Source: Pseudoalteromonas sp. N1230-9 (GTDB lineage Bacteria > Pseudomonadota > Gammaproteobacteria > Enterobacterales > Alteromonadaceae). Taken from it: a stretch of DNA of 64,000 bases. Shown piece after piece: positions 1 to 64,000 of this stretch. The DNA lies in NCBI RefSeq assembly GCF_032716425.1, contig NZ_CP090419.1, positions 649,501-713,500 of the forward strand, read 5' to 3'. The first letter of the stretch is position 1; each line of letters starts with the position of its first letter. The notes under the pieces are model-generated. The model saw only the letters and a program-made list of their open reading frames with translations, did not search any database and had not been told where the DNA came from. The position numbers were made by a program, and so were the translations under genes.

Positions 1-71
1 ATTATGGAAAAAGCCAATGTGCAATTTAAATCGGTGAACTTTATGCGTGGTCGTAGTATTCAAAATGCCGT

Positions 72-81
72 GGTGATTTTA
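72..81. repeat. Left attachment-site direct repeat
   Basis: GGTGATTTTA occurs here and again at 51094-51103. In host phoH it encodes part of the hydrophobic strand before Walker B (codons GTG GTG ATT TTA). Joining 1-81 to 51104 onward restores an uninterrupted PhoH reading (VVIL then DESQN), which identifies this repeat as the crossover region of the insertion. Confidence 0.88.
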
Positions 82-84
82 CAA

Positions 85-94
85 CCCCGAATTG
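85..94. repeat. Left terminal inverted repeat of the element
   Basis: CCCCGAATTG is the exact reverse complement of CAATTCGGGG at 51085-51094. On this side three bases (CAA) separate it from the direct repeat, while on the right side the two repeats abut with one shared base. The pair probably marks the recombinase binding arms of the two element ends. Confidence 0.75.
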
Positions 95-287
95 GGGATA
101 TTTTAAAGTTTTTACCCCCTTGTTTTTATTGGCCTGTAGAAAAAGTAAAAAGAATTTCCAAAAAAATTGATTACCTTAGCTACTCTGAGCAGTCTCTCAA
201 CAATAAACCTTTACTCAAAATTTGTAATTTACAAGAAAAGTACAACACAAAGCCTAGCAACGATTCAATCTTTTGGGAGGCTGCGTA

Positions 288-1670
288 ATGAAAAGCTCTA
301 TTGATAATCGAAATCCTCGTGTACTAGACACATCTGCATTAGTACATGATCCAAAATCTATTTTTAGCTACAAAGATGATATTTACATCTGTCTAACTGT
401 CCTTGAAGAGCTTGATAACCTGAAAGAAAGAACTAATAAATCGGTAAGTGCCGATGCCCGTATGTGCATTAGAATGCTTGAAGACATTATAAATGGACAT
501 ACAGCCGAGGAAATGGAAATAGGTATTCCTTTACCATCTACCGAAACAGCCCAGAGAGGAAAGCTTTTCATTGGAATTGACACTCAATTGGATCTGGCTA
601 AGGAGTTAAAGCACGGGATAGGAAGTGATGCTGATAACAGAATAATTAATTATGCTTTATATCTTCAAAAAGAACTCAATAAAGACGTAATAATTGTTAG
701 CCGTGACATTAATATGCGCTTGAAAGCTCGAACCGTAGGGGTCATGGCAGAAGACGTTGCCGTAGATAATCAAATATCAGATATTGATCTTTTATACACA
801 GGGGTACAAGCCTTTAAAGGAGATCTTTTTGATCGAATTAAATCAGACAAAGACTTCAAGGTTTCAGGAGAAGTTTATACTTTCCCAATAAGTCTATTTA
901 ATGATGAAGTTCAGCCAAACATGTATTGGTACGATGAAGCTGGACACATTGGGCGAATTTCAGAAGTAACAGATACTGAGGTATTCACAAAGCTATTGCC
1001 TCGTAAACAAGAAAAAGTATGGGGCATTTTGCCTAAAAATCAGCGTCAGTCGGTAGCTTTAAGCCAATTAACAGACCCTTACTATGATTTAAATATCATC
1101 CTTGGTCCTGCTGGCTCCGGAAAAACTTTTTTGGCAGTTGCTTCGGCGCTGCATCAAGTATTGGAGTTGAAAAAGTACAAAAAAATCGTTGTGGTGCGCT
1201 CCAGAGACTTTATGGACGACGATCCGGGATTCTTACCGGGGGATTTAACTGAAAAATCAATGCCTCTTCTGGCAGGTATTACTGACGCATTAATTTCGAT
1301 GCACTCGGATGATAATCATGAAGGAAATGTCTACGCTACAGTCGAGCATGTGATTGAAAAAGCCAATATAGAATTTACTAGCATGGCTTATTTTCGTGGC
1401 CGTTCAATAGACGATGCTGTTTTAATCATTGATGAAGCTCAAAACATGACTAGAGCGCAAATCAAGGGCATGTTAAGCCGTGGTGGGAAAAATTGTCGGA
1501 CAATCGTATTGGGCAACCTAGCCCAGATTGACGATAAGTTTGTAACACCTGCTTCTTCTGGTGCAAGTGCGGCTGTTAATGTGTTTCGTCATTATGAAAA
1601 AGGATCAGTGCTGATTTTTGATGAAGTAGAGCGTAGTAGCTTGGCTGAATTCACTGAAAAGAATATGTAG
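288..1670 (+). CDS. PIN-PhoH family ATPase carried by the element
   Basis: This complete 460-residue protein combines an N-terminal PIN ribonuclease-like domain with a C-terminal PhoH P-loop ATPase. PIN acidic residues are visible in VLDTSALVHDP, LEELDNLK, GSDADN and VSRDINMRL. Walker A is GPAGSGKT and Walker B is IIDEAQN, followed by LGNLAQIDD. I chose ATG 288 over TTG 273 because GGGAGG lies seven bases upstream at 275-280. The start overlaps the stop of the interrupted host phoH frame. A terminator follows at 1715. PIN-PhoH proteins are thought to act in RNA metabolism. It has the same architecture and strand as the host gene the element destroys, so it probably replaces it. It lacks the GGTGATTTTA target sequence. 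Confidence 0.93.
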   Translation: MKSSIDNRNPRVLDTSALVHDPKSIFSYKDDIYICLTVLEELDNLKERTNKSVSADARMCIRMLEDIINGHTAEEMEIGIPLPSTETAQRGKLFIGIDTQLDLAKELKHGIGSDADNRIINYALYLQKELNKDVIIVSRDINMRLKARTVGVMAEDVAVDNQISDIDLLYTGVQAFKGDLFDRIKSDKDFKVSGEVYTFPISLFNDEVQPNMYWYDEAGHIGRISEVTDTEVFTKLLPRKQEKVWGILPKNQRQSVALSQLTDPYYDLNIILGPAGSGKTFLAVASALHQVLELKKYKKIVVVRSRDFMDDDPGFLPGDLTEKSMPLLAGITDALISMHSDDNHEGNVYATVEHVIEKANIEFTSMAYFRGRSIDDAVLIIDEAQNMTRAQIKGMLSRGGKNCRTIVLGNLAQIDDKFVTPASSGASAAVNVFRHYEKGSVLIFDEVERSSLAEFTEKNM

Positions 1671-1714
1671 GCATCAAACTACCATTCACATTTCCTTATA
1701 ATATTGCGACAATG

Positions 1715-1739
1715 GCCACTGCTTTTTGCAGTGGCTTTT
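1715..1739 (+). terminator. Rho-independent terminator after element phoH
   Basis: GCCACTGC (1715-1722) pairs perfectly with GCAGTGGC (1728-1735) across a five-T loop, followed by TTTT. It ends transcription that enters from host phoH and separates phoH from the cargo. Confidence 0.85.
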
Positions 1740-1864
1740 CAGAGAAGCCCGTTCCCACGAAAACAGGACGAAATGGATTTACTCTGAACTAAAAGATTAA
1801 ATATTCACATAAAAACTGAGTGACATAGGTGCGTGGCCTAGCGTTGCCGTTTTTTGGTGTATTG

Positions 1865-2227
1865 ATGTCTTTTAATAAAGAAGACCTGCTAGTAAATATA
1901 AAAAGGCAGGCAAAACGATTATCTAAATTATTAACTATTCCCCTTGGACAAGCCCAAGAAGGGGCAGCTATTTGTCTATATGGCTGTGACAGTTACAGCG
2001 ATTTACTAGTAAAAATAAAAGCTGAATCCTTTGATAACCCATTGATAGCACTGTCTGCACTCTCACCAAACTCGGAAATATTTTTAGTAAAAATATTAGC
2101 TAGCCACCTAGATAGCATTATTGGAAATTTTGAAAAAAAATTTCCCGGCTCCAATATAAATGAAGAGATGGTCGTATCCTTGTTTGGGCTTAGCTTTTCA
2201 GAGTTCAAACTCAAAATATCTACCTAA
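1865..2227 (+). CDS. Hypothetical protein with AK/LL helix motif
   Basis: A 120-residue protein of unknown function. I prefer ATG 1865 (MSFNKEDLL) over the upstream GTG at 1829, although no strong ribosome site is visible. Its N-terminal segment (QAKRLSKLLTIPLGQAQEG, then YSDLL) has the pattern of a short helical module often seen at the start of plasmid- and island-borne proteins, sometimes annotated as glyoxalase-superfamily-related. The start of the next gene (KQAKEFAELLEFPDLYAQG) has the same pattern, so the two may share this module. No signal peptide or membrane segment is seen. Confidence 0.6.
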   Translation: MSFNKEDLLVNIKRQAKRLSKLLTIPLGQAQEGAAICLYGCDSYSDLLVKIKAESFDNPLIALSALSPNSEIFLVKILASHLDSIIGNFEKKFPGSNINEEMVVSLFGLSFSEFKLKIST

Positions 2228-2434
2228 AGTTGTACAAATACGTAAGTTGTCATTTTGTTTTTTGGCGATATTATAATAAGAAGGCTGAACGGACAGCCTA
2301 CGCCTACACATGTTTTTCGCCTTGAAAACGTGAACAGTGAAGCGGAGCATCCGTAAAAATTTGGTTATTTGAACAATAAATAAAGCAATGTGTTGGTAGG
2401 CCATTGTTTATTAAAAAGTTGTTTGGAGAACTAA

Positions 2435-3472
2435 ATGATCTCACTTTATCAATTAAAGAATAAACTCAATAAACAAGCAAAAGAGTTTGCTGAGTTATTA
2501 GAGTTTCCTGATCTTTACGCCCAAGGCCTGTGGGCTAGAGGTGTTTATAACTGCCCTCATTTTTCTGATACCCATAATAGCCTCACTGAAGCATTTGAAC
2601 AGAAAAAACTGGATTCAATTCTAAAGCACGATTCCCTGAAATATTTAATGATCAACGAACACGATGATCAAGAAATTATTGAATCGCTTCATAAAGAAAT
2701 TGAGTCAATGGCAAACCGTATTGAAAGCCTGATGCTGGTAGATATTGAAACTTTAGATTTAGTTTCATTGATATACCAAGTTTTAGGGTTACCTGAAGAT
2801 GCCAAGTTTATTGTTAATACAGGCGCAGACTTCCGCTTAGAGTGGCGACCATACTTTGATGCCTTTGATGATCCGTTGATAGTTCAATATGCAGATTTAA
2901 AAGTTCATGGTTGTTATTTCAGGCTCATAGCTTCAAAGTTTCCGGTTGAAAAGCTTTCCTTGGATGACATTAAAAAATACATGTACATCAATCATGTAAA
3001 CCATAATGGTGAGTTCGAAGGCTGTATTTCTGAAGGAAATACATTTTCTAAGCATGTGCACTGGCTGGTGTTGACACTTGAATTATTCAGTAGCGGCAAA
3101 GTAAATAAGGCTCAGTTCAATCCAACAACCTTCAAAATCGAAGGTATGCGCTATTTGGTATACGGCTTCCCTCTGATTCCTTCCTTTGTATCTGATTGGC
3201 ACAAACCTAATTTGTGTTTACGTGTTAAAAATCTAGATGGCGATCAGAAGTTCATTGTTCGTATCGATCAGCAAGATCTTGTTTTTTATGCGAGGCGCGT
3301 TGATACCAATTTTTTTAACACCATCGATTATGAAAAATACATTTCGTTGTATCAATCTAGTGTTCTGTCACATTTTGATGCTGACAACAATTTACTTAAA
3401 GTTGATGGGGTTAAATATCTAAGTTTCTTTCGTCCTTTTTCTGTAGAAGATATGAAAGGAGTTCAAGCATGA
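2435..3472 (+). CDS. Hypothetical 345-residue protein
   Basis: I do not recognise this protein. It is soluble, with no signal peptide or membrane helix. The first 40 residues resemble the N-terminal helical module of the preceding gene, and a long polar helical stretch follows near residues 80-100. The start is ATG 2435, with GGAG at 2426-2429. Its stop overlaps the next start (ATGA at 3469-3472), so it is translationally linked to the pair of small genes downstream. Its position next to the element phoH suggests element-associated cargo rather than metal resistance. Confidence 0.75.
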   Translation: MISLYQLKNKLNKQAKEFAELLEFPDLYAQGLWARGVYNCPHFSDTHNSLTEAFEQKKLDSILKHDSLKYLMINEHDDQEIIESLHKEIESMANRIESLMLVDIETLDLVSLIYQVLGLPEDAKFIVNTGADFRLEWRPYFDAFDDPLIVQYADLKVHGCYFRLIASKFPVEKLSLDDIKKYMYINHVNHNGEFEGCISEGNTFSKHVHWLVLTLELFSSGKVNKAQFNPTTFKIEGMRYLVYGFPLIPSFVSDWHKPNLCLRVKNLDGDQKFIVRIDQQDLVFYARRVDTNFFNTIDYEKYISLYQSSVLSHFDADNNLLKVDGVKYLSFFRPFSVEDMKGVQA

Positions 3473-3786
3473 GACCTAGAGTAAAACTAACCAACGCAAA
3501 ACTTATCTCAATTCAATCTGATACAGAGGAAAAAGTTGAACGGGTGCTTTACGGCACATTTGCTGACGAAAATGAAAATGGTAAAGAAGGAGATGCTTTA
3601 TTCACGATAAAGGTTCTGGAAATCAATGGTCAAGAAAGTAAGTGCTTTGGTGTTGACTTTTATATCTTAGATGCTGTACCAAAAGAGTTTGATGTAAATG
3701 CATTTGAGTTTAATTTAATGCATGAGTGTATGTATTCTCCTAATAAGTTATTAGAGCTGCGAAATATGCTCCCGGCTAGTTATTAG
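3469..3786 (+). CDS. Hypothetical protein, paralogue of the next gene
   Basis: A 105-residue soluble protein of unknown function, starting in a four-base ATGA overlap with the gene before it. By eye it aligns with the following protein: KLTNAKLISI with YLKDAYIVSV, ERVLYGTF with EKIFLGEF, FYILDA with CYVIDA, and LLELRNML with VLEMREQL near the C-terminus. The two look like diverged duplicates encoded in tandem. Nothing in the sequence indicates a catalytic function. Confidence 0.65.
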   Translation: MRPRVKLTNAKLISIQSDTEEKVERVLYGTFADENENGKEGDALFTIKVLEINGQESKCFGVDFYILDAVPKEFDVNAFEFNLMHECMYSPNKLLELRNMLPASY

Positions 3787-3798
3787 TAAGGGAATACG

Positions 3799-4146
3799 TT
3801 GGATAGAATATATTTAAAGGATGCCTACATAGTATCTGTTTACGACTATAAAGAATTTGAAAAAATATTTCTTGGCGAGTTTTTATCAGGGGTGGTTATT
3901 GAAGATGAAACATTCAGGTTCCGGCCATTTCAGCAAATCGTGACTTCAAAGGTTGTTAGCAAATCTGCTGATGAGGATAAGTTAGAAATATACACACATA
4001 GTGAGAGTTGTTATGTGATTGATGCTGACCATAAGTTAATTGATATTTCGTTTGTTGAACTGGTTGTTATGAGGGCGGGAGCTTATTCGGTAGATCGAGT
4101 TTTAGAAATGAGAGAGCAACTTAAGTCTCAAAATAAAAGCCATTGA
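3799..4146 (+). CDS. Hypothetical protein, paralogue of the preceding gene
   Basis: A 115-residue protein with a TTG start at 3799, preceded by TAAGGGA about six bases upstream; no better start is available. It shares four aligned blocks with the preceding protein, at the N-terminus, the strand before the acidic middle, the Cys-Tyr-Val-Ile-Asp-Ala strand and the C-terminal helix. It ends the small cluster 1865-4146. Function is unknown. Confidence 0.6.
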   Translation: MDRIYLKDAYIVSVYDYKEFEKIFLGEFLSGVVIEDETFRFRPFQQIVTSKVVSKSADEDKLEIYTHSESCYVIDADHKLIDISFVELVVMRAGAYSVDRVLEMREQLKSQNKSH

Positions 4147-4205
4147 ATAACGAAGATAAAAAGTCTGATGAGATTATTATTTGTCACTTACCTCTTTGAA
4201 AAAAT

Positions 4206-4219
4206 TGACGTTAGTCAAA
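4206..4219. promoter_or_regulatory. Short inverted repeat before the copper operon
   Basis: TTGAC-GTTA-GTCAA is a perfect five-base inverted repeat in the 157-base gap before the CopL-like gene. TTGACG could serve as a -35 element, but I see no convincing -10 at the right distance. It may be an operator for the operon starting at 4304. Confidence 0.3.
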
Positions 4220-4303
4220 TATTCATAAATGTTTACATGACATCAATTTACTTATTCGAAAATTTGTATTAGCATAGACAATGTATATTTTTATGAGAAT
4301 TTT

Positions 4304-4669
4304 ATGTCTAAAGCATTTTCAAAAGTCTTAGTAATAACGCTTATGCTGTTTGCCTTTGTAGGGCAAGCATTTGCGTATTCTGCTATGCCGTGCGAAATGT
4401 CATCAGGTTCTCACGAATCACACATGAACATGAACATGAACATGAACATGGATCATGGTGATATGAATAAAAGCAGTAATGGTCAATCAGAAGATTGTTG
4501 TGACGTTGAATGTGTTTGTCCTGCAAATGCTTGCTCATCTACGACAGTCCTAAATTCCAGTATTGATTCGACAGATATTCAAATATTGAGTGAATCTGTA
4601 GCTGCTCTGCAATCTAAACAACCTCATTCAATTTCCACTTCCCTTTATCGTCCACCAATTTTTGCCTAA
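4304..4669 (+). CDS. CopL-like periplasmic metal-binding protein
   Basis: A 121-residue secreted protein with a signal peptide ending near AFA (residues 22-24). The mature part is rich in Met, His and Cys: four Met-Asn repeats, MDHGDM, then DCCDVECVCPANAC. It ends in SLYRPPIFA. The Cys cluster plus a C-terminal YRPP motif is typical of the CopL family found at the head of copper-inducible operons. It is the first gene of the plus-strand copper block. Two related proteins (19302-19724 and 33736-34098) lead other metal operons in this element. The exact role, buffering or signalling, is not shown by sequence. Confidence 0.78.
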   Translation: MSKAFSKVLVITLMLFAFVGQAFAYSAMPCEMSSGSHESHMNMNMNMNMDHGDMNKSSNGQSEDCCDVECVCPANACSSTTVLNSSIDSTDIQILSESVAALQSKQPHSISTSLYRPPIFA

Positions 4670-4776
4670 TACAGGATTAGTGCGTCTAAATTTCGCGCAC
4701 ATGTAATTAATTTTTCTGTTAGTCAATATAGCGTCGTAGCGCTATAGCTATTTTCCAGCGATGTCTGGGGGCAAAA

Positions 4777-5274
4777 ATGATCAATAAGTATTTAAAAATA
4801 GCAGTTGTAATGCTGCTTTCACCTGCGTTTGCAAACGCCAATGAACATAAGCATGCACACAATAACGACGTAACACCTCTGGAGTTAATCGTTTATAAAA
4901 CCCCTACTTGTGGGTGTTGTAAAAAATGGATAACTCATATTGAAGACAAAGGGATCGTTGCGCATTCCAAAGATTTCCGAAACATCGGCAATATCAAAAC
5001 TAAGTATGGTATTAAACCTAATTACCGTTCATGCCACACGGCAGTGAGTAGAAATGGATTTGCCTTTGAAGGCCATGTACCCGCTAAGTTTATTCAGCAG
5101 TTCTTGTCAGAAGAGCACCCCAATGCGATTGGATTATCTGTCCCAGCAATGCCTGTTGGCTCTCCGGGTATGGAAGTCGGCGACCGCTTTATGTCATATA
5201 ACGTATTAATTTTATTTAAAGATGGAACGAGTAAAGTATATGCAGAAGTTAAGGCTTATGAGGAGCAATTCTAA
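4777..5274 (+). CDS. DUF411 metal-binding protein
   Basis: A 165-residue exported protein with a signal peptide ending near ANA, followed by a His-rich start (NEHKHAHNN). The DUF411 fold is thioredoxin-like. The typical CGCCKKW motif is present (TPTCGCCKKWITHI), with a later Cys-His (YRSCHTAV) and the conserved GHVPA and PAMPVGSPGME segments. Members usually sit in copper resistance clusters and are thought to bind periplasmic copper. Its TAA stop overlaps the cusC start (TAATG). Confidence 0.88.
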   Translation: MINKYLKIAVVMLLSPAFANANEHKHAHNNDVTPLELIVYKTPTCGCCKKWITHIEDKGIVAHSKDFRNIGNIKTKYGIKPNYRSCHTAVSRNGFAFEGHVPAKFIQQFLSEEHPNAIGLSVPAMPVGSPGMEVGDRFMSYNVLILFKDGTSKVYAEVKAYEEQF

Positions 5275-6701
5275 TGAGATTAAATGTTTCAAGCCTTACT
5301 CTACTTTCAACTTCGCTAATGCTCGGCTTGTCTGTATTCTCAGCTCAAGCTGAGAAAGTAGTGTCACTTGAACAAGCTATCACCTTGGCTCAGCAAAATG
5401 ATCCTTGGCTTCATGGGAGTCGGTTAAAACAAAGCGCGGTTGAAAATAGAAGTATCGCTTCAGGTACTTTGCCTGACCCCAAAGTATCACTAGGGATAAT
5501 GAATTTACCAACAGATACTTGGGACTTAGATCAGGAAGGAATGACTCAACTAAAGGTTGGTGTTTCTCAAATGTTTCCTAGAGGTGATAGTTTAAAGATT
5601 AAACAAGAGCAATTAAAAATTGAGTCAACGAAATTTCCACTGCTACGAGAGGATCGTAAGGCTAAACTGATAAGCCAAGTATCACAGTTATGGTTAGATG
5701 CTTACTTAGCCCAACAAACCATTAAATTGATTGAAGCGGATTGGGCGCTCTTTGAGCAGATGGCGGAAGTTACTAAAGCTAGCTACTCAAATGTTGTTGG
5801 TAAAACCAGACAACAAGATGTTATTCGTGCTCAATTGGAAATCGTGCAGTTAGATGACCGATTAACTTCGCAAAAGCAGAAACTAGAAACAACAATCGCT
5901 CGCCTTAATGAGTGGCTTCATATCTACGATGCTGCTGGCTTGAATGAATCATTCAACTTTGATACGCAACCATTAGAGTTTAGGGTTTCTAAAAAGTTGC
6001 CTACAATTCATTTGAACAATTCAACAGTCCTAAAAGCATCTAATTACTCAAGAAATCTATTGGCTCAGGAGCTTTCGAATCACCCAGCCATACTTGCAAT
6101 TGATATAAAACGCAAAGCTTCAGAAAAAGCAGTTGAGTTAGCTAAACAGCAATATGAGCCGCAATGGGGTGTTAATGCTAGTTATGCCTATCGTGACAAT
6201 ATGCCCTCTGGTGATAGCCGAGCTGATTTATTTTCTGTTGGAGTAACGTTTGATTTACCCTTGTTCACCGAGAACAGACAAGATAAGCAAGTTGCAGCTT
6301 CTATTGCAGATTCAGAGACTATTAAAACCGAGAAACTATTACTGACAAAGCAAATGATCAGTATGGTGGAAAAGGAGCTTAGACAGCTTAAGCGTTTATC
6401 TGATAGGCAATCTATCTATCAAGAACAACTCCTTAAACAAACTCATGACCAAGCAGAAGCGTCATTGACAGCTTACACAAATGATGATGGCGATTTTGCC
6501 GAAGTTGTTCGAGCAAGAATCGCAGAATTAAATGCCAGAATATCAGCCTTAAGAATTGACGTTGACGCACTTAAAACAGTTGCTCGTATCAACTATTTCT
6601 TTGCGCATTCTCAATCTAACTCAAATGCTGAACATAAGTCGATGCAAACTTCACACAGAATGAATCAGCACTTATCCAATCAGCAATTTGGAGAAAAATA
6701 A
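5274..6701 (+). CDS. cusC: CusC-like outer membrane channel (TolC family)
   Basis: A 475-residue outer membrane efflux protein with an N-terminal signal peptide (LSVFSAQA). The TolC pattern is visible: a long helical repeat with PDPKVSLGIMNLP near residue 65 and a second DLPLF segment near residue 330. It provides the exit channel of the Cus RND pump. It overlaps the upstream stop by one base pair position and its own stop overlaps the cusB start (TAATG), indicating coupled translation. The Met/His-containing tail after residue 440 is not standard and may bind metal. The assignment to Cus rests mainly on the cusB and cusA genes that follow. Confidence 0.88.
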   Translation: MRLNVSSLTLLSTSLMLGLSVFSAQAEKVVSLEQAITLAQQNDPWLHGSRLKQSAVENRSIASGTLPDPKVSLGIMNLPTDTWDLDQEGMTQLKVGVSQMFPRGDSLKIKQEQLKIESTKFPLLREDRKAKLISQVSQLWLDAYLAQQTIKLIEADWALFEQMAEVTKASYSNVVGKTRQQDVIRAQLEIVQLDDRLTSQKQKLETTIARLNEWLHIYDAAGLNESFNFDTQPLEFRVSKKLPTIHLNNSTVLKASNYSRNLLAQELSNHPAILAIDIKRKASEKAVELAKQQYEPQWGVNASYAYRDNMPSGDSRADLFSVGVTFDLPLFTENRQDKQVAASIADSETIKTEKLLLTKQMISMVEKELRQLKRLSDRQSIYQEQLLKQTHDQAEASLTAYTNDDGDFAEVVRARIAELNARISALRIDVDALKTVARINYFFAHSQSNSNAEHKSMQTSHRMNQHLSNQQFGEK

Positions 6702-8473
6702 TGTCAACGAATACTAAAACACCAAATTTGAAACTAGTAGCCGCCATCATCATTGGGGCAGCACTAGGTGCTGGAGCATTAAGTTTATATCAAGGTACAG
6801 GTTCAAGCGGTAATGGCAATGAAGCTACATCAGCAGAGAAAAAACCGCTGTATTGGGTTGCACCGATGGATTCTAATTACCGCCGGGACAAGCCCGGTAA
6901 GTCGCCTATGGGTATGGATTTAATTCCTGTGTATGAGGAAGAATCATCTGGTGATGACTTTGGCCCCGGAGCCGTAAAAATCGCGCCTCATGTAGTGAAT
7001 AATCTTGGGGTTCGCACTGCTCCTGTTGAGCTTAAAAATATGCATACTGAAATCTCAACCGTAGGTTACGTTCAATATGATGAAGATAAGCTAATTCACA
7101 TCCATCCTCGTGTTGATGGTTGGATTGAAAAGCTCTACGTCAAAGCAGCAGGTAATCCTGTAGAGAAAGGGCAACCTCTTTACACGCTTTATTCTCCTCA
7201 GTTAGTTAACGCGCAAGAAGAGCTGTTGATAGCGTTAAAACGCAATAATAGTTCTTTAATTTCAGCAGCCAAAGATCGCCTTAAAGCGTTACAGCTTTCA
7301 GCAGACTTTGTTCAAAAGCTAGAAAAGACACGAAAGGTTCAGCAAACAATCACTTTTTACTCACCACAAGCAGGTGTTGTTGATGGTTTGAAGATTAGGG
7401 AAGGTTTTTATGTAAAACCGGGAAACACCTTATTAAGCATTGGTCAGTTAGATCAAGTTTGGGTTGAAGCAGAAGTGTTTGAACGTGATGCGGCTTTGAT
7501 TAAAGAAGGATTGCCAGTATCAATGACTCTGGATTATTTACCGGGTGAGGACTGGGCTGGTGTTGTTGATTATGTCTATCCAACGTTGAACAGTAAAACT
7601 CGTACTCTTAGAGTGCGATTGAAATTCGACAACACAGATTACCAGCTAAAACCAAACATGTTTGCACAAGTCTCTATTCACGCTAATCAAGCTGATAGCA
7701 CGATACTCGTACCTAAAGAAGCCGTCATTCGCACAGGTAAACAAGACAGAGTTGTACTTGCGTTGGGGGATGGGCAATTTAAGTCTATCGAAGTGACGAT
7801 TGGCCGGGTTGATATCGACAGCATCGAAATATTAGACGGCTTAAATGAAGATGACGTTGTGGTGACATCAGCTCAGTTCTTGATTGATTCTGAATCAAGT
7901 AAAAGCTCTGACTTTAAACGAATGACTCATGATGAAGTGCCTAACTCTGTTTGGATGCAAGGTGATGTTAATAGTGTTATGGCAGGACACCGTATGGTTA
8001 ATATTTCGCATGGCCCTGCTGAAGCTTGGGACTGGCCTGAGATGGTTATGGATTTTACTGTGGCTGAAAAAGTCGATATTGACTCATTAAAGTCTGGGCA
8101 ATCTTTGCACTTTGAAGTGAGCAAAACCGAAGACGGTGGATATGAAGTTACTGGAATTCATATCATGAGTGAGCCTGCTGATATGAGTGAAGAAGTATCA
8201 TCAGCAACAGTATCAGGTTTAATTAATGACATTAACATTGATATGCGAACATTGAATATTAGCCGAGGGCCAATAGAGAAATGGGATAGACCTGCTGCGA
8301 CGATGGATTTTATCGTCGCGGACAATATAGAAATAGTTGATTTCAATGTTGGTGATAATGTCACTTTCACTTTTGAGGTTAGAGATGACTTAGTTATCAC
8401 TGAAATCTCTCTTGAATCAGATGAACAACACGGCAAGGAAAATAAAGCTGCTGTTGATCATTCTAATCATTAA
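6701..8473 (+). CDS. cusB: CusB-like RND adaptor with two fused CusF domains
   Basis: A 590-residue periplasmic adaptor with an N-terminal membrane anchor (residues 11-30), a heavy-metal-binding domain (residues 51-80, MDSNYRRDKPGKSPMGMDL), the barrel-sandwich and beta-barrel adaptor region (about 100-400), and two C-terminal CusF-like domains (about 412-487 and 500-575). In E. coli CusF, Cu(I)/Ag(I) is held by one His, two Met and a Trp. Domain one keeps all four (ISHGP, DWPEMVMDF). Domain two reads ISRGP and DRPAATMDF, so His, Trp and one Met are lost. The fusion puts the chaperone on the pump, which would explain the absence of a separate cusF gene. Confidence 0.92.
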   Translation: MSTNTKTPNLKLVAAIIIGAALGAGALSLYQGTGSSGNGNEATSAEKKPLYWVAPMDSNYRRDKPGKSPMGMDLIPVYEEESSGDDFGPGAVKIAPHVVNNLGVRTAPVELKNMHTEISTVGYVQYDEDKLIHIHPRVDGWIEKLYVKAAGNPVEKGQPLYTLYSPQLVNAQEELLIALKRNNSSLISAAKDRLKALQLSADFVQKLEKTRKVQQTITFYSPQAGVVDGLKIREGFYVKPGNTLLSIGQLDQVWVEAEVFERDAALIKEGLPVSMTLDYLPGEDWAGVVDYVYPTLNSKTRTLRVRLKFDNTDYQLKPNMFAQVSIHANQADSTILVPKEAVIRTGKQDRVVLALGDGQFKSIEVTIGRVDIDSIEILDGLNEDDVVVTSAQFLIDSESSKSSDFKRMTHDEVPNSVWMQGDVNSVMAGHRMVNISHGPAEAWDWPEMVMDFTVAEKVDIDSLKSGQSLHFEVSKTEDGGYEVTGIHIMSEPADMSEEVSSATVSGLINDINIDMRTLNISRGPIEKWDRPAATMDFIVADNIEIVDFNVGDNVTFTFEVRDDLVITEISLESDEQHGKENKAAVDHSNH

Positions 8474-8487
8474 GTGGGAGAAAAATA

Positions 8488-11400
8488 ATGATTGAATCAA
8501 TTATTAGATGGTCTATCGGCAATCGTTTCTTTGTTTTGTTGATTACCTTAATTGTCGCGTTTGGTGGTTTGTACTCATTACAAAAAACGCCAGTAGATGC
8601 ACTCCCAGATCTTTCTGATGTGCAGGTGATAATTAAGACGAGCTATCCGGGACAGGCACCACAAGTAGTGCAAGATCAAGTGACGTTTCCCCTTACTACA
8701 GCGATGTTGTCAGTACCGGGAGCGCAAACTGTTCGTGGTTACTCATTTTTTGGTGATTCCTACGTCTATATCATTTTTGATGATGATACTGATTTGTATT
8801 GGGCTAGAAGCAGAGTACTTGAATACTTAAGCCAAGTAGCATCAAGCCTGCCTGATTCGGCAAAACCTCAATTAGGACCTGATGCAACAGGTGTGGGTTG
8901 GGTATACATTTACGCTTTAACAGATAAGTCTGGAAACCATGATCTAAGCCAATTAAGAAGCATTCAAGACTGGTTCTTAAAGTATGAACTACAAACTGTT
9001 CCGGGCGTGTCCGAAGTTGCCGCCGTTGGTGGTATGGTTAAGCAGTATCAAGTGCAAGTAGATCCTGACAAATTGAGAGCTTACGATATTCCTCTAAGTT
9101 TAATACAAATAGCCTTACAAAAAGGGAACAAAGAAACTGGCGCATCCGTTGTGGAAATGGCTGAAGCTGAATATATGGTTACTGCTACGGGATATATTCA
9201 ATCAGTTGCGGACATCGAAAAAATTCCACTTGGCATTAACGAGCAAGGCACGCCGTTGCGTATTGGTGATGTTGCCAACGTTAACCTTGGTCCTCAAATG
9301 CGCCGTGGTATCGCAGAACTTAATGGCGAAGGCGAAGTTGTTGGTGGTGTTGTCGTTATGCGCTTTGGTGAAAACGCTCAACAAACCATAAATGGGGTAA
9401 AAGAAAAGCTTGAGTCGCTCAAATCTTCTTTACCAGAGGGGGTGGAGGTTGTCCCTGTCTATGACAGATCGAAGTTAATAGATCGTGCTGTTGATAACCT
9501 TTGGAGCAAGTTGCTAGAGGAGCTTGCAGTCGTTGCTATTGTCTGTGTTGCTTTCCTATTTCATCTTCGCTCATCAATTGTGGCAGTTGTTACTCTACCA
9601 TTAGGTATATTGGTGTCATTCATCATCATGTATATGCAAGGCATCAATGCCAATATTATGTCTTTAGGCGGTATCGCTATTGCTATTGGTGCGATGACTG
9701 ATGGTGCAATAGTGATGATTGAAAATATGCATAAACATATGGAGAAAACACCACTAACAGATGAAAACCGTTGGCAAATTGTAGCTAAGGCTGCGAGTGA
9801 GGTAGGCCCTGCATTATTTTTTAGCTTGCTGATCATAACAGTCTCATTCTTACCTGTGTTTATCTTAGAAGCGCAAGAAGGAAGAATGTTTTCACCGCTC
9901 GCCTATACAAAAACCTATGCAATGGCTGCATCAGCAGGCTTGGCAATAACATTGGTTCCTGTTTTGATGGGCTACTTTATTCGAGGCAAAGTCGTCTCTG
10001 AAAAGAAAAACCCGTTAAACCGATTATTGATTGCTATCTACATGCCTGTTTTAAAGCGAGTCATGAGGTTTCCAAAATCGACAATAGTCGCAGCAGTATT
10101 AGTGACTATCGTTGGTTTTTGGCCTGTCGATAAAATTGGTAGTGAATTCATTCCGCCATTGGATGAAGGCGACCTTATGTATATGCCTACTACATATCCC
10201 GGCATTTCAATCGGTAAAGCAAGAGAGTTATTGCAGCAAACGGACAAGCTTATTCGCACTGTGCCAGAAGTTGAAAATGTATTTGGTAAAGTAGGACGAG
10301 CTGAAACCGCAACTGACCCTGCGCCTCTAACCATGATTGAAACCTTTATTCAATTGAAGCCACGGGAGGAGTGGCGAGAAGGCGTGACAACTGAGTCGTT
10401 AAAAGCTGAGTTTGATAAGTTGGTTAAATTTCCGGGCTTAACCAATGCTTGGGTCATGCCAATCAAGACCCGCATTGACATGTTAGCTACAGGTATAAAA
10501 ACGCCTGTCGGTATTAAAGTCGCCGGACCAGAACTTGATGTAATTCAGGATATCGGCCAACAAATAGAACAACTCTTGCCAGAAGTGACAGGCACAGCGT
10601 CAGTTTACTCTGAACGAGTTGCAGGTGGACGATATATCAAGGTTGATATTTCACGAGATAAATCAAGTCGCTTTGGGTTAAATATCGAAGATGTCCAACA
10701 AGTAGTTTCTACTGCGATTGGCGGTATGAATGTGACACAAACGATAGAAGGTCAAGAGCGTTACCCTGTTAATCTGCGCTATCCGCAAGATTATCGAGAT
10801 TCTCCTGAGCAGCTAGCACGATTACCTGTTGTAACACCAAGTGGTCAACGCATTGCACTAGGTGATGTTGCTGATATTCGAATAGAGAATGGCCCACCGG
10901 GTATTAAAAGTGAGAATGCCAGAATCAATGGTTGGACTTTCATTGATATTGATAGCGTTGATGTAGGTACTTATGTTGAAAATGCTAAAGAACACTTAGC
11001 AAATAACCTGACATTACCAGCAGGCTATTCAATTACTTGGGCTGGACAATACGAATATATGGAAAGAGCGAAAGAAAAGCTCACCTATGTATTGCCTTTA
11101 ACACTCGCCATTATTGTTATTCTGCTTTACCTGAATTTCAGAGCGTTTAGTGAAGTGGCTATCATTATCGTTACCTTGCCGATGGCAATGATCGGTGGGT
11201 TATGGTTGATGTATCTAGAAGGGTTTAATTTCTCAGTAGCTGTTGGTGTGGGCTTTATCGCTCTAGCTGGTGTTGCGGTTGAGATTGGCGTGATAATGCT
11301 GGTTTATCTTAATCAAGCACTTGCTGAGCTTAAGGAAAAAGCGGTGGAGCGAGCAGAACTCATCTCAGATGATGCATATCAAGATGCATTATTGCACGGT

Positions 11401-11652
11401 GCTGGCTTACGAGTTCGTCCAGTAATGATGACGGTAGCTACAATCATTATAGGTTTAATGCCTATTTTATATGGTACTGGTACAGGTTCTGAGGTCATGA
11501 GCCGCATTGCTGCTCCTATGGTAGGCGGAATGACAAGTGCTGTGCTGCTCACGCTTATTGTACTCCCTGCAATTTACTCAATCATTAAAAAGCCTGAAGT
11601 AAATGCCTTTAACAAAGAGCTTTCTAACGTGGAGCCTGAGAATAATGCTTAG
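8488..11652 (+). CDS. cusA: CusA-like Cu(I)/Ag(I) efflux RND transporter
   Basis: A 1054-residue inner-membrane RND pump of the heavy-metal-efflux group. It shows the two-fold repeat of twelve membrane helices and two large periplasmic loops. The fourth-helix motif GAMTDGAIVMIENMHKH matches CusA (monovalent copper and silver) rather than the DFG-type motif of CzcA seen at 28256-31366. GGGAG lies upstream of ATG 8488. The last eight bases overlap the start of the next gene. With cusC and cusB it forms the tripartite export complex from periplasm or cytosol to the outside. Confidence 0.95.
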   Translation: MIESIIRWSIGNRFFVLLITLIVAFGGLYSLQKTPVDALPDLSDVQVIIKTSYPGQAPQVVQDQVTFPLTTAMLSVPGAQTVRGYSFFGDSYVYIIFDDDTDLYWARSRVLEYLSQVASSLPDSAKPQLGPDATGVGWVYIYALTDKSGNHDLSQLRSIQDWFLKYELQTVPGVSEVAAVGGMVKQYQVQVDPDKLRAYDIPLSLIQIALQKGNKETGASVVEMAEAEYMVTATGYIQSVADIEKIPLGINEQGTPLRIGDVANVNLGPQMRRGIAELNGEGEVVGGVVVMRFGENAQQTINGVKEKLESLKSSLPEGVEVVPVYDRSKLIDRAVDNLWSKLLEELAVVAIVCVAFLFHLRSSIVAVVTLPLGILVSFIIMYMQGINANIMSLGGIAIAIGAMTDGAIVMIENMHKHMEKTPLTDENRWQIVAKAASEVGPALFFSLLIITVSFLPVFILEAQEGRMFSPLAYTKTYAMAASAGLAITLVPVLMGYFIRGKVVSEKKNPLNRLLIAIYMPVLKRVMRFPKSTIVAAVLVTIVGFWPVDKIGSEFIPPLDEGDLMYMPTTYPGISIGKARELLQQTDKLIRTVPEVENVFGKVGRAETATDPAPLTMIETFIQLKPREEWREGVTTESLKAEFDKLVKFPGLTNAWVMPIKTRIDMLATGIKTPVGIKVAGPELDVIQDIGQQIEQLLPEVTGTASVYSERVAGGRYIKVDISRDKSSRFGLNIEDVQQVVSTAIGGMNVTQTIEGQERYPVNLRYPQDYRDSPEQLARLPVVTPSGQRIALGDVADIRIENGPPGIKSENARINGWTFIDIDSVDVGTYVENAKEHLANNLTLPAGYSITWAGQYEYMERAKEKLTYVLPLTLAIIVILLYLNFRAFSEVAIIIVTLPMAMIGGLWLMYLEGFNFSVAVGVGFIALAGVAVEIGVIMLVYLNQALAELKEKAVERAELISDDAYQDALLHGAGLRVRPVMMTVATIIIGLMPILYGTGTGSEVMSRIAAPMVGGMTSAVLLTLIVLPAIYSIIKKPEVNAFNKELSNVEPENNA

Positions 11653-12352
11653 CACGGCTAGAAAATATCACAAATGGCTAATGGCATTTGTCGGAATACA
11701 ATTCCTCTTCTGGTCTATTACAGGCGTGTATATGGTGACTATGGATATTCACTATATACACGGCGAAACCTTGGCTAAGAGTGAGGAAGCCAAAATAGAT
11801 TTAGCAAGTATGGATTACTCCATTGTAAAGCTAGCTGCGGATTATCCTAAAGCTAGCCAAGTTACACTTACTCAAAGTATGGGCCGTCCTTTGTATTCTT
11901 TTATTAATGGAGAAAATGGAAAAGTAGCAATAGATGCTAAAACTGGAGCTGTTCAGGCCCTTGTAGATGAAACCAAGGCTAAAGAAATCGCACAATACCA
12001 TTATGCGCTGAATCATCAAATCGACAGCATAAGGTTGATTAAGTCAGCGACAAACTTGCCTGCTGAGTTGTCCCCAAGGCATTTACCTGTTTGGAGAGTG
12101 ACGTTTGAGCAATTCTCCACACCGACATTTTATATAAGTCAACAAACAGGATCACTTGTTGCCAAGCGTCATGATTACTGGCGATTGTTTGATTGGATGT
12201 GGCGGTTCCACATTATGGATTACTATGATGGAGAAAACGTATCAAACTGGTTTTTGTTCTTGGTCGCAACTCTAGGTCTAATGGGAGCAATTACTGGCGC
12301 AGTATTGACTTATTACCGAGTGCTTTCCCCAAATAAAAAGAGAGTCATTTGA
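11645..12352 (+). CDS. PepSY-domain membrane protein
   Basis: A 235-residue protein with an N-terminal membrane helix (residues 11-28), a periplasmic PepSY-like region and a C-terminal helix pair with HIMDYYDGENVSNW before the last membrane segment. I chose ATG 11645, which overlaps the end of cusA by eight bases, rather than an earlier in-frame codon inside cusA. PepSY-associated membrane proteins often carry haem or couple electron transfer in metal reduction. Its stop overlaps the next start (TGATG), so the two proteins are probably made together and may form one complex. Confidence 0.82.
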   Translation: MLSTARKYHKWLMAFVGIQFLFWSITGVYMVTMDIHYIHGETLAKSEEAKIDLASMDYSIVKLAADYPKASQVTLTQSMGRPLYSFINGENGKVAIDAKTGAVQALVDETKAKEIAQYHYALNHQIDSIRLIKSATNLPAELSPRHLPVWRVTFEQFSTPTFYISQQTGSLVAKRHDYWRLFDWMWRFHIMDYYDGENVSNWFLFLVATLGLMGAITGAVLTYYRVLSPNKKRVI

Positions 12353-14184
12353 TGCGACTATTTAAGTTAAATACAACGATACACAAGTGGCTTTCTTTAT
12401 TTGTTGGTTTACAACTGCTTATTTGGTTGGGAACGGGCCTTTACTTCAATTTGATGGATCACAGTAAAGCCAGTGGTAATGAACTTAGAGTTCATTCTCA
12501 TCATGAAGGTAGCATTACAGGCTTTGACCTATTCCCTATTAAAGACATTACTAGTAATGCTCCGCAGGAAGTAAACCTTATATGGGTTTTACATCAGCCT
12601 TACTATCATTTTGTGTTCGATAAGGGGCAGCATAGCTATCAAGAGCGCCACTCAAAGCTATTTGATGCTGTAACAGGAAAGCCATTTAATTTGTCTGAAG
12701 AACAAGTACTAACTTTGGCAAAAAACTCCTACTCAGGACAGGGTAAGTTAACTACTCCAGTGTTATCTCAACCTCCGTTTTCTGATCACGTAAGGCAGCA
12801 AAATCCTATGTGGCAAGTTGCCGTTGAGGATGAGAACAATACAACTATTTATTTAGATAGTATTACAGGTCAAGTACTTCGCCATGCCAATGATGATTTC
12901 AGATTGAAAGATCTGATGATGAAGCTTCACTTTATGGACTATGGCAATTCTGGAGGATTTAACCATTGGTTGATCATTGCATTTGCTTTTGCAACGCTAT
13001 TCCTTTCAATTACTGGTGTTACTTGGCTGATACAACAGTATAGAAGTGGTTTACTGAAGCTAGGTTGGGGCACTAACAGGCAAAAAGTGGCAGTGACGTT
13101 TTCCAATGAAAATACTATTACTGACATCTCAGCAGTTGGTCGCTCAACTGTATTAGAAGGGCTAGCTAGTTCACATGTATACCTTCCTTCAGGTTGCGGT
13201 GGTGGCGGTACTTGTGGCAAATGCGTGTTCTTAAGTTCAACTAAATTACCTATCACACTATCTGAACAGGAACATTTATCTCAGGAGCAACTTAAGGAAG
13301 GTTATCGGCTTGGATGTCAGCATAGGTTCTCTGAAATTAGTTCGATTGAAGTTAATACTGATCGCAATATTGAAAATCATGAGCTAGTTGTGGTTGCGAC
13401 TAATTTCATTACTCCTTTTATCAAGGAAGTGAAATTTAAGCTGAAATCAGGCAAACAGTTGGCATTTAAAGCTGGTGCATATATGCAATTTGATGTGCCA
13501 GCAGGGATGAATAGCTTACGTCCAGATGATATGCCAGAGTGCTATGAAAAATACTGGGATAGCTACTATCATGGAAAATTTTCTCATAACGGTGTAACTC
13601 GCCACTACTCATTAGTTAACTTTGACGAGGAGTCTGATGAGTTAATGTTTAATATCCGTTGGCAGACCGCAAAGAATGGTTTTAAAGCAGGAATAGGTTC
13701 AAGTTATTTAGGTTCACTCCAAGTAGGTGAAACGATAACTGCAAGAGGCCCTTTTTCTGATTTTTATGCCACTTCAAATAAAAAAGTTAGTCGCGTGTTT
13801 ATAGGTGCGGGTTCAGGACTTGCACCACTGAGGTCTATTATTTTTGAACAGTTGAAAAAGCATAAAGATAAAAGTGGTTTGACTCTTATCTATGGTGCGC
13901 GAACTGAAGATGACTTGCTATACCATAATGAATTGAAGTCACTGAGTGAGAAGCATAAAAACTTCTCTTATATTCCTACTCTTTCTAATCCTTCAGAAGA
14001 ATGGCAAGGGCACTCAGGCTATGTTCAAAAAGTACTTCTGCCGTATATGAACCAAAAAGCAGAACTGCATTTGGCTGAGTTTTACTTGTGCGGTCCAGAA
14101 GCAATGATGAGTGAAGTGGAAAAAATAATTACAGATGCTGGGATTCCAAGTAATCAAATTTTCAAAGATAAATTTAGTCGTTAA
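12352..14184 (+). CDS. PepSY / 2Fe-2S / FAD-NAD reductase, NqrF-like
   Basis: A 610-residue fusion. The N-terminal third is a PepSY membrane module (helices near 10-28 and 205-230) like the preceding protein. Next comes a plant-type ferredoxin domain with C-x5-C-x2-C near residue 282 (SGCGGGGTCGKC) and a fourth Cys in RLGCQHRF. The C-terminal half is a flavin reductase: FAD motif RHYSLVNF near 416, NAD-binding GAGSGLAPLRS near 484, CGPEAM near 580. The last two domains resemble NqrF. NADH electrons could pass via FAD and 2Fe-2S to the membrane. A metal or quinone reductase role is inference from the copper operon context. ATG 12352 preferred over TTG 12349. Confidence 0.85.
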   Translation: MRLFKLNTTIHKWLSLFVGLQLLIWLGTGLYFNLMDHSKASGNELRVHSHHEGSITGFDLFPIKDITSNAPQEVNLIWVLHQPYYHFVFDKGQHSYQERHSKLFDAVTGKPFNLSEEQVLTLAKNSYSGQGKLTTPVLSQPPFSDHVRQQNPMWQVAVEDENNTTIYLDSITGQVLRHANDDFRLKDLMMKLHFMDYGNSGGFNHWLIIAFAFATLFLSITGVTWLIQQYRSGLLKLGWGTNRQKVAVTFSNENTITDISAVGRSTVLEGLASSHVYLPSGCGGGGTCGKCVFLSSTKLPITLSEQEHLSQEQLKEGYRLGCQHRFSEISSIEVNTDRNIENHELVVVATNFITPFIKEVKFKLKSGKQLAFKAGAYMQFDVPAGMNSLRPDDMPECYEKYWDSYYHGKFSHNGVTRHYSLVNFDEESDELMFNIRWQTAKNGFKAGIGSSYLGSLQVGETITARGPFSDFYATSNKKVSRVFIGAGSGLAPLRSIIFEQLKKHKDKSGLTLIYGARTEDDLLYHNELKSLSEKHKNFSYIPTLSNPSEEWQGHSGYVQKVLLPYMNQKAELHLAEFYLCGPEAMMSEVEKIITDAGIPSNQIFKDKFSR

Positions 14185-14208
14185 TCCATTAAATAAATAG
14201 AGGTATAT

Positions 14209-14556
14209 ATGAAAACATTAATTAAACTTTTAACCATAATCAGTGTTGTTTTTAGTAGTGCAGTATTTGCACATGTGCATCTTGAAAAAAGCGTGCCTGC
14301 TGATAATGCAATGCTAATGAATACTCCAGAAAAATTGACATTGGGATTTAGCAAAGAGGTACGTGTAGTTAAAGTTACGTTGAAAAATAAAAAAGGTGAA
14401 AATATTAAATTTGACTTTAAACCATCAAAAGAAGCTTCCAGAGAGTTTTCATGGGAACTACCTAAATTAGCTCCAACAAACTATATCGTTGATGTGACCT
14501 ATTTAGGTAAAGATGGACATAAAATGAAAGATAGCTTCGGCTTTATGGTTCATTAG
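14209..14556 (+). CDS. copC: Periplasmic copper-binding protein CopC
   Basis: A 115-residue CopC/YobA-family protein. A signal peptide ends at VFA, so the mature protein begins at AHVHLEKSVPADNA with the N-terminal His residue that binds Cu(II) in CopC proteins. The C-terminal Asp-Gly-His (GKDGHKMK) is a second conserved ligand. The Met-rich Cu(I) loop of plasmid CopC is absent. AGAGG lies upstream. It is followed by copD, its usual membrane partner. Confidence 0.9.
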   Translation: MKTLIKLLTIISVVFSSAVFAHVHLEKSVPADNAMLMNTPEKLTLGFSKEVRVVKVTLKNKKGENIKFDFKPSKEASREFSWELPKLAPTNYIVDVTYLGKDGHKMKDSFGFMVH

Positions 14557-14565
14557 TAAGGCTGT

Positions 14566-15462
14566 GTGATTGATATGGAAATGTATATCTGGAATACAGT
14601 CATTGTACTGTCAAAAATTGTATTTTACGTCGGCTTTGCCTGTATTGCCGGCTATACATTTTTCAGACAAATTTTTGAGCATAATGAATCTCATAGTAAT
14701 GCTGTAATAGCGAATTTAACGTGGACAAGAACTTATATAGTTATGGCTTTGATCGCTAATATTACTTGGTTCTTTGCCAGTACTGGTGCAATGGCAGAAG
14801 AGGGAATTCAGGGGGCGATAGACGCTGATATATTGGCTATTATGTGGGACTCCTCTGTCGGCACTGGAGCTTTGCTTCGAGCGCTTGGGCTAGTTACCGC
14901 AATAATCGCTTTAGCTTTAAGGTTCAAACTCGCTGTGAACTCGTACTTAAAACAAAGCGCTTTAATGTTGAGTTTATTAATCCTTGCATACTCATTCACG
15001 TTACTGGGTCATATTTCTGAGTTAGGCACAATTGAAAAAGGCTTGCTTATTTTGCATGTGCTCGTTATGGCATGGTGGTTTGGGGCGTTATTGCCACTAA
15101 AACAGGCTTGCCATCAGCTAAGTTATGCAGAACTTCATTTGCTGATGGAAAGCTTTGGCAAACAAGCAAGTTTTACATTGAGCCTATTGTTGGTAGCAGG
15201 CCTCTGGCTCGTGATTCAATTGGTCGGAAGTCTTGATGCACTAATAAGCTCAAGTTACGGACAAACACTGTTGTTTAAATTGGCCCTTGTAGTGTCTATT
15301 TTGGCACTTGCTGCTAAACATAAACTAATACTCGTTCCACAACTTAAAAATAGTCAAGGCAGAGAGGCTTTATCTAAATCTATCTCGATAGAAATGGTAG
15401 TAGCTTTTGCCATTTTATCTGTAACGGCTGGGCTTACTAGTGTTGTTGGCCCTGCAAATTAA
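14566..15462 (+). CDS. copD: CopD-family inner membrane protein
   Basis: A 298-residue polytopic protein with about eight hydrophobic helices, belonging to the CopD family that pairs with CopC in copper handling. A membrane His appears in LILHVLVMAWWFGALLP, and further ones lie near LLGHISELG. The start is either GTG 14566 or ATG 14575; TAAGG at 14557-14561 sits closer to GTG. It lies ten bases after copC, in the same operon. The direction of copper movement by CopD proteins is debated. Confidence 0.86.
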   Translation: MIDMEMYIWNTVIVLSKIVFYVGFACIAGYTFFRQIFEHNESHSNAVIANLTWTRTYIVMALIANITWFFASTGAMAEEGIQGAIDADILAIMWDSSVGTGALLRALGLVTAIIALALRFKLAVNSYLKQSALMLSLLILAYSFTLLGHISELGTIEKGLLILHVLVMAWWFGALLPLKQACHQLSYAELHLLMESFGKQASFTLSLLLVAGLWLVIQLVGSLDALISSSYGQTLLFKLALVVSILALAAKHKLILVPQLKNSQGREALSKSISIEMVVAFAILSVTAGLTSVVGPAN

Positions 15463-15477
15463 AACCTAAAAGAGAGA

Positions 15478-15948
15478 ATGAAAATGAAAACAATAAATAT
15501 ATTACTCGTTTTATTAATGACGTTTAGTTTCGCAGCAAACGCTCATGGTGATAAGAACAAAGACAAAGGTTTGTTTAAAGGTATAGATACCCCAGCCGCA
15601 AAAGTTGTTTTGGCATTTCATCAAGCACTTGAAACTGGCAATCAAAAACAGGCTAGAGCGCAGTTAGCGGATGATGTCACCATTTTCGAGGGAGGCCGCG
15701 TTGAAAGGAGCGCTGATGAATATGCTCATCATCATATGTTGTCGGATATGAAGTATTTAGCAGCGATGAAGAGCGACACACTTGAACATCAAGTGACGAT
15801 ACTTGGAAATACCGCTATCTCTGCGTCGCGCAGTCAAACTACAGGTACTCATAAAGGTGTTGAACGCGATTATCAAGGCATGGAAACGATGGTGCTGGAA
15901 AAACAAAATGGTGAATGGAAGATTAAGCACATTCATTGGTCACATTAA
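15478..15948 (+). CDS. Exported NTF2-like (SnoaL/DUF4440) protein
   Basis: A 156-residue protein with a signal peptide ending near ANA. The mature protein begins AHGDKNKDK, then has an NTF2-like fold pattern: a helical start (VVLAFHQALETGN), a strand with DVTIFEGG, and a C-terminal strand pair ending EWKIKHIHWSH. His residues (EYAHHHMLSD, HIHW) could bind metal. Small NTF2-like periplasmic proteins recur in copper clusters, with no settled function. AGAGA lies before the start, and the gene sits between copD and copA. Confidence 0.78.
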   Translation: MKMKTINILLVLLMTFSFAANAHGDKNKDKGLFKGIDTPAAKVVLAFHQALETGNQKQARAQLADDVTIFEGGRVERSADEYAHHHMLSDMKYLAAMKSDTLEHQVTILGNTAISASRSQTTGTHKGVERDYQGMETMVLEKQNGEWKIKHIHWSH

Positions 15949-15975
15949 TTTATTGTTCAAACAACGGAGAGTAAA

Positions 15976-17799
15976 ATGAGAAATAACAATCCATTACATC
16001 AAGTTTCTACGCCACGTAGACGCTTTGTACAAGGATTAGCTGCTGGCGGTGTATTAGCTGCTTTTCCAAGTGTTCTTCATGCAGCTTCATCTTTGCTTGC
16101 TGGAACTTCAACAGGTACTGCGCCCGAACTAAGTGGGGAAGTCATAGATCTGGTGATAGATGAGTCACCAGTAAACTTCACAGGTGTTGTAAGAATGGCT
16201 ACAACAATCAATGGCTCAATACCAGCTCCTACCTTGCGCCTCAGAGAAGGTGATGACGTTACTATCAGGGTAACGAATAAATTATCAGTGCCGAGTTCAA
16301 TTCATTGGCATGGGATCATTCTTCCGTATCAAATGGATGGCGTACCGGGTATTAGCTTTAAAGGTATAATGCCGGGTGAAACCTTTGTTTATAAATTTAA
16401 GCTGCAACAAAGCGGCACATATTGGTATCACTCACACAGTGGTTTTCAAGAAATGACAGGTATGTACGGCGCATTAATTATTGAGCCAAGAGAAAAGGAT
16501 ATTATTAGTGCTGACAATGAGCATGTCATCCAATTGTCTGATTGGACTGATGATGACCCAATGGATTTGTTTCGCAAGTTAAAAGTACAGAGCGATGTAT
16601 TTAACTTTAATCAACCTACTGTTCCAGAGTTTTTTGATGACATTTCAAATAGCAGCGTTTCAAATGCGCTACAACGCCGGGAAATGTGGAATAAAATGAG
16701 AATGAACCCTACAGATCTTGCAGACTTATCAGCATCTGCAATGACTTTTTTAATGAATGGTTGTGCGCCTTTGACAAATTGGCGTGGAATGTTTAAAGCT
16801 GGCGAAAAGGTTAGGCTTAGATTTATTAACGGTTCTAGCAATACGTTTTTTGATGTAAGAATACCTGAGCTGAAGTTAACAGTTGTACAAGCTGATGGAC
16901 AAAATGTTGAACCTGTGACAGTAGATGAATTTAGATTTGGTCCCGGTGAAACTTATGATGTACTTGTCGAGCCAAAAAATGACGCATATACGATTTTTGC
17001 ACAAAGCATGGATCGCTCAGGTTATGCTAAAGGTACTTTATCAATGGCACCTAACGTTGATGCACCAGTACCTTCTTTAGACCCCGTTGAGTGGTTAACG
17101 ATGACAGATATGATGGGCAATATGACCCATGATAGTGTGCATTCTACAATGGCTGATACGGCAGGTATGTGGGGCATGAATTCTAATAAAATGGATCATA
17201 GTGCAATGGGTCATGGAGCGATGGCAATGGATCATAGTAAACATGGAATGACTAAAAACCCATTAGCTGTTGCTAGCACTAAAGTGCGTCATGCAAAAAC
17301 AGAGTATGGAGCTTCTGTTGATATGCGTGTTGATATGCCTAGAACAAACCTTGATGATCCCGGTATAGGTTTACGTAAAAATGGACGCCGTGTTTTAACA
17401 CTTGCAGATTTACATTCTCTTGAGGGAATTACAAGCCAGCAAGAGCCTGAGGCTGAAATTGAATTACATTTAACTGGAAACATGGAGCGTTATAGCTGGT
17501 CATTTGATGGCTTGGAATTTGGAAAAAGCACGCCAGTTCACATGAAGCATAATCAACGTTTAAGAGTTATTTTACAAAACGATACAATGATGACACATCC
17601 AATGCACCTGCATGGTATGTGGAGCGATTTGGAGAATGAAAAAGGTGATGTACAGGTTCGTCGCCATACTATCCCTGTACAACCAGCGCAAAGAATTAGT
17701 TTTTTAACAACACCTCATGACGTAGGTCGCTGGGCATGGCATTGCCATTTATTATTCCACATGGATGCAGGTATGTTTAGAGAGGTAGTTGTATCATGA
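15976..17799 (+). CDS. copA: Multicopper oxidase CopA/PcoA
   Basis: A 607-residue periplasmic multicopper oxidase. The Tat signal is RRRFVQGLAAGG (residues 12-23). The four copper-ligand segments are intact: SIHWHGI, GTYWYHSHSG, HPMHLHGMW, and WHCHLLFHMDAGM with the type-1 Cys. A Met/His-rich insert (MDHSAMGHGAMAMDHSKHGM, residues about 411-430) resembles the PcoA metal-binding segment. It oxidises Cu(I) to the less toxic Cu(II) in the periplasm. The stop overlaps the copB start (ATGA). This gene should not be confused with the P-type ATPase at 20453-22789, which is also often called copA. Confidence 0.95.
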   Translation: MRNNNPLHQVSTPRRRFVQGLAAGGVLAAFPSVLHAASSLLAGTSTGTAPELSGEVIDLVIDESPVNFTGVVRMATTINGSIPAPTLRLREGDDVTIRVTNKLSVPSSIHWHGIILPYQMDGVPGISFKGIMPGETFVYKFKLQQSGTYWYHSHSGFQEMTGMYGALIIEPREKDIISADNEHVIQLSDWTDDDPMDLFRKLKVQSDVFNFNQPTVPEFFDDISNSSVSNALQRREMWNKMRMNPTDLADLSASAMTFLMNGCAPLTNWRGMFKAGEKVRLRFINGSSNTFFDVRIPELKLTVVQADGQNVEPVTVDEFRFGPGETYDVLVEPKNDAYTIFAQSMDRSGYAKGTLSMAPNVDAPVPSLDPVEWLTMTDMMGNMTHDSVHSTMADTAGMWGMNSNKMDHSAMGHGAMAMDHSKHGMTKNPLAVASTKVRHAKTEYGASVDMRVDMPRTNLDDPGIGLRKNGRRVLTLADLHSLEGITSQQEPEAEIELHLTGNMERYSWSFDGLEFGKSTPVHMKHNQRLRVILQNDTMMTHPMHLHGMWSDLENEKGDVQVRRHTIPVQPAQRISFLTTPHDVGRWAWHCHLLFHMDAGMFREVVVS

Positions 17800-18656
17800 G
17801 AAAATTAATACTAACCAATACGTTAAAACTATTATTAATAGGTTTGCCCCTTATAAGTGTATCTGTATCTGCAAAAGATGAGATGACTGAGATGGGTGAT
17901 TCTAAAATGCAAGCACAAGGTGGAGATGCACCTAAAGATGCTAGAGACCCTCATGCTTATGCCGCAGGTACAACATTGACTGAAGGTCCTTATGCACTCA
18001 ATAGCGACAAACGACTGACTTTGGCAGATGAGCATTCATTTTACGCGCTACTAGGGGATCGTCTTGAATATAATGAGCAAACAAACGCAGGTGTTTTTGA
18101 CTTTCAGGCATGGTATGGCACTACTTTTGATAGATTAGTCATCAAAACTGAAGGAGATTTTAGCGAAGGTAATTTAGAGGAGAACCAAACAGATTTTCTA
18201 TGGGGCCACGCAATATCTGCTTATTGGGATACACAAGTCGGTATTCGACTTGATTACAATAACGAAGGTGAAAACCGCAAATGGCTAGCTTTTGGTTTAC
18301 AAGGTCTAGCCCCCTACTGGTTTGAAATTGATATGACTGCGTATTTAGGAGAGCAAGGTAATAGTGCATTTTCGATCGAAGCTGAGTATGAGCTATTACT
18401 TACTCAAAAGTTAATTGTTCAACCACGAGCAGAGTTGACGCTTTACGGTAAGGATGACGTCCAAAATAACCTTGGTAGTGGCTTGTCTAGCAGTGCTATT
18501 GGTTTTCGGGTTCGTTATGAGTTTACCCGCCAGTTTGCTCCCTATGTTGGCGTTGAGTGGACAAATAAATTTGGTAATACAGCCGACTTTGCGAAGTTAA
18601 ATGGGCAAAGTACTCGTGATACTGCTTTTGTTGCAGGTATCAAGTTCTGGCTCTGA
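17796..18656 (+). CDS. copB: Outer membrane copper resistance protein CopB
   Basis: A 286-residue protein with a signal peptide ending at VSA, a short Met-containing N-terminal segment (MTEMGDSKMQAQGG), then a beta-barrel region with alternating hydrophobic strands ending in the aromatic/hydrophobic FWL, typical of outer membrane insertion. CopB pairs with multicopper oxidase CopA in Pco/Cop systems. The Met-rich segment is shorter than in plasmid CopB proteins. It overlaps copA by four bases and ends the operon, followed by a terminator. Confidence 0.9.
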   Translation: MRKLILTNTLKLLLIGLPLISVSVSAKDEMTEMGDSKMQAQGGDAPKDARDPHAYAAGTTLTEGPYALNSDKRLTLADEHSFYALLGDRLEYNEQTNAGVFDFQAWYGTTFDRLVIKTEGDFSEGNLEENQTDFLWGHAISAYWDTQVGIRLDYNNEGENRKWLAFGLQGLAPYWFEIDMTAYLGEQGNSAFSIEAEYELLLTQKLIVQPRAELTLYGKDDVQNNLGSGLSSSAIGFRVRYEFTRQFAPYVGVEWTNKFGNTADFAKLNGQSTRDTAFVAGIKFWL

Positions 18657-18686
18657 TGTGAAGAAATACTATATTGACTTGATGAG

Positions 18687-18724
18687 AGCTACCGCAACTA
18701 TATTGATGGTAGCTTTCGTTTTTT
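18687..18724 (+). terminator. Terminator after the cus/cop operon
   Basis: AGCTACC (18687-18693) pairs with GGTAGCT (18708-18714) over a 14-base loop, followed by TTCG and a run of six T (18719-18724). It closes the plus-strand block that began at 4304. Confidence 0.7.
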
Positions 18725-18726
18725 GG

Positions 18727-19301
18727 GATTTAAACCATTTTAGTTATGTTAGGAAAGGCCTAGCTAATAGTTTTTTTGGAAAGAACTAAGAGCAGTAATA
18801 GTAAGCTACTTCTTGTTTTCAGTCGGTGCCAGTCTGGTGTATACCTATCAAGGTGGAATATCAGCTAAGAAGTAAAGTTGGCGAATGGTTAAGGTTAAAG
18901 AGTCAAGGCAAAAAACATCGCCATTGAAAGACCTACAATAGGCCATTTTATCACTTTTGATGAACGGGAATTGGATGTGCCCGGGATAGAACCGATTGTT
19001 GCAAAGTACAGCGCTTAAAGCTGAACAATTGGAAAAATGATCCCTTACTCAATACCTAATTATGAGCGTAGGGTTTTTATTTCTTTTAATGGTGCTCATG
19101 CTTGGCTTCAATCTCATGAGTATAAATTAGACACCCCTTTTATACTTGTGAAGTTTAAGCTGTTTAAAAAAGTAAAAAGTAAAAAGTAAAAAGTAAAAAG
19201 TAAAAAGTAAAAAGTTTAGGTTTTAGTTCAAAGGTTGATCAAGATCATAAAATTATTTTTATAAAGTGGCTAATATTGTAGGTGCTAAAGAAGGAATGAT
19301 A
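18727..19301. other. Gene-poor stretch with unidentified coding scraps
   Basis: I find no intact gene in these 575 bases. Two short open stretches read like protein remnants: one around 18940-19018 (contains GHFITFDERELDVPG and ends at a TAA near 19018), and one around 19037-19188 (contains YERRVFISFNGAHAWL, ending inside the heptamer repeat). I cannot name their source. The region lies between two copper operons and may be a rearrangement scar. Confidence 0.4.
19167..19215. repeat. Seven tandem copies of AAAAAGT
   Basis: Seven perfect 7-bp units fill 49 bp about 87 bases upstream of the second CopL-like gene. Copy number of such an array can change by slippage. It could alter spacing of upstream control elements, but no promoter is clearly tied to it. 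Confidence 0.95.
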
Positions 19302-19724
19302 ATGTTTGGACTTTTCAGGTGGTTTAAAATAGTAATAATAACTGTGTTGCTTACGCAGCATGGCTTTGCTATTGCTAAACCAATGAATTGTGAAGAGCAT
19401 CATAATGGCTCATCCGACACGCATATTATACAACCAAGCAAAAATATGCATCATCAATCAATGATTGACAATAGTCACTATCACACTGAAAATTCGCAAG
19501 ATTCTAAAAACCGTCATGGTGATGAAGACTGTGAAAAATGTAAAGCTGGTGATTGTGTTTGTTGTGAAGGCGGTTTTTGTACAAGCTTTCATTTAAATGC
19601 CTATCTTGTGGAAGCGCAAGACGAAGGTATTTGCAATATTCATTCTGAGCTAATTCTACAGCGTACACCCCTACCAAAATCTGGTATCCATCTCTTACTT
19701 TATCGTCCACCAATTATTGGCTAA
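19302..19724 (+). CDS. Second CopL-like Cys/His-rich exported protein
   Basis: A 140-residue protein with a signal peptide (VIITVLLTQHGFAIA). The mature region is rich in His and Cys: CEEHHNGSSDTH, then EDCEKCKAGDCVCCEGGFC, ending LLLYRPPIIG. The Cys cluster and C-terminal YRPP match the protein at 4304-4669, though overall similarity is low. ATG 19302 is preferred because AAGAAGGA lies six bases upstream; ATG 19296 and GTG 19266 are alternatives. It stands before the MerR-controlled copper ATPase operon. Confidence 0.72.
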   Translation: MFGLFRWFKIVIITVLLTQHGFAIAKPMNCEEHHNGSSDTHIIQPSKNMHHQSMIDNSHYHTENSQDSKNRHGDEDCEKCKAGDCVCCEGGFCTSFHLNAYLVEAQDEGICNIHSELILQRTPLPKSGIHLLLYRPPIIG

Positions 19725-19838
19725 TCACAGGATCAGTGCGTCTTTTTTTCGCCACTCCCATCAAAAATAGAATGACTTATTCATTGATTTAAATAATCAA
19801 TTGTTTTGAACGATTAGTACGATATTTGGAAAGGCATT

Positions 19839-19952
19839 ATGAAAATGCTCAAGTTATTGCCATTTACAGTAATTAATACTGTCGATTTTGGCCGAGATTC
19901 CTCTTTTTACCAAAAATTAGTTTTTAGCTTTTGCATTATTAATCACGAATAA
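19839..19952 (+). CDS. Possible 37-residue small ORF
   Basis: An ATG at 19839 follows AAGG at a suitable distance (19831-19834) and opens a 37-codon frame, MKMLKLLPF at its start and FCIINHE at its end. It fills part of the 306-base gap between the CopL-like gene and the MerR gene. It could be a truncated signal peptide remnant or a leader. There is no further support. Confidence 0.2.
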   Translation: MKMLKLLPFTVINTVDFGRDSSFYQKLVFSFCIINHE

Positions 19953-19956
19953 TCAC

Positions 19957-19987
19957 TTGACCTGTGTCTTAGACACAGGTCTAAGCT
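19957..19987 (+). promoter_or_regulatory. MerR-type promoter of the copper ATPase operon
   Basis: TTGACC (19957-19962) and TAAGCT (19982-19987) are separated by 19 bp, the long spacer that MerR-family activators correct by twisting DNA. The spacer carries a near-perfect dyad, CCTGTGTC-TTA-GACACAGG (19961-19979). It lies 44 bases before the MerR start at 20031, so the regulator and ATPase are probably co-transcribed and autoregulated. Confidence 0.85.
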
Positions 19988-20030
19988 GTAGGTGAGATTA
20001 CAAACTTAGGTGAAGAACTAAGGAGTGAAC

Positions 20031-20444
20031 ATGAAAGTTGCAGAGCTGGCAAAAAGCCTTGGAACGACTGCTGATACGGTGCGCTATTACTCGCGATTGG
20101 GATTGTTAAAACCTGCTAAGTCAGTGAACGGCTACAAGTCATACTCGAATAAAGAAGTATCGAGACTTAAATTCATTTTAAGTGCCAGAAACCTTGGTTT
20201 TTCTGTTGCAGATATCAAGCAAATTCTTAATGAATCTGAAGATGGTAAAAGTGCGTGCCCATTAGTCAGAAGCCTGATCAAAGAGAGGCTTGAAGAAACA
20301 GAAAAACAGTTTCAAGCAATGTTGGCACTTCGAGGAAAAATGTCTTCAGCTCTTTCTCAATGGGAAGAAATGGAAGACAAAGCGCCGACTGCAAACATGG
20401 TTTGTCATCTCATCGAAAACTTTGAGCAAATTAAAAAGGCATAG
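20031..20444 (+). CDS. MerR-family heavy-metal regulator (copper operon)
   Basis: A 137-residue MerR-family activator with winged helix-turn-helix at residues 1-70 ([30 protein letters not shown]), dimerisation helix about 78-115 and a metal-site Cys near residue 79 (SACPLVRSL). A second Cys-His lies near the C-terminus (MVCHLIENF). AAGGAG before ATG 20031 fixes the start; the GTG at 20025 overlaps that ribosome site. It lacks the C-x7-C loop typical of CueR, so its metal specificity is not certain. Copper is inferred from the P-type ATPase eight bases downstream. Confidence 0.9.
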
Positions 20445-20452
20445 GAGGAAAA

Positions 20453-22789
20453 ATGGTGACTACTAATACAAATATAGAAACCGAATCAGGCTGTTGCTGT
20501 CAGGCAAAAGCTCAATCCTCTTCGTGTAAAAGTAAGGAGAATACGTTGGAGAAAGTATCACATAACCAACAGCTCATCATTGAAGGAGCTGGGTGTGCTA
20601 GCTGTGTAGGCAAAATTGAAGGGGCGTTAAAGGCAACTCTTGGTGTAGTCAGTGCGGAAATGAATTTTGCTGATAGGACTGTAACAGTTTCTGGGACAGC
20701 TAAGACAGAAGAATTGATCAAAGCTGTTGAGTCTGTGGGGTATAACGCGAAGCCAATTGATGATAGCTCGGCAGCAGATGCGCTTGACGAGAAAGAAGCG
20801 GCTGATTGGGCATATTATAAAAAACTAATGCGCGATACGTTTATTGCCCTTTCACTCGGTGTTCCTTTGATGATCTACAGCATTGTGGTTGGAGAAATGA
20901 CGGTTGAAACAAACCTTGAACGCATGTCTTGGCTGGTTGTAGGCATTTTAACTTTTGGTGTTATGTATTTTTCAGGTAAGCATTTTTATGTTGGCGCTTG
21001 GAAAAGCTTTAAAAACCACTCCGCTAATATGGACACTTTAATAGCTTTAGGAACAGGTACAGCTTGGGTGTATTCGATGGTTGTCGTGTTTGCACCTGAC
21101 GCCGTTCCATTAATGGCACGGCATGTTTATTTTGAAGCTACCGCCATGATCATTGGCTTAATTGATTTAGGTCTGGCATTAGAAATAAAAGCCAGAGGTA
21201 AAACCTCTGAGGCCATTAAGCGTCTTATCGGCTTGCAGGCCAAAACGGCAACCGTAGTTCGTGATAGCAAAGAAGTTCAGATTGGTATTGAGCAGGTTTT
21301 ACTTAACGATATTGTAAAGGTAAAACCGGGCGAAAAAATTCCCGTCGATGGTGTGGTATTGGAAGGGCACACCTCTATTGATGAGTCCATGCTGACAGGC
21401 GAGCCTATGCCTGTTGAAAAAGCCGAAGAAGATGAGGTTGTCGCTGGTACTTTGAACAAATCAGGCATGATTATGTTTAAAGCCACACGTGTTGGAAAAG
21501 ACACGGCGCTTGCGCAAATCATCAATATGGTGAAACGAGCACAAAATTCTAAACCGCCGATTGGCCGCTTGGCTGATGTTATTTCAGCTTTTTTCGTTCC
21601 TGTTGTCATGATCATCTCTGTGTTAAGTGCGCTAGCATGGCTTAACTTTGGACCTGAGCCAGCAATTGCTTTTGCCATCGTATCAGCAACTACTGTACTC
21701 ATTATTGCCTGCCCATGTGCTTTGGGCTTGGCAACGCCCATGTCTGTCATGGTCGGAGTAGGAAAGGCCGCAGAAGCAGGCGTGCTAATTCGCAACGGTG
21801 AAGCACTGCAAACCGCCTCTAAAATCACTGCCATGATTTTAGATAAAACGGGCACTATTACTGAAGGGGCACCTAAGGTAACCGATATTGTTTTAGCAAA
21901 AGCTACGGACGAAAAAGACGTACTACAGCTTGCTGCAAGTTTAGAGAGCGGCTCAGAGCACCCTTTAGCGCAAGCGATTGTTGAAAGTGCGTTAGATAAG
22001 GATATTGAGTTACTAAAAATTGAAGCGTTTAACGCCATTACGGGTTTTGGTGTAGAAGCAAACTGCAACAATAAAGCCCTGCTTTTCGGAAACGATAAAC
22101 TAATGAAGTTAAAAGGCATAGACCTCACAGGCTTTGTTGAACAAGCGCAGTCTTTAGCCAAAGAAGCCAAAACACCTATGTACTTTGCTGTAGATGGTGA
22201 ACTTGCAGCAATCATTGCTGTTGCAGATCCTATCAAGTCAGACTCAATCTCTGCTATCAAACGACTTCAGGCTAATGGTATACGCGTCATCATGTTAACG
22301 GGTGATAACAAGGAAACCGCTGCTGCTGTTGCCAAAAAAGCGGGTATTAGTGAGTTTCTTGCTGAAGTGCTGCCAGAAGATAAAGCCAACAAGGTGAAAG
22401 AGCTACAAGAAGGCGGCGAAATTGTTGGTATGACAGGAGATGGCATCAACGATGCTCCTGCGCTAGCGTTAGCCGATGTTGGCTTCGCCATAGGCACAGG
22501 GACTGATGTAGCTATCGAAAGTGCTGACATTACCCTAATGCGTGGTTCACTTCATGGCCTAGCTGATGCCATAGCGGTAAGCAAAGCTACTTTACGAAAT
22601 ATAAAACAAAACTTGTTTGGCGCGTTTGTCTATAACGTAGCCGGGATTCCTTTTGCTGCGGGGGTTCTATATCCCTTCTTTGGCATTCTGCTTAGCCCTG
22701 TAATTGCAGGTGCTGCAATGGCGTTTTCGTCATTGACTGTAGTGTCAAATGCAAATCGACTTCGCTTGTTTAAAGCAAAAGAGCATTAA
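20453..22789 (+). CDS. copA: Copper-translocating P-type ATPase
   Basis: A 778-residue P1B-type ATPase. A Cys cluster ([17 protein letters not shown], residues 12-28) precedes one HMA domain with GCASC (residues 47-51). Eight membrane helices follow, with TGEP near 315, the ion-channel motif [10 protein letters not shown] near 420, phosphorylation site DKTGT near 464 and GDGIND near 662. The CPC motif together with the HMA domain indicates Cu(I)/Ag(I) export from the cytoplasm. AGGAGG precedes ATG 20453. The extra N-terminal Cys cluster is not standard and may be a second metal-docking site. Confidence 0.96.
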
Positions 22790-22800
22790 GGAGAAACACG

Positions 22801-23154
22801 ATGATGTTAATTAACTTATTAGGCTTAGTGTTAATCGCACTGATTGTTTGGTGGTTTTGGCTATACAAACCCAATAAAACAATTGTTCAAGGTAATGAAG
22901 TACTCATTGAAGTGAGGGATGGCGTGTATTCACCATCCTCAATCCAAGTGTCTGCTAGTCAACCTGTCACTCTGAAGTTTATGCGCAAAGATCAATCACC
23001 CTGCGCTGAAACAATGCTTATTCCATCATTGGAGGTAAGCGAGCAGCTTAAATTAAATGAAATTACTCAAATTACCTTATTGAACTTATCACCGGGAGAG
23101 CATGAGTTTCATTGTCAGATGCAAATGTATCGCGGTGTCTTAAAGGTTGTTTAG
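22801..23154 (+). CDS. Membrane-anchored cupredoxin-domain protein
   Basis: A 117-residue protein with one N-terminal membrane helix (residues 4-22) and a single cupredoxin-like domain outside. Likely ligands are Cys in SPCAETM and the His-Cys-Met set in GEHEFHCQMQMYRG. It sits eleven bases after the ATPase in the same operon and may receive or buffer exported copper. A decayed copy of its C-terminal half lies at 27985-28164, so this gene was duplicated in the history of the element. Confidence 0.82.
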   Translation: MMLINLLGLVLIALIVWWFWLYKPNKTIVQGNEVLIEVRDGVYSPSSIQVSASQPVTLKFMRKDQSPCAETMLIPSLEVSEQLKLNEITQITLLNLSPGEHEFHCQMQMYRGVLKVV

Positions 23155-23158
23155 GAGG

Positions 23159-23506
23159 ATGAAAAAAGTGACCGCCATTTTCGATGAAATGGTGTTAACA
23201 CGAGTAGAAGAGGCACTACTTTCACATGGCTATAAAGGCTTTACCATTCATAAAGCAACGGGCAGAGGTGCATATGCTGATACTTACAACAGAAATCACT
23301 TATCAGCACATATAGTTATGACAATTTATGTTGCTTTTGATGATGCAGAACATGTTGCTAAAGTTTTGCTTGATGCAGCGTATACCAACGTTGAAGGAGA
23401 AGGACTAGTTAGTATCTCCCCTGTGGATAATCTCTTCTGGATAAATTCTAAGTCTGAAGCTTCAGCGGAAAATTTAAGGTCAATAGGAGGCCAATATGAA
23501 AAATGA
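23159..23506 (+). CDS. PII-like small signalling protein
   Basis: A 115-residue protein starting MKKVTAIFDEMVLTRVEEAL, which matches the first strand and helix of PII proteins, followed by GYKGFTIHKATGRG and a glycine-rich loop. The fold is ferredoxin-like, forming trimers in known PII relatives. PII-like proteins encoded beside metal efflux pumps form a recognised group. The start is ambiguous: ATG 23159 directly abuts AGGAGG, while GTG 23168 has ideal spacing but would remove MKK. It could sense nucleotide or metal state and act on the ATPase, which is inference. Confidence 0.78.
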   Translation: MKKVTAIFDEMVLTRVEEALLSHGYKGFTIHKATGRGAYADTYNRNHLSAHIVMTIYVAFDDAEHVAKVLLDAAYTNVEGEGLVSISPVDNLFWINSKSEASAENLRSIGGQYEK

Positions 23507-23831
23507 GCACCCTAAATTTTGGTCAACACCCACGGGTTGGGCTGCATTGGTGCTTATTGCCGCAGCCACCTATTTTTTAATCTTTGAACATGGACAGCAT
23601 GTACTGCAATTTCTTCCTTATTTGATTTTATTGCTATGCCCGTTGATGCACGTATTTATGCATGGCAGTCATGGCAAACATGGCCACGATCATTCACATG
23701 CGCCTGATGAGAAAAAGGAAGAGAGCTTTCAAGAACTCACGGATAAAAATGCTGCCTATCGTGACGGCTACATACAAGGTTTAGAAGAAGGACGTAAGGA
23801 ATCACATAAAAAGGAGAACAGTGATGAATGA
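23496..23831 (+). CDS. DUF2933 membrane protein, His-rich
   Basis: A 111-residue small membrane protein with two hydrophobic segments (about 14-28 and 36-52), then a His-rich stretch HGSHGKHGHDHSH and a charged C-terminal tail. This arrangement matches DUF2933. It overlaps the end of the PII-like gene by eleven bases. In many proteobacterial copper clusters DUF2933 is found with PII-like and ICMT-family genes, as here. Metal binding by the His stretch is likely, but its function is not known. Confidence 0.82.
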   Translation: MKNEHPKFWSTPTGWAALVLIAAATYFLIFEHGQHVLQFLPYLILLLCPLMHVFMHGSHGKHGHDHSHAPDEKKEESFQELTDKNAAYRDGYIQGLEEGRKESHKKENSDE

Positions 23832-24489
23832 GACATATGATTATGGCTTATGGTCAATGGTGATACTGAACTCAGCAATTTTTATCTTTTTTGCCTTTAG
23901 TTTTGTCAAACCAAAAACATCTACTGATTGGCGAAGCCTTGGAGCGTTCTCCGCCTTTATTGTTGCCCTATTTACTGAAATGTATGGCTTTCCTTTAACT
24001 ATCTATTTTCTGTCGGGGTGGCTGACGGAGACCTATCCAGAAGTAAATTTCTTTGCGCATGAGAATGGGCATTTATTACATACTTTCTTTGGATTTCAAG
24101 GTGATGCCCATTGGGACCCATTTCATATAGTGAGTATGGTGTTTATTGTTGCAGGTTTCTTTATGTTGTCTTCAGCATGGAATGTATTGCATCACGCGCA
24201 AAAGCATCATCAATTGGCTACAACTGGATGGTATGCAAGGTGTCGCCACCCACAGTATGTAGCTTTCATTCTAATCATGTTCGGCTTTTTATTGCAGTGG
24301 CCGACAATCCCAACACTTGCGATGTTTCCGATCTTAGTCGTTGTTTACGTCAAGCTAGCGAAACGCGAAGAAGCACAGGCGATTGCTGAATTTGGTTCGG
24401 AGTACCACAGGTATATGGAATCGACACCAAGTTGGATCCCAAGTTTTAATAAAAGTGTAGAAGGTAAAAATCATGAAAACGTTAACTAA
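23824..24489 (+). CDS. ICMT/PEMT-family membrane methyltransferase-like protein
   Basis: A 221-residue polytopic protein with about five membrane helices. The C-terminal half carries the isoprenylcysteine carboxyl methyltransferase / phospholipid methyltransferase pattern: GWYARCRHPQYVAFI, then a helix pair and REEAQAIAEFGSEYHRY. ATG 23824 is chosen over GTG 23821 because AAGGAG at 23811-23816 is seven bases upstream. Bacterial members recur in copper operons without a known substrate. A His-rich segment (EVNFFAHENGHLLHTFFG) is unusual for the family and may bind metal. Confidence 0.82.
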   Translation: MNETYDYGLWSMVILNSAIFIFFAFSFVKPKTSTDWRSLGAFSAFIVALFTEMYGFPLTIYFLSGWLTETYPEVNFFAHENGHLLHTFFGFQGDAHWDPFHIVSMVFIVAGFFMLSSAWNVLHHAQKHHQLATTGWYARCRHPQYVAFILIMFGFLLQWPTIPTLAMFPILVVVYVKLAKREEAQAIAEFGSEYHRYMESTPSWIPSFNKSVEGKNHENVN

Positions 24490-24895
24490 ATCAATTTTAT
24501 TTATTAGTTCACTACTGATAACCACTAGCTCATTTGCCCAAAACAATGAGCATAAACATGAAGGTGCGAACAAAGCTGATATGCATCAAGGCATGACAAT
24601 ACCACATGAGAACATGGGAGAAATGCATAAAAAAATGATGGAAATGAAAAAGGAAGTCCATGCCATTAAAACTGAAAAAGATCCTGACAAGCAACAGCAG
24701 ATGATGGTTGAACATCACCGTTCAATGATGAAGATGATGCAATCCATGCACAAAAATATGGAAGAAATGCCAATGCATCAACAAATCAAGATGACTGAAC
24801 ATCATTTAGAAATGATGGAGAACATGATGCCGCAGATGAACCGGAAAATGGAAGAAATGAAAGATAGCAATCAACAGCATTCACACAAACATTAG
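24473..24895 (+). CDS. Met/His-rich exported protein
   Basis: A 140-residue protein with a signal peptide ending SSFAQ, and a mature region extremely rich in Met, His, Glu and Lys (HKKMMEMKKEV, HHRSMMKMMQSMHKNM, HSHKH at the end). It is predicted to be helical, with Met and His spaced to bind several Cu(I) or Ag(I) ions, as in periplasmic copper sponges. It overlaps the ICMT-like gene by 17 bases. No family is recognised with certainty. Confidence 0.8.
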   Translation: MKTLTKSILFISSLLITTSSFAQNNEHKHEGANKADMHQGMTIPHENMGEMHKKMMEMKKEVHAIKTEKDPDKQQQMMVEHHRSMMKMMQSMHKNMEEMPMHQQIKMTEHHLEMMENMMPQMNRKMEEMKDSNQQHSHKH

Positions 24896-24905
24896 GAGAA
24901 AAATT

Positions 24906-25277
24906 ATGAGCGATTTAGATCATAGAGTTGGCGTTAGAGAGCAAAATTTAGTTGTTCGAAATCTAAAGCTTAGCAATGTCACAGAAGAAAGCTGTGACGA
25001 GTTAGTAAAAGAAATAGATCAGCTTTTTGGTATAGATGAAGTTAGTTACAACATCAAAGAAGGTGAAATACACCTTGCCTATGATGCCGCAAACGTAAGC
25101 CTTGATGGGATTGAGGAGGTAATCCGTAAGTATGGCGCAGATGTTCATGATGATTGGTGGACACATACTAAAGAAAGTTACTATAAATTTGTTGATCAGA
25201 ACATCAAAGATAACTCTGTTCATAAGCCTTGGAGTTGTCATCAAGCACCTTCGGGGGCTGGCCGGAAAAACAAATGA
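24906..25277 (+). CDS. HMA-like fold protein lacking CxxC
   Basis: A 123-residue cytoplasmic protein. Residues about 14-85 follow the beta-alpha-beta pattern of heavy-metal-associated domains (NLVVRNLKLSNVTEESCDEL, then IDEVSYNIKEGEIHLAYD), but the usual CxxC site is replaced by NVTEE. The C-terminal tail has WWTHTKE and KPWSCHQAP, with a Cys-His that could bind metal instead. AGGAG lies before ATG 24906. It belongs to the copper operon. It could be a chaperone-like partner for the ATPase or have a structural role only. Confidence 0.68.
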   Translation: MSDLDHRVGVREQNLVVRNLKLSNVTEESCDELVKEIDQLFGIDEVSYNIKEGEIHLAYDAANVSLDGIEEVIRKYGADVHDDWWTHTKESYYKFVDQNIKDNSVHKPWSCHQAPSGAGRKNK

Positions 25278-25327
25278 ATTCATAAAAAAGTGTATAGATA
25301 ATTAGTTAGTCAAATGAGGTAACAGTG

Positions 25328-25678
25328 ATGAAAACACCCTATATAAAAGCTCTTTTATTGCTTACATTCGGTTTATATTTAGTGGGTTGTTCTAATACCA
25401 CTTTTTATCATAAATACATGATGAGAGGTCAGGTAGTAGAAAGTTCTGATAATCGAACTCTAATCTGTATTGGTGCTAAGCATGGCGCAGAGGTTGGGCA
25501 AAAATACAGTGTTATTAGATTCCATGAAAGAATAGTATTGAGTGAAGGTGACGATCCCTACACTATCGAAAAGGTAGGAACGGTACAAATTACTAAAATT
25601 GTGAATGATCATTTCGCAACTGTAAAGCTAGTGTCTGGTGACATTGCAGCGAAAGATATGGTGGAACTTGAAAACTAA
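25328..25678 (+). CDS. Small lipoprotein
   Basis: A 116-residue lipoprotein with a lipobox LVGC near residue 20. The rest is mostly beta, with GQVVESSDNRTLICIG and EVGQKYSVIRF, reminiscent of small SH3-like or FlgT-C-type domains, though I cannot name the family. ATG 25328 is preferred to GTG 25325 because AGGTAA is slightly upstream of both. It is the last gene of the second copper block, followed by a hairpin. Confidence 0.65.
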   Translation: MKTPYIKALLLLTFGLYLVGCSNTTFYHKYMMRGQVVESSDNRTLICIGAKHGAEVGQKYSVIRFHERIVLSEGDDPYTIEKVGTVQITKIVNDHFATVKLVSGDIAAKDMVELEN

Positions 25679-25682
25679 TAAA

Positions 25683-25702
25683 GTGGTGGCGAAAGCCACC
25701 AC
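25683..25702. terminator. Hairpin between convergent operons
   Basis: GTGGTGGC (25683-25690) and GCCACCAC (25695-25702) form a perfect stem with a GAAA tetraloop just after the lipoprotein gene. On the plus strand there is no T-run; on the minus strand TTTATT follows. It may serve as a terminator for the minus-strand reading or as a transcript-end stabiliser. Confidence 0.5.
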
Positions 25703-25894
25703 AAGAGCATAACAATAAAACTTAATGAAAAAGCTTTAGTGTTATTTTGTACAACCTTTGAGATTGTTTGCTCAGTTCTGGTTATCTTGATGCCAGTACG
25801 ACAGAAAAAATGTTACATATGGATTAGAAAGGTGTGGGCTGGCATCCTAGGTCTAATCTTAACAGTTAAGGAGCCGCCGAATAGAGCTATACCT

Positions 25895-26626
25895 TTACAT
25901 CAGCAGCATAATCAATGCTCCCGCGATCATAAATAAGTTTTCAGATAGCGATACAAATCCAAGTGGCACACTACTATCGCCGCCTACACAGGCACACTTT
26001 AACTGGCGTTTGTCAATGTAAACGGCTTTGAAAACTGAAATTGCTCCAACTGTGCCGATAAACAATGAAAATGGTGCCACTGCGAGAGGCTGTAGTTGGG
26101 CAACCATACCAATACCTGCATATGCTTCAATGAAGGGATAAATATAACCATATCTTATCCATCTCATCGCTAGTAAATCATAAGTAATAAACGAATTTGT
26201 GAAACTGTATAGGTCTTTCAGTTTTTGCACCGCTAAGAGCGTCATTGAAAAAGCTATAAATAGCATCAGTGTTCTGATGGAGATAAATGAGCCGGAAGCA
26301 AAATGTTGAGATGCGACAGCAAGAAGTGCAGCTATCGAGAAAATGGCTACAACTGGCGTGTAGGTTGTGCCAGTTTGACCTGCTTCATCTTTACCAAAAT
26401 ACTCTCTTAAGTCATCGTATCCTCCGACACGCTTTCCTTCAATAAAGGTTTGTGGCGTAGTTTTGACATCATGCTTATCTTTGAAGTCATCAGCTTGTTG
26501 TCTTGACGTGAGCTTATGATCTTCTACATCATACCCTTGCCTCTCCAGCAAATCTTTCGACCTTAAACCATAGGGGCAGATATGTTCGTCAGTGACCATT
26601 CTGTACAGGGTAGCTGTCTTAGTCAT
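25895..26626 (-). CDS. Glutaredoxin-MauE fusion membrane protein
   Basis: A 243-residue fusion. Residues 1-75 are a glutaredoxin with active site HICPYGLRS and cis-Pro segment TTPQTFI. Residues about 90-243 form four membrane helices of the MauE/DoxX-like type with CACVGGDSSVP before the last helix. Such fusions probably transfer reducing equivalents through the membrane for disulfide or haem maturation; the substrate here is unknown. It starts one base after the stop of the DUF305 gene. It is on the minus strand, convergent with the copper operon. Confidence 0.82.
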   Translation of the reverse strand: MTKTATLYRMVTDEHICPYGLRSKDLLERQGYDVEDHKLTSRQQADDFKDKHDVKTTPQTFIEGKRVGGYDDLREYFGKDEAGQTGTTYTPVVAIFSIAALLAVASQHFASGSFISIRTLMLFIAFSMTLLAVQKLKDLYSFTNSFITYDLLAMRWIRYGYIYPFIEAYAGIGMVAQLQPLAVAPFSLFIGTVGAISVFKAVYIDKRQLKCACVGGDSSVPLGFVSLSENLFMIAGALIMLLM

Positions 26627-26627
26627 C

Positions 26628-27149
26628 TTAGTCTCCTTTGTTCAGTGTGCCTTCAAACTTTGGGAGCGGTCGTTGCTCAGCCTGAGCTTGTGAGCTGACC
26701 TTTCCATTTTCAGAAATATCCTTAATCAGCCATTCCATTTCTTTTATTTCTTTTCGTTGGGCTTTAATAATACCATTTGCCAATTCACGCACGCGTACAT
26801 CCTCCAAAGTTGAATGCTCACTAGTAAGAATAGCAATGGAGTGATGAGGAATCATCGCTTTCATGTAGGCAGTGTCAGAAATTGTGCTTTGAGAGCGAAC
26901 AAGATAAAGACATATGGCGAACAGTATTGTCGCCAATAGAAAAATAGCCATGTTGAGCTTCTTGTTACTGTACATGCCAAGCATAAAGGCCAGCATGATC
27001 ATTGCCATACCTGCTCCCATATACAACGCCATATAGATACGCGTTTCACTAAACCATATATGTGATACTGCGTAAGTGTTGAGATACATCATGACAAACA
27101 TAGCAATGGTTGAGGTGATGATCATTGCAGCAAATCTTGAGTATTTCAT
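26628..27149 (-). CDS. DUF305 membrane protein
   Basis: A 173-residue protein with three membrane helices in the first 85 residues, then a helical DUF305-like domain with the family signature MIPHHSIAI near residue 113. The His pair and nearby Met residues suggest metal binding. DUF305 proteins are frequent in copper clusters. It leads a two-gene unit with the glutaredoxin-MauE gene. A 271-base stretch upstream (27150-27420) holds no gene I can support. Confidence 0.84.
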   Translation of the reverse strand: MKYSRFAAMIITSTIAMFVMMYLNTYAVSHIWFSETRIYMALYMGAGMAMIMLAFMLGMYSNKKLNMAIFLLATILFAICLYLVRSQSTISDTAYMKAMIPHHSIAILTSEHSTLEDVRVRELANGIIKAQRKEIKEMEWLIKDISENGKVSSQAQAEQRPLPKFEGTLNKGD

Positions 27150-27420
27150 AAGTAATCCTTACATTGATAGTGTAAATATTTCCCACTGTTAGCCTATTAT
27201 TCTCTACATGTGGTCATGTTCTCGAAAAATTGCAAGTAATGAGCCAGTATCAATAAGAGTATTTGTAATACGATTGACTCAATTTCAGCGCAATTATTGT
27301 GAATCAGTACTAATCTACACATTTCGGTGTAAGAGTTTATGGGCAAAAAATCTTCTTTGAAGGAGATCAAATCAGCTTATATTTAGAGTTTGAGTTTTGA
27401 ACTTGTGATAGACACAGGCG

Positions 27421-27548
27421 GAATTGGCTTTAGTTAACAATCTAATGTGGGAACTCAAAGTACTACAAGCTGAGCTTCAACAAATGTAAGCTCGTGTACA
27501 AGTGAAGACACAGTTAAAGCATGTGGAAGAATTAATCTTGATAGTTAG
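27421..27548 (+). pseudogene. 3' fragment of a MerR (CadR-like) gene
   Basis: This stretch aligns by eye with 36773-36901, the 3' end of the CadR-type gene, including the shared GATAGTTAG end. It carries a premature TAA where the intact gene reads GGC (after CAACAAATG). It continues into the intergenic region and resolvase remnant in the same order as at 36513-37609. Confidence 0.85.
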
Positions 27549-27631
27549 AGTTGTCATTTATTTCACTTTTTAAATGAACGAATATTGATCTTTTATCTCG
27601 TTCATGTCCGAAAGCTAAAAGTTTCCTACAC

Positions 27632-27967
27632 ATGAAAGTGGTTTTGCAAGAGTATCTACTAGAGAACAAGATTTGAATGCTCAACTGTTCAGTTGGGCTA
27701 TTATGGTTGTAAAAAAATATTATAAGGCAATGTGTCTGGTACTTCGGTTAGAAATGAAAAAAGTTAAAGAAGCTAATCGATTTCATCAGGTAGGGTGATG
27801 AGGTAATAGTTACTCGCCTTGATCGGCTAGGCCGATCATTAAAGTCTATTCTTGAGGACATTGAAAGTACTCACAAACGGGGCGATTGTTCAAAGATTAT
27901 TAATGGTTCTGTCAGTACAAAAAATGATAATCCGTTTACCAGTTTCATTCATAATCTGCGCAATTAG
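27632..27967 (+). pseudogene. Decayed copy of the serine resolvase gene
   Basis: This aligns with the first half of the resolvase at 37034. A one-base deletion near the start (ATGAAAGTGG against ATGAAAGTTGG) breaks the frame, and further changes and stops follow. About 50 bases around 27810-27860 are identical to 37216-37266. Homology fades near 27950. The C-terminal DNA-binding part is absent. Confidence 0.88.
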
Positions 27968-27984
27968 CAATAATGACGTGCGTT

Positions 27985-28164
27985 CATAACGGTCATAAAG
28001 AGCAATCCCCCTGCGCTGAAATAATGCTTATTCCTTCATTGGATATAAGCGAACAGCTTAAGTTAAATGAAATTACTCAAATTACCTTATTAAACTTGTC
28101 ACAGGGAGAGCATGAGTTTCATTGTCAGATACAAATGTATCGCGGCGTCTTAAAAGTAATTTAG
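27985..28164 (+). pseudogene. 3' fragment duplicate of the cupredoxin gene
   Basis: This reads as the last 55-60 residues of the cupredoxin at 22801-23154 (QSPCAE, LKLNEITQITLLNLS, GEHEFHCQ), about nine bases in ten identical by eye, with the same final codons and TAG. It lacks the membrane anchor and first strands. It directly follows the resolvase remnant, so the scar joins pieces of two distant cargo modules. Confidence 0.88.
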
Positions 28165-28216
28165 TTTTAAATAGGTCTTTTTACACACCTGAACGAGCAA
28201 AAGTAACTTAACAAAA

Positions 28217-28245
28217 GGCTTCTCGAAAACATTACGAGAAGCCTC
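28217..28245 (-). terminator. Terminator of the czc operon
   Basis: AGGCTTCTCG (28217-28226) and CGAGAAGCCT (28236-28245) form a perfect 10-bp stem with a nine-base loop. On the minus strand the stem is followed by TTTTG, eleven bases after the czcA stop. Confidence 0.82.
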
Positions 28246-28255
28246 TAAATTAAAG

Positions 28256-31200
28256 TTAAGATTTGTATTTACTGTAAACAATTCTATATAGAACAGGCAA
28301 AACAACTAAAGTAAGTAAAGTAGAGGAAATAATCCCTCCAATTACCACCGTTGCTAATGGCCTCTGAACTTCAGCCCCAGTTCCGACGTTTAATGCCATA
28401 GGAATGAAACCTAAGCTAGCAACCAAAGCGGTCATTAATACAGGGCGAAGCCTGATAGTTGCACCTTCGATAATTGAGTTTATTAGCTCTCCTGTTTCAA
28501 GTAATCGCTGTTTAATGAATGACAGCATCACCAGTCCATTTAATACAGCTATCCCTGAAAGAGCGATAAATCCAACAGCAGCAGAAATTGAAAGAGGCAT
28601 GTCTCTTAACCACAAAGCCAATACGCCGCCTGTAAGTGCTAAAGGCACACCACTAAATATGATCAGGGCATCTTTTATTGAACTAAATGCTATGACAAGC
28701 AGTGTCAAAATTACAAACAATGTGGCAGGTACTACGATGGATAATCTTTGCGTTGCACTCTCAAGTTGCTCAAATGTTCCGCCGTACTCAAGCCAATAAC
28801 CAGCAGGCAATTCAACATTTTGTTGAATTTTTTGCTGTGCCTCTTGTACGAATGAGCCTAGATCTCGGTTTCTAACATTTGCTGTAATTACAATTCGTCG
28901 CTTACCATTTTCTCGGCTTATTTGACTTGGAACTGTCGTATAATTTAACTCTGCAACTTCGCTTACAGGTACAAACTCACCACTTTCTGTCGCGATTGGC
29001 AAATTACCTAGCTGATCAAGGTTGGCTCTCAACAGCTCAGGATATCTAACTACAATTTCAAATCGACGATCACCTTCGAATATTAACCCTGCGCCTTCAC
29101 CTGACACGACTGTTTTTAACCAAGACTGTAAGTCGCTTGCATCCAACCCGTATAGCGCTAATGCTTCAGGCTTGGGGTTAACGGTAAAGATAGGCACGTC
29201 ATCAACTTGTTCGAGCCGCGCATCAGCAACACCTGAAATTGTATTGAGTGTAGCCAAAACTTCTTGTGCAGAAATGACAAGTTGGGATAGATCATCACCG
29301 TAGAGCTTAATCCCTAAATCAGCTCTTACTCCGCTAATTAATTCGTTAAATCGCATCTGAATTGGTTGAGTAAACTCATAATTATTGCCGGGAATAGAGC
29401 TGAGATCTTTTTCCAGCCTTTCAACAAAATCCTCTTTCGTTAAATTAGGGTCGGGCCATTGCTCTCTCGGCTTTAATATCAGAAAAGTATCAGTCACATT
29501 TGGCGGCATCGCGTCTGTCGCAACTTCTGCTGTGCCCGTTTTTGAAAACACCGTAACAACTTCATCATATTTCATAATTTGTTGTTCAAGTACCTTCTGC
29601 ATTTCTACAGCTTGGTCAATACCCGTGCCCGGAATACGCATCGCGTGCAGTGCAATGTCACCTTCATTAAGTTGAGGAACAAATTCAGATCCTAATTTAC
29701 TACCAAGTAATATGCTAAATGTCACAAGTAAAGCAGCGCCGCAAACAACTAGCCAACGTAGTTTTAAAGCCCACTTCAAAACAGGACTATAAACTGACTT
29801 AGCGCCGACAATTACTGGACTTTCTTTTTCGCTGATTTTGCCTTTCAAGAATAAAGCAACCGCAGCGGGGACTAGCGTGAAGGTAAATACCATTGCAGAC
29901 AATAGAGCGATTATCACCGTTGCGGCCATCGGATGAAACATTTTGCCCTCGACACCCGATAAGGTAAACAAAGGTAAATAGACAATCGTTATGATCAATA
30001 CGCCAAAAACACTAGGTCGTATAACCTCATTGGTAGCAGAATAAACAATGTCTAGGCGTTCTTTCAGGGAAATGACAGAACTATTTCGTTTTTGGCTTTC
30101 TGCTAACCGCCTAATGCAGTTCTCAACGATTATTACCGCGCCATCGACAATCAATCCAAAATCTAAGGCTCCCAGACTCATTAAATTCGCAGAGACTTTG
30201 CTTTGAACCATGCCCGTGATTGTTGCCAACATTGCCAAAGGAATTACTGCGGCGGTAATCAAAGCGGCGCGTATGTTACCCAGTAATAGGAACAATACGA
30301 AGATAACCAGTAATGCACCTTCAATAAGATTTTTCTGTACGGTGCTAATTGCTTTATCAACCAGAGTTGTCCTGTCATATAAGGGAACTATGGACACGCC
30401 TTGAGGTAAACTGTTTTGGATTTCACTAAGCTTGTCACCAACAGCCAATGCCACCGAGCGTGAATTTTCTCCTACCAGCATCATTGCGGTGCCAATCACA
30501 CTTTCCTTGCCTTCCAGTGATGCAGCTCCTGTCCTTAGCTCTTTTCCTATCGCAACTTCGGCGACATCTTTAACTTTTACAAGTGTGCCGTCGTCGCTTT
30601 TTATAATGACGTTTTGGATGTCTTGAATAGATTGCAACTGAGCTTGTGAACGAACAAGAATTTGCTGTCCGCTTCTTTCGATGAATCCAGCCCCTTGATT
30701 TGCATTATTTCGCATTATTGCATTTGATAGTGCTTCACTGGTAATACCGAAGTGCAACATCCTTAACGGATCGGGATTGATATGGTATTGCTTTTTATAG
30801 CCACCAATTGCATTGATTTCCGTAATCCCTTTAACCAATGCAAGTTGTGGTTTCACTACCCAGTCATGGATCTCCCTTAACGCCATCGCATCATAGGGTA
30901 AGCCATTATTCTGCTTTGCACTTTCGTCGGCAGTTATACTGTACATGTATATTTCACCGAGGCCCGTAGCAATTGGTCCCATTTCTGGTTCAATGCCAAA
31001 CGGTAGTTGCTCCTTAATTGCGCTAAGTCGCTCATTGATTAGGTTTCTGGCAAAATACAAATCTGTGCCTTCTTCAAACACAACAGTCACTTGCGACAGG
31101 CCATATCGAGAAAGTGAACGGGTATAATCCAGCTTAGGTAAACCTGCCAAGCCCGTTTCGACGATAAACGTAATCCGTTGCTCTGTTTCCAAAGGTGAAT

Positions 31201-31366
31201 AACCTTGAGCCTGCGTGTTTATTTGTACCTGTACATTGGTTATATCTGGCACAGCGTCAATAGGTAGCTTCTGATAGTTCCATATTCCTAAAGCGATGAT
31301 AAACAAGGCCATAAGCAACATAGTACCACGTCTACGGATAGATAATTCTAGTATCCAAGCGATCAT
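28256..31366 (-). CDS. czcA: CzcA-like divalent metal efflux RND transporter
   Basis: A 1036-residue heavy-metal RND pump. The fourth-helix motif ALDFGLIVDGAVIIVEN contains the Asp, Asp and Glu characteristic of CzcA-type zinc, cobalt and cadmium pumps, in contrast with the CusA-type motif of the other pump in this element. The start is set at ATG 31366 (MIAWILELSIRRRG, with GAGGTG upstream) rather than the 14-codon longer frame from 31408. It is the third gene of czcCBA. Confidence 0.94.
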   Translation of the reverse strand: MIAWILELSIRRRGTMLLMALFIIALGIWNYQKLPIDAVPDITNVQVQINTQAQGYSPLETEQRITFIVETGLAGLPKLDYTRSLSRYGLSQVTVVFEEGTDLYFARNLINERLSAIKEQLPFGIEPEMGPIATGLGEIYMYSITADESAKQNNGLPYDAMALREIHDWVVKPQLALVKGITEINAIGGYKKQYHINPDPLRMLHFGITSEALSNAIMRNNANQGAGFIERSGQQILVRSQAQLQSIQDIQNVIIKSDDGTLVKVKDVAEVAIGKELRTGAASLEGKESVIGTAMMLVGENSRSVALAVGDKLSEIQNSLPQGVSIVPLYDRTTLVDKAISTVQKNLIEGALLVIFVLFLLLGNIRAALITAAVIPLAMLATITGMVQSKVSANLMSLGALDFGLIVDGAVIIVENCIRRLAESQKRNSSVISLKERLDIVYSATNEVIRPSVFGVLIITIVYLPLFTLSGVEGKMFHPMAATVIIALLSAMVFTFTLVPAAVALFLKGKISEKESPVIVGAKSVYSPVLKWALKLRWLVVCGAALLVTFSILLGSKLGSEFVPQLNEGDIALHAMRIPGTGIDQAVEMQKVLEQQIMKYDEVVTVFSKTGTAEVATDAMPPNVTDTFLILKPREQWPDPNLTKEDFVERLEKDLSSIPGNNYEFTQPIQMRFNELISGVRADLGIKLYGDDLSQLVISAQEVLATLNTISGVADARLEQVDDVPIFTVNPKPEALALYGLDASDLQSWLKTVVSGEGAGLIFEGDRRFEIVVRYPELLRANLDQLGNLPIATESGEFVPVSEVAELNYTTVPSQISRENGKRRIVITANVRNRDLGSFVQEAQQKIQQNVELPAGYWLEYGGTFEQLESATQRLSIVVPATLFVILTLLVIAFSSIKDALIIFSGVPLALTGGVLALWLRDMPLSISAAVGFIALSGIAVLNGLVMLSFIKQRLLETGELINSIIEGATIRLRPVLMTALVASLGFIPMALNVGTGAEVQRPLATVVIGGIISSTLLTLVVLPVLYRIVYSKYKS

Positions 31367-31420
31367 ATTTTCACCTCGATAATACTGAAGCCAATATGTA
31401 GAGGACAAAAAGGTCGGAGA

Positions 31421-32335
31421 TTAGTGTTCATGTCCAGCCTCCGATTTTTTTAGATCAGCAACTAGCAGATAACTGTTCTTTACAACCACACTTTCGCCGA
31501 CGTTCAAACCGTCGATGATAGCAATATTGATAGCGTCTGAAGCGCCAGTTTTTACGGCGCTAGGGTGGTATTCATTGCCTTCTTTAATAAAAACAACATC
31601 TTTGCCTTCAAACTCTTGAATGGCTCCTTTTGGCACAACAACTGGAGCAGAGTGTTGACTGGTCGTAACCGCACCTTTAATTACAGTGCCAAGCGGCCAC
31701 TTGTTGGTTTTGTTATCCAATTTTACAAATGCCAATGAGTATGGCTTGTCGTTTAGTGATGGTGTTAAATAGCTAATTTGCGCACTTTGATTAAATTCAG
31801 TGCTATGAATTAGCACCTGCTGGTTAGCGTTAACCTTACTTAGCTGAGTAGGAAACACTGATAGTTGTGCCCAAACCACGTCAAAATTGGCTATTGTCAG
31901 CAAGTTTTCACCATTTGTAAGCTCGCCAATATTGGCTTGCCTAGCGACTATACGCCCAGACATTGGTGCTTTTATCGAATATTGATTTAAGCTCTCATTG
32001 GATTCAATCACTACCAACGTTTCACCTTTTTTGACCTCTTCGCCGAGATTGACTTTTACTTCCTTAATAACACCATCGAATCTAGCGTTAACGTGCGCAA
32101 GTGAGGCAGGATCGGCAACGATTTTTCCATATACAACTTCTTCGTTATGAATAACACCGCTAGTTGCTGCTACTGTTTCAATGCTGTTTTGTTTAGCCAT
32201 CTCAACAGACATAGAGACTATTTCATCTTTGTGTTCTTCACTGGCTGAGGTCGTGATGGAGGTGAAACCAATTACAGCAACAAGCATTAATTTGAAAAGG
32301 CTGATTGGTGAATTTAATATATTTTTCTTTTTCAT
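31421..32335 (-). CDS. czcB: CzcB-like RND periplasmic adaptor
   Basis: A 304-residue membrane fusion protein with an N-terminal signal/anchor (residues 12-30). The lipoyl/barrel-sandwich halves are visible as ARFDGVIKEVKVNLGEEVKKG and APMSGRIVARQANIGE. It is shorter than typical CzcB, lacking the long helical hairpin and N-terminal metal-binding extension. C-terminal tail SEAGHEH. It links CzcA to CzcC. It lies two bases after czcC. Confidence 0.9.
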   Translation of the reverse strand: MKKKNILNSPISLFKLMLVAVIGFTSITTSASEEHKDEIVSMSVEMAKQNSIETVAATSGVIHNEEVVYGKIVADPASLAHVNARFDGVIKEVKVNLGEEVKKGETLVVIESNESLNQYSIKAPMSGRIVARQANIGELTNGENLLTIANFDVVWAQLSVFPTQLSKVNANQQVLIHSTEFNQSAQISYLTPSLNDKPYSLAFVKLDNKTNKWPLGTVIKGAVTTSQHSAPVVVPKGAIQEFEGKDVVFIKEGNEYHPSAVKTGASDAINIAIIDGLNVGESVVVKNSYLLVADLKKSEAGHEH

Positions 32336-32337
32336 GA

Positions 32338-33666
32338 TTAATTCTCAATAAAGCTTGAAAGTTGGCTTTCTGTATTGCCGGAAGAAATTAATGGAATGCC
32401 TGATAAGGACTCAATGGAGGCGCTTTGTTTGTGAACCTCACTTGCGGCAAAAATAAGCGCATATTGCATCTCAATAAGCTCTTTTTGAACTGAAACTAGC
32501 TCTAAATAACTAAAGCGCCCGTCCGAATAGGCTTTTTGCACTAATGACAAAGCACTTTCTTGAGGCGGAATAATACTGGTTTGTAAGGTTTCAACCGTAA
32601 GGCGAGCCTCTTCCTGAGCCGCATAAAATGTCGCTAATTGGCTGTAAATTGCTCGCTCACTGGCTTTCCGTTGCTGCTCAACTTCATCGAGTTTTGCTTT
32701 TTGAGATTGATAGCTGCCTCTATTTCTATCACTCGTAAACAGAGGGACGCTAATTCCTGCAACCAACGCAGTCTCATTGCTACCTTCAAGTCTTTTCACA
32801 CCTGCGCTCCACGTTATATTAGCGTGGCTTTGTGCGTTGATTGATTGTAATTGAGCTTGCTGAATTCTCGATTGCTCTGCATAAGCTAATATATGAGGAC
32901 TTTGAGAAAGTTGAGCCATGATGTATTCGAGTGATATTGTTTTGGGAAGTGCAAATAAATCGCCTGATACACGAGAGAATTGCGGTGATTGTTCTCCCCA
33001 CATAATAGCTAACTTACGAACACTGGCCTCTAACTGCTTGGAAATGGTTAGCGTCTTTAGTCGAGCTGTTGCTAAAGCTGCATCAGCTCGTTTTTGCTCT
33101 GATGACGGTGCCGAACCAACACGAACTTTTTTGGAGACAGTTTGATAGGTTTCTCGTGCTAGCTTTTCTGCATTTTCATTGACGAGCATGATTTGCTGTA
33201 ACGTCAAAACATCGATATAGCGAGCTGCTACTTCACCCAAAATATCGAGTGTTTGTATTCTTTTTTCAACAGCTATTGCTTGCTGTTGGGCATTAACATA
33301 AAGCTTTCTGCTATTTACCTTATCTCCCAATTCCACCACGGAAGATATTGATAAGGTAAGTTCAGCGTCGCTGAATCCAGATACATCACCTGTACCTGCA
33401 AAGTTTTCCAATTCAGCGCTGACGTTATATTCAGGTTTTAACCCTGCGGTAGCTAACTCGCCGTCTAAACGCTTTTGTTTGTATTTAAAAGCTGTTAGCT
33501 GTGGGTTGTTTGCAAGTGTTCGTTGTATTGCCTCTGACAATGAAACTGAATCAACAGTTAAGTCATTTGCAAATACATTATTAGTTGTCACTAAAAACGA
33601 CAACAGAAGCAACCGTTTTACTTTCTTCCAAGCAAGTACGGGGGCCTTAAAATAAGACATATTCAT
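32338..33666 (-). CDS. czcC: CzcC-like outer membrane channel
   Basis: A 442-residue TolC-family protein with a signal peptide (LLLLSFLVTTNNVFA). The first repeat begins SLSEAIQRTLANNPQLTAF, and the second contains ISVPLFTSDRNRG near residue 310. It forms the outer membrane tunnel for CzcBA. ATG 33666 and ATG 33660 are both possible; AGGAC lies just upstream. It is preceded by the His-rich leader gene at 33736. Confidence 0.9.
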   Translation of the reverse strand: MNMSYFKAPVLAWKKVKRLLLLSFLVTTNNVFANDLTVDSVSLSEAIQRTLANNPQLTAFKYKQKRLDGELATAGLKPEYNVSAELENFAGTGDVSGFSDAELTLSISSVVELGDKVNSRKLYVNAQQQAIAVEKRIQTLDILGEVAARYIDVLTLQQIMLVNENAEKLARETYQTVSKKVRVGSAPSSEQKRADAALATARLKTLTISKQLEASVRKLAIMWGEQSPQFSRVSGDLFALPKTISLEYIMAQLSQSPHILAYAEQSRIQQAQLQSINAQSHANITWSAGVKRLEGSNETALVAGISVPLFTSDRNRGSYQSQKAKLDEVEQQRKASERAIYSQLATFYAAQEEARLTVETLQTSIIPPQESALSLVQKAYSDGRFSYLELVSVQKELIEMQYALIFAASEVHKQSASIESLSGIPLISSGNTESQLSSFIEN

Positions 33667-33735
33667 ATTTTGTCCTGTTTATTTTATGAAACGAGCGTTG
33701 GCTTCACCGCCTAACGCGCCAATTAAATAAAAGGA

Positions 33736-34098
33736 CTAACTTTTGGGAGGTCGAAGTAATCTGGAAGGGGGAGCTTCAATGACTACTTTTAAATAATCAA
33801 ATACCTGACTTGATTTGAAATCAATGTCTCTACTGATGTAAACATGCGTAGCAAACTGTACATGCGAGCCATTGCAGTGTCCGCAATGATGACAATCAGC
33901 GGGGTTGTGTTGGTCATTATCTGCTGATGATTGTATTAATTTTTCAGAAGAAATGTGGTCATCTAAAGCATGAACATGCTCGGTTTTTATATGCTCGGAA
34001 TCAACAATATGAACATCAGCAACTTTTGCCACAGCAGAAAATGACTGAAGTAATATCAGCACTATCATGATGTATGCAGGGAATTGTTTAATATTCAT
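33736..34098 (-). CDS. His-rich exported protein heading the czc operon
   Basis: A 120-residue protein with a signal peptide (IVLILLQSFSAVA). His-rich mature part: EHIKTEHVHALDDH, then DCHHCGHCNGSH. It ends SRLLRPPKS. The pattern (signal peptide, metal-binding middle, terminal RPP) parallels the two CopL-like proteins in the copper operons, with His-Cys spacing suited to zinc or cadmium. Periplasmic proteins of the CzcI/CzcE type fill this position in other czc operons, but I cannot assign it to one of them. Confidence 0.7.
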   Translation of the reverse strand: MNIKQFPAYIMIVLILLQSFSAVAKVADVHIVDSEHIKTEHVHALDDHISSEKLIQSSADNDQHNPADCHHCGHCNGSHVQFATHVYISRDIDFKSSQVFDYLKVVIEAPPSRLLRPPKS

Positions 34099-34143
34099 TT
34101 CGTTTCAACTATCTCTTAGTTATGCCAATGTTAACACTATCGT

Positions 34144-35043
34144 TTAGCTTGCGTCACGACATTGCTCGTCTATGAACTCTATTTCAATTGTTGTATGAGC
34201 AAAATCAAACTCTTTAAGCTCCTGTCGCAACTCTAGCTTGTACGATTTCAGCTCTTCGTTAGATATTTCAGTGTTTAAAACAATATGGGCGGTTAAAACG
34301 TTGTGTTCACCATCAAGTGACCAGATGTGTAAGTGATGTACTTCACCCACAATGGCTTTAGAAACTATTTTCGATTTAATATTTTCAATAAGATCAATAT
34401 CTGGTGTCGCTTGCAAGAAGAGCATAAGTGTCGTTTTCAGTGTTCTTACAACATTAAATAAAATAAAAAGGGTAAACCCAATTGATAAAATAGGATCGAG
34501 TATGGGCCATTCAACAAACATCAATACGATTGATACAATAAATATAGCTATCCAACCTAAAACGTCTTCAAGCAAGTGCCAGTTTAAAACTCGTTCATTT
34601 AAGGTCTTTCCATGACTTAGCTTATAGGCAGCGTAACCGTTTACCACCATGCCAAAAATAGCTAATAAAAGCATTCCTTCGACTTGAGGCATTTCGGGGT
34701 TAGCTAATCTTGGTATGGCCTCAATTAGTATAAAAACAGAACCAACAGTTAATACCAAACCGTTAATCAATGCGCCAAGCAATGAAAAGCGCTTGTAACC
34801 ATATGAAAACTGGCTAGAGGCAGGCTTGTTACTGAGCTTATTTAATCCCCATGCGGTGCCTATGGAGATGCTATCTCCTAAATCATGGATAGCATCTGCC
34901 ATGATTGCCGTACTATTGGTTAACCAACCTCCGATAAATTCGATGATGGTAAACGTGAGGTTTAGAAAAAAAGCCCAGCCAATGCGTCTCGAAGCGTCCT
35001 CATCATTGTGAGGGTGATCATGACCGTGAGAGTGGTTATGCAT
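34144..35043 (-). CDS. Cation diffusion facilitator (CzcD/ZitB type)
   Basis: A 299-residue CDF exporter with six membrane helices. His-rich N-terminus (HNHSHGHDHPHNDED), the Zn-site motifs TAIMADAIHDLGDS (helix 2) and LLEDVLGW (helix 5), and a cytosolic C-terminal domain with VHHLHIWSLDGEHNVLTAHI. It probably exports zinc, cadmium or cobalt in exchange for protons. Its ATG overlaps the end of the transglutaminase-like gene by eight bases, so they share an mRNA. Confidence 0.93.
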   Translation of the reverse strand: MHNHSHGHDHPHNDEDASRRIGWAFFLNLTFTIIEFIGGWLTNSTAIMADAIHDLGDSISIGTAWGLNKLSNKPASSQFSYGYKRFSLLGALINGLVLTVGSVFILIEAIPRLANPEMPQVEGMLLLAIFGMVVNGYAAYKLSHGKTLNERVLNWHLLEDVLGWIAIFIVSIVLMFVEWPILDPILSIGFTLFILFNVVRTLKTTLMLFLQATPDIDLIENIKSKIVSKAIVGEVHHLHIWSLDGEHNVLTAHIVLNTEISNEELKSYKLELRQELKEFDFAHTTIEIEFIDEQCRDAS

Positions 35044-35764
35044 GTTGAGCCTCGGCGGTTACATTTTTTCTTCTAAGCCTTTGTACATTCCAATTAATGA
35101 TATGACGGATAAAGTTTTGGTACGCCCAACGTTTAATACCCGTTAGATTGGTTCCCTGCTCAGCATAGAATTCATCGGGTGAGTCATAAAAGCCAAAGTC
35201 GTCGTGTATGCCTTCTTTTTGAATATAAGTATCTTTACCAACCCAGTTCGTCTCTGGGTTACTTATGCAGGTAGTAGCTATTCCATAACCACAAAAATTA
35301 TCTTTAGCTTGACTGAATTTGGATTGAATTGAACTTAGGTAAGCTTCGTCGAGAATGAAGCCTTCTAAATTGATCCACTTACCTTCATAGAGCACTTCTA
35401 CCCAGCTATGGATAATGGATTTTGGGGCAAGCCAAAATACATAAGAAGGAATAGCGCCTTTCTGAAGCTGTTGGTCAATCGTGAAACCATGAAATCGGCA
35501 CTGAATACCAAGCGCTCGGAATAGAGCCATTAACAAGTTTCCCTTGGTATTGCACTGTCCATAGCCATCCGCTAAAACTTCACTCGCAGATATATCATCG
35601 CTGCGGTTGTAACCAAACTGAATCTCATCTTTAACAAAGGTGTAAGCAGCTCCTATTGTGTTGTATTCATCCATTGTATTCCAATTCCGATCTGCTATTA
35701 GAGATTGGATGCTGTGATCATCTAAGTCTAATATTTGTGTTTTCTCTAAATAATTAGCACTCAT
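35036..35764 (-). CDS. Transglutaminase-like protease-fold protein
   Basis: A 242-residue cytosolic protein with a transglutaminase-like core: Cys in DGYGQCNTKGNLLMALFRAL (near residue 72), His in IIHSWVEVLYEGKWINLE (near 119) and the following Asp/Glu region. No signal peptide. GGAGATGG precedes ATG 35764. It lies between two CDF transporters in one minus-strand operon and overlaps the second, an unexpected partner for metal exporters. It could process or modify a protein under metal stress. Its substrate is unknown. Confidence 0.78.
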   Translation of the reverse strand: MSANYLEKTQILDLDDHSIQSLIADRNWNTMDEYNTIGAAYTFVKDEIQFGYNRSDDISASEVLADGYGQCNTKGNLLMALFRALGIQCRFHGFTIDQQLQKGAIPSYVFWLAPKSIIHSWVEVLYEGKWINLEGFILDEAYLSSIQSKFSQAKDNFCGYGIATTCISNPETNWVGKDTYIQKEGIHDDFGFYDSPDEFYAEQGTNLTGIKRWAYQNFIRHIINWNVQRLRRKNVTAEAQHA

Positions 35765-35776
35765 TATCCATCTCCT

Positions 35777-36430
35777 TTAAGAACATGATTTTGATTTACT
35801 TCCACTACAGCTATTGTTTTCGCTTGTTAACTCTGCGTTGCTCAGCTCTTTCTTCGCATCAGTAATAATCAGGTAAGCCCCTCTTAAAATTAGGGTTGCA
35901 ATCACACTACCAATCACAATGTCAGGCCAGCGAGAATCAAGTAGCATCACTAAAACACCAGCAGCAATGACCCCCAAGTTTGCGATCACATCGTTGGCTG
36001 AAAATATCCAGCTTGCACGCATATGGACTTCACCATTGCTTTGCATTCTGATTAAAACTAAACAAATGACGTTTGCTATTAATGCTACAAAACCAAAGCC
36101 GATCATGAACCAAGAGTGAGGCTCACCTTCTCCGAGTCTTCTTACTATGTCAAAGATTACCAGTATTCCGAGTGTCAGCTGAAAGTAACCGCTGATAAGG
36201 GCTGCATTGGCTTTATGCTTTAAAGATCGGCTCACGGCATATAGAGCAATACCATAGACAATTGCGTCAGCCAGCATATCCATTGAATCTGCTATCAAAG
36301 CCGTTGAGTTTGCATATAGGCCCACAGTAATCTCAACGCAGAACATAACCGCATTAATACCTAGCAACCAATACAGCACATGTTTTTGTTTCGCATCTTT
36401 TAGTTCGACTTCGCAACCACAACCACTCAT
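35777..36430 (-). CDS. Short CDF-like cation transporter
   Basis: A 217-residue cation diffusion facilitator family protein with six helices. Conserved ligand motifs TALIADSMDMLADA and FSANDVIANLG are present. It has N-terminal GCGCE and a Cys-rich tail (SCSGSKSKSCS), but no cytosolic C-terminal domain, so it is shorter than the 299-residue homologue nearby. It is the first gene after a MerR-type promoter divergent from cadR, so it is probably the main cadmium/lead/zinc-induced exporter. Confidence 0.88.
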   Translation of the reverse strand: MSGCGCEVELKDAKQKHVLYWLLGINAVMFCVEITVGLYANSTALIADSMDMLADAIVYGIALYAVSRSLKHKANAALISGYFQLTLGILVIFDIVRRLGEGEPHSWFMIGFGFVALIANVICLVLIRMQSNGEVHMRASWIFSANDVIANLGVIAAGVLVMLLDSRWPDIVIGSVIATLILRGAYLIITDAKKELSNAELTSENNSCSGSKSKSCS

Positions 36431-36462
36431 TGCACGGCCTTAGTTATTTGCTTGATAACTTA

Positions 36463-36493
36463 ACTATAAAGTCTATAGTGACTATAGAGTCAA
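36463..36493 (-). promoter_or_regulatory. CadR/PbrR-type promoter-operator
   Basis: Read on the minus strand, TTGACT (36488-36493) and TATAGT (36463-36468) flank a 19-bp spacer containing the dyad CTATAGT-C-ACTATAG. It drives the short CDF gene and what follows, and lies 20 bases before the divergent cadR start. Confidence 0.88.
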
Positions 36494-36512
36494 GATTTAG
36501 GACTAAAGTTTT

Positions 36513-36902
36513 ATGAAGATAGGTGAACTTTCAAAAACGACAGGGTGTTCGATACAAACAATTCGGTATTACGAGAAAGAAGGGTTGCTTTCAACTCCTG
36601 AACGTACTGAAGGGAATTACAGGTTATACGGTGAACGGGCTTTAAAAGAATTAGAGTTTATAAAGCATTGCCGAAGTTTGGATATCCCTCTAACAGATGT
36701 TAAACGCCTTATGGAACTGAAAAATAAGCCAGAAGAAAGCTGTGCAAGTGTTAATAAGCTCATTGCTCAACAATTGGCCTTAGTTAACAATCGAATGAGA
36801 GAACTCAAAGCACTAAAAGCTGAGCTTCAACAAATGGCAAGTTTGTGTACAACTGAAAACACCATTGAAGCGTGTGGAATAATTAAGTCACTTGATAGTT
36901 AG
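36513..36902 (+). CDS. cadR: CadR-type MerR regulator (Cd/Pb/Zn)
   Basis: A 129-residue MerR-family activator. HTH with SIQTIRYYEKEGLL, second element NYRLYGERALKELEFI, Cys in PEESCASVNKL (near residue 78) and C-terminal SLCTTENTIEACGIIKSL with two more Cys. The Cys arrangement matches the Cd(II)/Pb(II)-responsive CadR/PbrR group. It is divergent from the CDF operon and overlooks the operator at 36463-36493. A decayed copy of its 3' end is at 27421-27548. Confidence 0.92.
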   Translation: MKIGELSKTTGCSIQTIRYYEKEGLLSTPERTEGNYRLYGERALKELEFIKHCRSLDIPLTDVKRLMELKNKPEESCASVNKLIAQQLALVNNRMRELKALKAELQQMASLCTTENTIEACGIIKSLDS

Positions 36903-36930
36903 AATTGTCATTCATTTTCTATCCGTGTTG

Positions 36931-37033
36931 TGTACGAATAACTATATTTTATTACGTTCATGTACGAAATTTATTTAATGTACTTTCGTTCACTTGATTG
37001 TTAAGATGTACGAAAGTTACAGGTTTCGTACAT
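36931..37033 (+). promoter_or_regulatory. Probable resolvase binding (res) region
   Basis: ATGTACGAAA (37006-37015) and TTTCGTACAT (37024-37033) form a perfect 10-bp inverted repeat with an eight-base gap directly before the resolvase start. TGTACGAA recurs at 36931-36938 and 36961-36968. Repeated inverted half-sites upstream of a serine resolvase gene are typical of a res site, which also controls the gene itself. Confidence 0.68.
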
Positions 37034-37609
37034 ATGAAAGTTGGTTTTGCAAGAGTCTCAACTAAAGAGCAAGATTTAAATATTCAACTGTCCAAGTTGG
37101 ACGCTCATGGCTGTGAAAAAATATTTCAAGGAAAACAGTCAGGTGCTTCCATTAGAAATGAAGAAAAGCTAAAGGAACTCATCGATTTTATCAGGGAGGG
37201 TGATGAGGTAATTGTTACTCGCCTTGATCGGCTAGGCCGATCATTAAAGTCTATTCTTGAGGCTATTGAAAGTATCCACAAAAAGGGGGCTTGTTTAAAT
37301 ATTATCGACGGCTCTCTCAATACTAAAAATGATAATCCGTTTGCCACCGCCATGATCAACCTATGTGGAGTATTCGCTCAACTTGAGCGGGATCTTATAA
37401 AAGCCAGAACCGCAGAAGGTCGCGAAGAAGCGAAGGCTAAAGGCAAACATATGGGTAGGTTGCCTGCTTTATCAGACAAACAAGCGAAAGAATTATATAA
37501 AGATAAATTAAATGGTGAATCGATCTCTGCATTAGCGAAGAAATATTCTGTTAGCCGCCCGACGGTTCATCGAACTATTGAAAGAATGGAACAAAAAAAT
37601 AATAAATAA
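37034..37609 (+). CDS. Serine resolvase/invertase family recombinase
   Basis: A 191-residue small serine recombinase. Catalytic Ser lies in GFARVSTKEQDLNIQ (residue 9), with the family Arg residues in RLDRLGRSL. The C-terminal HTH is SISALAKKYSVSRPTVHRT. ATG 37034 follows the inverted repeat; an upstream 12-codon extension to 36998 would cover that site and is unlikely. It ends 11 bases before qatA, with AAAAGGAG between, so the resolvase and Qat genes may be co-transcribed. It could resolve cointegrates or invert DNA; no second invertible repeat was seen. Confidence 0.9.
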   Translation: MKVGFARVSTKEQDLNIQLSKLDAHGCEKIFQGKQSGASIRNEEKLKELIDFIREGDEVIVTRLDRLGRSLKSILEAIESIHKKGACLNIIDGSLNTKNDNPFATAMINLCGVFAQLERDLIKARTAEGREEAKAKGKHMGRLPALSDKQAKELYKDKLNGESISALAKKYSVSRPTVHRTIERMEQKNNK

Positions 37610-37620
37610 AAGGAGATGTT

Positions 37621-39381
37621 ATGTGGTCTGATAAAGAGTCAAAAATTGACTTCTTAAACTTTAATGAAACGGCTGAGTCGATTAAAGATCTTATCACTGA
37701 AAAGGAATTAATGCCTATTAGTATAGGTGTCTTTGGTGATTGGGGCGCTGGAAAATCCACGATTCTTGAACTTACCAAAGCATCTTTGGAAACTGATGAA
37801 CAAGAATATATACAAGTGCATTTCGATGCATGGACTTTCCAAGGATACGATGACGCTAAAGCAGCGCTATTAGAAACAATTGCATCTACTTTAGTAAAAA
37901 AAGCAGCAGACGATAAAAATCTAAGTGCAAAAGCAATAGAGTTTGCTGGACGAATAGATAAGATCAGACTGATGGGACTGCTAATGGATGGTGGTGCAGC
38001 ATTAGCTGGTATACCGACTATGGGTGGTATACAGAAGATCATGGGACTATTCAGTGGTGGTGACGATGGTGAACTTGATGTTGATGATGTAAAAGGTGCT
38101 GTCGATGGCGCTAAGGATGTTGCGAAGAAAAACAAAGGTTTGATCAAAGATAAGAAATCATTCTCACCTCCTAAAGAAATTAAAGAATTCCGAAAAGCAT
38201 ATTCTGATCTGTTAAAGGAGTTTGATAAGCCACTTATTGTCTATGTCGATAATTTAGATCGCTGCTCTCCATTTAATGCCATTTCAACACTTGAGGCGAT
38301 CAGATTATTTCTATTTTTACCAAATACCGCATTTGTCATTGCCGCCGATGAAGACATGATCCGTTTGGCAGTACCTGAATATCACAAAGGTGCATCTCAA
38401 CGACATCAAACTGATTATTTAGACAAGCTTATTCAAATTCCTGTGCATGTACCAAGGCCCGGTGTTCTTGAGATAAGGGCATATTTAATGATGCTCACCG
38501 CTCAAGACCACGGAGTGACAGATGCTCAGTTAGAAGCGATAAGATGTGCCCTTGAAGAATCATTAAGGCTTTCTTGGAAACAACCACAAATTACCGTTGA
38601 TGAGCTTCTTCAGGATCACGATATCGAAAAGCATTCAGGACTCAGAAGCAAATTTGTAGTTGCTGAACAGTTAGCTCCACTATTAGCTGAATCCACAAAC
38701 ATTAACGGTAACCCTCGCATAGTTAAGCGATTACTCAATCAAGTTAAGATGAGAAAGAAAACGGCTCACCGTCGAGGAATGCAGCTTGACGAGAAAACTA
38801 TCACTAAGCTGGTAATTTTTGAGAGGTGCTTAGGCACTCAGGCTACTAACAAGCTTTATGAATTAATTGATAAGGAAAACGGATATCCAAAAGTTTTAGC
38901 GGATCTCGAAAATTCAGAAGTTGAATTTGATGAAATAAAGTTACCTGAAGAGTGGAAACTCGACCTAGCTTTTATTGATAAATGGTCAAAATTACCTCCA
39001 ATGTTTACTGAGATGGATTTGACTCCAGCGGCGTATCTGAGTCGAGAAAGCATTCCAATGGGCGCTGTTAATGCGGTAATGTCAGGAGCCGCTCAAAAAC
39101 TTGTAGAAGACTTAATGAAGCAACAGGTAAGGGTCAGTGGCGTTAACTCTACTGCGATTACCACAACTCCTAAGGAAGAATACATGTCAGTCATGGATGG
39201 TTTGATTGAAAACTTTAAGTTGATTGGTGATTGGACTGAAAGACCTACAGGCATTTATGGAGCAGTGCTACTTGCCAAGCAGGATGATAAATGTTGTTTA
39301 AGTCTTCTTACATTCTTAAAAAGCTTGCCCCGACAAAGGTGGCTTAATCCAATTTTAAAAGAACTAGAGGGAACTAAGTAA
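37621..39381 (+). CDS. qatA: QatA, KAP-family P-loop ATPase
   Basis: A 586-residue KAP NTPase. Walker A is GDWGAGKST (near residue 40), and the Walker B-like segment is LIVYVDNLDRCSP (near 203). A glycine-rich hydrophobic insert (LLMDGGAALAGIPTMGG, near 121-137) may touch the membrane as in other KAP proteins. It is the first gene of a qatABCD set known as an anti-phage defence system (ATPase, unknown protein, QueC-like, TatD-like). The biochemical role of QatA is probably ATP-driven sensing or remodelling. Confidence 0.93.
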   Translation: MWSDKESKIDFLNFNETAESIKDLITEKELMPISIGVFGDWGAGKSTILELTKASLETDEQEYIQVHFDAWTFQGYDDAKAALLETIASTLVKKAADDKNLSAKAIEFAGRIDKIRLMGLLMDGGAALAGIPTMGGIQKIMGLFSGGDDGELDVDDVKGAVDGAKDVAKKNKGLIKDKKSFSPPKEIKEFRKAYSDLLKEFDKPLIVYVDNLDRCSPFNAISTLEAIRLFLFLPNTAFVIAADEDMIRLAVPEYHKGASQRHQTDYLDKLIQIPVHVPRPGVLEIRAYLMMLTAQDHGVTDAQLEAIRCALEESLRLSWKQPQITVDELLQDHDIEKHSGLRSKFVVAEQLAPLLAESTNINGNPRIVKRLLNQVKMRKKTAHRRGMQLDEKTITKLVIFERCLGTQATNKLYELIDKENGYPKVLADLENSEVEFDEIKLPEEWKLDLAFIDKWSKLPPMFTEMDLTPAAYLSRESIPMGAVNAVMSGAAQKLVEDLMKQQVRVSGVNSTAITTTPKEEYMSVMDGLIENFKLIGDWTERPTGIYGAVLLAKQDDKCCLSLLTFLKSLPRQRWLNPILKELEGTK

Positions 39382-39382
39382 A

Positions 39383-40270
39383 ATGGGTACGTCCGCATCG
39401 TCAACAGGACCGAATAACAAGAGTCCGCTAATTCCATCGTGGGCAGAGCAAGGAGACCCCGTCACGATAGAACCTGCATCAGGTACTGATGGGGATGATC
39501 AAACAGGCTTTGACAGTGGTCAAGCAGATGATCAGAATGACAATAGTAACGATATTGACAATGACAAGGTTCAACAAGAAATCGGCGGTTCACCAACAGC
39601 AACACCGCCTCCAAATAGGTTTGCTAGTGCAAGAAGAGCATTTGGTAAGTACGCTCAAACAGGTGGATCAACTTCGGATCTAAGGCGTTCATTAAAAAGT
39701 TACTCTAGAAAAGGCTCTGGTGGAGGTAAGAGTACTAGCCGGAGACTAGCAAGCGGCATAACTGCTGGTTCTGGATTGCTTGGTTTCATGCGTGGCGACA
39801 CAGTAACGGTTAATAATCAAAGCTTATCATTAGGTGATCTAACTGGGCTATCGACTGACCAAGCAATTGACAAAATTGCTAGCCATTTAGCGCCTCATAA
39901 TGCCGATTCGGATGCTGTAAGAGTTGCGTTGGATTACGCACTAGAGGAAGCATTACCCGATACTGAAGAGTTTGATCCTAACAGTTTTACCGACGAAGTT
40001 ATCCAAGAAGCCATAGGTTGTTATTTAACAGATCTTATATTTCAGGATGTGGTTGAAGGCATGGGCAGAGCTTGGTTTCATGTAGAGCCAGCAAGCAAGC
40101 ATCATCAAATGGAAGTTGAATTAAGGGAATTAATAAAAGTGATCACACAAGAACAGTTAGACAAAGTAACTAATGGCAACCCCAGTACTATCAGTAAGGA
40201 AAATATTACTAAAATTCAAGCCGATGCTATTGCCATGACAGTTGATGAGTGGGAGAGCTTTGATGACTAA
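39383..40270 (+). CDS. qatB: QatB, defence-system protein
   Basis: A 295-residue protein with a long low-complexity N-terminus rich in Ser, Asp, Asn and Gly (residues 1-75), a basic Gly/Ser stretch (RKGSGGGKSTSRR) and a folded helical C-terminal half. No enzyme motif is visible. It is identified by its place between the KAP ATPase and the QueC-like gene and by its general layout, which fits QatB. It starts one base after the qatA stop, and overlaps qatC by eight bases. Confidence 0.86.
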   Translation: MGTSASSTGPNNKSPLIPSWAEQGDPVTIEPASGTDGDDQTGFDSGQADDQNDNSNDIDNDKVQQEIGGSPTATPPPNRFASARRAFGKYAQTGGSTSDLRRSLKSYSRKGSGGGKSTSRRLASGITAGSGLLGFMRGDTVTVNNQSLSLGDLTGLSTDQAIDKIASHLAPHNADSDAVRVALDYALEEALPDTEEFDPNSFTDEVIQEAIGCYLTDLIFQDVVEGMGRAWFHVEPASKHHQMEVELRELIKVITQEQLDKVTNGNPSTISKENITKIQADAIAMTVDEWESFDD

Positions 40271-41597
40271 TTTTTATTTTAATCATGACCCAGCTAACTT
40301 GCCTGATTTTTCTAATGATTGTCATCCTGTCCAGATGTTCCATACGCATCAAAATGACATCACTAAGCACAGCTTAGTGTCAAAACAACTACTACAAACA
40401 GTTCGTGATTTGGGATTGAATGTAGATGCTGATGCAATAGATCTGATAACAATTGCAACCGCTGTTACCGCCGCTGATACATTTGAATTGAGGGATAATG
40501 CAGAAAATGCATGGGCTAGAAAAATGCATTTACATGTTCCTGTTACCGATGAGGATATGTGGAATACTGTTGAGCCTGAACTAAGTTCTTTGCTCAACTT
40601 TCTAACGGGCGATCAATGGCAGTTTACTTTTGAAAAAACAACTATGCCGATGCCGACTCCTAAAACAAGTGAGCAAGCGAAAGCAAAAGCAAAATCATTA
40701 ATTGGACTCAACTCAGTCTGCCTTTTTTCAGGAGGTCTTGATAGCGCAGTTGGTGCAATTGACATTTTAAACGGAGAGTCAGCCTTAAAACCGCTTTTGG
40801 TTAGTCACGCTTATCGTGGTGATGGCGCAAAACAGGAAGATATTAAGCATTTATTGTCCCCGCCATTCGGCGAATTGTCCTATTCAATGTCTCCTCATAT
40901 TATCAAGCAGTTAGAAGGTAAAACTGACATTAGCATGAGGGGAAGAAGCTTCAACTTCCTAGCTATGGCGGTACTTGGTATATCAGCCTTAAGAAATGCT
41001 AATTGCGATAGCAGTATTGAAACTATTGTCGTCCCTGAGAATGGCTATATTTCTATAAATCCACCGCTTACCAGAAGACGGATTGGTAGCCATAGTACTA
41101 GAACTACTCATCCTAATTTTCTAAGCAGGCTTGAATCTTTGCTTAGAGACACTGGGTTTCATGTCAAATTTGTAAACCCCTATCAATTCAAAACTAAAGG
41201 TGAAATGTTAGCGGAATGTGTTGATCAAGACGCAATTAGAAAAGCAGTTCCTCTGAGTGTTTCTTGTAGTCATTGGCACAGAGAGCATAAACAGTGTGGG
41301 CATTGTGTACCTTGCCTTATTCGAAGAGCGTCAGTTTTTCATGCTGGTTTTACACAAGATGCGCCATACAAGACAAAGCGGTTGAGAGGTCTTATTAAAG
41401 AAAAAGATACTCGCGATGATCTCCAAGCGGTTCAAACTGCCATTATTAGATTGAAACAATCCGATAACTATCGTTCTTGGCTTCGAAAGTCAGGACCAAT
41501 ACCACAAGAAAAAGATATACGAGAAAAATTAGAATCAACTATTAAGCGAGGATTGGCAGAGGTTGAATTATTTCTCCAAGCGGATAAATCATCATGA
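40263..41597 (+). CDS. qatC: QatC, QueC-like PP-loop protein
   Basis: A 444-residue protein. The PP-loop ATP-pyrophosphatase motif FSGGLDSAVGA lies near residue 160. A zinc-binding Cys set (CSHWHREHKQCGHCVPC) near 335-355 matches QueC, the 7-cyano-7-deazaguanine synthase. ATG 40263 overlaps the qatB stop; the earlier frame start at 40242 lies inside qatB. In defence systems QueC-like proteins are thought to attach a deazapurine group to a partner or nucleic acid; QatB is a candidate substrate. The stop overlaps the qatD start (ATGA). Confidence 0.93.
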   Translation: MTNFYFNHDPANLPDFSNDCHPVQMFHTHQNDITKHSLVSKQLLQTVRDLGLNVDADAIDLITIATAVTAADTFELRDNAENAWARKMHLHVPVTDEDMWNTVEPELSSLLNFLTGDQWQFTFEKTTMPMPTPKTSEQAKAKAKSLIGLNSVCLFSGGLDSAVGAIDILNGESALKPLLVSHAYRGDGAKQEDIKHLLSPPFGELSYSMSPHIIKQLEGKTDISMRGRSFNFLAMAVLGISALRNANCDSSIETIVVPENGYISINPPLTRRRIGSHSTRTTHPNFLSRLESLLRDTGFHVKFVNPYQFKTKGEMLAECVDQDAIRKAVPLSVSCSHWHREHKQCGHCVPCLIRRASVFHAGFTQDAPYKTKRLRGLIKEKDTRDDLQAVQTAIIRLKQSDNYRSWLRKSGPIPQEKDIREKLESTIKRGLAEVELFLQADKSS

Positions 41598-42325
41598 TGG
41601 ATCTTCATTGCCATGTTGATTTATATCCAGATTATCAAGAGGTATTGAACGACATAAAAAGCAGTAATTATTACGTGCTATCAGTAACTACGGTGCCGTC
41701 AGCTTTTGAAGGTACTGTCCAGTTAACAAGTGACATAAAACACTGTAAAACGGCTTTGGGTCTGCACCCTCAACTTGCTCATTTAAGGAAAAATGAACTA
41801 CCTCTATTCGATAAGCTAGTTGATAGAACTAGATATATTGGAGAAATTGGGCTGGATGGCTCAAAAGGTTATGCTGATTACTTTGATGATCAATTAGAGG
41901 TTTTTACGCATATTTTGAAAAAATGTGAAGGCTTTGATAACAAAATATTAACTATCCATAGTCTTAATGCGACAGGTGAAGTACTTGAACAACTTAAGTT
42001 ATACCCCGATGCTGGTACTTCTATTCTTCATTGGTTTTTAGGTACTAAGAAGCAAGTTCTAGAAGCCGTCGAGCTAGGCTGTTTCTTTTCTATTGGGCCA
42101 GCCATGCTTACTTCAGCCAGAGCTAAAAAAGTAATATCGTGGATACCTCAAGATAGGATTTTACTCGAAACTGATGGCCCTTTCGCCAAAGTGGCGGGGA
42201 ATATTCTGTTTCCTTCAAGTGTTGGCACTGTTACTGAATATCTGGCTGAAATTTGGTGTAAAAATAAGGCTTCGATAATTGAGCAACTGTCAGCAAACCT
42301 TAGGTGTTTAACATCAGTCAAGTAA
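41594..42325 (+). CDS. qatD: QatD, TatD-family nuclease
   Basis: A 243-residue TatD-type metal-dependent hydrolase with metal ligands in DLHCHVD (HxH), IGEIGLDG (Glu), LTIHSLNA (His) and LETDGPF (Asp). The expected second late His segment is less clear (SILHWFLG). It completes qatABCD and probably provides nuclease or hydrolase activity in defence. It overlaps qatC by four bases. No terminator is obvious downstream. Confidence 0.93.
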   Translation: MMDLHCHVDLYPDYQEVLNDIKSSNYYVLSVTTVPSAFEGTVQLTSDIKHCKTALGLHPQLAHLRKNELPLFDKLVDRTRYIGEIGLDGSKGYADYFDDQLEVFTHILKKCEGFDNKILTIHSLNATGEVLEQLKLYPDAGTSILHWFLGTKKQVLEAVELGCFFSIGPAMLTSARAKKVISWIPQDRILLETDGPFAKVAGNILFPSSVGTVTEYLAEIWCKNKASIIEQLSANLRCLTSVK

Positions 42326-42376
42326 CTAATTATACGTCACGTAATCTTATAACAATTTTATTCAGGTTTAATCGAT

Positions 42377-42938
42377 TTGTTTGAAGTATTTGTATTAGCT
42401 ATAGCACTCAGTATGGACGTGTTTGCAGTATCCATAGGCTTAGGTTCTAAAAAAGTAGCAAATGCTGAAAAACTCTTTATTAAAGCCGTTGCTTATTTTG
42501 GATTTTTCCAAGGCTTTATACCTCTTTTAGGCTATTACAGCGGTAAAGGATGATCATCTTGGATTGAAGATTATGCACCTTGGATAGCTTTTATTTTGCT
42601 ATTATTTATCGGTGGCAAAAATGATTTATGAGTCCCAATCTGAAGGAATTGAAGAAGATATTGCTAATGTTACTCATCGTGTGCTATTTGTTCTTGCTAT
42701 TGCCGCCAGTATTGATGCAATGGCGGCAGGTTATGCAATCACATTGCTTGAGGTAGATATAGCCGTAGCTTGCTTGATAATAGGCGTCACGACGTTTGCC
42801 TTTAGCTAGATTGGTGTGAATATCGGCGAAAGAAGTGGCGTATGGCTGGAGTCTAAAGCTGAACTATTTGGTGGTTTAGTGTTAATCGCAATCGCATTTA
42901 AGATATTACTTGGTTGGCACAGAACCACCGAATACTAG
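42377..42938 (+). pseudogene. mntP: mntP (manganese efflux pump) pseudogene
   Basis: From TTG 42377 the frame reads LFEVFVLAIALSMDVFAVS, characteristic of MntP/YebN, a six-helix Mn(II) exporter with Asp residues in the membrane. The frame meets TGA in GKG-stop-SSWIEDY (near 42551), shifts by an extra A in an A-run near 42621 (KNDL instead of KMIYES), and meets TAG near 42808 (AFS-stop-IGVNIG). All other segments keep the family pattern to the TAG at 42936-42938. Three lesions make it a pseudogene, apparently recent. Confidence 0.88.
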
Positions 42939-42939
42939 G

Positions 42940-43158
42940 CTACTTACCTGAGCAACATGCATTGCCTTCTTGAATAGGAGGACACTTAACTGTTCCATAA
43001 GAGCAGTAAACGCAACAATCACCTTTGAACGGTTTAAGTAGTGCTTTACAGCTTTCGCATTCGTAATACCATTGGCAAGCGTTTGTAGGCATGGTTTCAA
43101 CTTTGCTAAATCCACATTCAGGGCAAGTTATCTTAGATTTTAATTCTATACCTTGCAT
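42940..43158 (-). CDS. GDCCVxC-type small Cys-rich protein
   Basis: A 72-residue protein with about ten Cys, in pairs: ITCPECGFSK, ACQWYYECESC, GDCCVYCSYGTVKCPP, NACCSGK. The GDCCVYCSYG segment is a family signature in small proteins encoded with MerC or MerT type mercury transporters. It probably binds Hg(II) or another soft metal in the cytoplasm. It overlaps merC by 13 bases and shares its promoter. Confidence 0.88.
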   Translation of the reverse strand: MQGIELKSKITCPECGFSKVETMPTNACQWYYECESCKALLKPFKGDCCVYCSYGTVKCPPIQEGNACCSGK

Positions 43159-43535
43159 ACTGGTTCCTTAATGGGCTTAACAATATCTAAAATAGACATT
43201 ACGACCATCCAAATGATCCCAAAGTAAAATAAGTAAGTGCTCCAGTCGTATTGCCATAAAGGATAAAGGGTCAGCAATACTGCAATTGGGCCAATGACAC
43301 TTAAAATGCCTCTTAATGACTCTCGATGTTGATACCAATTATAGAAATTAACTAACAACGCTAGTGAAGCAAATAATGGCAATAAGGTGTTCACCGCTAT
43401 CCCTTCAAAATGTGAAAGAAAACCTAACCCAAGAGCAGATGCCAATGAGCCGAGCGCAGGAAAACATGCTGTGCAACTAAGGGCGGCTAGCCAAACGCCA
43501 CCAGAACCTACTTTATCTAGAATTTTATTGATCAT
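43146..43535 (-). CDS. merC: MerC-like mercury transporter
   Basis: A 129-residue inner membrane protein with four helices. The vicinal metal site of Mer transporters is present in the first helix as SCTACFPALGS (Cys-x2-Cys). MerC imports Hg(II) for reduction by MerA, but no merA is found in this window. It follows the mer-type promoter at 43562-43592. It could also act on other soft metals. Confidence 0.85.
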   Translation of the reverse strand: MINKILDKVGSGGVWLAALSCTACFPALGSLASALGLGFLSHFEGIAVNTLLPLFASLALLVNFYNWYQHRESLRGILSVIGPIAVLLTLYPLWQYDWSTYLFYFGIIWMVVMSILDIVKPIKEPVCKV

Positions 43536-43561
43536 AACTATCTACCTCAATTTTTAAGGTA

Positions 43562-43592
43562 GTATAAACTCCGTACATAAGTACGGGGTCAA
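43562..43592 (-). promoter_or_regulatory. mer-type promoter-operator
   Basis: On the minus strand, TTGACC (43587-43592) and TTATAC (43562-43567) are 19 bp apart, with the dyad CCGTAC-TTAT-GTACGG in the spacer. This closely resembles the classical mer operator. It drives merC and the GDCCVxC gene and lies just downstream of merR, which is on the same strand rather than divergent. Confidence 0.88.
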
Positions 43593-43595
43593 TAG

Positions 43596-43973
43596 CTATT
43601 TAAGTGAATTTATTACCGGGCAGGATTGAGGGTCTTGATTGGCCTTGCAAGAATCTGTCATATCTTGAATTACTTTCTCTAACCGCTGTAAATCAGCAAT
43701 TTTATTACGGATGAGATTAAGTTTTTGCAATCCCATCGATTCTATATCAGCGCAACTGCTACTTAGTGACATCAGTGATTCAATTTCTTTCAGCGTAAAC
43801 CCTAATGCTTTAGCTTTCAGAATAAATTTGAGTTGATTAGCGTGTGTCTCGTCATACTTTCGATAACCTGATTCGGGTTTTGGAGGCTGCTCTATTAAAC
43901 CTTGGCGCTCATAAAAGCGGATCGTTTCAACATTGATATCTAAATCTTTTGCCAGTTTTCCAATGGTTCTCAT
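43596..43973 (-). CDS. merR: MerR-family mercury-type regulator
   Basis: A 125-residue MerR-family activator. HTH with NVETIRFYERQGLIEQP and GYRKYDETHANQLKFIL. Mercury-site Cys candidates are SSSCADIESM (near 78), DSCKANQDPQSCP (near 111-120), matching the MerR pattern of one Cys plus a late pair. Start at ATG 43973 (MRTIGKLAKDL), where AAAGAG is seven bases upstream; longer frames to 44003 lack this spacing. It lies upstream of its target promoter on the same strand. Confidence 0.87.
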   Translation of the reverse strand: MRTIGKLAKDLDINVETIRFYERQGLIEQPPKPESGYRKYDETHANQLKFILKAKALGFTLKEIESLMSLSSSCADIESMGLQKLNLIRNKIADLQRLEKVIQDMTDSCKANQDPQSCPVINSLK

Positions 43974-44181
43974 AAACATACTCTTTAGAAGCAGAGACAT
44001 CATTATACAATTAATGCGGATTGCCTAAACTCAATTTTATTGCATGAACGGGGTCGCTAAGCGTCCGCTTTGTAGAATTAAGTTCACATATCCAGATCAC
44101 TCTGACCGTCTCTTGTTCGCTCTTGCTGCCTGTCAGGTGAAGTCTAAACCTAATCAACAAAACTGTAAGATGAGATATGAG

Positions 44182-44215
44182 CTACTACATCTAATCTACT
44201 ACTACATCTAATCTA
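44182..44215. repeat. 17-bp perfect tandem duplication
   Basis: CTACTACATCTAATCTA occurs twice in a row. The second copy overlaps the stop codon of the small coiled-coil gene (44213-44215 read TAG on the minus strand). It marks the boundary between the recombination core and the cargo. Confidence 0.9.
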
Positions 44216-44677
44216 TTGTTTCGTTGAAACTAATTCAATAATTTCACCAGTAGACGTATCCACTCTTATTTCTGTATGTTGCCCTGAGTGCTGAAGTTGA
44301 TTTTTTAAATCAGCATTAATCAGTTTGAGCTTATCTATTTCAGCGTACATTTCTTGTAATCGCACCAGTAGCTTTTCAAAATCCTTATCGATTTCCTTAG
44401 GGTCAATCTCGTTTTTTTGCTTTTCTTTAGCAAGCTTGCTTTTTAGTTCGGCTACCTTTGTTCTGAGTTGTTTTATTAAATTATCTTTATTTTTTTCTTC
44501 CCAAGTTAATTGAGCTTTTTCAATATTTTCTCGTAACTTTACCCATTTTTCTTCTTCTTTAGATAGATTTGCAATATTTCTTTTAGCTCTCGTTGCTACT
44601 GCATTTTTGGTTATCTTGCTGCCATCAGATTTCATCTCTTCAAAAGCACGTTTTATATCATCGTATGCGCTACTCAT
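44213..44677 (-). CDS. srap: Srap-like coiled-coil recombination auxiliary protein
   Basis: A 154-residue basic protein with a predicted long coiled coil (about residues 45-130: LIKQLRTKVAELKSKL, EKLLVRLQEMYAEIDKLKL). The N-terminal part has a short helical DNA-binding-like segment. Its start overlaps the intB stop (ATGA). In the SE class the fourth core gene encodes a recombination auxiliary protein; a similar small protein is TnpC of Tn554. Assignment rests on position, size and fold. Confidence 0.78.
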   Translation of the reverse strand: MSSAYDDIKRAFEEMKSDGSKITKNAVATRAKRNIANLSKEEEKWVKLRENIEKAQLTWEEKNKDNLIKQLRTKVAELKSKLAKEKQKNEIDPKEIDKDFEKLLVRLQEMYAEIDKLKLINADLKNQLQHSGQHTEIRVDTSTGEIIELVSTKQ

Positions 44678-46758
44678 GCTTGTTCTCCTTGGTTTGTATG
44701 CGCTTTGCCTTCATCTAATACATAGTCAGCTGCTGCTATATTATTTTTCCAGTGAATAGCAAATAGCTCGTAATCTTCTTGCTCTTCTTTGGTTAATGCC
44801 GCATATGCCTCTAGTTTCTGCGTTGCTTCTTTTTTTATTATTTGCCAATTGACCTTGTGGCGTTTGGTAATGATTTTACTACCACAATACACACAGCCAC
44901 TAGGGATTCCTGCTCCTTTTATCTTGCAAGCTTCTCCCGCAGTGCAGTACCCCGTAGGTAAGCCACGTATGTTTTTAATATTTTTGACGAGAAATTTTTT
45001 CAGTTCTTCAATTGAACTGAAATGGATCTGCTTAATCACAGTCGAATCTTTACTTTGACTATCAGTAATACCTATTATCAGATCTTTAGATGTTTTATTA
45101 ATTTGCTCACCAGCACCACCTTTAAGTGATTGTGACTCGGCTTCATCTATTAACTCTTCTGCAACACGGTCAATTAAAATCTCATTAAACTCTTCAGTAG
45201 TTTTAATTAAAGTTGTTGAGGCCAAAAATGCTCTTCGAGTATAAACAAACGTCATTAGGCTAGTTAAATGTTTAAATTGATATCTAATATCATCAAGCTC
45301 ACCTAATTTATTGGCAATGACAAAGTAGGCCAACGTATGTCGAAACATGTGAGCGGTTAATCTAAACGTATCGCCTTCTTCGTATGGGACACCTCTATTC
45401 TCTCCTCTAACCTCTTTGTAGTTAGATTCAAGGCGTTCAAGCTCTGCTATATCATCATCGTCTAGAGTTAAGTCAAAAAGCTCAATGTTTTCACTGTTTT
45501 TAACCTCAAATTTTGTGAATCGCCCAGCATCGCTAAAACTAACACTACAGCTACTATGTGAAACCCCGAAAAGACGGTTTCTTTCTAACCCTTCTTTCAA
45601 ATTGTGTGCTTGACTACTTGTTATATTGGCTCTGCATGAAGAAAGTACAGCTTTTGCCCTTTCTTGCATACCGATCACATATTTTTCGTAAATACCAACA
45701 CACTCATGTACTTCAGCGTTTGAAAACCATTCCATCTCAACCTTACTGTTGTCGGTTTTGGTCATAATTGCCGTAATGTAATAAATATCATCTTTGTAAT
45801 TGGCACAGCCAACCTTGCATGTAAGTACTTCGTTATATCTCATACCTGTATAGGCCAAGATATTAATGTATGTGGCTAATTTTAAATCTTCTAATTCTTC
45901 GGATAATTGAATGAATTCCTCTTCATTGGGTAAGTTTCTTACATGTTTTGCTATTAGCTCACCTGTATTCATTTTGGGCGGTGGTTCAATGGAGCCTTCA
46001 TGTAAACTATCTATTAAGCGTGCATTTAATTCTAGCCATCGTTCTATCTTATCCTTAGAGTTTTCAACTATTTTTTCTGCAAACTTCAGAATTTTTTTCA
46101 TTACTTTAGTAGGAATGACAGGGTGCGAATAAGTGACTGGTCTCGGATGGTGTAACTCGTTTAGTTGGTTAAGCACATTAATAAAAACACTACACACCTT
46201 AGGGCCAAAAAGACGAAAGCTTCGTTGCACGTCAAATAGTTTAGTAAATGAGTGTGATTGTCTGTAAATAGCTATTTTCCCGACTTCATATAAATAGTCT
46301 TTTATGAGATTCCTAATAACTAAGTCAGATTTGAACTCCAACTCATGAAATGAGTGATAACCTCTTTGTCTTAAGAAGGCTGCAATTAAATTTAGATACG
46401 TTACATCATTTTGAAGTGTAGAGATTTTTAGAGGTTTACCGCCTACAACATCACCATGTGTGAGTTTAATTAGTGAATAAATTCGAATTTGATATGCTAA
46501 TTCATCAACACCTTTAAAATTCACATTTCTTTGCGTTTCTTCATAGCTTATCCAAGTGTCATCGCCAAAGTGAATAGTGCCATGTTTAGCAATATTCAAT
46601 GCTCTGTTTTCCCACAAAGCAATCGAATTAAAAGCGCTAGTATCATCAACTTTAAAATCTTCTAACACCTGAACCAAAGGTTTTATAGTGATTTGACCTG
46701 TATGTGTTTTTACAACAGCGATATCAAGTAGTTTTGTTTTAGTTATCTCTTTGGTCAT
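44674..46758 (-). CDS. intB: IntB-like tyrosine recombinase
   Basis: A 694-residue tyrosine recombinase. Catalytic boxes: Arg in AYTGMRYNEVL (near 305), His-x-x-Arg in RLTAHMFRHTLAYF (near 471), then His in FKHLTSLMTF and Tyr in VYTRRAF (near 506). The C-terminal 150 residues add a Cys set (GYCTAGEACKIKG, GCVYCGSKI) likely to bind zinc. Start at ATG 46758 in an ATGA overlap with tfp, not the longer frame at 46779. It is the third gene of the minus-strand core. It probably catalyses one half of the strand exchange. Confidence 0.88.
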   Translation of the reverse strand: MTKEITKTKLLDIAVVKTHTGQITIKPLVQVLEDFKVDDTSAFNSIALWENRALNIAKHGTIHFGDDTWISYEETQRNVNFKGVDELAYQIRIYSLIKLTHGDVVGGKPLKISTLQNDVTYLNLIAAFLRQRGYHSFHELEFKSDLVIRNLIKDYLYEVGKIAIYRQSHSFTKLFDVQRSFRLFGPKVCSVFINVLNQLNELHHPRPVTYSHPVIPTKVMKKILKFAEKIVENSKDKIERWLELNARLIDSLHEGSIEPPPKMNTGELIAKHVRNLPNEEEFIQLSEELEDLKLATYINILAYTGMRYNEVLTCKVGCANYKDDIYYITAIMTKTDNSKVEMEWFSNAEVHECVGIYEKYVIGMQERAKAVLSSCRANITSSQAHNLKEGLERNRLFGVSHSSCSVSFSDAGRFTKFEVKNSENIELFDLTLDDDDIAELERLESNYKEVRGENRGVPYEEGDTFRLTAHMFRHTLAYFVIANKLGELDDIRYQFKHLTSLMTFVYTRRAFLASTTLIKTTEEFNEILIDRVAEELIDEAESQSLKGGAGEQINKTSKDLIIGITDSQSKDSTVIKQIHFSSIEELKKFLVKNIKNIRGLPTGYCTAGEACKIKGAGIPSGCVYCGSKIITKRHKVNWQIIKKEATQKLEAYAALTKEEQEDYELFAIHWKNNIAAADYVLDEGKAHTNQGEQA

Positions 46759-49526
46759 AGCAAACCTGTGTTTTTCCAATGAGGATGAATACCCTCTGTT
46801 CTCAATAATTCTTTTCCATCAATCACAGCTTGAGCATTAAGCTTGGCAATATCAGTTAATATTTCGTTAACTCTATTTTTCAACTGCTCTATGTTTTCCA
46901 GTTGCTCTGTTACAGAGTCAAATGTTGCGGCTGAGTTTTCCATATCAGCAACAACAAAATCCCGGTATGACAAAAGTTTCCAAACATGCAATGCGTCAGC
47001 AACACAGCGATAGAACGGACACCACAAGCATGCGTTAAAGTCGGCACATGCATGCTCGTTTGTATCTCGCTGGTCTAATAATTTCCTGTTTTGAGATTCG
47101 AATGCCACTACTGCGGATTTATCTTTTGAGTTAATGCATGTGCCATTCGGGACTTTTTTACCGTCTTCTGGTGGAGTCTGCAAAATGATTACTTTGTCGG
47201 TAACATCGCGAACAAAATAGTCTGCCATTGTTTTTGTCGCTCTGTTGATTGTCATTGCAACATCTTTGTTATCTTGCATTAAATAATGACGCAAGAACGT
47301 TTCATAAGAGTGCTTGCCAGCTTTTTGATACCACTTAAATTCTTTGGCAACTTTTCGGTAAATGTAGTTAAGCCCTGATTTTCTGATCTTTTGCGAATTA
47401 AATACGATATCACACCCAAGCTCAGTCAATATCCTATCTATAGTGGTCTTGAAACGTGATGCTGTTAATAATTGAATCTTTACTTCTCCAATACTATTTA
47501 CTTTGGGAAAAACAAAAATTCTTTTTGATAGGTTCTCAATAGAAGGGCGGTAAATAGACGTAAGTCTAGTCGCAGCCTTAATATCAAATATTACTGGTTC
47601 GACAACGTCGCCGTATAAGACGCCTTCTTTTTCTAGATCTTCGGCTTTAATTTCAAATTTATGCCATTGAGTTTGATAATTAGCTCGGCGTTTAAATAAA
47701 CGAAGAGCAGGAGTTTTACTTGAATGTAATGGCGTGTTAAAGAAAAATAAGTCGTCAGTATCAAGCTCTAGCGTAGGAGTTGAATTCCAACCAGTTTTCA
47801 ATATGACTTTTGCTGCATAAAGTGTAACTTTGTCTTTAATTGTGAGTAAGGTCTCAGAAAGCCCTTTTTCTATGTAATATGCTAATTCTACTACTTCTCT
47901 ATATGAGTAGAGTTTATCTTGATTCTGAGATAGTTGCTCTTGATGTTGTGCAGTTAATTCGGTGTTGACCGGAAAGCTTTTAATAGTATCTAGACCATAA
48001 AACGATAGTAATTTGTCGATAGCGCTCTGATATTGATTACCAACAAAAACCGACAAATCGCCTTGTTTTGATTTTAGTTGAATTGCCTCTCTTATAGCCT
48101 TTAGTATCTCACAGTTATTTTCAACAAAAGCATGAACCCCATGACTGGCAATAAGCTTCATTTGTTCATCTGTTAATGATGATGCATTTTCTTTCAATGC
48201 TCTAGCCATACTACCTATGTAACCTTTGAGAGTGACGATACCTATGCTCTCGCCATCAATTCGCTTTGTAAAAACTTTATGGTATTCGACTAGGTTTTGA
48301 TAAAATTTATAGGCATTGTCATATACCCACTCATGCTTCTGCCATTCGGTAGTGTCACTTTCTTTAAGGTAATAGCCCAATGAGTAGGGTAATAAACTTT
48401 CCTTTGCGATTTTTTCACCCGTAACAAAGTGGTAAAGGTCCAATGCAGCGTTTAGTAGCAGTAAAAACTGCTGGTTATTTTGAGTTTCTTCTTGGTAATG
48501 CTTATAAAGGTATTTAAATCCCTGAAGGCCATTTTCTGCAAACCCTTGAATTCCACGCTCACTAAGCAGCTTAATTATTGGTGATGCTACGCTACCAGCA
48601 CTATTCAACCACCTTGGAAATGATAAAGTTGAGGATCTAACTCTTGTTGTATTAGCTTCCGAAGCGCTTGCTATCTGATTTTTCAAAAAAGCATCAACTT
48701 CATTGCCAAATTTGGATGATATGCTTTGTGCATACCCTATTACTTCGGCTTCAGTTTTAAATTGATTGACTCTAGCTTTACCCCACACATCGGGTAGTAT
48801 AAATTTTAAAAAAGTACGGAAGTTGTGATTGCATATAAATGATGAAACGAATTCCCTATCCTGTAATGTTGCCAATAATGGCAGTTTGACGCGTTCAGTA
48901 TTCTTAAAAGTATCATGTAGACAAAGATTTATAATAGCTGTCGCAGTTTTGAGGATATTGTCCCCAATAGAAGAATCTTTGAGGCTTAATTCTGGAAGGA
49001 CGAGATAGTCCAGATATTTATTTAGTAATTTACGAATCTCTTTTACTTGATGGAATTCAAGTTCGAATAATTTAGTTATGTCGATTGAAGTAGCCCCATT
49101 TACTAGCCTAAAAGGAGCGTTGATAGCGTTATCATAAAAATGAAACTTAGCTAAGTTTTCTAAGGCTTCTTCTATACGAGTAGCATAACTAGGTAGCTTG
49201 ACATCATTTATTTCATTAATGCAAAAGTATTCCAGTTCTTGCCAAATTTCAAAGTCTGATAGAGCATTTAATCCCGAAGTTTGAATTGATGTCGCAGTAT
49301 CTGTACTAACCTTATTAAGGGCTAGAGGAAGAGTGTGTTGTAAACTGACACAAGCATTCCGCAAGCGACTCATTGAAATAGCAGTGTCGTCATCTGCGCT
49401 AATATTGTTTTCTTTGTCATATGCCCTGTTAAATAAAACGTCTAACTGTTTGGCTAGAACAATTGAATGAGGTTTAAATCTAGCAGGAATACGATTGGAC
49501 TTCCGCGTTTTAACTTGCTGCTGCAT
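46755..49526 (-). CDS. tfp: Tfp-like large recombinase-fold protein
   Basis: A 923-residue protein. The C-terminal third resembles a tyrosine recombinase core (IVFNSQKIRKSGLNYIY, then HSYETFLRHYL), but the usual His of HxxR reads Gln (QKIR) and no clear nucleophile Tyr follows, so it may be inactive. The last 120 residues have a Cys set (ACADFNACLWCPFYRC) suited to zinc. The first 550 residues are helical and unfamiliar. ATG 49526 chosen over GTG 49538. It overlaps intA by 17 bases and intB by four. In the SE class, Tfp sits between IntA and IntB. Confidence 0.8.
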   Translation of the reverse strand: MQQQVKTRKSNRIPARFKPHSIVLAKQLDVLFNRAYDKENNISADDDTAISMSRLRNACVSLQHTLPLALNKVSTDTATSIQTSGLNALSDFEIWQELEYFCINEINDVKLPSYATRIEEALENLAKFHFYDNAINAPFRLVNGATSIDITKLFELEFHQVKEIRKLLNKYLDYLVLPELSLKDSSIGDNILKTATAIINLCLHDTFKNTERVKLPLLATLQDREFVSSFICNHNFRTFLKFILPDVWGKARVNQFKTEAEVIGYAQSISSKFGNEVDAFLKNQIASASEANTTRVRSSTLSFPRWLNSAGSVASPIIKLLSERGIQGFAENGLQGFKYLYKHYQEETQNNQQFLLLLNAALDLYHFVTGEKIAKESLLPYSLGYYLKESDTTEWQKHEWVYDNAYKFYQNLVEYHKVFTKRIDGESIGIVTLKGYIGSMARALKENASSLTDEQMKLIASHGVHAFVENNCEILKAIREAIQLKSKQGDLSVFVGNQYQSAIDKLLSFYGLDTIKSFPVNTELTAQHQEQLSQNQDKLYSYREVVELAYYIEKGLSETLLTIKDKVTLYAAKVILKTGWNSTPTLELDTDDLFFFNTPLHSSKTPALRLFKRRANYQTQWHKFEIKAEDLEKEGVLYGDVVEPVIFDIKAATRLTSIYRPSIENLSKRIFVFPKVNSIGEVKIQLLTASRFKTTIDRILTELGCDIVFNSQKIRKSGLNYIYRKVAKEFKWYQKAGKHSYETFLRHYLMQDNKDVAMTINRATKTMADYFVRDVTDKVIILQTPPEDGKKVPNGTCINSKDKSAVVAFESQNRKLLDQRDTNEHACADFNACLWCPFYRCVADALHVWKLLSYRDFVVADMENSAATFDSVTEQLENIEQLKNRVNEILTDIAKLNAQAVIDGKELLRTEGIHPHWKNTGLL

Positions 49527-51000
49527 CTTCAGCCTCACGCATCAGTAATTCGTCAACATCACCGTAGATATCTTTCACCCACTCTGACATTGCTCCGTAT
49601 GCATCCACTGCTACACTTTTGGCAAAGTCGATGTAACGTTTGGTTGTTTTAAAACTTTCGTGACTCATCAAGGTCATTAGTGTCTGTCTGATGGAACTCT
49701 CCGATTCACCTTTGTCAATTAGGTATTTAGCGACATAAGTAGCAAAGGTAGCGCGTAAGTCATGGAATGTGCGTAATAGTATTTCTAATCCCTGCTTCCT
49801 TTGTTCTTTTCTAACTATGGAAATAGTATTCCCCGGTGTATCTTCGCTTATCCGCGATCCTGAACTATTCATAAACAAAGGAAGCGGATGTTCACTATTG
49901 TCCATACCATGATTAGTCTCATGTTTGGTACGTCGCTTCATATTTTGAATTGTCAAAGTGTGATTGTACAAAAGCTTCATTAGAACTCGCGCTATTGTTA
50001 ATCTCACTGGCTTATGTCCTTTTCGTACAATGTTCAATTTTGGAATACGTTTCTCGTTTTCTTTTTCATCAGGATCAAAAAGGTCTTTCTGGTCGATGGC
50101 TGAAATCTCAAAAGAACGAAGTCCACCTAGCAAAGCACATTGCAAATAAAGCTTATAAGTCTCTTTTTGAGCCGTATCCGTCTCCAGCAACTGTTTAAGT
50201 TCTTTTGGAGAATATGGTTGTAGATCTTTTTCGGGTGAGTCTTCCTTTTGTTTCAATGTATTTGGAATGCTCAAATTACTAACCCACTTCCATAAGCCTC
50301 CAGAACGTGTGTTGCTAGTAGGTAATTGAAACAATGAACTTACACTTGATTTAGCTTTTGTTTTAATACGTACCTGTTTGTATTCAAGTGAGAAGGGGAG
50401 GCTATCTATAGCCCCGCGCTTATGGCTCCATATATAGAATGCTTTAACAGCTCTAATTCGTTCTTGAGCGCTGTTAAAGCTTATGCGTTTAGACTTATCT
50501 TTGGTTTCGACTCTTTCACATAAATGTTTGTGATATCTCCACACAGGTAACCTAGAAATATCATCATCTACAGATTGTTTTGAAAGTGGTGCAGTTATTA
50601 CTTCAAAATAGGATGCATCATCTTTATCCAACCAATCTAAGAAAGCTTTTAAGTGCTTAGCTATACTGCAAACAGACTTAACATCTAATGGCTTTCCCGG
50701 TTGGCTGGCATGATAAGCGTCACTAAAAGCCTCATTGTCTATTTGATTCTTTTTGAGACTGAAATGACCTTCAAAGCGGTGCATTAAAAATAAGTTCATT
50801 TCTTGGCATTCGGTGAAGCGAGTCGGGTGATATAGCACTGGAAAATTAGGTTCTATTTTATCGTGCCTATATGAGTGAGTTCTGATGCCTTTTTCAGTCT
50901 TAATAGGTTGCCCTGATTTATCGAGGTGAAAAGACATTCCTTTTCCAAAGTTGACTGATGCTTTAATTATTTTAGTTTTTGTTGTATTTCGAAGTATCAT
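49510..51000 (-). CDS. intA: IntA-like tyrosine recombinase
   Basis: A 496-residue tyrosine recombinase with all catalytic boxes: Arg in LLGGLRSFEIS (near 296), HDLR in FHDLRATFATY (near 412), His in LMSHESFKTT and Tyr in KRYIDFAK (near 456). N-terminal arm and core-binding regions precede it. It is the first gene of the four-gene core, reading inward from the right end of the element. AGGTG is upstream, and a candidate promoter lies at 51028-51056. It should carry out attachment-site cleavage together with IntB. Confidence 0.9.
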   Translation of the reverse strand: MILRNTTKTKIIKASVNFGKGMSFHLDKSGQPIKTEKGIRTHSYRHDKIEPNFPVLYHPTRFTECQEMNLFLMHRFEGHFSLKKNQIDNEAFSDAYHASQPGKPLDVKSVCSIAKHLKAFLDWLDKDDASYFEVITAPLSKQSVDDDISRLPVWRYHKHLCERVETKDKSKRISFNSAQERIRAVKAFYIWSHKRGAIDSLPFSLEYKQVRIKTKAKSSVSSLFQLPTSNTRSGGLWKWVSNLSIPNTLKQKEDSPEKDLQPYSPKELKQLLETDTAQKETYKLYLQCALLGGLRSFEISAIDQKDLFDPDEKENEKRIPKLNIVRKGHKPVRLTIARVLMKLLYNHTLTIQNMKRRTKHETNHGMDNSEHPLPLFMNSSGSRISEDTPGNTISIVRKEQRKQGLEILLRTFHDLRATFATYVAKYLIDKGESESSIRQTLMTLMSHESFKTTKRYIDFAKSVAVDAYGAMSEWVKDIYGDVDELLMREAEDAAAS

Positions 51001-51027
51001 TTTCGTTCACCTTTGATTCTTAGCTAG

Positions 51028-51056
51028 AGTATGTGTGTAAAAACTTTTTTGTTCAA
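51028..51056 (-). promoter_or_regulatory. Candidate promoter of the recombination genes
   Basis: On the minus strand, TTGAAC (51051-51056) and CATACT (51028-51033) are 17 bp apart, 28 bases before the intA start. It lies between the terminal repeat and intA, so recombination at the end could change its upstream flank. A palindromic A-run/T-run (AAAAAAGTTTTT) fills the spacer. Confidence 0.5.
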
Positions 51057-51084
51057 GTTTATTAAGGGTATGATAGTATTATAT

Positions 51085-51094
51085 CAATTCGGGG
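51085..51094. repeat. Right terminal inverted repeat of the element
   Basis: CAATTCGGGG is the exact reverse complement of CCCCGAATTG at 85-94. Its last base is also the first base of the right direct repeat, whereas three bases intervene at the left end. The unequal spacing fits a short coupling sequence brought in from a previous site. Confidence 0.75.
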
Positions 51095-51103
51095 GTGATT
51101 TTA
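51094..51103. repeat. Right attachment-site direct repeat
   Basis: GGTGATTTTA, identical to 72-81. The next codons, GAT GAA AGC CAA AAT, restore the Walker B motif DESQN of host phoH. Confidence 0.88.
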
Positions 51104-51343
51104 GATGAAAGCCAAAATTTAACGGCTTCACAATTGAAGACCATTATTACGCGTTGTGGTGAAGGAACCAAGCTCATATGTTCAGGTAATTTGGCGCAAA
51201 TTGATAGTAACTACCTAACTCCAGTTACCTCAGGCTTAACTTACATTGTTGAACGCTTTAAAGATTTTGAAGGAAGTGCCACCGTAAACTTAAATGGTGT
51301 TGTTCGTAGTCGCTTGGCAAGCTTTGCTGAAGAAAATTTATAA
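51095..51343 (+). pseudogene. Host phoH 3' remnant
   Basis: This encodes the C-terminal 82 residues of the host PIN-PhoH ATPase: VILDESQNLTASQLK, then CSGNLAQIDSNYLTP and the terminal SRLASFAEENL. It aligns with the end of the element phoH (IIDEAQNMTRAQIK, LGNLAQIDDKFVTP, SSLAEFTEKNM). A GTG at 51095 could formally start it, but there is no ribosome site and no promoter of its own, and Walker A is missing. It is a dead fragment separated from its 5' part by the element. Confidence 0.93.
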
Positions 51344-51356
51344 CTTGCCAGCAGAT

Positions 51357-51392
51357 CCTTGCCTCGTTAATCTAGAAAGTTCCGAGGCAAGG
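51357..51392. terminator. 10-bp hairpin between phoH remnant and kinase gene
   Basis: CCTTGCCTCG (51357-51366) and CGAGGCAAGG (51383-51392) pair perfectly around a 16-base loop. Only a short TACTTT follows, so it is either a weak terminator for host phoH or a control hairpin 14 bases before the GTG start of the kinase. Confidence 0.5.
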
Positions 51393-51405
51393 TACTTTAA
51401 AGCTA

Positions 51406-54400
51406 GTGAACTTTTTACCACTTAAACGTTATTACCGCTCTATCACTGTCGCATTGATTGTGCCATTGCTAGTGGCATTTTTCTTATGCTTGCATTTGTA
51501 TGACTTAAAACTTGAGCGTGCAATTGAGAATCGCCACAGCAGCTTTAGCAATATTTCAGCTCAACTGAGCCATGCAATGAGTGCTGCCGATGGGCTGATT
51601 GATACCATGTTTGTATTATACGAGCAGCCATTATCGTATGATTTCGACCCAAGCTGGACCAAAGATGTAAACCAATTTGAGCATTATTATTATCAGCCAG
51701 TTGGTGACGAAGTAGGTGAAATAGTTGGACAAGGTAAGTTTGCTTCAACATCTAATGCACTTGAACAGTGGCGCCAAGTTATTGCATTAGGACCTTCTTT
51801 TAATACCACGCTCTCACTTATCCAATCTTTACAAGCGGTTGCTTATGTTAATGAACAAGGTTTTGCTTATACCAAGCGGCGCTCAACCGCAGACAGCACC
51901 TTATTAACGACAATACTCGACAATAAACTTAAACCACAGCAATTGAACGACAACACGCTTTCGTCAAGCCAAGTCATTACTGTGAATGAGCGTGCTTATT
52001 TTGCAATTGGTAAAAAGCGAACCGCCACAAGCCATGACTACATCATTTTAATTTATGATTTAGAAGCAATTTCAAATTGGTTGCAGAAAATAGCGCCACC
52101 GCAGGGTGAGTATATTTTTATAAATCAACATAACCAAGTTATAGCCAGCTCTGACGTGCGTTTAAATAGTGTCGTCAGTGCAGGTGATTACTGGCCTGAA
52201 CCAATGATTATTGACACTAAGCGGCCCGCAAAAAAATTACATAGCTACTTAGTTCAGCCCTCAGACAACTTGCCCATCTACACCCGCTTTTATGAATCTA
52301 AACAGGCGCTTAGTGAGCCAATTCGTTACGATATTCTTGTAGAGTTTATATTTTTGTGCGTCTTTTTAATAATGATGTTTAGTGGTGTTTTTTGGTTGAG
52401 CCAACGTATATTTGTTAAGCCCATGACACACTTAATCTGCTATTTAGATCAGCATAATGAGAACAGTAACCCGCTTTTACATTATCGTATACCGACAGAT
52501 TGGCAGCCATGGTTCAGCAGAGTTAAGCAGGTCTTTAAACGTAATGAAGAGCTAGTTACATCTTTACAAGAAGCCAATAAGGCACTTGATTCACAAGTTC
52601 AAGTAAAATCAGAGCAATTACGACGTAGTATTGATGCCAAAGAACGTCATTTAGCCTTGTTAAACACTATGCTTAACAATGTGCCAGATCTCATTTATTT
52701 TAAAAATACTTACGGTGTTTTTTTAGGTTGCAATAAAGCTTACGAAAGTTACGTAGGCATGCCACAAGAAGAACTCGTTGGTGAAAAGTTTACTAACACA
52801 AATCAAGATAATACTGAGCTCAATTTATTAGAAGAAAAAGTGTTAACTGAGCGCCAAGTCTATCAAAAGCGCTTAGTCACAGATAATAAAACATACAACC
52901 TCAGTATTGCGCCATTTTATAATGAGCATCAGCAACTGTTAGGTACGATGACCATTGGTAGAGACATAACAGAGCAGCATGAAGCACTTAATGCGTTGCA
53001 AAGCTCAGAGGCAAAGCTCAAAAGTGCCATGGAGTATGCTGCGAATGGGGTTATTTTATTATCTCTAGATTACCAAGTGTTGCAGGCTAACAAAGCCGCC
53101 CGCCAGATATTTTCAATGCAGAAAAGCTACAATATACCCAGTCAGTACATGTTGGCTGATTTATTCGTTGAGCAATCACTAGAAAAATTAACGCAAACAC
53201 TTGAGCAGCTTCATAGTGAGAAGAAAAATGTTTATCACTTTAGCTTACCTCAACAAGAGCAAAAGCGTTGGTTGCAAATAAGTGTCTCCTTGGTATGGGA
53301 TAATGAACAAACCCCTGATTATTATGTTTTGCACGTGCAAGATGTCACAGATTTAATTCAGGCAAAGAATGATGCGGAGAGAGCGACATTAGCTAAAAGT
53401 CGTTTTATTGCGAATTTAAGTCATGAAATACGTACGCCCCTTAATGCGGTGTTAGGTTTAATAGATGTAATCGCTTTACAAGGTTTATCGCAAGAGCAGC
53501 GAGGTTACGCATCGCAAGCTAAGTCGGCAGCAAATAGTTTGTTGTCACTACTTAATCGTATGCTTGATTTTGCCCGTGTTGAAAGTGCACAAGTGCAATT
53601 AAATAAGGCACCATTTAGTGTGGCTGACTTAATTGATTACTGTGAAGGGATTGCAACGCCTCTTTGCAGTAAAAAAGGTTTAGAGTTTATCGTCGAATGT
53701 GATGACACCATTAATGCAAATTTATTGGGTGATCAAATTTGTCTACAGCAAGTGCTCGCAAATTTATTAACCAATGCGGCTAAATTTACAGAACATGGCT
53801 GTGTAAAACTGAGTCTTACTTTAGTTGAACAGTCTGATGAGCAGCAACTTATTTGCTTTGTGGTTAAGGATACGGGGATTGGTATTAGTGATGCTGATCA
53901 AAGCCGATTATTTGATGCTTTTACGCAAGGAGACGAGTCGCTTACTCGTTCTCATCAAGGTGTAGGACTTGGTTTAGCAATTGTTAAATATGAAGTCGCA
54001 TTGATGGGGGGGGAAATTAAACTCACAAGTGAAAAGGGTAAGGGCAGTGAGTTTAGCTTTTGCTTACAGCTTGATAAAACCACACAGACCGCCAAAAAAA
54101 GCAGCCCGTTACTACCATCAACTACAGATTTATCAGGTCTATTAGTGCTCGCGGTGGATGATAATCCACTTAATTTAAATATTATTAAAAGTATTCTAAA
54201 GCAGGCTAATATTACTGTTGTTTGTGCTGATAGCGGTGCAAAAGCAATAGAGTTATCTGCGAGTTTAACCCCAGATCTGATTTTTATGGATATTCAAATG
54301 CCAGAGATGGATGGTTGTCAGGCGACACGAATTATAAGGCAATCATTCACAAAAGAGCAGATGCCTATATACGCATTAACCGCTCATAGTGAAGCCGCTG

Positions 54401-54858
54401 ATATTGAACAATCTGTCGCTGCAGGTATGAATAAGCATTTAACAAAGCCAATTGTTGCAAATAAGCTGTTTTTAGCAATGAGTGAACTTGATAAACCCAT
54501 TGAACCGTTTTTTGATCATTCTTTTGTTTTAACTCAGTTTGCAAATAATAGTGATTTGGTATTAACTATGTTGTCAAAGTTTGCCACTATGGCCGCACAG
54601 CAATTATTAGAAATTTCTACCTTAAGTACTACAGAAGAACTGGTTAGAGTTGTGCATAATGTAAAAGGGTCTGCTGGTAATTTAGGTTTTAAGCGATTGT
54701 CAGCATGTGCTAAACAGTGTGAGGCTAAACTTAAAACGCAAGGCAAGCTTCCTGAGTTATTAAACGATGAGCTGCAACGACAAATAAAACAAGTTATTGC
54801 ATTTATCATCGAACAAGGATCTACAAATGTTGAAAAAAGCCAAGGTACTGATTGTTGA
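51406..54858 (+). CDS. BarA-like hybrid sensor histidine kinase
   Basis: A 1150-residue inner membrane hybrid kinase. Membrane helices lie near residues 12-30 and 310-332, with a periplasmic sensing region between. Two PAS domains follow (about 415-530 and 537-650). HisKA contains FIANLSHEIRTPLNAV (His near 673), and the ATPase has LLTNAAKFTE. A receiver follows (LAVDDNPLN near 914, phospho-Asp in LIFMDIQMPEMDG near 963) and then an HPt domain with NVKGSAG (His near 1084). GTG 51406 is the start, as no ATG fits. It overlaps the next gene by 32 bases, so that response regulator is a likely partner. Confidence 0.92.
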   Translation: MNFLPLKRYYRSITVALIVPLLVAFFLCLHLYDLKLERAIENRHSSFSNISAQLSHAMSAADGLIDTMFVLYEQPLSYDFDPSWTKDVNQFEHYYYQPVGDEVGEIVGQGKFASTSNALEQWRQVIALGPSFNTTLSLIQSLQAVAYVNEQGFAYTKRRSTADSTLLTTILDNKLKPQQLNDNTLSSSQVITVNERAYFAIGKKRTATSHDYIILIYDLEAISNWLQKIAPPQGEYIFINQHNQVIASSDVRLNSVVSAGDYWPEPMIIDTKRPAKKLHSYLVQPSDNLPIYTRFYESKQALSEPIRYDILVEFIFLCVFLIMMFSGVFWLSQRIFVKPMTHLICYLDQHNENSNPLLHYRIPTDWQPWFSRVKQVFKRNEELVTSLQEANKALDSQVQVKSEQLRRSIDAKERHLALLNTMLNNVPDLIYFKNTYGVFLGCNKAYESYVGMPQEELVGEKFTNTNQDNTELNLLEEKVLTERQVYQKRLVTDNKTYNLSIAPFYNEHQQLLGTMTIGRDITEQHEALNALQSSEAKLKSAMEYAANGVILLSLDYQVLQANKAARQIFSMQKSYNIPSQYMLADLFVEQSLEKLTQTLEQLHSEKKNVYHFSLPQQEQKRWLQISVSLVWDNEQTPDYYVLHVQDVTDLIQAKNDAERATLAKSRFIANLSHEIRTPLNAVLGLIDVIALQGLSQEQRGYASQAKSAANSLLSLLNRMLDFARVESAQVQLNKAPFSVADLIDYCEGIATPLCSKKGLEFIVECDDTINANLLGDQICLQQVLANLLTNAAKFTEHGCVKLSLTLVEQSDEQQLICFVVKDTGIGISDADQSRLFDAFTQGDESLTRSHQGVGLGLAIVKYEVALMGGEIKLTSEKGKGSEFSFCLQLDKTTQTAKKSSPLLPSTTDLSGLLVLAVDDNPLNLNIIKSILKQANITVVCADSGAKAIELSASLTPDLIFMDIQMPEMDGCQATRIIRQSFTKEQMPIYALTAHSEAADIEQSVAAGMNKHLTKPIVANKLFLAMSELDKPIEPFFDHSFVLTQFANNSDLVLTMLSKFATMAAQQLLEISTLSTTEELVRVVHNVKGSAGNLGFKRLSACAKQCEAKLKTQGKLPELLNDELQRQIKQVIAFIIEQGSTNVEKSQGTDC

Positions 54859-55750
54859 TGACGATCCGTTAAATCGCTTGGTCTTAGAAAAAACATTGCG
54901 ACAAGATTACGATGTTTTTTGTGTTGAAAGTGGCGAAAAAGCACTTACATTTTTAAAAACACAACCCGTTGATTTATTAATATTAGACATTGTTATGCCG
55001 GGTATCGATGGCTATGAAGTGCTAGCGAAAATAAAAGAAAATACCACAACAAACATGTTGCCTGTTATTTTTATATCTGCAAATACCAGCCATGATGATG
55101 AGGCCAAGGGCCTTGAGTTAGGGGCGATGGATTACATAACTAAGCCTTTTAGCGCTGCGATTGTTCGTGCCCGTGTTCGCAATCAGTTAATGATCAAACA
55201 AAAGAATGATCTACTCGAAATGTTGGCATCGATTGATGGTTTAACTGAAATTCCTAATCGACGTTACCTTGATGAAAACTTATCAAGGGAGTGGCGACGT
55301 TCAAGACGAGATCATACCCCTTTATCGGTTTTATTGATGGATGTTGATCACTTCAAGCGTTACAACGACTGTTATGGTCACCGTGCCGGTGATGATTGCC
55401 TTAAAAAAATAGCGCATGCACTTGTTGGCTCATGTGAGCGAGGGAGTGATTTTGTTGCCCGTTACGGTGGCGAAGAATTTGCAGCTGTGTTACCGAATAC
55501 ATCCGCAAAAGAGGCGGTTGCATTTGCTAATAAATTACGTAACGCAGTTAATAAATTGAATATTCCGCACAAGGCCTCTTTAAATTCAGAGTATGTAACA
55601 ATAAGTATTGGTATTGCTACCACTGAATCAGGACAAGTTTATGCTGAGCAAACACTACTTGAAGAAGCTGATTTAGGTTTATATCAAGCCAAAGGGGCTG
55701 GGCGCGATCAAGTGGTATCGCGATTAGTATCGGCGACAGTGCAGGAGTAG
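54827..55750 (+). CDS. Response regulator with GGDEF diguanylate cyclase domain
   Basis: A 307-residue protein. Receiver domain at 1-120 with LIVDDDPLNR and phospho-Asp in LLILDIVMPGIDG (near 54). GGDEF domain about 135-300 with active motif RYGGEEFAAV (near 211-217); the inhibitory RxxD site is not obvious. It makes cyclic di-GMP when phosphorylated, probably by the overlapping upstream kinase. Start ATG 54827 with AAGGA upstream; a 10-codon longer frame exists but lacks a ribosome site. Confidence 0.92.
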   Translation: MLKKAKVLIVDDDPLNRLVLEKTLRQDYDVFCVESGEKALTFLKTQPVDLLILDIVMPGIDGYEVLAKIKENTTTNMLPVIFISANTSHDDEAKGLELGAMDYITKPFSAAIVRARVRNQLMIKQKNDLLEMLASIDGLTEIPNRRYLDENLSREWRRSRRDHTPLSVLLMDVDHFKRYNDCYGHRAGDDCLKKIAHALVGSCERGSDFVARYGGEEFAAVLPNTSAKEAVAFANKLRNAVNKLNIPHKASLNSEYVTISIGIATTESGQVYAEQTLLEEADLGLYQAKGAGRDQVVSRLVSATVQE

Positions 55751-55778
55751 GTTATTTGTCTACCCCTGCATAAAGTAA

Positions 55779-56162
55779 TTAGCTATTGCTGAGTGATTTA
55801 TAAATAGTGTCGCCCACACCAATTAATTTATCGTTTTTAAAGACCAAAGGAGTGCACTCATCTTTGGTCGTTTTGCTGTCTGAGTGGATGCTATGAGTGG
55901 CATAAAAAAGTACTTGGTATACACCGTCGTCCTGTTTAAGTAACTCTGTAAAGTTAGGTGTGCTTAGTTTGTTGAGTACCGTTTGGTAAGGCGTATCAAG
56001 TGCTAAGTTTGCAATGACTTCACGATTATTTTTGTGGTGTTTTTGCCAGCTTGTTGACGAGTCGCCTGCCCAGTGAGTTTCGGCTTCACCATCTGACACG
56101 GCAATGACACAACCAGTTAAAAAAGGTGCTGTTAGTGCGGCAATAAGAAGTGCTTTTTTCAT
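55779..56162 (-). CDS. DUF3192 lipoprotein
   Basis: A 127-residue lipoprotein with a lipobox LTGC near residue 17. The mature protein has VIANLALDTPYQTVLNKL and KDECTPLVFKNDKLIGVG, typical of the DUF3192/SmpA-like group in Alteromonadales. Start ATG 56162 (MKKALLIAAL), not the longer frame at 56219. It is convergent with the diguanylate cyclase gene. Function unknown. Confidence 0.85.
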   Translation of the reverse strand: MKKALLIAALTAPFLTGCVIAVSDGEAETHWAGDSSTSWQKHHKNNREVIANLALDTPYQTVLNKLSTPNFTELLKQDDGVYQVLFYATHSIHSDSKTTKDECTPLVFKNDKLIGVGDTIYKSLSNS

Positions 56163-56319
56163 TGTTATATCCCTTGTTTTATCGTTTCGTTTTTTCATAT
56201 ATAGCAATCCATTTGCCAATATTTTATTTTCTTTATAATCAAGGGTTTAAGTTGTATTTGCGAGCTAGCTAAGTAATGTGGAACTCATTACTTAGCTTAT
56301 TTGACTAAAAAATTGCTTT

Positions 56320-57264
56320 TTAGACCAGTCTATTACGTGCCTCACCTTGACTGAAGGCGTTGATGTTAAGTGCTATTTCAGCCACAAGTCGAGCAATTGA
56401 TTCTTGACTAGCCCAAGCAATATGAGGTGTTAGGAGTAAGTTGTCACCTTGATAAATAGCAAGTGGGTTATTTTCTTCTGCTGGCTCTTTACTCAACACA
56501 TCCACACCGGCACCCGCAATCACATTATTAGCAAGGGCGTTGGCTAAATCAGCTTCGTTGATAATTCCCCCTCGTGCTGTATTTATTAGGATAGCTGTTG
56601 ATTTCATCATATTGAGTTCTTTAGCTGCGATTTGGTCGCGAGTTTCATCGGTCAGCGGGCAATGAACACTGATTATATCTGCTGTTTTGATGGCCTCTTC
56701 AAAGCTAACACGTCCTTCGCGAGGAGCATGCCCTTTGCGCTCACTTATTATTACATTAACACCAAAAGCACGGCCTACATCAGCAACCGCTTTACCAAGT
56801 GAACCATAACCAATAATCGCAAGTGTTTTGCCTGACATGTCATTAAAACTGTAATCTAAACGACAGAACATAGGACTTTGCTGCCATTTTCCAGATTGGC
56901 AATCTTGAATATAACGGTGCGTATTACCTAATAAGTTAGTGATAAGTGCAAATGTATGCTGTACCACAGAAGGAGTGGAGTAGTCTGCCACATTGGTGAC
57001 AGCAATGTTGTGTGTTTTGGCTGCATCTAAATCAATGTTATTGGTGCCGGTTGCTGCAACACAAATTAGTTTTAGGTTGCTAAGCTGGGACATCGCTTTT
57101 TGATCAATAACAACCTTATTAGTAATGATAATATCGGCATCCTGACAACGAGAAACAACATCTTGTGGGTCTGTTAAATCATAGCAAGATAGCGTTCCTA
57201 AGTTTGCCAACGAATCTAATGAGGTATCTGCTAATGTGGCGGTATCAAGGATGGTAATATTCAT
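56320..57264 (-). CDS. D-2-hydroxyacid dehydrogenase
   Basis: A 314-residue NAD(P)-dependent enzyme of the D-isomer 2-hydroxyacid dehydrogenase family. Nucleotide-binding GYGSLGKAVADVG (near 152), catalytic Arg in NTARGGIINE (near 229), Glu near 258 and His in LLTPHIAWAS (near 282). It resembles hydroxypyruvate/glyoxylate reductases. The substrate is not fixed by sequence. It stands alone on the minus strand, divergent from the MerR gene. Confidence 0.92.
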   Translation of the reverse strand: MNITILDTATLADTSLDSLANLGTLSCYDLTDPQDVVSRCQDADIIITNKVVIDQKAMSQLSNLKLICVAATGTNNIDLDAAKTHNIAVTNVADYSTPSVVQHTFALITNLLGNTHRYIQDCQSGKWQQSPMFCRLDYSFNDMSGKTLAIIGYGSLGKAVADVGRAFGVNVIISERKGHAPREGRVSFEEAIKTADIISVHCPLTDETRDQIAAKELNMMKSTAILINTARGGIINEADLANALANNVIAGAGVDVLSKEPAEENNPLAIYQGDNLLLTPHIAWASQESIARLVAEIALNINAFSQGEARNRLV

Positions 57265-57289
57265 GTGCTTTCCTTTTTTAATTTAATGC

Positions 57290-57321
57290 TTGACCTTAGG
57301 GTGTACTCCAAGGTTTATAGT
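57290..57321 (+). promoter_or_regulatory. MerR-type promoter (host Cu/Zn locus)
   Basis: TTGACC (57290-57295) and TATAGT (57316-57321) are 20 bp apart, with the imperfect dyad CCTTAGGGTG-TACTCCAAGG. The long spacer is typical of ZntR/CueR-regulated promoters. It precedes a MerR gene and a Cu/Zn permease gene. Confidence 0.82.
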
Positions 57322-57349
57322 ACGTATAAGCTTTTAAATGGAGACGGTG

Positions 57350-57763
57350 ATGAAAATAGGTGAATTTGCCCGCAAGTTGGGTGTTTCAACAGATACATTA
57401 AGGTACTACGAAAAACATGGTTTGTTAACGCCTAGTTCGCGATCGGAGTCAGGGTACCGTGTTTATACAGATACAGACATTAAACAGATGTCGTTTATCT
57501 TACGCGCTAAAAACGTGGGATTTAGCTTGTCTGAAATAAATGAGTTGTTGCAAATAAAAATTCATAAAGATCAGCATTCGTGCCATGAAGTTAAAGAAAT
57601 GACGCTACAAAAACGTGATTTAGTCGCTCAGCGTATTGAAGAGTTAACACGGTTTTATGATTCATTATCGCTATTAGCTCAAAAATGTTGCGGCGGTGAA
57701 GAGCCAGCTGAAAATTGTTCTATATTAACGACATTGGAGGATATAGATGGACTTACTCACTAA
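57350..57763 (+). CDS. MerR-family regulator, ZntR-like
   Basis: A 137-residue MerR-family activator: TDTLRYYEKHGLLTP, YRVYTDTDIKQMSFIL, Cys in QHSCHEVKEM (near 79), and a late Cys-rich segment QKCCGGEEPAENCSI like that of ZntR. ATG 57350 chosen because GGAG is upstream. It overlaps the permease gene by 17 bases, and the 20-bp spacer promoter upstream makes autoregulation likely. Host chromosomal, distinct from the three MerR genes in the element. Confidence 0.9.
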   Translation: MKIGEFARKLGVSTDTLRYYEKHGLLTPSSRSESGYRVYTDTDIKQMSFILRAKNVGFSLSEINELLQIKIHKDQHSCHEVKEMTLQKRDLVAQRIEELTRFYDSLSLLAQKCCGGEEPAENCSILTTLEDIDGLTH

Positions 57764-58898
57764 TTTTTGGCAGTTATTTTTACTGTCTGCCCCTTGGTTG
57801 ATGTTGGGGTTATTAATAGCAGGGCTATTAAATGTTTACTTGCCTACTGACTTTTTGAATCGTCATCTTGGTAAAGAAGGACTTTGGACCACAATTAAAG
57901 CTGCTCTTATTGGCGCTCCAATGCCATTGTGTTCATGTGGTGTGATCCCTGCCGCTATAGGACTTAGACGGGCTGGCGCTTCGAAAAGTGCTACGACGGC
58001 TTTTTTAGTATCGACCCCTGAAACTGGTGTTGATTCTGTTTCTGTTTCTTATGTTTTATTAGGCCCGTTTATGGCTGTGGTCAGGCCGATTGCAGCTGTA
58101 TGCAGTGCAATTGCTGCTGGTATGTTAGTTGGTAAAGAGAGTGAAATTAATGATGAGCATACAAAAACATCGAATAACCATGAAAAAGTAACAAGTAGTT
58201 GTTGTAGCACCAAGCAAGCAATCGCGAAAGAGCCTGCATCAAGTTGTTGTAGTACAGAGCAAGCTCCTGCTGTTGAGAAAACAAGCTGCTGCGCAAGCAA
58301 AAAGGAAGCCGTTAAAATTGAGGGGGGGATTGCAAAACTTAAACGCGCAATAAGTTTTAGCTGTAATAAGTTGCTTGAAGATACCATGATATGGTTGGTT
58401 ATCGGTCTATTTTTTGCCGCACTGGTCCAAACCTATGTGCCTGAGTCGTACTTGAGTCAGTGGGGGAGTGGTATTTTTGCAATGCTGGTGGTGATCTTAA
58501 TTAGCATTCCTATGTATATTTGTGCGACGGCCTCAACCCCTATTGCAGCAGGTTTATTGCTCAGTGGTGTATCACCTGGCGCCGTGTTGGTGTTTATGTT
58601 GGCAGGCCCTGCCACAAATATTGCAACACTGGGTGTGGTGGGTAAAGAGTTGGGAAAACGCGCTGTAGTTGCTTATCTAATTGGTGTAATAGGCGTTGCA
58701 TTACTATTCGGGTTTTTAACGGATTACCTAGTGTCTGAGTTTGGTTTTGTGGTGGCACCCATGATGGGGGATGAACATCAAGTATTACCGCACTGGTTGA
58801 GCTTAGTGTGTGGCGTATTATTGGTCGCTTTAATGTTGAGGTTAGCGTTAAAAATGTACTTAAAGAAGTCAACACAGACTGGTAAGAGCATTAGCTAA
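57747..58898 (+). CDS. SO_0444-type Cu/Zn efflux permease
   Basis: A 383-residue membrane permease of the ArsP_1/SO_0444 group, about eight helices. The signature IGAPMPLCSCGVIPAA lies near residue 50-65. A cytosolic linker (about 140-200) holds three Cys-Cys motifs (SSCCSTKQ, SSCCSTEQ, TSCCASKK), likely metal-docking sites. The second half repeats the fold (ICATASTPIAAGLL, FMLAGPATNIATLG). It is co-transcribed with the ZntR-like regulator and followed by a terminator. Confidence 0.88.
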   Translation: MDLLTNFWQLFLLSAPWLMLGLLIAGLLNVYLPTDFLNRHLGKEGLWTTIKAALIGAPMPLCSCGVIPAAIGLRRAGASKSATTAFLVSTPETGVDSVSVSYVLLGPFMAVVRPIAAVCSAIAAGMLVGKESEINDEHTKTSNNHEKVTSSCCSTKQAIAKEPASSCCSTEQAPAVEKTSCCASKKEAVKIEGGIAKLKRAISFSCNKLLEDTMIWLVIGLFFAALVQTYVPESYLSQWGSGIFAMLVVILISIPMYICATASTPIAAGLLLSGVSPGAVLVFMLAGPATNIATLGVVGKELGKRAVVAYLIGVIGVALLFGFLTDYLVSEFGFVVAPMMGDEHQVLPHWLSLVCGVLLVALMLRLALKMYLKKSTQTGKSIS

Positions 58899-59009
58899 TT
58901 GATTGTTATAAAAATATATTTTAATAACAATTGAGAGAAGATATTGGTTAACTATCGCGTCTCGGTTCGCATTTAAAATTGCCTGAGTTATAATCCGCCA
59001 ATTCTTTAA

Positions 59010-59035
59010 ACGGTACGCTAAGCGTGCCGTTTTTT
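59010..59035 (+). terminator. Terminator after the permease gene
   Basis: ACGGTACGC (59010-59018) pairs with GCGTGCCGT (59022-59030), loop TAA, one G-T pair, followed by TTTTT. It lies 16 bases before the acyltransferase start. Confidence 0.88.
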
Positions 59036-59051
59036 AACTTAAGTAGTTTTT

Positions 59052-60179
59052 ATGAGTGAATGTGTGGATAAATACGCAGATATAAGACCTTACAATGATG
59101 ATGAAGTTGCAGATTCAGTGGCACGTTTAATTGCTGATAATGCCTTTGTGGATGTTATCGCTAAGTATAATCTACCACGCTTTTTATCTTATTTTCCGTT
59201 TATAACACGCCCATTAGTACGTCAGCAGTTAAGAAAAAAGTGGGGTAAAACCAACTCAGTTGAACAAGTTCAGCATGAAGTTGCTGATTATCTGAATAAG
59301 CTAATTACTCGTACTACATCGGAAGTCACATTTTCAGGTATCGATAAACTTGATCCGAAGCAAGCTTATCTATTTATCTCTAATCACCGTGACATTGTTC
59401 TTGACCCTGCTCTGGTTAACTGGGGCTTGTTTAAGCACAACATGCCGACTGTTCGCATCGCAATTGGTGATAACCTGCTGCAAATTCCATATATTACTGA
59501 GTTAATGCGCTTAAATAAGAGTTTTATCGTTAAACGCTCGGCAAAAGCACCAAAAGAAATGTTAAAAGCGCTATCGCAACTTTCTGCTTATATTTATGAT
59601 TCACTGGCTGAAGGCCACTCTATTTGGATAGCGCAAAAAGAAGGTCGTGCGAAGGATGGTTTTGACCAAACGGATCCTGCACTACTTAAAATGTTGCAAT
59701 TACAAGGTCGTAAACAGAAAAAAGAATTTGCAGATTATGTGCGTGAGCTAAAAATAGTACCTGTTTCTATTTCTTATCAGTATGAACCATGTGCAATTGC
59801 AAAAGCAAAAGAGCTATATCATAAGCAACAACATGGCCAGTATGTGAAGCAGCAAGGTGAAGATATAGCCAGCATTGTTGAAGGTTTCAGTACCGCTAAA
59901 GGGCATGTTCACTTAGCGTTTGGCCAGCCAATCGAATCAGGTTGTGAATCACCAGAGGAATTAGCAAAAACCATTGATCAGCAAATTGTTGATTCGTTTT
60001 TCTTACATCCAGGTAATTATATTGCTGGTGGCTGTAAACAAGCAGTAATAGATAAACAAGACGCTGAAGCATTTGATACGCGTTTAAGCCAAGTTCCTGA
60101 AGAATTAAAGCCTTTGGTCTTGGCTATGTATGCAAAGCCATTTCATCGTAAAGCGGAGCTTGCAACGAGCGAATCTTAA
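59052..60179 (+). CDS. PlsC-family acyltransferase
   Basis: A 375-residue 1-acyl-glycerol-3-phosphate acyltransferase-like protein. The catalytic motif NHRDIVLDPAL (H-x4-D, near residue 116) and a later AQKEGRAKDG (near 197) match the PlsC family acceptor site. The N-terminal 60 residues are extra. No membrane helix is obvious. It probably acts in phospholipid synthesis or remodelling. Terminators flank it on both sides. Confidence 0.88.
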   Translation: MSECVDKYADIRPYNDDEVADSVARLIADNAFVDVIAKYNLPRFLSYFPFITRPLVRQQLRKKWGKTNSVEQVQHEVADYLNKLITRTTSEVTFSGIDKLDPKQAYLFISNHRDIVLDPALVNWGLFKHNMPTVRIAIGDNLLQIPYITELMRLNKSFIVKRSAKAPKEMLKALSQLSAYIYDSLAEGHSIWIAQKEGRAKDGFDQTDPALLKMLQLQGRKQKKEFADYVRELKIVPVSISYQYEPCAIAKAKELYHKQQHGQYVKQQGEDIASIVEGFSTAKGHVHLAFGQPIESGCESPEELAKTIDQQIVDSFFLHPGNYIAGGCKQAVIDKQDAEAFDTRLSQVPEELKPLVLAMYAKPFHRKAELATSES

Positions 60180-60196
60180 GCAGAGTAAGGTATTTT

Positions 60197-60224
60197 AAAA
60201 GCTACTTTTTAAGTGGCTTTTTTT
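60197..60224 (+). terminator. Terminator after the acyltransferase gene
   Basis: AAAAGCTACTT (60197-60207) pairs with AAGTGGCTTTT (60211-60221) over a TTT loop, and the T-run continues to 60224. It argues against a start codon at 60225 for the next gene. Confidence 0.85.
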
Positions 60225-60278
60225 ATGACTAAATTTCAGGCTATACTTTCAGTACCTTTAATTTACTGGCAAATTGTG

Positions 60279-60527
60279 ATGCAACAAATTGAAATATTTG
60301 AAATCCCAAGCCCTTGCAAAGGAATTTGTCAGGTTAATAACCGTGGTTACTGTAAAGGGTGTTATCGCAGCCGTGATGAGCGATTTCATTGGAATAACTT
60401 CAGTAATGCGGAAAAAAGAAAAGTCATTATTTTATGTCAGCAACGTTATAAACGCTTCCTTCAGAAAAAACTCAATGCCGATGCACACGCACAATCTAGC
60501 CCTGAGCAAGGTGGTTTCGATTTTTAG
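60279..60527 (+). CDS. DUF1289 small Cys-rich protein
   Basis: An 82-residue protein with the DUF1289 signature PCKGICQVNNRGYCKGC followed by YRSRDERFHW and AEKRKVI. The four Cys probably bind zinc or an iron-sulfur cluster. ATG 60279 chosen because the family signature begins soon after it, and longer frames start in the preceding terminator. C-terminal tail low in structure. It is convergent with the next gene, overlapping by four bases. Confidence 0.85.
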   Translation: MQQIEIFEIPSPCKGICQVNNRGYCKGCYRSRDERFHWNNFSNAEKRKVIILCQQRYKRFLQKKLNADAHAQSSPEQGGFDF

Positions 60528-61219
60528 AAATCGGTAAGGTTATATTTGTTTTTTAAAAATCGCACTGTGCCTTGCTCATCTAACTTTTTTAATGCAGCTG
60601 TCAGCTTTGGGATTAGTGCCGCGTGGCGCTTATGTACAAAGTGAAAGCTTTGCATGGGCATTAATATCTCTTTATGAAATGGACTCTGATCAAAGTTAGG
60701 GTGTTTCGTTGATAGCAAAAAGTCGAGTAAGAGGGTTCCTTCAACGCGTTTTTGCGTCAGTAAATTTAGCTGAGCAGTGATATTTCTAACAGTGATAACA
60801 TCGCCATGAAATGGGTGTTTATCTAAAAAACTTTGTGCAGCAGGATAGCTGGACTGGATTGCTAATGACTTTAGGTCGCTATAACGACACGTTTGACAGT
60901 TTTTTAGTAGCAGTAAATTAAAGTTGAACAATGGGAAATCAACTTTTAAGAGGTTAGGGTAGTCTTGTGTTACGTCAGCAATGCGGCCCAATTGCCCATC
61001 AAGAATCCCCTCGTTTGCAGCAGCCAAGGAACTTTGGTGATTAAAATCAATAATGTGCAACTCGTAACCAATCTCTTTATAAGCCGTACGAAGTAGATCT
61101 ATGACATAACGTGCTTGCGGTGTATCAGCAGGGCGGTTGAATATTAATAAACTAGCGTGAGTAGAGTAAGAAACGCAAAGTAAAACAAATGCAAAAAAAT
61201 AAATGATAAACTTTGGCAT
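60524..61219 (-). CDS. Periplasmic solute-binding-like protein (SBP family 3)
   Basis: A 231-residue protein with a signal peptide (FFAFVLLCVSYSTHA), then an amino-acid-binding-protein fold pattern typical of Alteromonadales/Vibrio periplasmic proteins (ARYVIDLLRTAYKEIGYEL, DGQLGRIADV, ending TVRFLKNKY). No transporter gene is adjacent. It may be a sensor-type binding protein. Confidence 0.82.
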   Translation of the reverse strand: MPKFIIYFFAFVLLCVSYSTHASLLIFNRPADTPQARYVIDLLRTAYKEIGYELHIIDFNHQSSLAAANEGILDGQLGRIADVTQDYPNLLKVDFPLFNFNLLLLKNCQTCRYSDLKSLAIQSSYPAAQSFLDKHPFHGDVITVRNITAQLNLLTQKRVEGTLLLDFLLSTKHPNFDQSPFHKEILMPMQSFHFVHKRHAALIPKLTAALKKLDEQGTVRFLKNKYNLTDF

Positions 61220-61359
61220 TGTGCTTTCCTTGCGAGCATAAATTCGCCGTTAATTTACTTTCATGCGTGTTTAAAATCAAGGTTGGCACGTCGTTAATAT
61301 GCTAATTTTTTCTTTATTTTGTTATACTGCGAAAATTGTCACTTTATTCCTGAGATAGC

Positions 61360-61560
61360 ATGAGTTTTAATTTATGTAATTTGCCAAGAGAGCAAAAGTA
61401 CCAAATTCAACTAGATTATGAAGCGTCTTTTTGGGCTTACCAGATTAAGCGTGGTAAAAACACGCGAGAAGGCGTGTACACAAGCATAAATAGCAGACCC
61501 ATGTCTGAACAAGCATTTTTAAAGCAGCAATTTGAGCATTACCTGTCGTTAATGAGTTAG
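61360..61560 (+). CDS. Hypothetical 66-residue protein
   Basis: A small basic/aromatic protein (REQKYQIQLDYEASFWAYQI) with no known family that I recognise. GAGATAG is upstream of ATG 61360. It lies two bases before the GNAT gene and is likely co-transcribed with it. Its conservation beside the GNAT gene in relatives would support it. Confidence 0.7.
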   Translation: MSFNLCNLPREQKYQIQLDYEASFWAYQIKRGKNTREGVYTSINSRPMSEQAFLKQQFEHYLSLMS

Positions 61561-61562
61561 TA

Positions 61563-61991
61563 ATGCCCAAGCTAACGTTTTGCTTGCTCGATCCTGTAAA
61601 AACACCGCTAGTAAATAAGTTTTATAATAAACACGGTGCGCGTGGTAGAGCGACGAAAGCTGACCAAGTGTGGGTTGCTTACCATGAGATAAACATTGTT
61701 GGCGCCTGTCGTGTACAAAATCAACATGGCTATTTATTTTTATCCACGTTATATGTTGATGCCCAGTGGCGTGGTAAAAATGTAGCGTCTCAGTTACTTA
61801 AGACTTTACTCGCCGAACAAAAAGGGAACGTTTTTACTTTTGCTTATCAAAATCTAATTGATTTCTATCTACAAAATGGGTTTAACTATACATTAACATT
61901 ACCCTGTTCTTTGCAATCGTTGTTTGAGGTGTATGCGCATCGAGGTATTGTCTCAATGCAGTTTACATGTGACGCCGTGCCAAGTAAGTAA
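61563..61991 (+). CDS. GNAT-family acetyltransferase
   Basis: A 142-residue N-acetyltransferase. The fold is visible in IVGACRVQNQHGYLFLSTLYVDAQWRGKNVASQLL when read across (residues about 44-78), with the acetyl-CoA loop WRGKNVASQLL. The C-terminal part keeps FYLQNGFNY. Substrate unknown. Starts two bases after the small hypothetical gene. Confidence 0.86.
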   Translation: MPKLTFCLLDPVKTPLVNKFYNKHGARGRATKADQVWVAYHEINIVGACRVQNQHGYLFLSTLYVDAQWRGKNVASQLLKTLLAEQKGNVFTFAYQNLIDFYLQNGFNYTLTLPCSLQSLFEVYAHRGIVSMQFTCDAVPSK

Positions 61992-62003
61992 TTTGGAACG
62001 TTA

Positions 62004-64000
62004 ATGACTAAGTTTTTATCCAGAATTATCTTCTGTACCATTCTAATAGCCTGTTTATCTAGTCAAATCAGCTTTGCACAGGTCAAACGTTTATCAACAA
62101 GTGAAGGCTTATCGCAAAGTTATGTCAACACCATGCTCATCGATAACAGCGGTTACTTATGGCTTTCAACTGAGGGCGGACTTAACCGTTATGATGGTTA
62201 TGAAGTTGTTAACATTAAAGGCCCCAACGGTGAGCTTGAAGACGCAATTATTGATCGTATTTATCAAGACCCACAAGGGTATATCTGGATAGCGTCAATA
62301 CAAGCAGGGTTATTTCGTTATGACCCTAGCGAAGATTCATATGAGCAATTTATCCCGAAACCGACTACCGAAGAGCAAATATTCATTGAATCGGTATTCA
62401 GCATGGTTGCGGTAGATGATAAAACGCTTTGGTTAGGGCGAGGTCAGGATTTTGCAAAGCTTGACTTAGAAACCAAGCAAGTAACCTCATTATTTGAGAT
62501 TCCAGAGCGAATAAAAAGCAGTGTCATTCGCGAGCTATACCCTTATAAAGGGTATATTTTTATGGGCACAAGTAACGGAGCATATGTATACCAAATTGCT
62601 TCGGGAAAAGTGAGAAAGCTTGAACATTTGCAAGATAAACCAGCCCACATATATCAAAATTATGTAAAGTCTTTCGCTGTCGTCAATGACCAAACCTTAT
62701 TAGTGGGTGCTGTGAAAGGCTTGTATAAGGTTGATATTAGCCAGCTTGATAAGATGTTTACAACACCTGATATTGCCTTTAATAATGAGCTGCTTGTACG
62801 TGATTTAAATATTTGGAAAATCATTCAACAAGAATCAAAAGTGACCTTAGGAACAGATAAAGGGCTATTTGATTATACCCTAGCAACGAGAGAGTTGATA
62901 AAAAATACCCGCCTGAAAAAGAGCGGTTACACGCTTGCTGACACCAGTATTATCGATGTAGTGAAAGATAGATCTGGTGGTATGTGGCTGGCAACTAAAA
63001 ATGATGGCGCATTTTACTTGTCCTACGATAACTATAACTTCATTAATGTTGTTGCTAGCTCAATTAAAGGCGATGGATTATCACATCACTCTATTTGGGG
63101 GCTGACTGAGTATCAAGGCCGCCTTTGGCTTGCCACTCATAATGGGTTAACTGCCGTCGATTTAGATACCTATGAAAGTGAAGTATATCTAAAAAACTAT
63201 CAAGTTGATCTGATCACAACAGAATTTAGCGTTTATCAAATCATGCCTTACAAAGGTAAACTGTGGTTGCACACTAATCGTGGTATTTTTAGCTTTGATC
63301 CGACAACAGGACAAGCTAATCCAGTCAAAACAGCAGATCCTGAACAGCAAGTTCTAATTAATGATTGGGTGCATGGTGTGTTATTGATGCCAACGGGGGA
63401 TCTACTTTATGTCCATCCAGATTATGGCATGTTTGCATATAATATTGATAACCAAAAAGTGACCCGTTTAGGTGGCAAATTTGATGAGTTTGAACCTTTT
63501 TTGGCCTATGGCTTTCTGCCTGCCTTATCAAGTAAACCGGATGCACCTCTTTTTTATAATGCGGGAATTTTGTATCAAGTAGACCCGCAGACCTTTGACT
63601 TAACAACAATTTATACTGTTCCTGAGCAACATGAAAACGTCGCTGTTAATGTTATGTCCTACATTATCGATAACAACAATGTATTGTGGTTATCTTTATC
63701 TAATTTCGGCTTAATAGGTCTTGATGCAACGACTTATGAGCATATCTACACAATCGATTTAGAAAAAAATAAACTCGGCACTTTGCTTTATGACATGGTG
63801 TTAGATGAAGCCGGTATGATTTGGATGAGTTCCCACAAAGGCTTGTGGCGTTTGAACCCCGAAAACTTACATTTCCAACAATTTACAGGGGCTGAAGGGT
63901 TACTTTCAACAGAGTTTAATAGTGGGGCATTCACACAACTAGAATCAGGGCAAATAGTCTATGGTACGCTGAAAGGGTTTACTTATTTTTACCCAATGGA
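62004..64000 (+). CDS. Propeller-type (Reg_prop) sensor, 5' part
   Basis: The frame opens at ATG 62004 and stays open to the window edge, so about 665 residues are seen. A signal peptide (IIFCTILIACLSSQISFA) precedes repeats of the two-component regulator propeller type: SYVNTMLIDNSGYLWLSTEG with GLNRYDG, and IYQDPQGYIWIAS with GLFRYDP, recurring to the end. Such proteins usually continue into a Y_Y_Y domain, a membrane helix and either a histidine kinase or a GGDEF domain; that part lies outside. GGAACG is upstream of the start. Confidence 0.9.
   Translation, partial: MTKFLSRIIFCTILIACLSSQISFAQVKRLSTSEGLSQSYVNTMLIDNSGYLWLSTEGGLNRYDGYEVVNIKGPNGELEDAIIDRIYQDPQGYIWIASIQAGLFRYDPSEDSYEQFIPKPTTEEQIFIESVFSMVAVDDKTLWLGRGQDFAKLDLETKQVTSLFEIPERIKSSVIRELYPYKGYIFMGTSNGAYVYQIASGKVRKLEHLQDKPAHIYQNYVKSFAVVNDQTLLVGAVKGLYKVDISQLDKMFTTPDIAFNNELLVRDLNIWKIIQQESKVTLGTDKGLFDYTLATRELIKNTRLKKSGYTLADTSIIDVVKDRSGGMWLATKNDGAFYLSYDNYNFINVVASSIKGDGLSHHSIWGLTEYQGRLWLATHNGLTAVDLDTYESEVYLKNYQVDLITTEFSVYQIMPYKGKLWLHTNRGIFSFDPTTGQANPVKTADPEQQVLINDWVHGVLLMPTGDLLYVHPDYGMFAYNIDNQKVTRLGGKFDEFEPFLAYGFLPALSSKPDAPLFYNAGILYQVDPQTFDLTTIYTVPEQHENVAVNVMSYIIDNNNVLWLSLSNFGLIGLDATTYEHIYTIDLEKNKLGTLLYDMVLDEAGMIWMSSHKGLWRLNPENLHFQQFTGAEGLLSTEFNSGAFTQLESGQIVYGTLKGFTYFYPM

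Follow-up and report, generated by a model that had tools for sequence, protein, structure and literature searches.

The window analyzed here is a stretch of 64,000 nucleotides (C1:649501-713500) from the 4.63-Mb, two-contig genome of Pseudoalteromonas sp. N1230-9. It opens inside a host PIN-phoH gene (phoH2) that is divergent to rapA and is interrupted by a large integrative element carrying a second phoH of its own (cargo phoH). The features are as follows.

1 to 81, plus strand: last bases of the host phoH2 5′ part, to codons V-V-I-L; the remainder is upstream of the window
82 to 51094, no strand assigned: SE-type integrative element, ~51 kb; junctions placed against the same-species empty site, seven other Pseudoalteromonas insertions, and Psychrosphaera
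82 to 289, plus strand: fusion tail, host frame open for 68 codons, stop overlapping the cargo start as TAATG, GGAGG inside
85 to 94, plus strand: left terminal repeat CCCCGAATTG
288 to 1670, plus strand: cargo (rescue) phoH, 460 aa, PIN and PhoH ATPase domains, checked catalytic positions kept
1829 to 2227, plus strand: 132-aa ORF after the rescue phoH, no Pfam match
44213 to 44677, minus strand: srap, 154 aa, assigned to the SE core by its place and length; the gene order matches PMC10214605
44674 to 46779, minus strand: intB, 701 aa, tyrosine recombinase, SE core
46755 to 49538, minus strand: tfp, 927 aa, assigned to the SE core by its place and length
49510 to 51000, minus strand: intA, 496 aa, tyrosine recombinase adjoining the right junction, SE core
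51085 to 51094, minus strand: right terminal repeat CAATTCGGGG
51095 to 51343, plus strand: host phoH2 3′ part (VILDESQN...AEENL, then stop)

The host gene reads ..NAVVIL to window position ~81 and then passes into element sequence (QPR..), and its 3′ part resumes ~51 kb further on. About 358 host codons lie upstream of the window (match C1:648427-649584; the window starts at 649501), and the exact crossover falls within 73-81 and 51095-51103. A genome of the same species (G135) has the empty site, its uninterrupted phoH reading GCCGTGGTGATTTTAGATGAAAGCC; along with identical junctions in several independent genomes, this led us to reject an assembly artefact. A second host phoH elsewhere in the genome, which we take to be YbeZ-type, is untouched (353-aa frame, 39% over 246-442).

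At the right end, the four core genes intA-tfp-intB-srap are ordered and overlapping, with Phage_integrase domains in two of the proteins, the 927-aa protein between them, and the 154-aa protein after. Imperfect inverted terminal repeats (CCCCGAATTG left, CAATTCGGGG right) were found in all eight Pseudoalteromonas insertions before Walker B, and a 6-9 bp zone resembling GTKATTTTR, at most a candidate for the 6-bp spacer (with footprint and fingerprint) of SEs, is present at both junctions, its native side being ambiguous. Gene order, domains, sizes, terminal repeats, and the target specificity reported below all fit, suggesting that the window element belongs to the SE type. Relatives of tfp at ~30% identity, all partial, occur on Vibrio and other plasmids, where they are annotated as hypothetical.

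The element also carries a Qat anti-phage system (QatA, QatB, QatC, QatD; window 37621-42325; strong PADLOC matches), and genes whose starts match occur near the right end of the six-gene-module element of G048 (L138, described below) and in G121 (L142). Judged by eye from translations, window 4300-36900 holds a large heavy-metal cargo, with two RND efflux operons, a multicopper oxidase, a P-type ATPase, CDF transporters, and MerR regulators. Small ORFs of 132, 345, 105, and 115 aa follow the rescue phoH (window 1829-4146) without Pfam matches. Some of them recur in elements with other recombinase modules, where the 132-aa ORF again lies behind the rescue phoH, and they are possible partners of the entry end.

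The cargo protein combines a PIN domain (PIN_4) with a PhoH ATPase that has its catalytic residues, the combination that defines PhoH2. It is only ~40% identical to the host PhoH2, and thus represents a divergent isoform of the gene it replaces and not a copy. We checked twelve positions whose roles we assume to be those of PIN acidic residues, Walker A, and Walker B: eleven are identical in 54/54 aligned rows, host included, and the twelfth, R449, is identical in 53 (L183 has a gap there). No cargo row contains an internal stop. NF053827 is the best NCBIfam match of both proteins, and neither reaches its equivalog cut-off (680 bits; cargo 153, host 201), so the curated equivalog name fits neither. 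The original prediction had the host gene cut just before the DE of Walker B, a complete PIN-PhoH on the same strand within 210 bases, and Walker A, Walker B, and the PIN acidic residues intact. The junction and the G135 empty site agree with the first, the cargo start 206 bp from the cut with the second, and the eleven invariant positions with the third.

We surveyed 108 Pseudoalteromonas genomes, of which the host phoH query and the cargo phoH query each match 106. A cargo-type phoH (93-100% identical) is carried by 12 genomes, and exactly those 12 have a cut host phoH beside it. The cut lies before Walker B in eight (G000, G001, G006, G025, G030, G049, G105, G124) and right after Walker A in four (G019, G038, G048, G145). 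In the other 94 matching genomes the host-type match extends to query residue 459-460, and none of these genomes with an intact host phoH carries a cargo phoH. The coincidence of cut and cargo gives a Fisher value of 4.5e-16 on 106 genomes with relatedness ignored; related genomes are not independent samples, and the counts are to be read in that light. The check for an interrupted phoH lacking a cargo gene covered this genus, and two of the 108 genomes fall outside the tally. In G121, the SE core and a 3′ remnant were found with the left end unassembled; its assembly (93% complete, 220 contigs) yielded no host 5′ part and no cargo phoH. In G139, only the last ~35 phoH2 codons remain, next to a histidine kinase (L143:6208-6311), a natural loss of the gene. 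Together with the wild-type-like growth of M. smegmatis lacking phoH2, as reported in PMC7390352, this suggests that PhoH2 may be dispensable.

Approaching the association from the integrase side, a search for IntA among 395 genomes of the family (E 1e-60 or better) returned 16 genomes. For fifteen of these close IntA genes, a 3′ remnant of the host phoH is found no more than ~450 bp away, a target specificity as in SEs, with remnants starting at residue 381-384 (nine), 412 (two), or 422 (four). The sixteenth (L243; part of L156) lies inside a phoH element, away from the remnant. All 16 genomes, matched by coordinates, carry a cargo phoH. In eight of them (G000, G001, G025, G049, G154, G172, G173, G178), a single site accounts for both the 5′ cut and the 3′ start. 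The two disagree in six (G150, G158, G160, G166, G176, G181), and these composite loci therefore hold stacked elements, whose cargo phoH may stem from another element; G153 and G454 were counted neither as clean nor as composite.

The search that the original prediction proposed, for SE cores next to phoH, thus recovers the association, and its central idea, that the element targets phoH and pays with a substitute, is supported by the co-occurrence of cut and cargo in the genus and in all 16 IntA genomes. It had asked whether a phoH homologue always occupies the opposite end: the cargo gene lies opposite intA in the eight Pseudoalteromonas insertions before Walker B, and in the six composite IntA loci the cargo phoH cannot be assigned to the SE. 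Members lacking phoH cargo, which it had named as telling against it, were not found among the 16 IntA genomes, but only eight of these are clean cases, and G121, with its left end unassembled, may be such a member.

The cargo phoH is not confined to one insertion site. Host cuts lie near residue 288 (after Walker A), at 386-393 (before Walker B), at 414-415, and at 425-439, and loci with a third operon are cut at 328-329, so that one cargo family serves about five sites within the host gene and several recombinase modules. At 3′ remnants starting at 381-384, 412, and 421-422 we found SE cores, or in any case an IntA, with 37-100% identity to those of the window. Beside remnants starting near 287 we found a six-gene module encoding proteins of 1092, 789, 254, 147, and 744 aa (the last a RecD2-like helicase) and an integrase-like protein of 449-472 aa. 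No similarity between this module and the SE core was detected. It is present in G019, G038, G048, G145, G147, G151, G152, G164, G171, G163, and G165, and in G159, where it is cut by the contig end; the remnant start deviates in G152 (301), G159 (247), and G163 (240). In the insertions of G159 and G163 (L205, L225), the 3′ piece begins at 240-250, before the 5′ cut, so part of phoH is duplicated. Having found the cargo phoH with other modules too, we rejected a linkage of the cargo gene to the SE core alone.

The six-gene module has almost no annotation. In L138:9142-18148 the 1092-, 789-, 254-, and 147-aa proteins and the RecD2-like helicase are followed by the integrase-like protein, which is whole in L139:7709-9127. 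The 789-aa protein has 32 relatives, the named ones called hypothetical or Tyr recombinase, and no NCBIfam match was found at E 0.1 for the 1092-, 789-, and 254-aa proteins, a library from which Gmt models are possibly absent. One protein of the module at codon 287 is weakly VPA1267-like (22.7 bits against a cut-off of 90). Through it, gamma-mobile-trio islands are presumably a possible comparison; given this weak match and the lack of NCBIfam matches, we do not claim that name for the module.

The third operon, in L159 and L177, encodes proteins of 777, 760, 183, and 480 aa, the last with a tyrosine recombinase domain (L159). In L159:2932-9532 it lies directly behind the host 5′ piece, and its 760-aa protein has relatives at 24-28% on Providencia and Pseudomonas plasmids, called integrase. 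Further composite loci are those of G148, G149, and G161, and no core was present in the stretch fetched beside the 3′ piece for G148, G149, G153, G156, G161, G162, G170, L173, and L191. A separate cut site at residues 301-309 was considered and dropped, since L153, L154, L165, and L166, though perhaps not L171, are cut right after Walker A and their alignments overrun.

A search of 5.8 billion proteins placed family members at 64-100% identity in Alteromonadales, Vibrio, and neighbours, with a few at 44-55% and then 43% or less, among the best 120 of 2946 matches. An order-wide search of 394 genomes gave, among the rows listed, eight matches at 74% or more, the next being at 45%. Among 72,556 plasmid records we found 617 matches, every one below 60% identity, and no rescue-type phoH. 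A contig scan gave 54 loci, of which 47 full or nearly full members (L146-L191, L194) were kept; L192 and L195-L199 (~30%) and the fragment L193 were dropped. In 32 of the 47, a large truncated PhoH2 precedes the cargo phoH on the same strand at a distance of 36-386 bp, and in two more (L159, L177) the truncated PhoH2 is 7.2 kb upstream, with the recombinase operon between. Seven (L158, L160, L167, L174, L175, L176, L184) lie at the rapA locus with a decayed PhoH2 fragment or none, two (L149, L163) are at contig edges, and four (L181, L187, L188, L194) have no cut PhoH2 nearby. Overall, rapA is on the upstream side in 40/47 loci. Ferrimonas marina has an intact host phoH2 and, elsewhere, a 67% relative.

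The connection between the broken gene and its substitute extends to the reading frame. In 17 of 19 SE-like left ends, eight of them closely related Pseudoalteromonas insertions, the cut host frame continues into the element and is closed at TAATG or by an ATGA overlap, or stops no more than 2 nt from where the cargo gene starts; L156 and L172 have gaps of 126 and 114 nt. The 18 tails longer than 120 nt represent 13 distinct sequences, and tails run for 44-70 codons without a stop where the other frames hold 2-8 stops. Exceptions are L173, in which one other frame is also open, and L183, with a tail of three codons. The SE core itself was not seen for L172, L173, and L191. Most SE-like left ends have a GAGG-type ribosome site before the overlap, and the tails fit translational coupling from the host frame to the cargo phoH, as far as sequence can suggest it. 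In elements built on the six-gene module, a gap of 62-130 nt and a separate ribosome site are the usual arrangement.

The cargo phoH of G000, G105, and G124 is identical over 1380/1380 nt. Their host genes are not: over the 5′ part of phoH, G000 is 13-14% different from G105 and G124 (dS 1.1-1.2). Likewise, G006 and G030 have identical cargo genes beside host genes that are 77% identical. With a rescue dS of 0 against a host dS above 1 in several pairs, we rejected a single old insertion inherited vertically; the cargo phoH has been acquired repeatedly and independently. It is also under purifying selection, with a dN/dS of ~0.05 in the pair G000-G001 (0.032/0.622). The cargo of G001/G049, from SE insertions at Walker B, matches that of G038/G019, from six-gene-module insertions at Walker A, at 97% identity and that of G000 at 88%. 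A quick tree built from 51 cargo-phoH rows, with 12/40 inner branches weak, requires at least six changes of recombinase class, the classes being taken from the left cut, and at least nine changes of site.

In some genomes the cargo-type gene appears to have taken over. It is the sole PhoH2 found, beside rapA, in G155, G157, G167, G168, G169, and G177, the last keeping a 61-residue host phoH fragment besides. IntA was found in none of nine genomes of this rescue-only set (these six with G174, G180, and G183) by a query that works elsewhere, and neither was the 789-aa protein, in a search run without a positive control. In G155, host fragments on both sides within ~2.4 kb indicate that the element is gone; in G157 and G168, housekeeping genes, recognized by eye, stand on the other side of the cargo-type gene, and in G167, metal-resistance cargo still adjoins it. 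The substitute itself becomes a target: in G165 (L170), a six-gene-module element lies inside a cargo-type phoH (5′ piece 79%, 3′ piece 86% cargo-type) with another phoH behind it, and L172 has an apparent tandem of cut host gene, cut cargo gene (79%), and intact cargo gene, with identical 394-nt leaders. Insertions into cargo-type phoH are thus themselves followed by another cargo phoH.

Taken together, these findings make it very probable, in our view, that different elements share the cargo phoH as a dedicated rescue of the whole gene, a function that we infer from gene arrangement and sequence. The integrases would recognize conserved codons of the PIN-phoH beside rapA, and entry would destroy the gene. 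The first gene inside the entry end is a divergent, complete PhoH2 in the same direction as the host phoH, so that host transcription could run into it. In the SE-type, the host frame is kept open through the short element tail to a stop on or next to the rescue start codon, and translating ribosomes would therefore probably be handed from the cut gene to the rescue gene. If the cargo gene is expressed and enzymatically equivalent, as this reading supposes, the host would retain PhoH2 function and the element would go on having a target that almost all hosts in the genus possess; rescue may be the reason for keeping the gene. The damage would be permanent, since SEs regenerate no empty site according to PMC10214605.

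Two other explanations deserve attention, although both seem unlikely to us. The cargo phoH could serve the element itself, as an RNA helicase or nuclease for copy-out or against host defence, with phoH merely a safe conserved site. That it comes first inside the entry end in most loci would suit such a role, and auxiliary phoH genes are also known from phages (PMC6351560). However, the cargo gene tracks the target and not one recombination system, since SE cores and a six-gene module for which no similarity to them was detected both have it at phoH, and it persists as the sole PhoH2 where neither core protein was found. Equally improbable is allelic replacement or a moron, in which a better PhoH2 benefits the host and loss of the old copy is incidental. 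The genomes that retain the element-type gene alone could be read in this way, and Ferrimonas marina with both genes would fit, but an advantage by itself accounts neither for a position directly after the cut at each of several sites nor for the overlap of stop and start, and a merely superior gene sits poorly with its absence from every genus genome with an intact host phoH. Hitch-hiking by descent from one phoH-carrying ancestral element, with no functional link to the target, is already disfavoured and highly improbable: the cargo genes are homologous, some identical, and composite loci show elements recombining and stacking at phoH, but left ends, recombinases, and cut sites differ, the recombinase class changes repeatedly on the quick tree, the low dN/dS shows constraint, and the tail frame stays open through diverged sequence.

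The dedicated rescue could be part of something wider, which we offer tentatively as a possibility somewhat short of an even chance: a guild of elements in which one substitute-phoH family circulates among tyrosine-recombinase elements, licenses the phoH hot spot, holds the host hostage, and ends in take-over of the locus. With the native gene lost for good, loss of the element would mean loss of PhoH2, which would amount to addiction with no toxin involved.

Mobile elements are commonly assumed to spare their hosts, either by settling in harmless places or by restoring gene ends. The elements at phoH seem to follow another strategy, breaking a widely conserved gene and bringing a complete, divergent replacement, one that is common to recombination systems without detected similarity, tied in the SE-type to the reading frame of the broken gene, and able to persist as the sole copy. 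This would explain the mobile-element hot spot beside rapA and provides a natural experiment on gene replacement, and the poorly understood role of PhoH2 becomes testable through what the elements preserve.

We found no paper on phoH as an element target supplied with a substitute, and a phoH entry in the insertion-site supplement of PMC10214605 is possible. Like the SEs of PMC10214605, the window element has intA-tfp-intB-srap at one end, inverted terminal repeats, site-specific insertion, and a gammaproteobacterial host. It differs in its size (~51 kb against an SE median of 15.7 kb) and in the target substitute at the intA-distal end, which goes unmentioned in the accessible text of that article, where the word phoH is absent. 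According to PMC10111431, attP replacement segments at icd, tRNA, and other genes likewise make good the gene entered; these rebuild the host gene itself, whereas here a whole isoform of ~40% identity stands beside the wreck and serves several cut sites. The backup late genes of helper-embedded PICIs described there resemble our case in that an element may carry an intact second version of the gene it interrupts, but there it is prophage genes that are hit and the second version is described as non-essential, whereas here the target is a chromosomal gene and the association is near-constant. Finally, GInts (PMC5385486) are also multi-recombinase islands, and members with very low mutual identity enter the same target gene (ssb); they spare the target by inserting at the gene end or by an outward promoter, whereas the elements at phoH bring a substitute gene instead.
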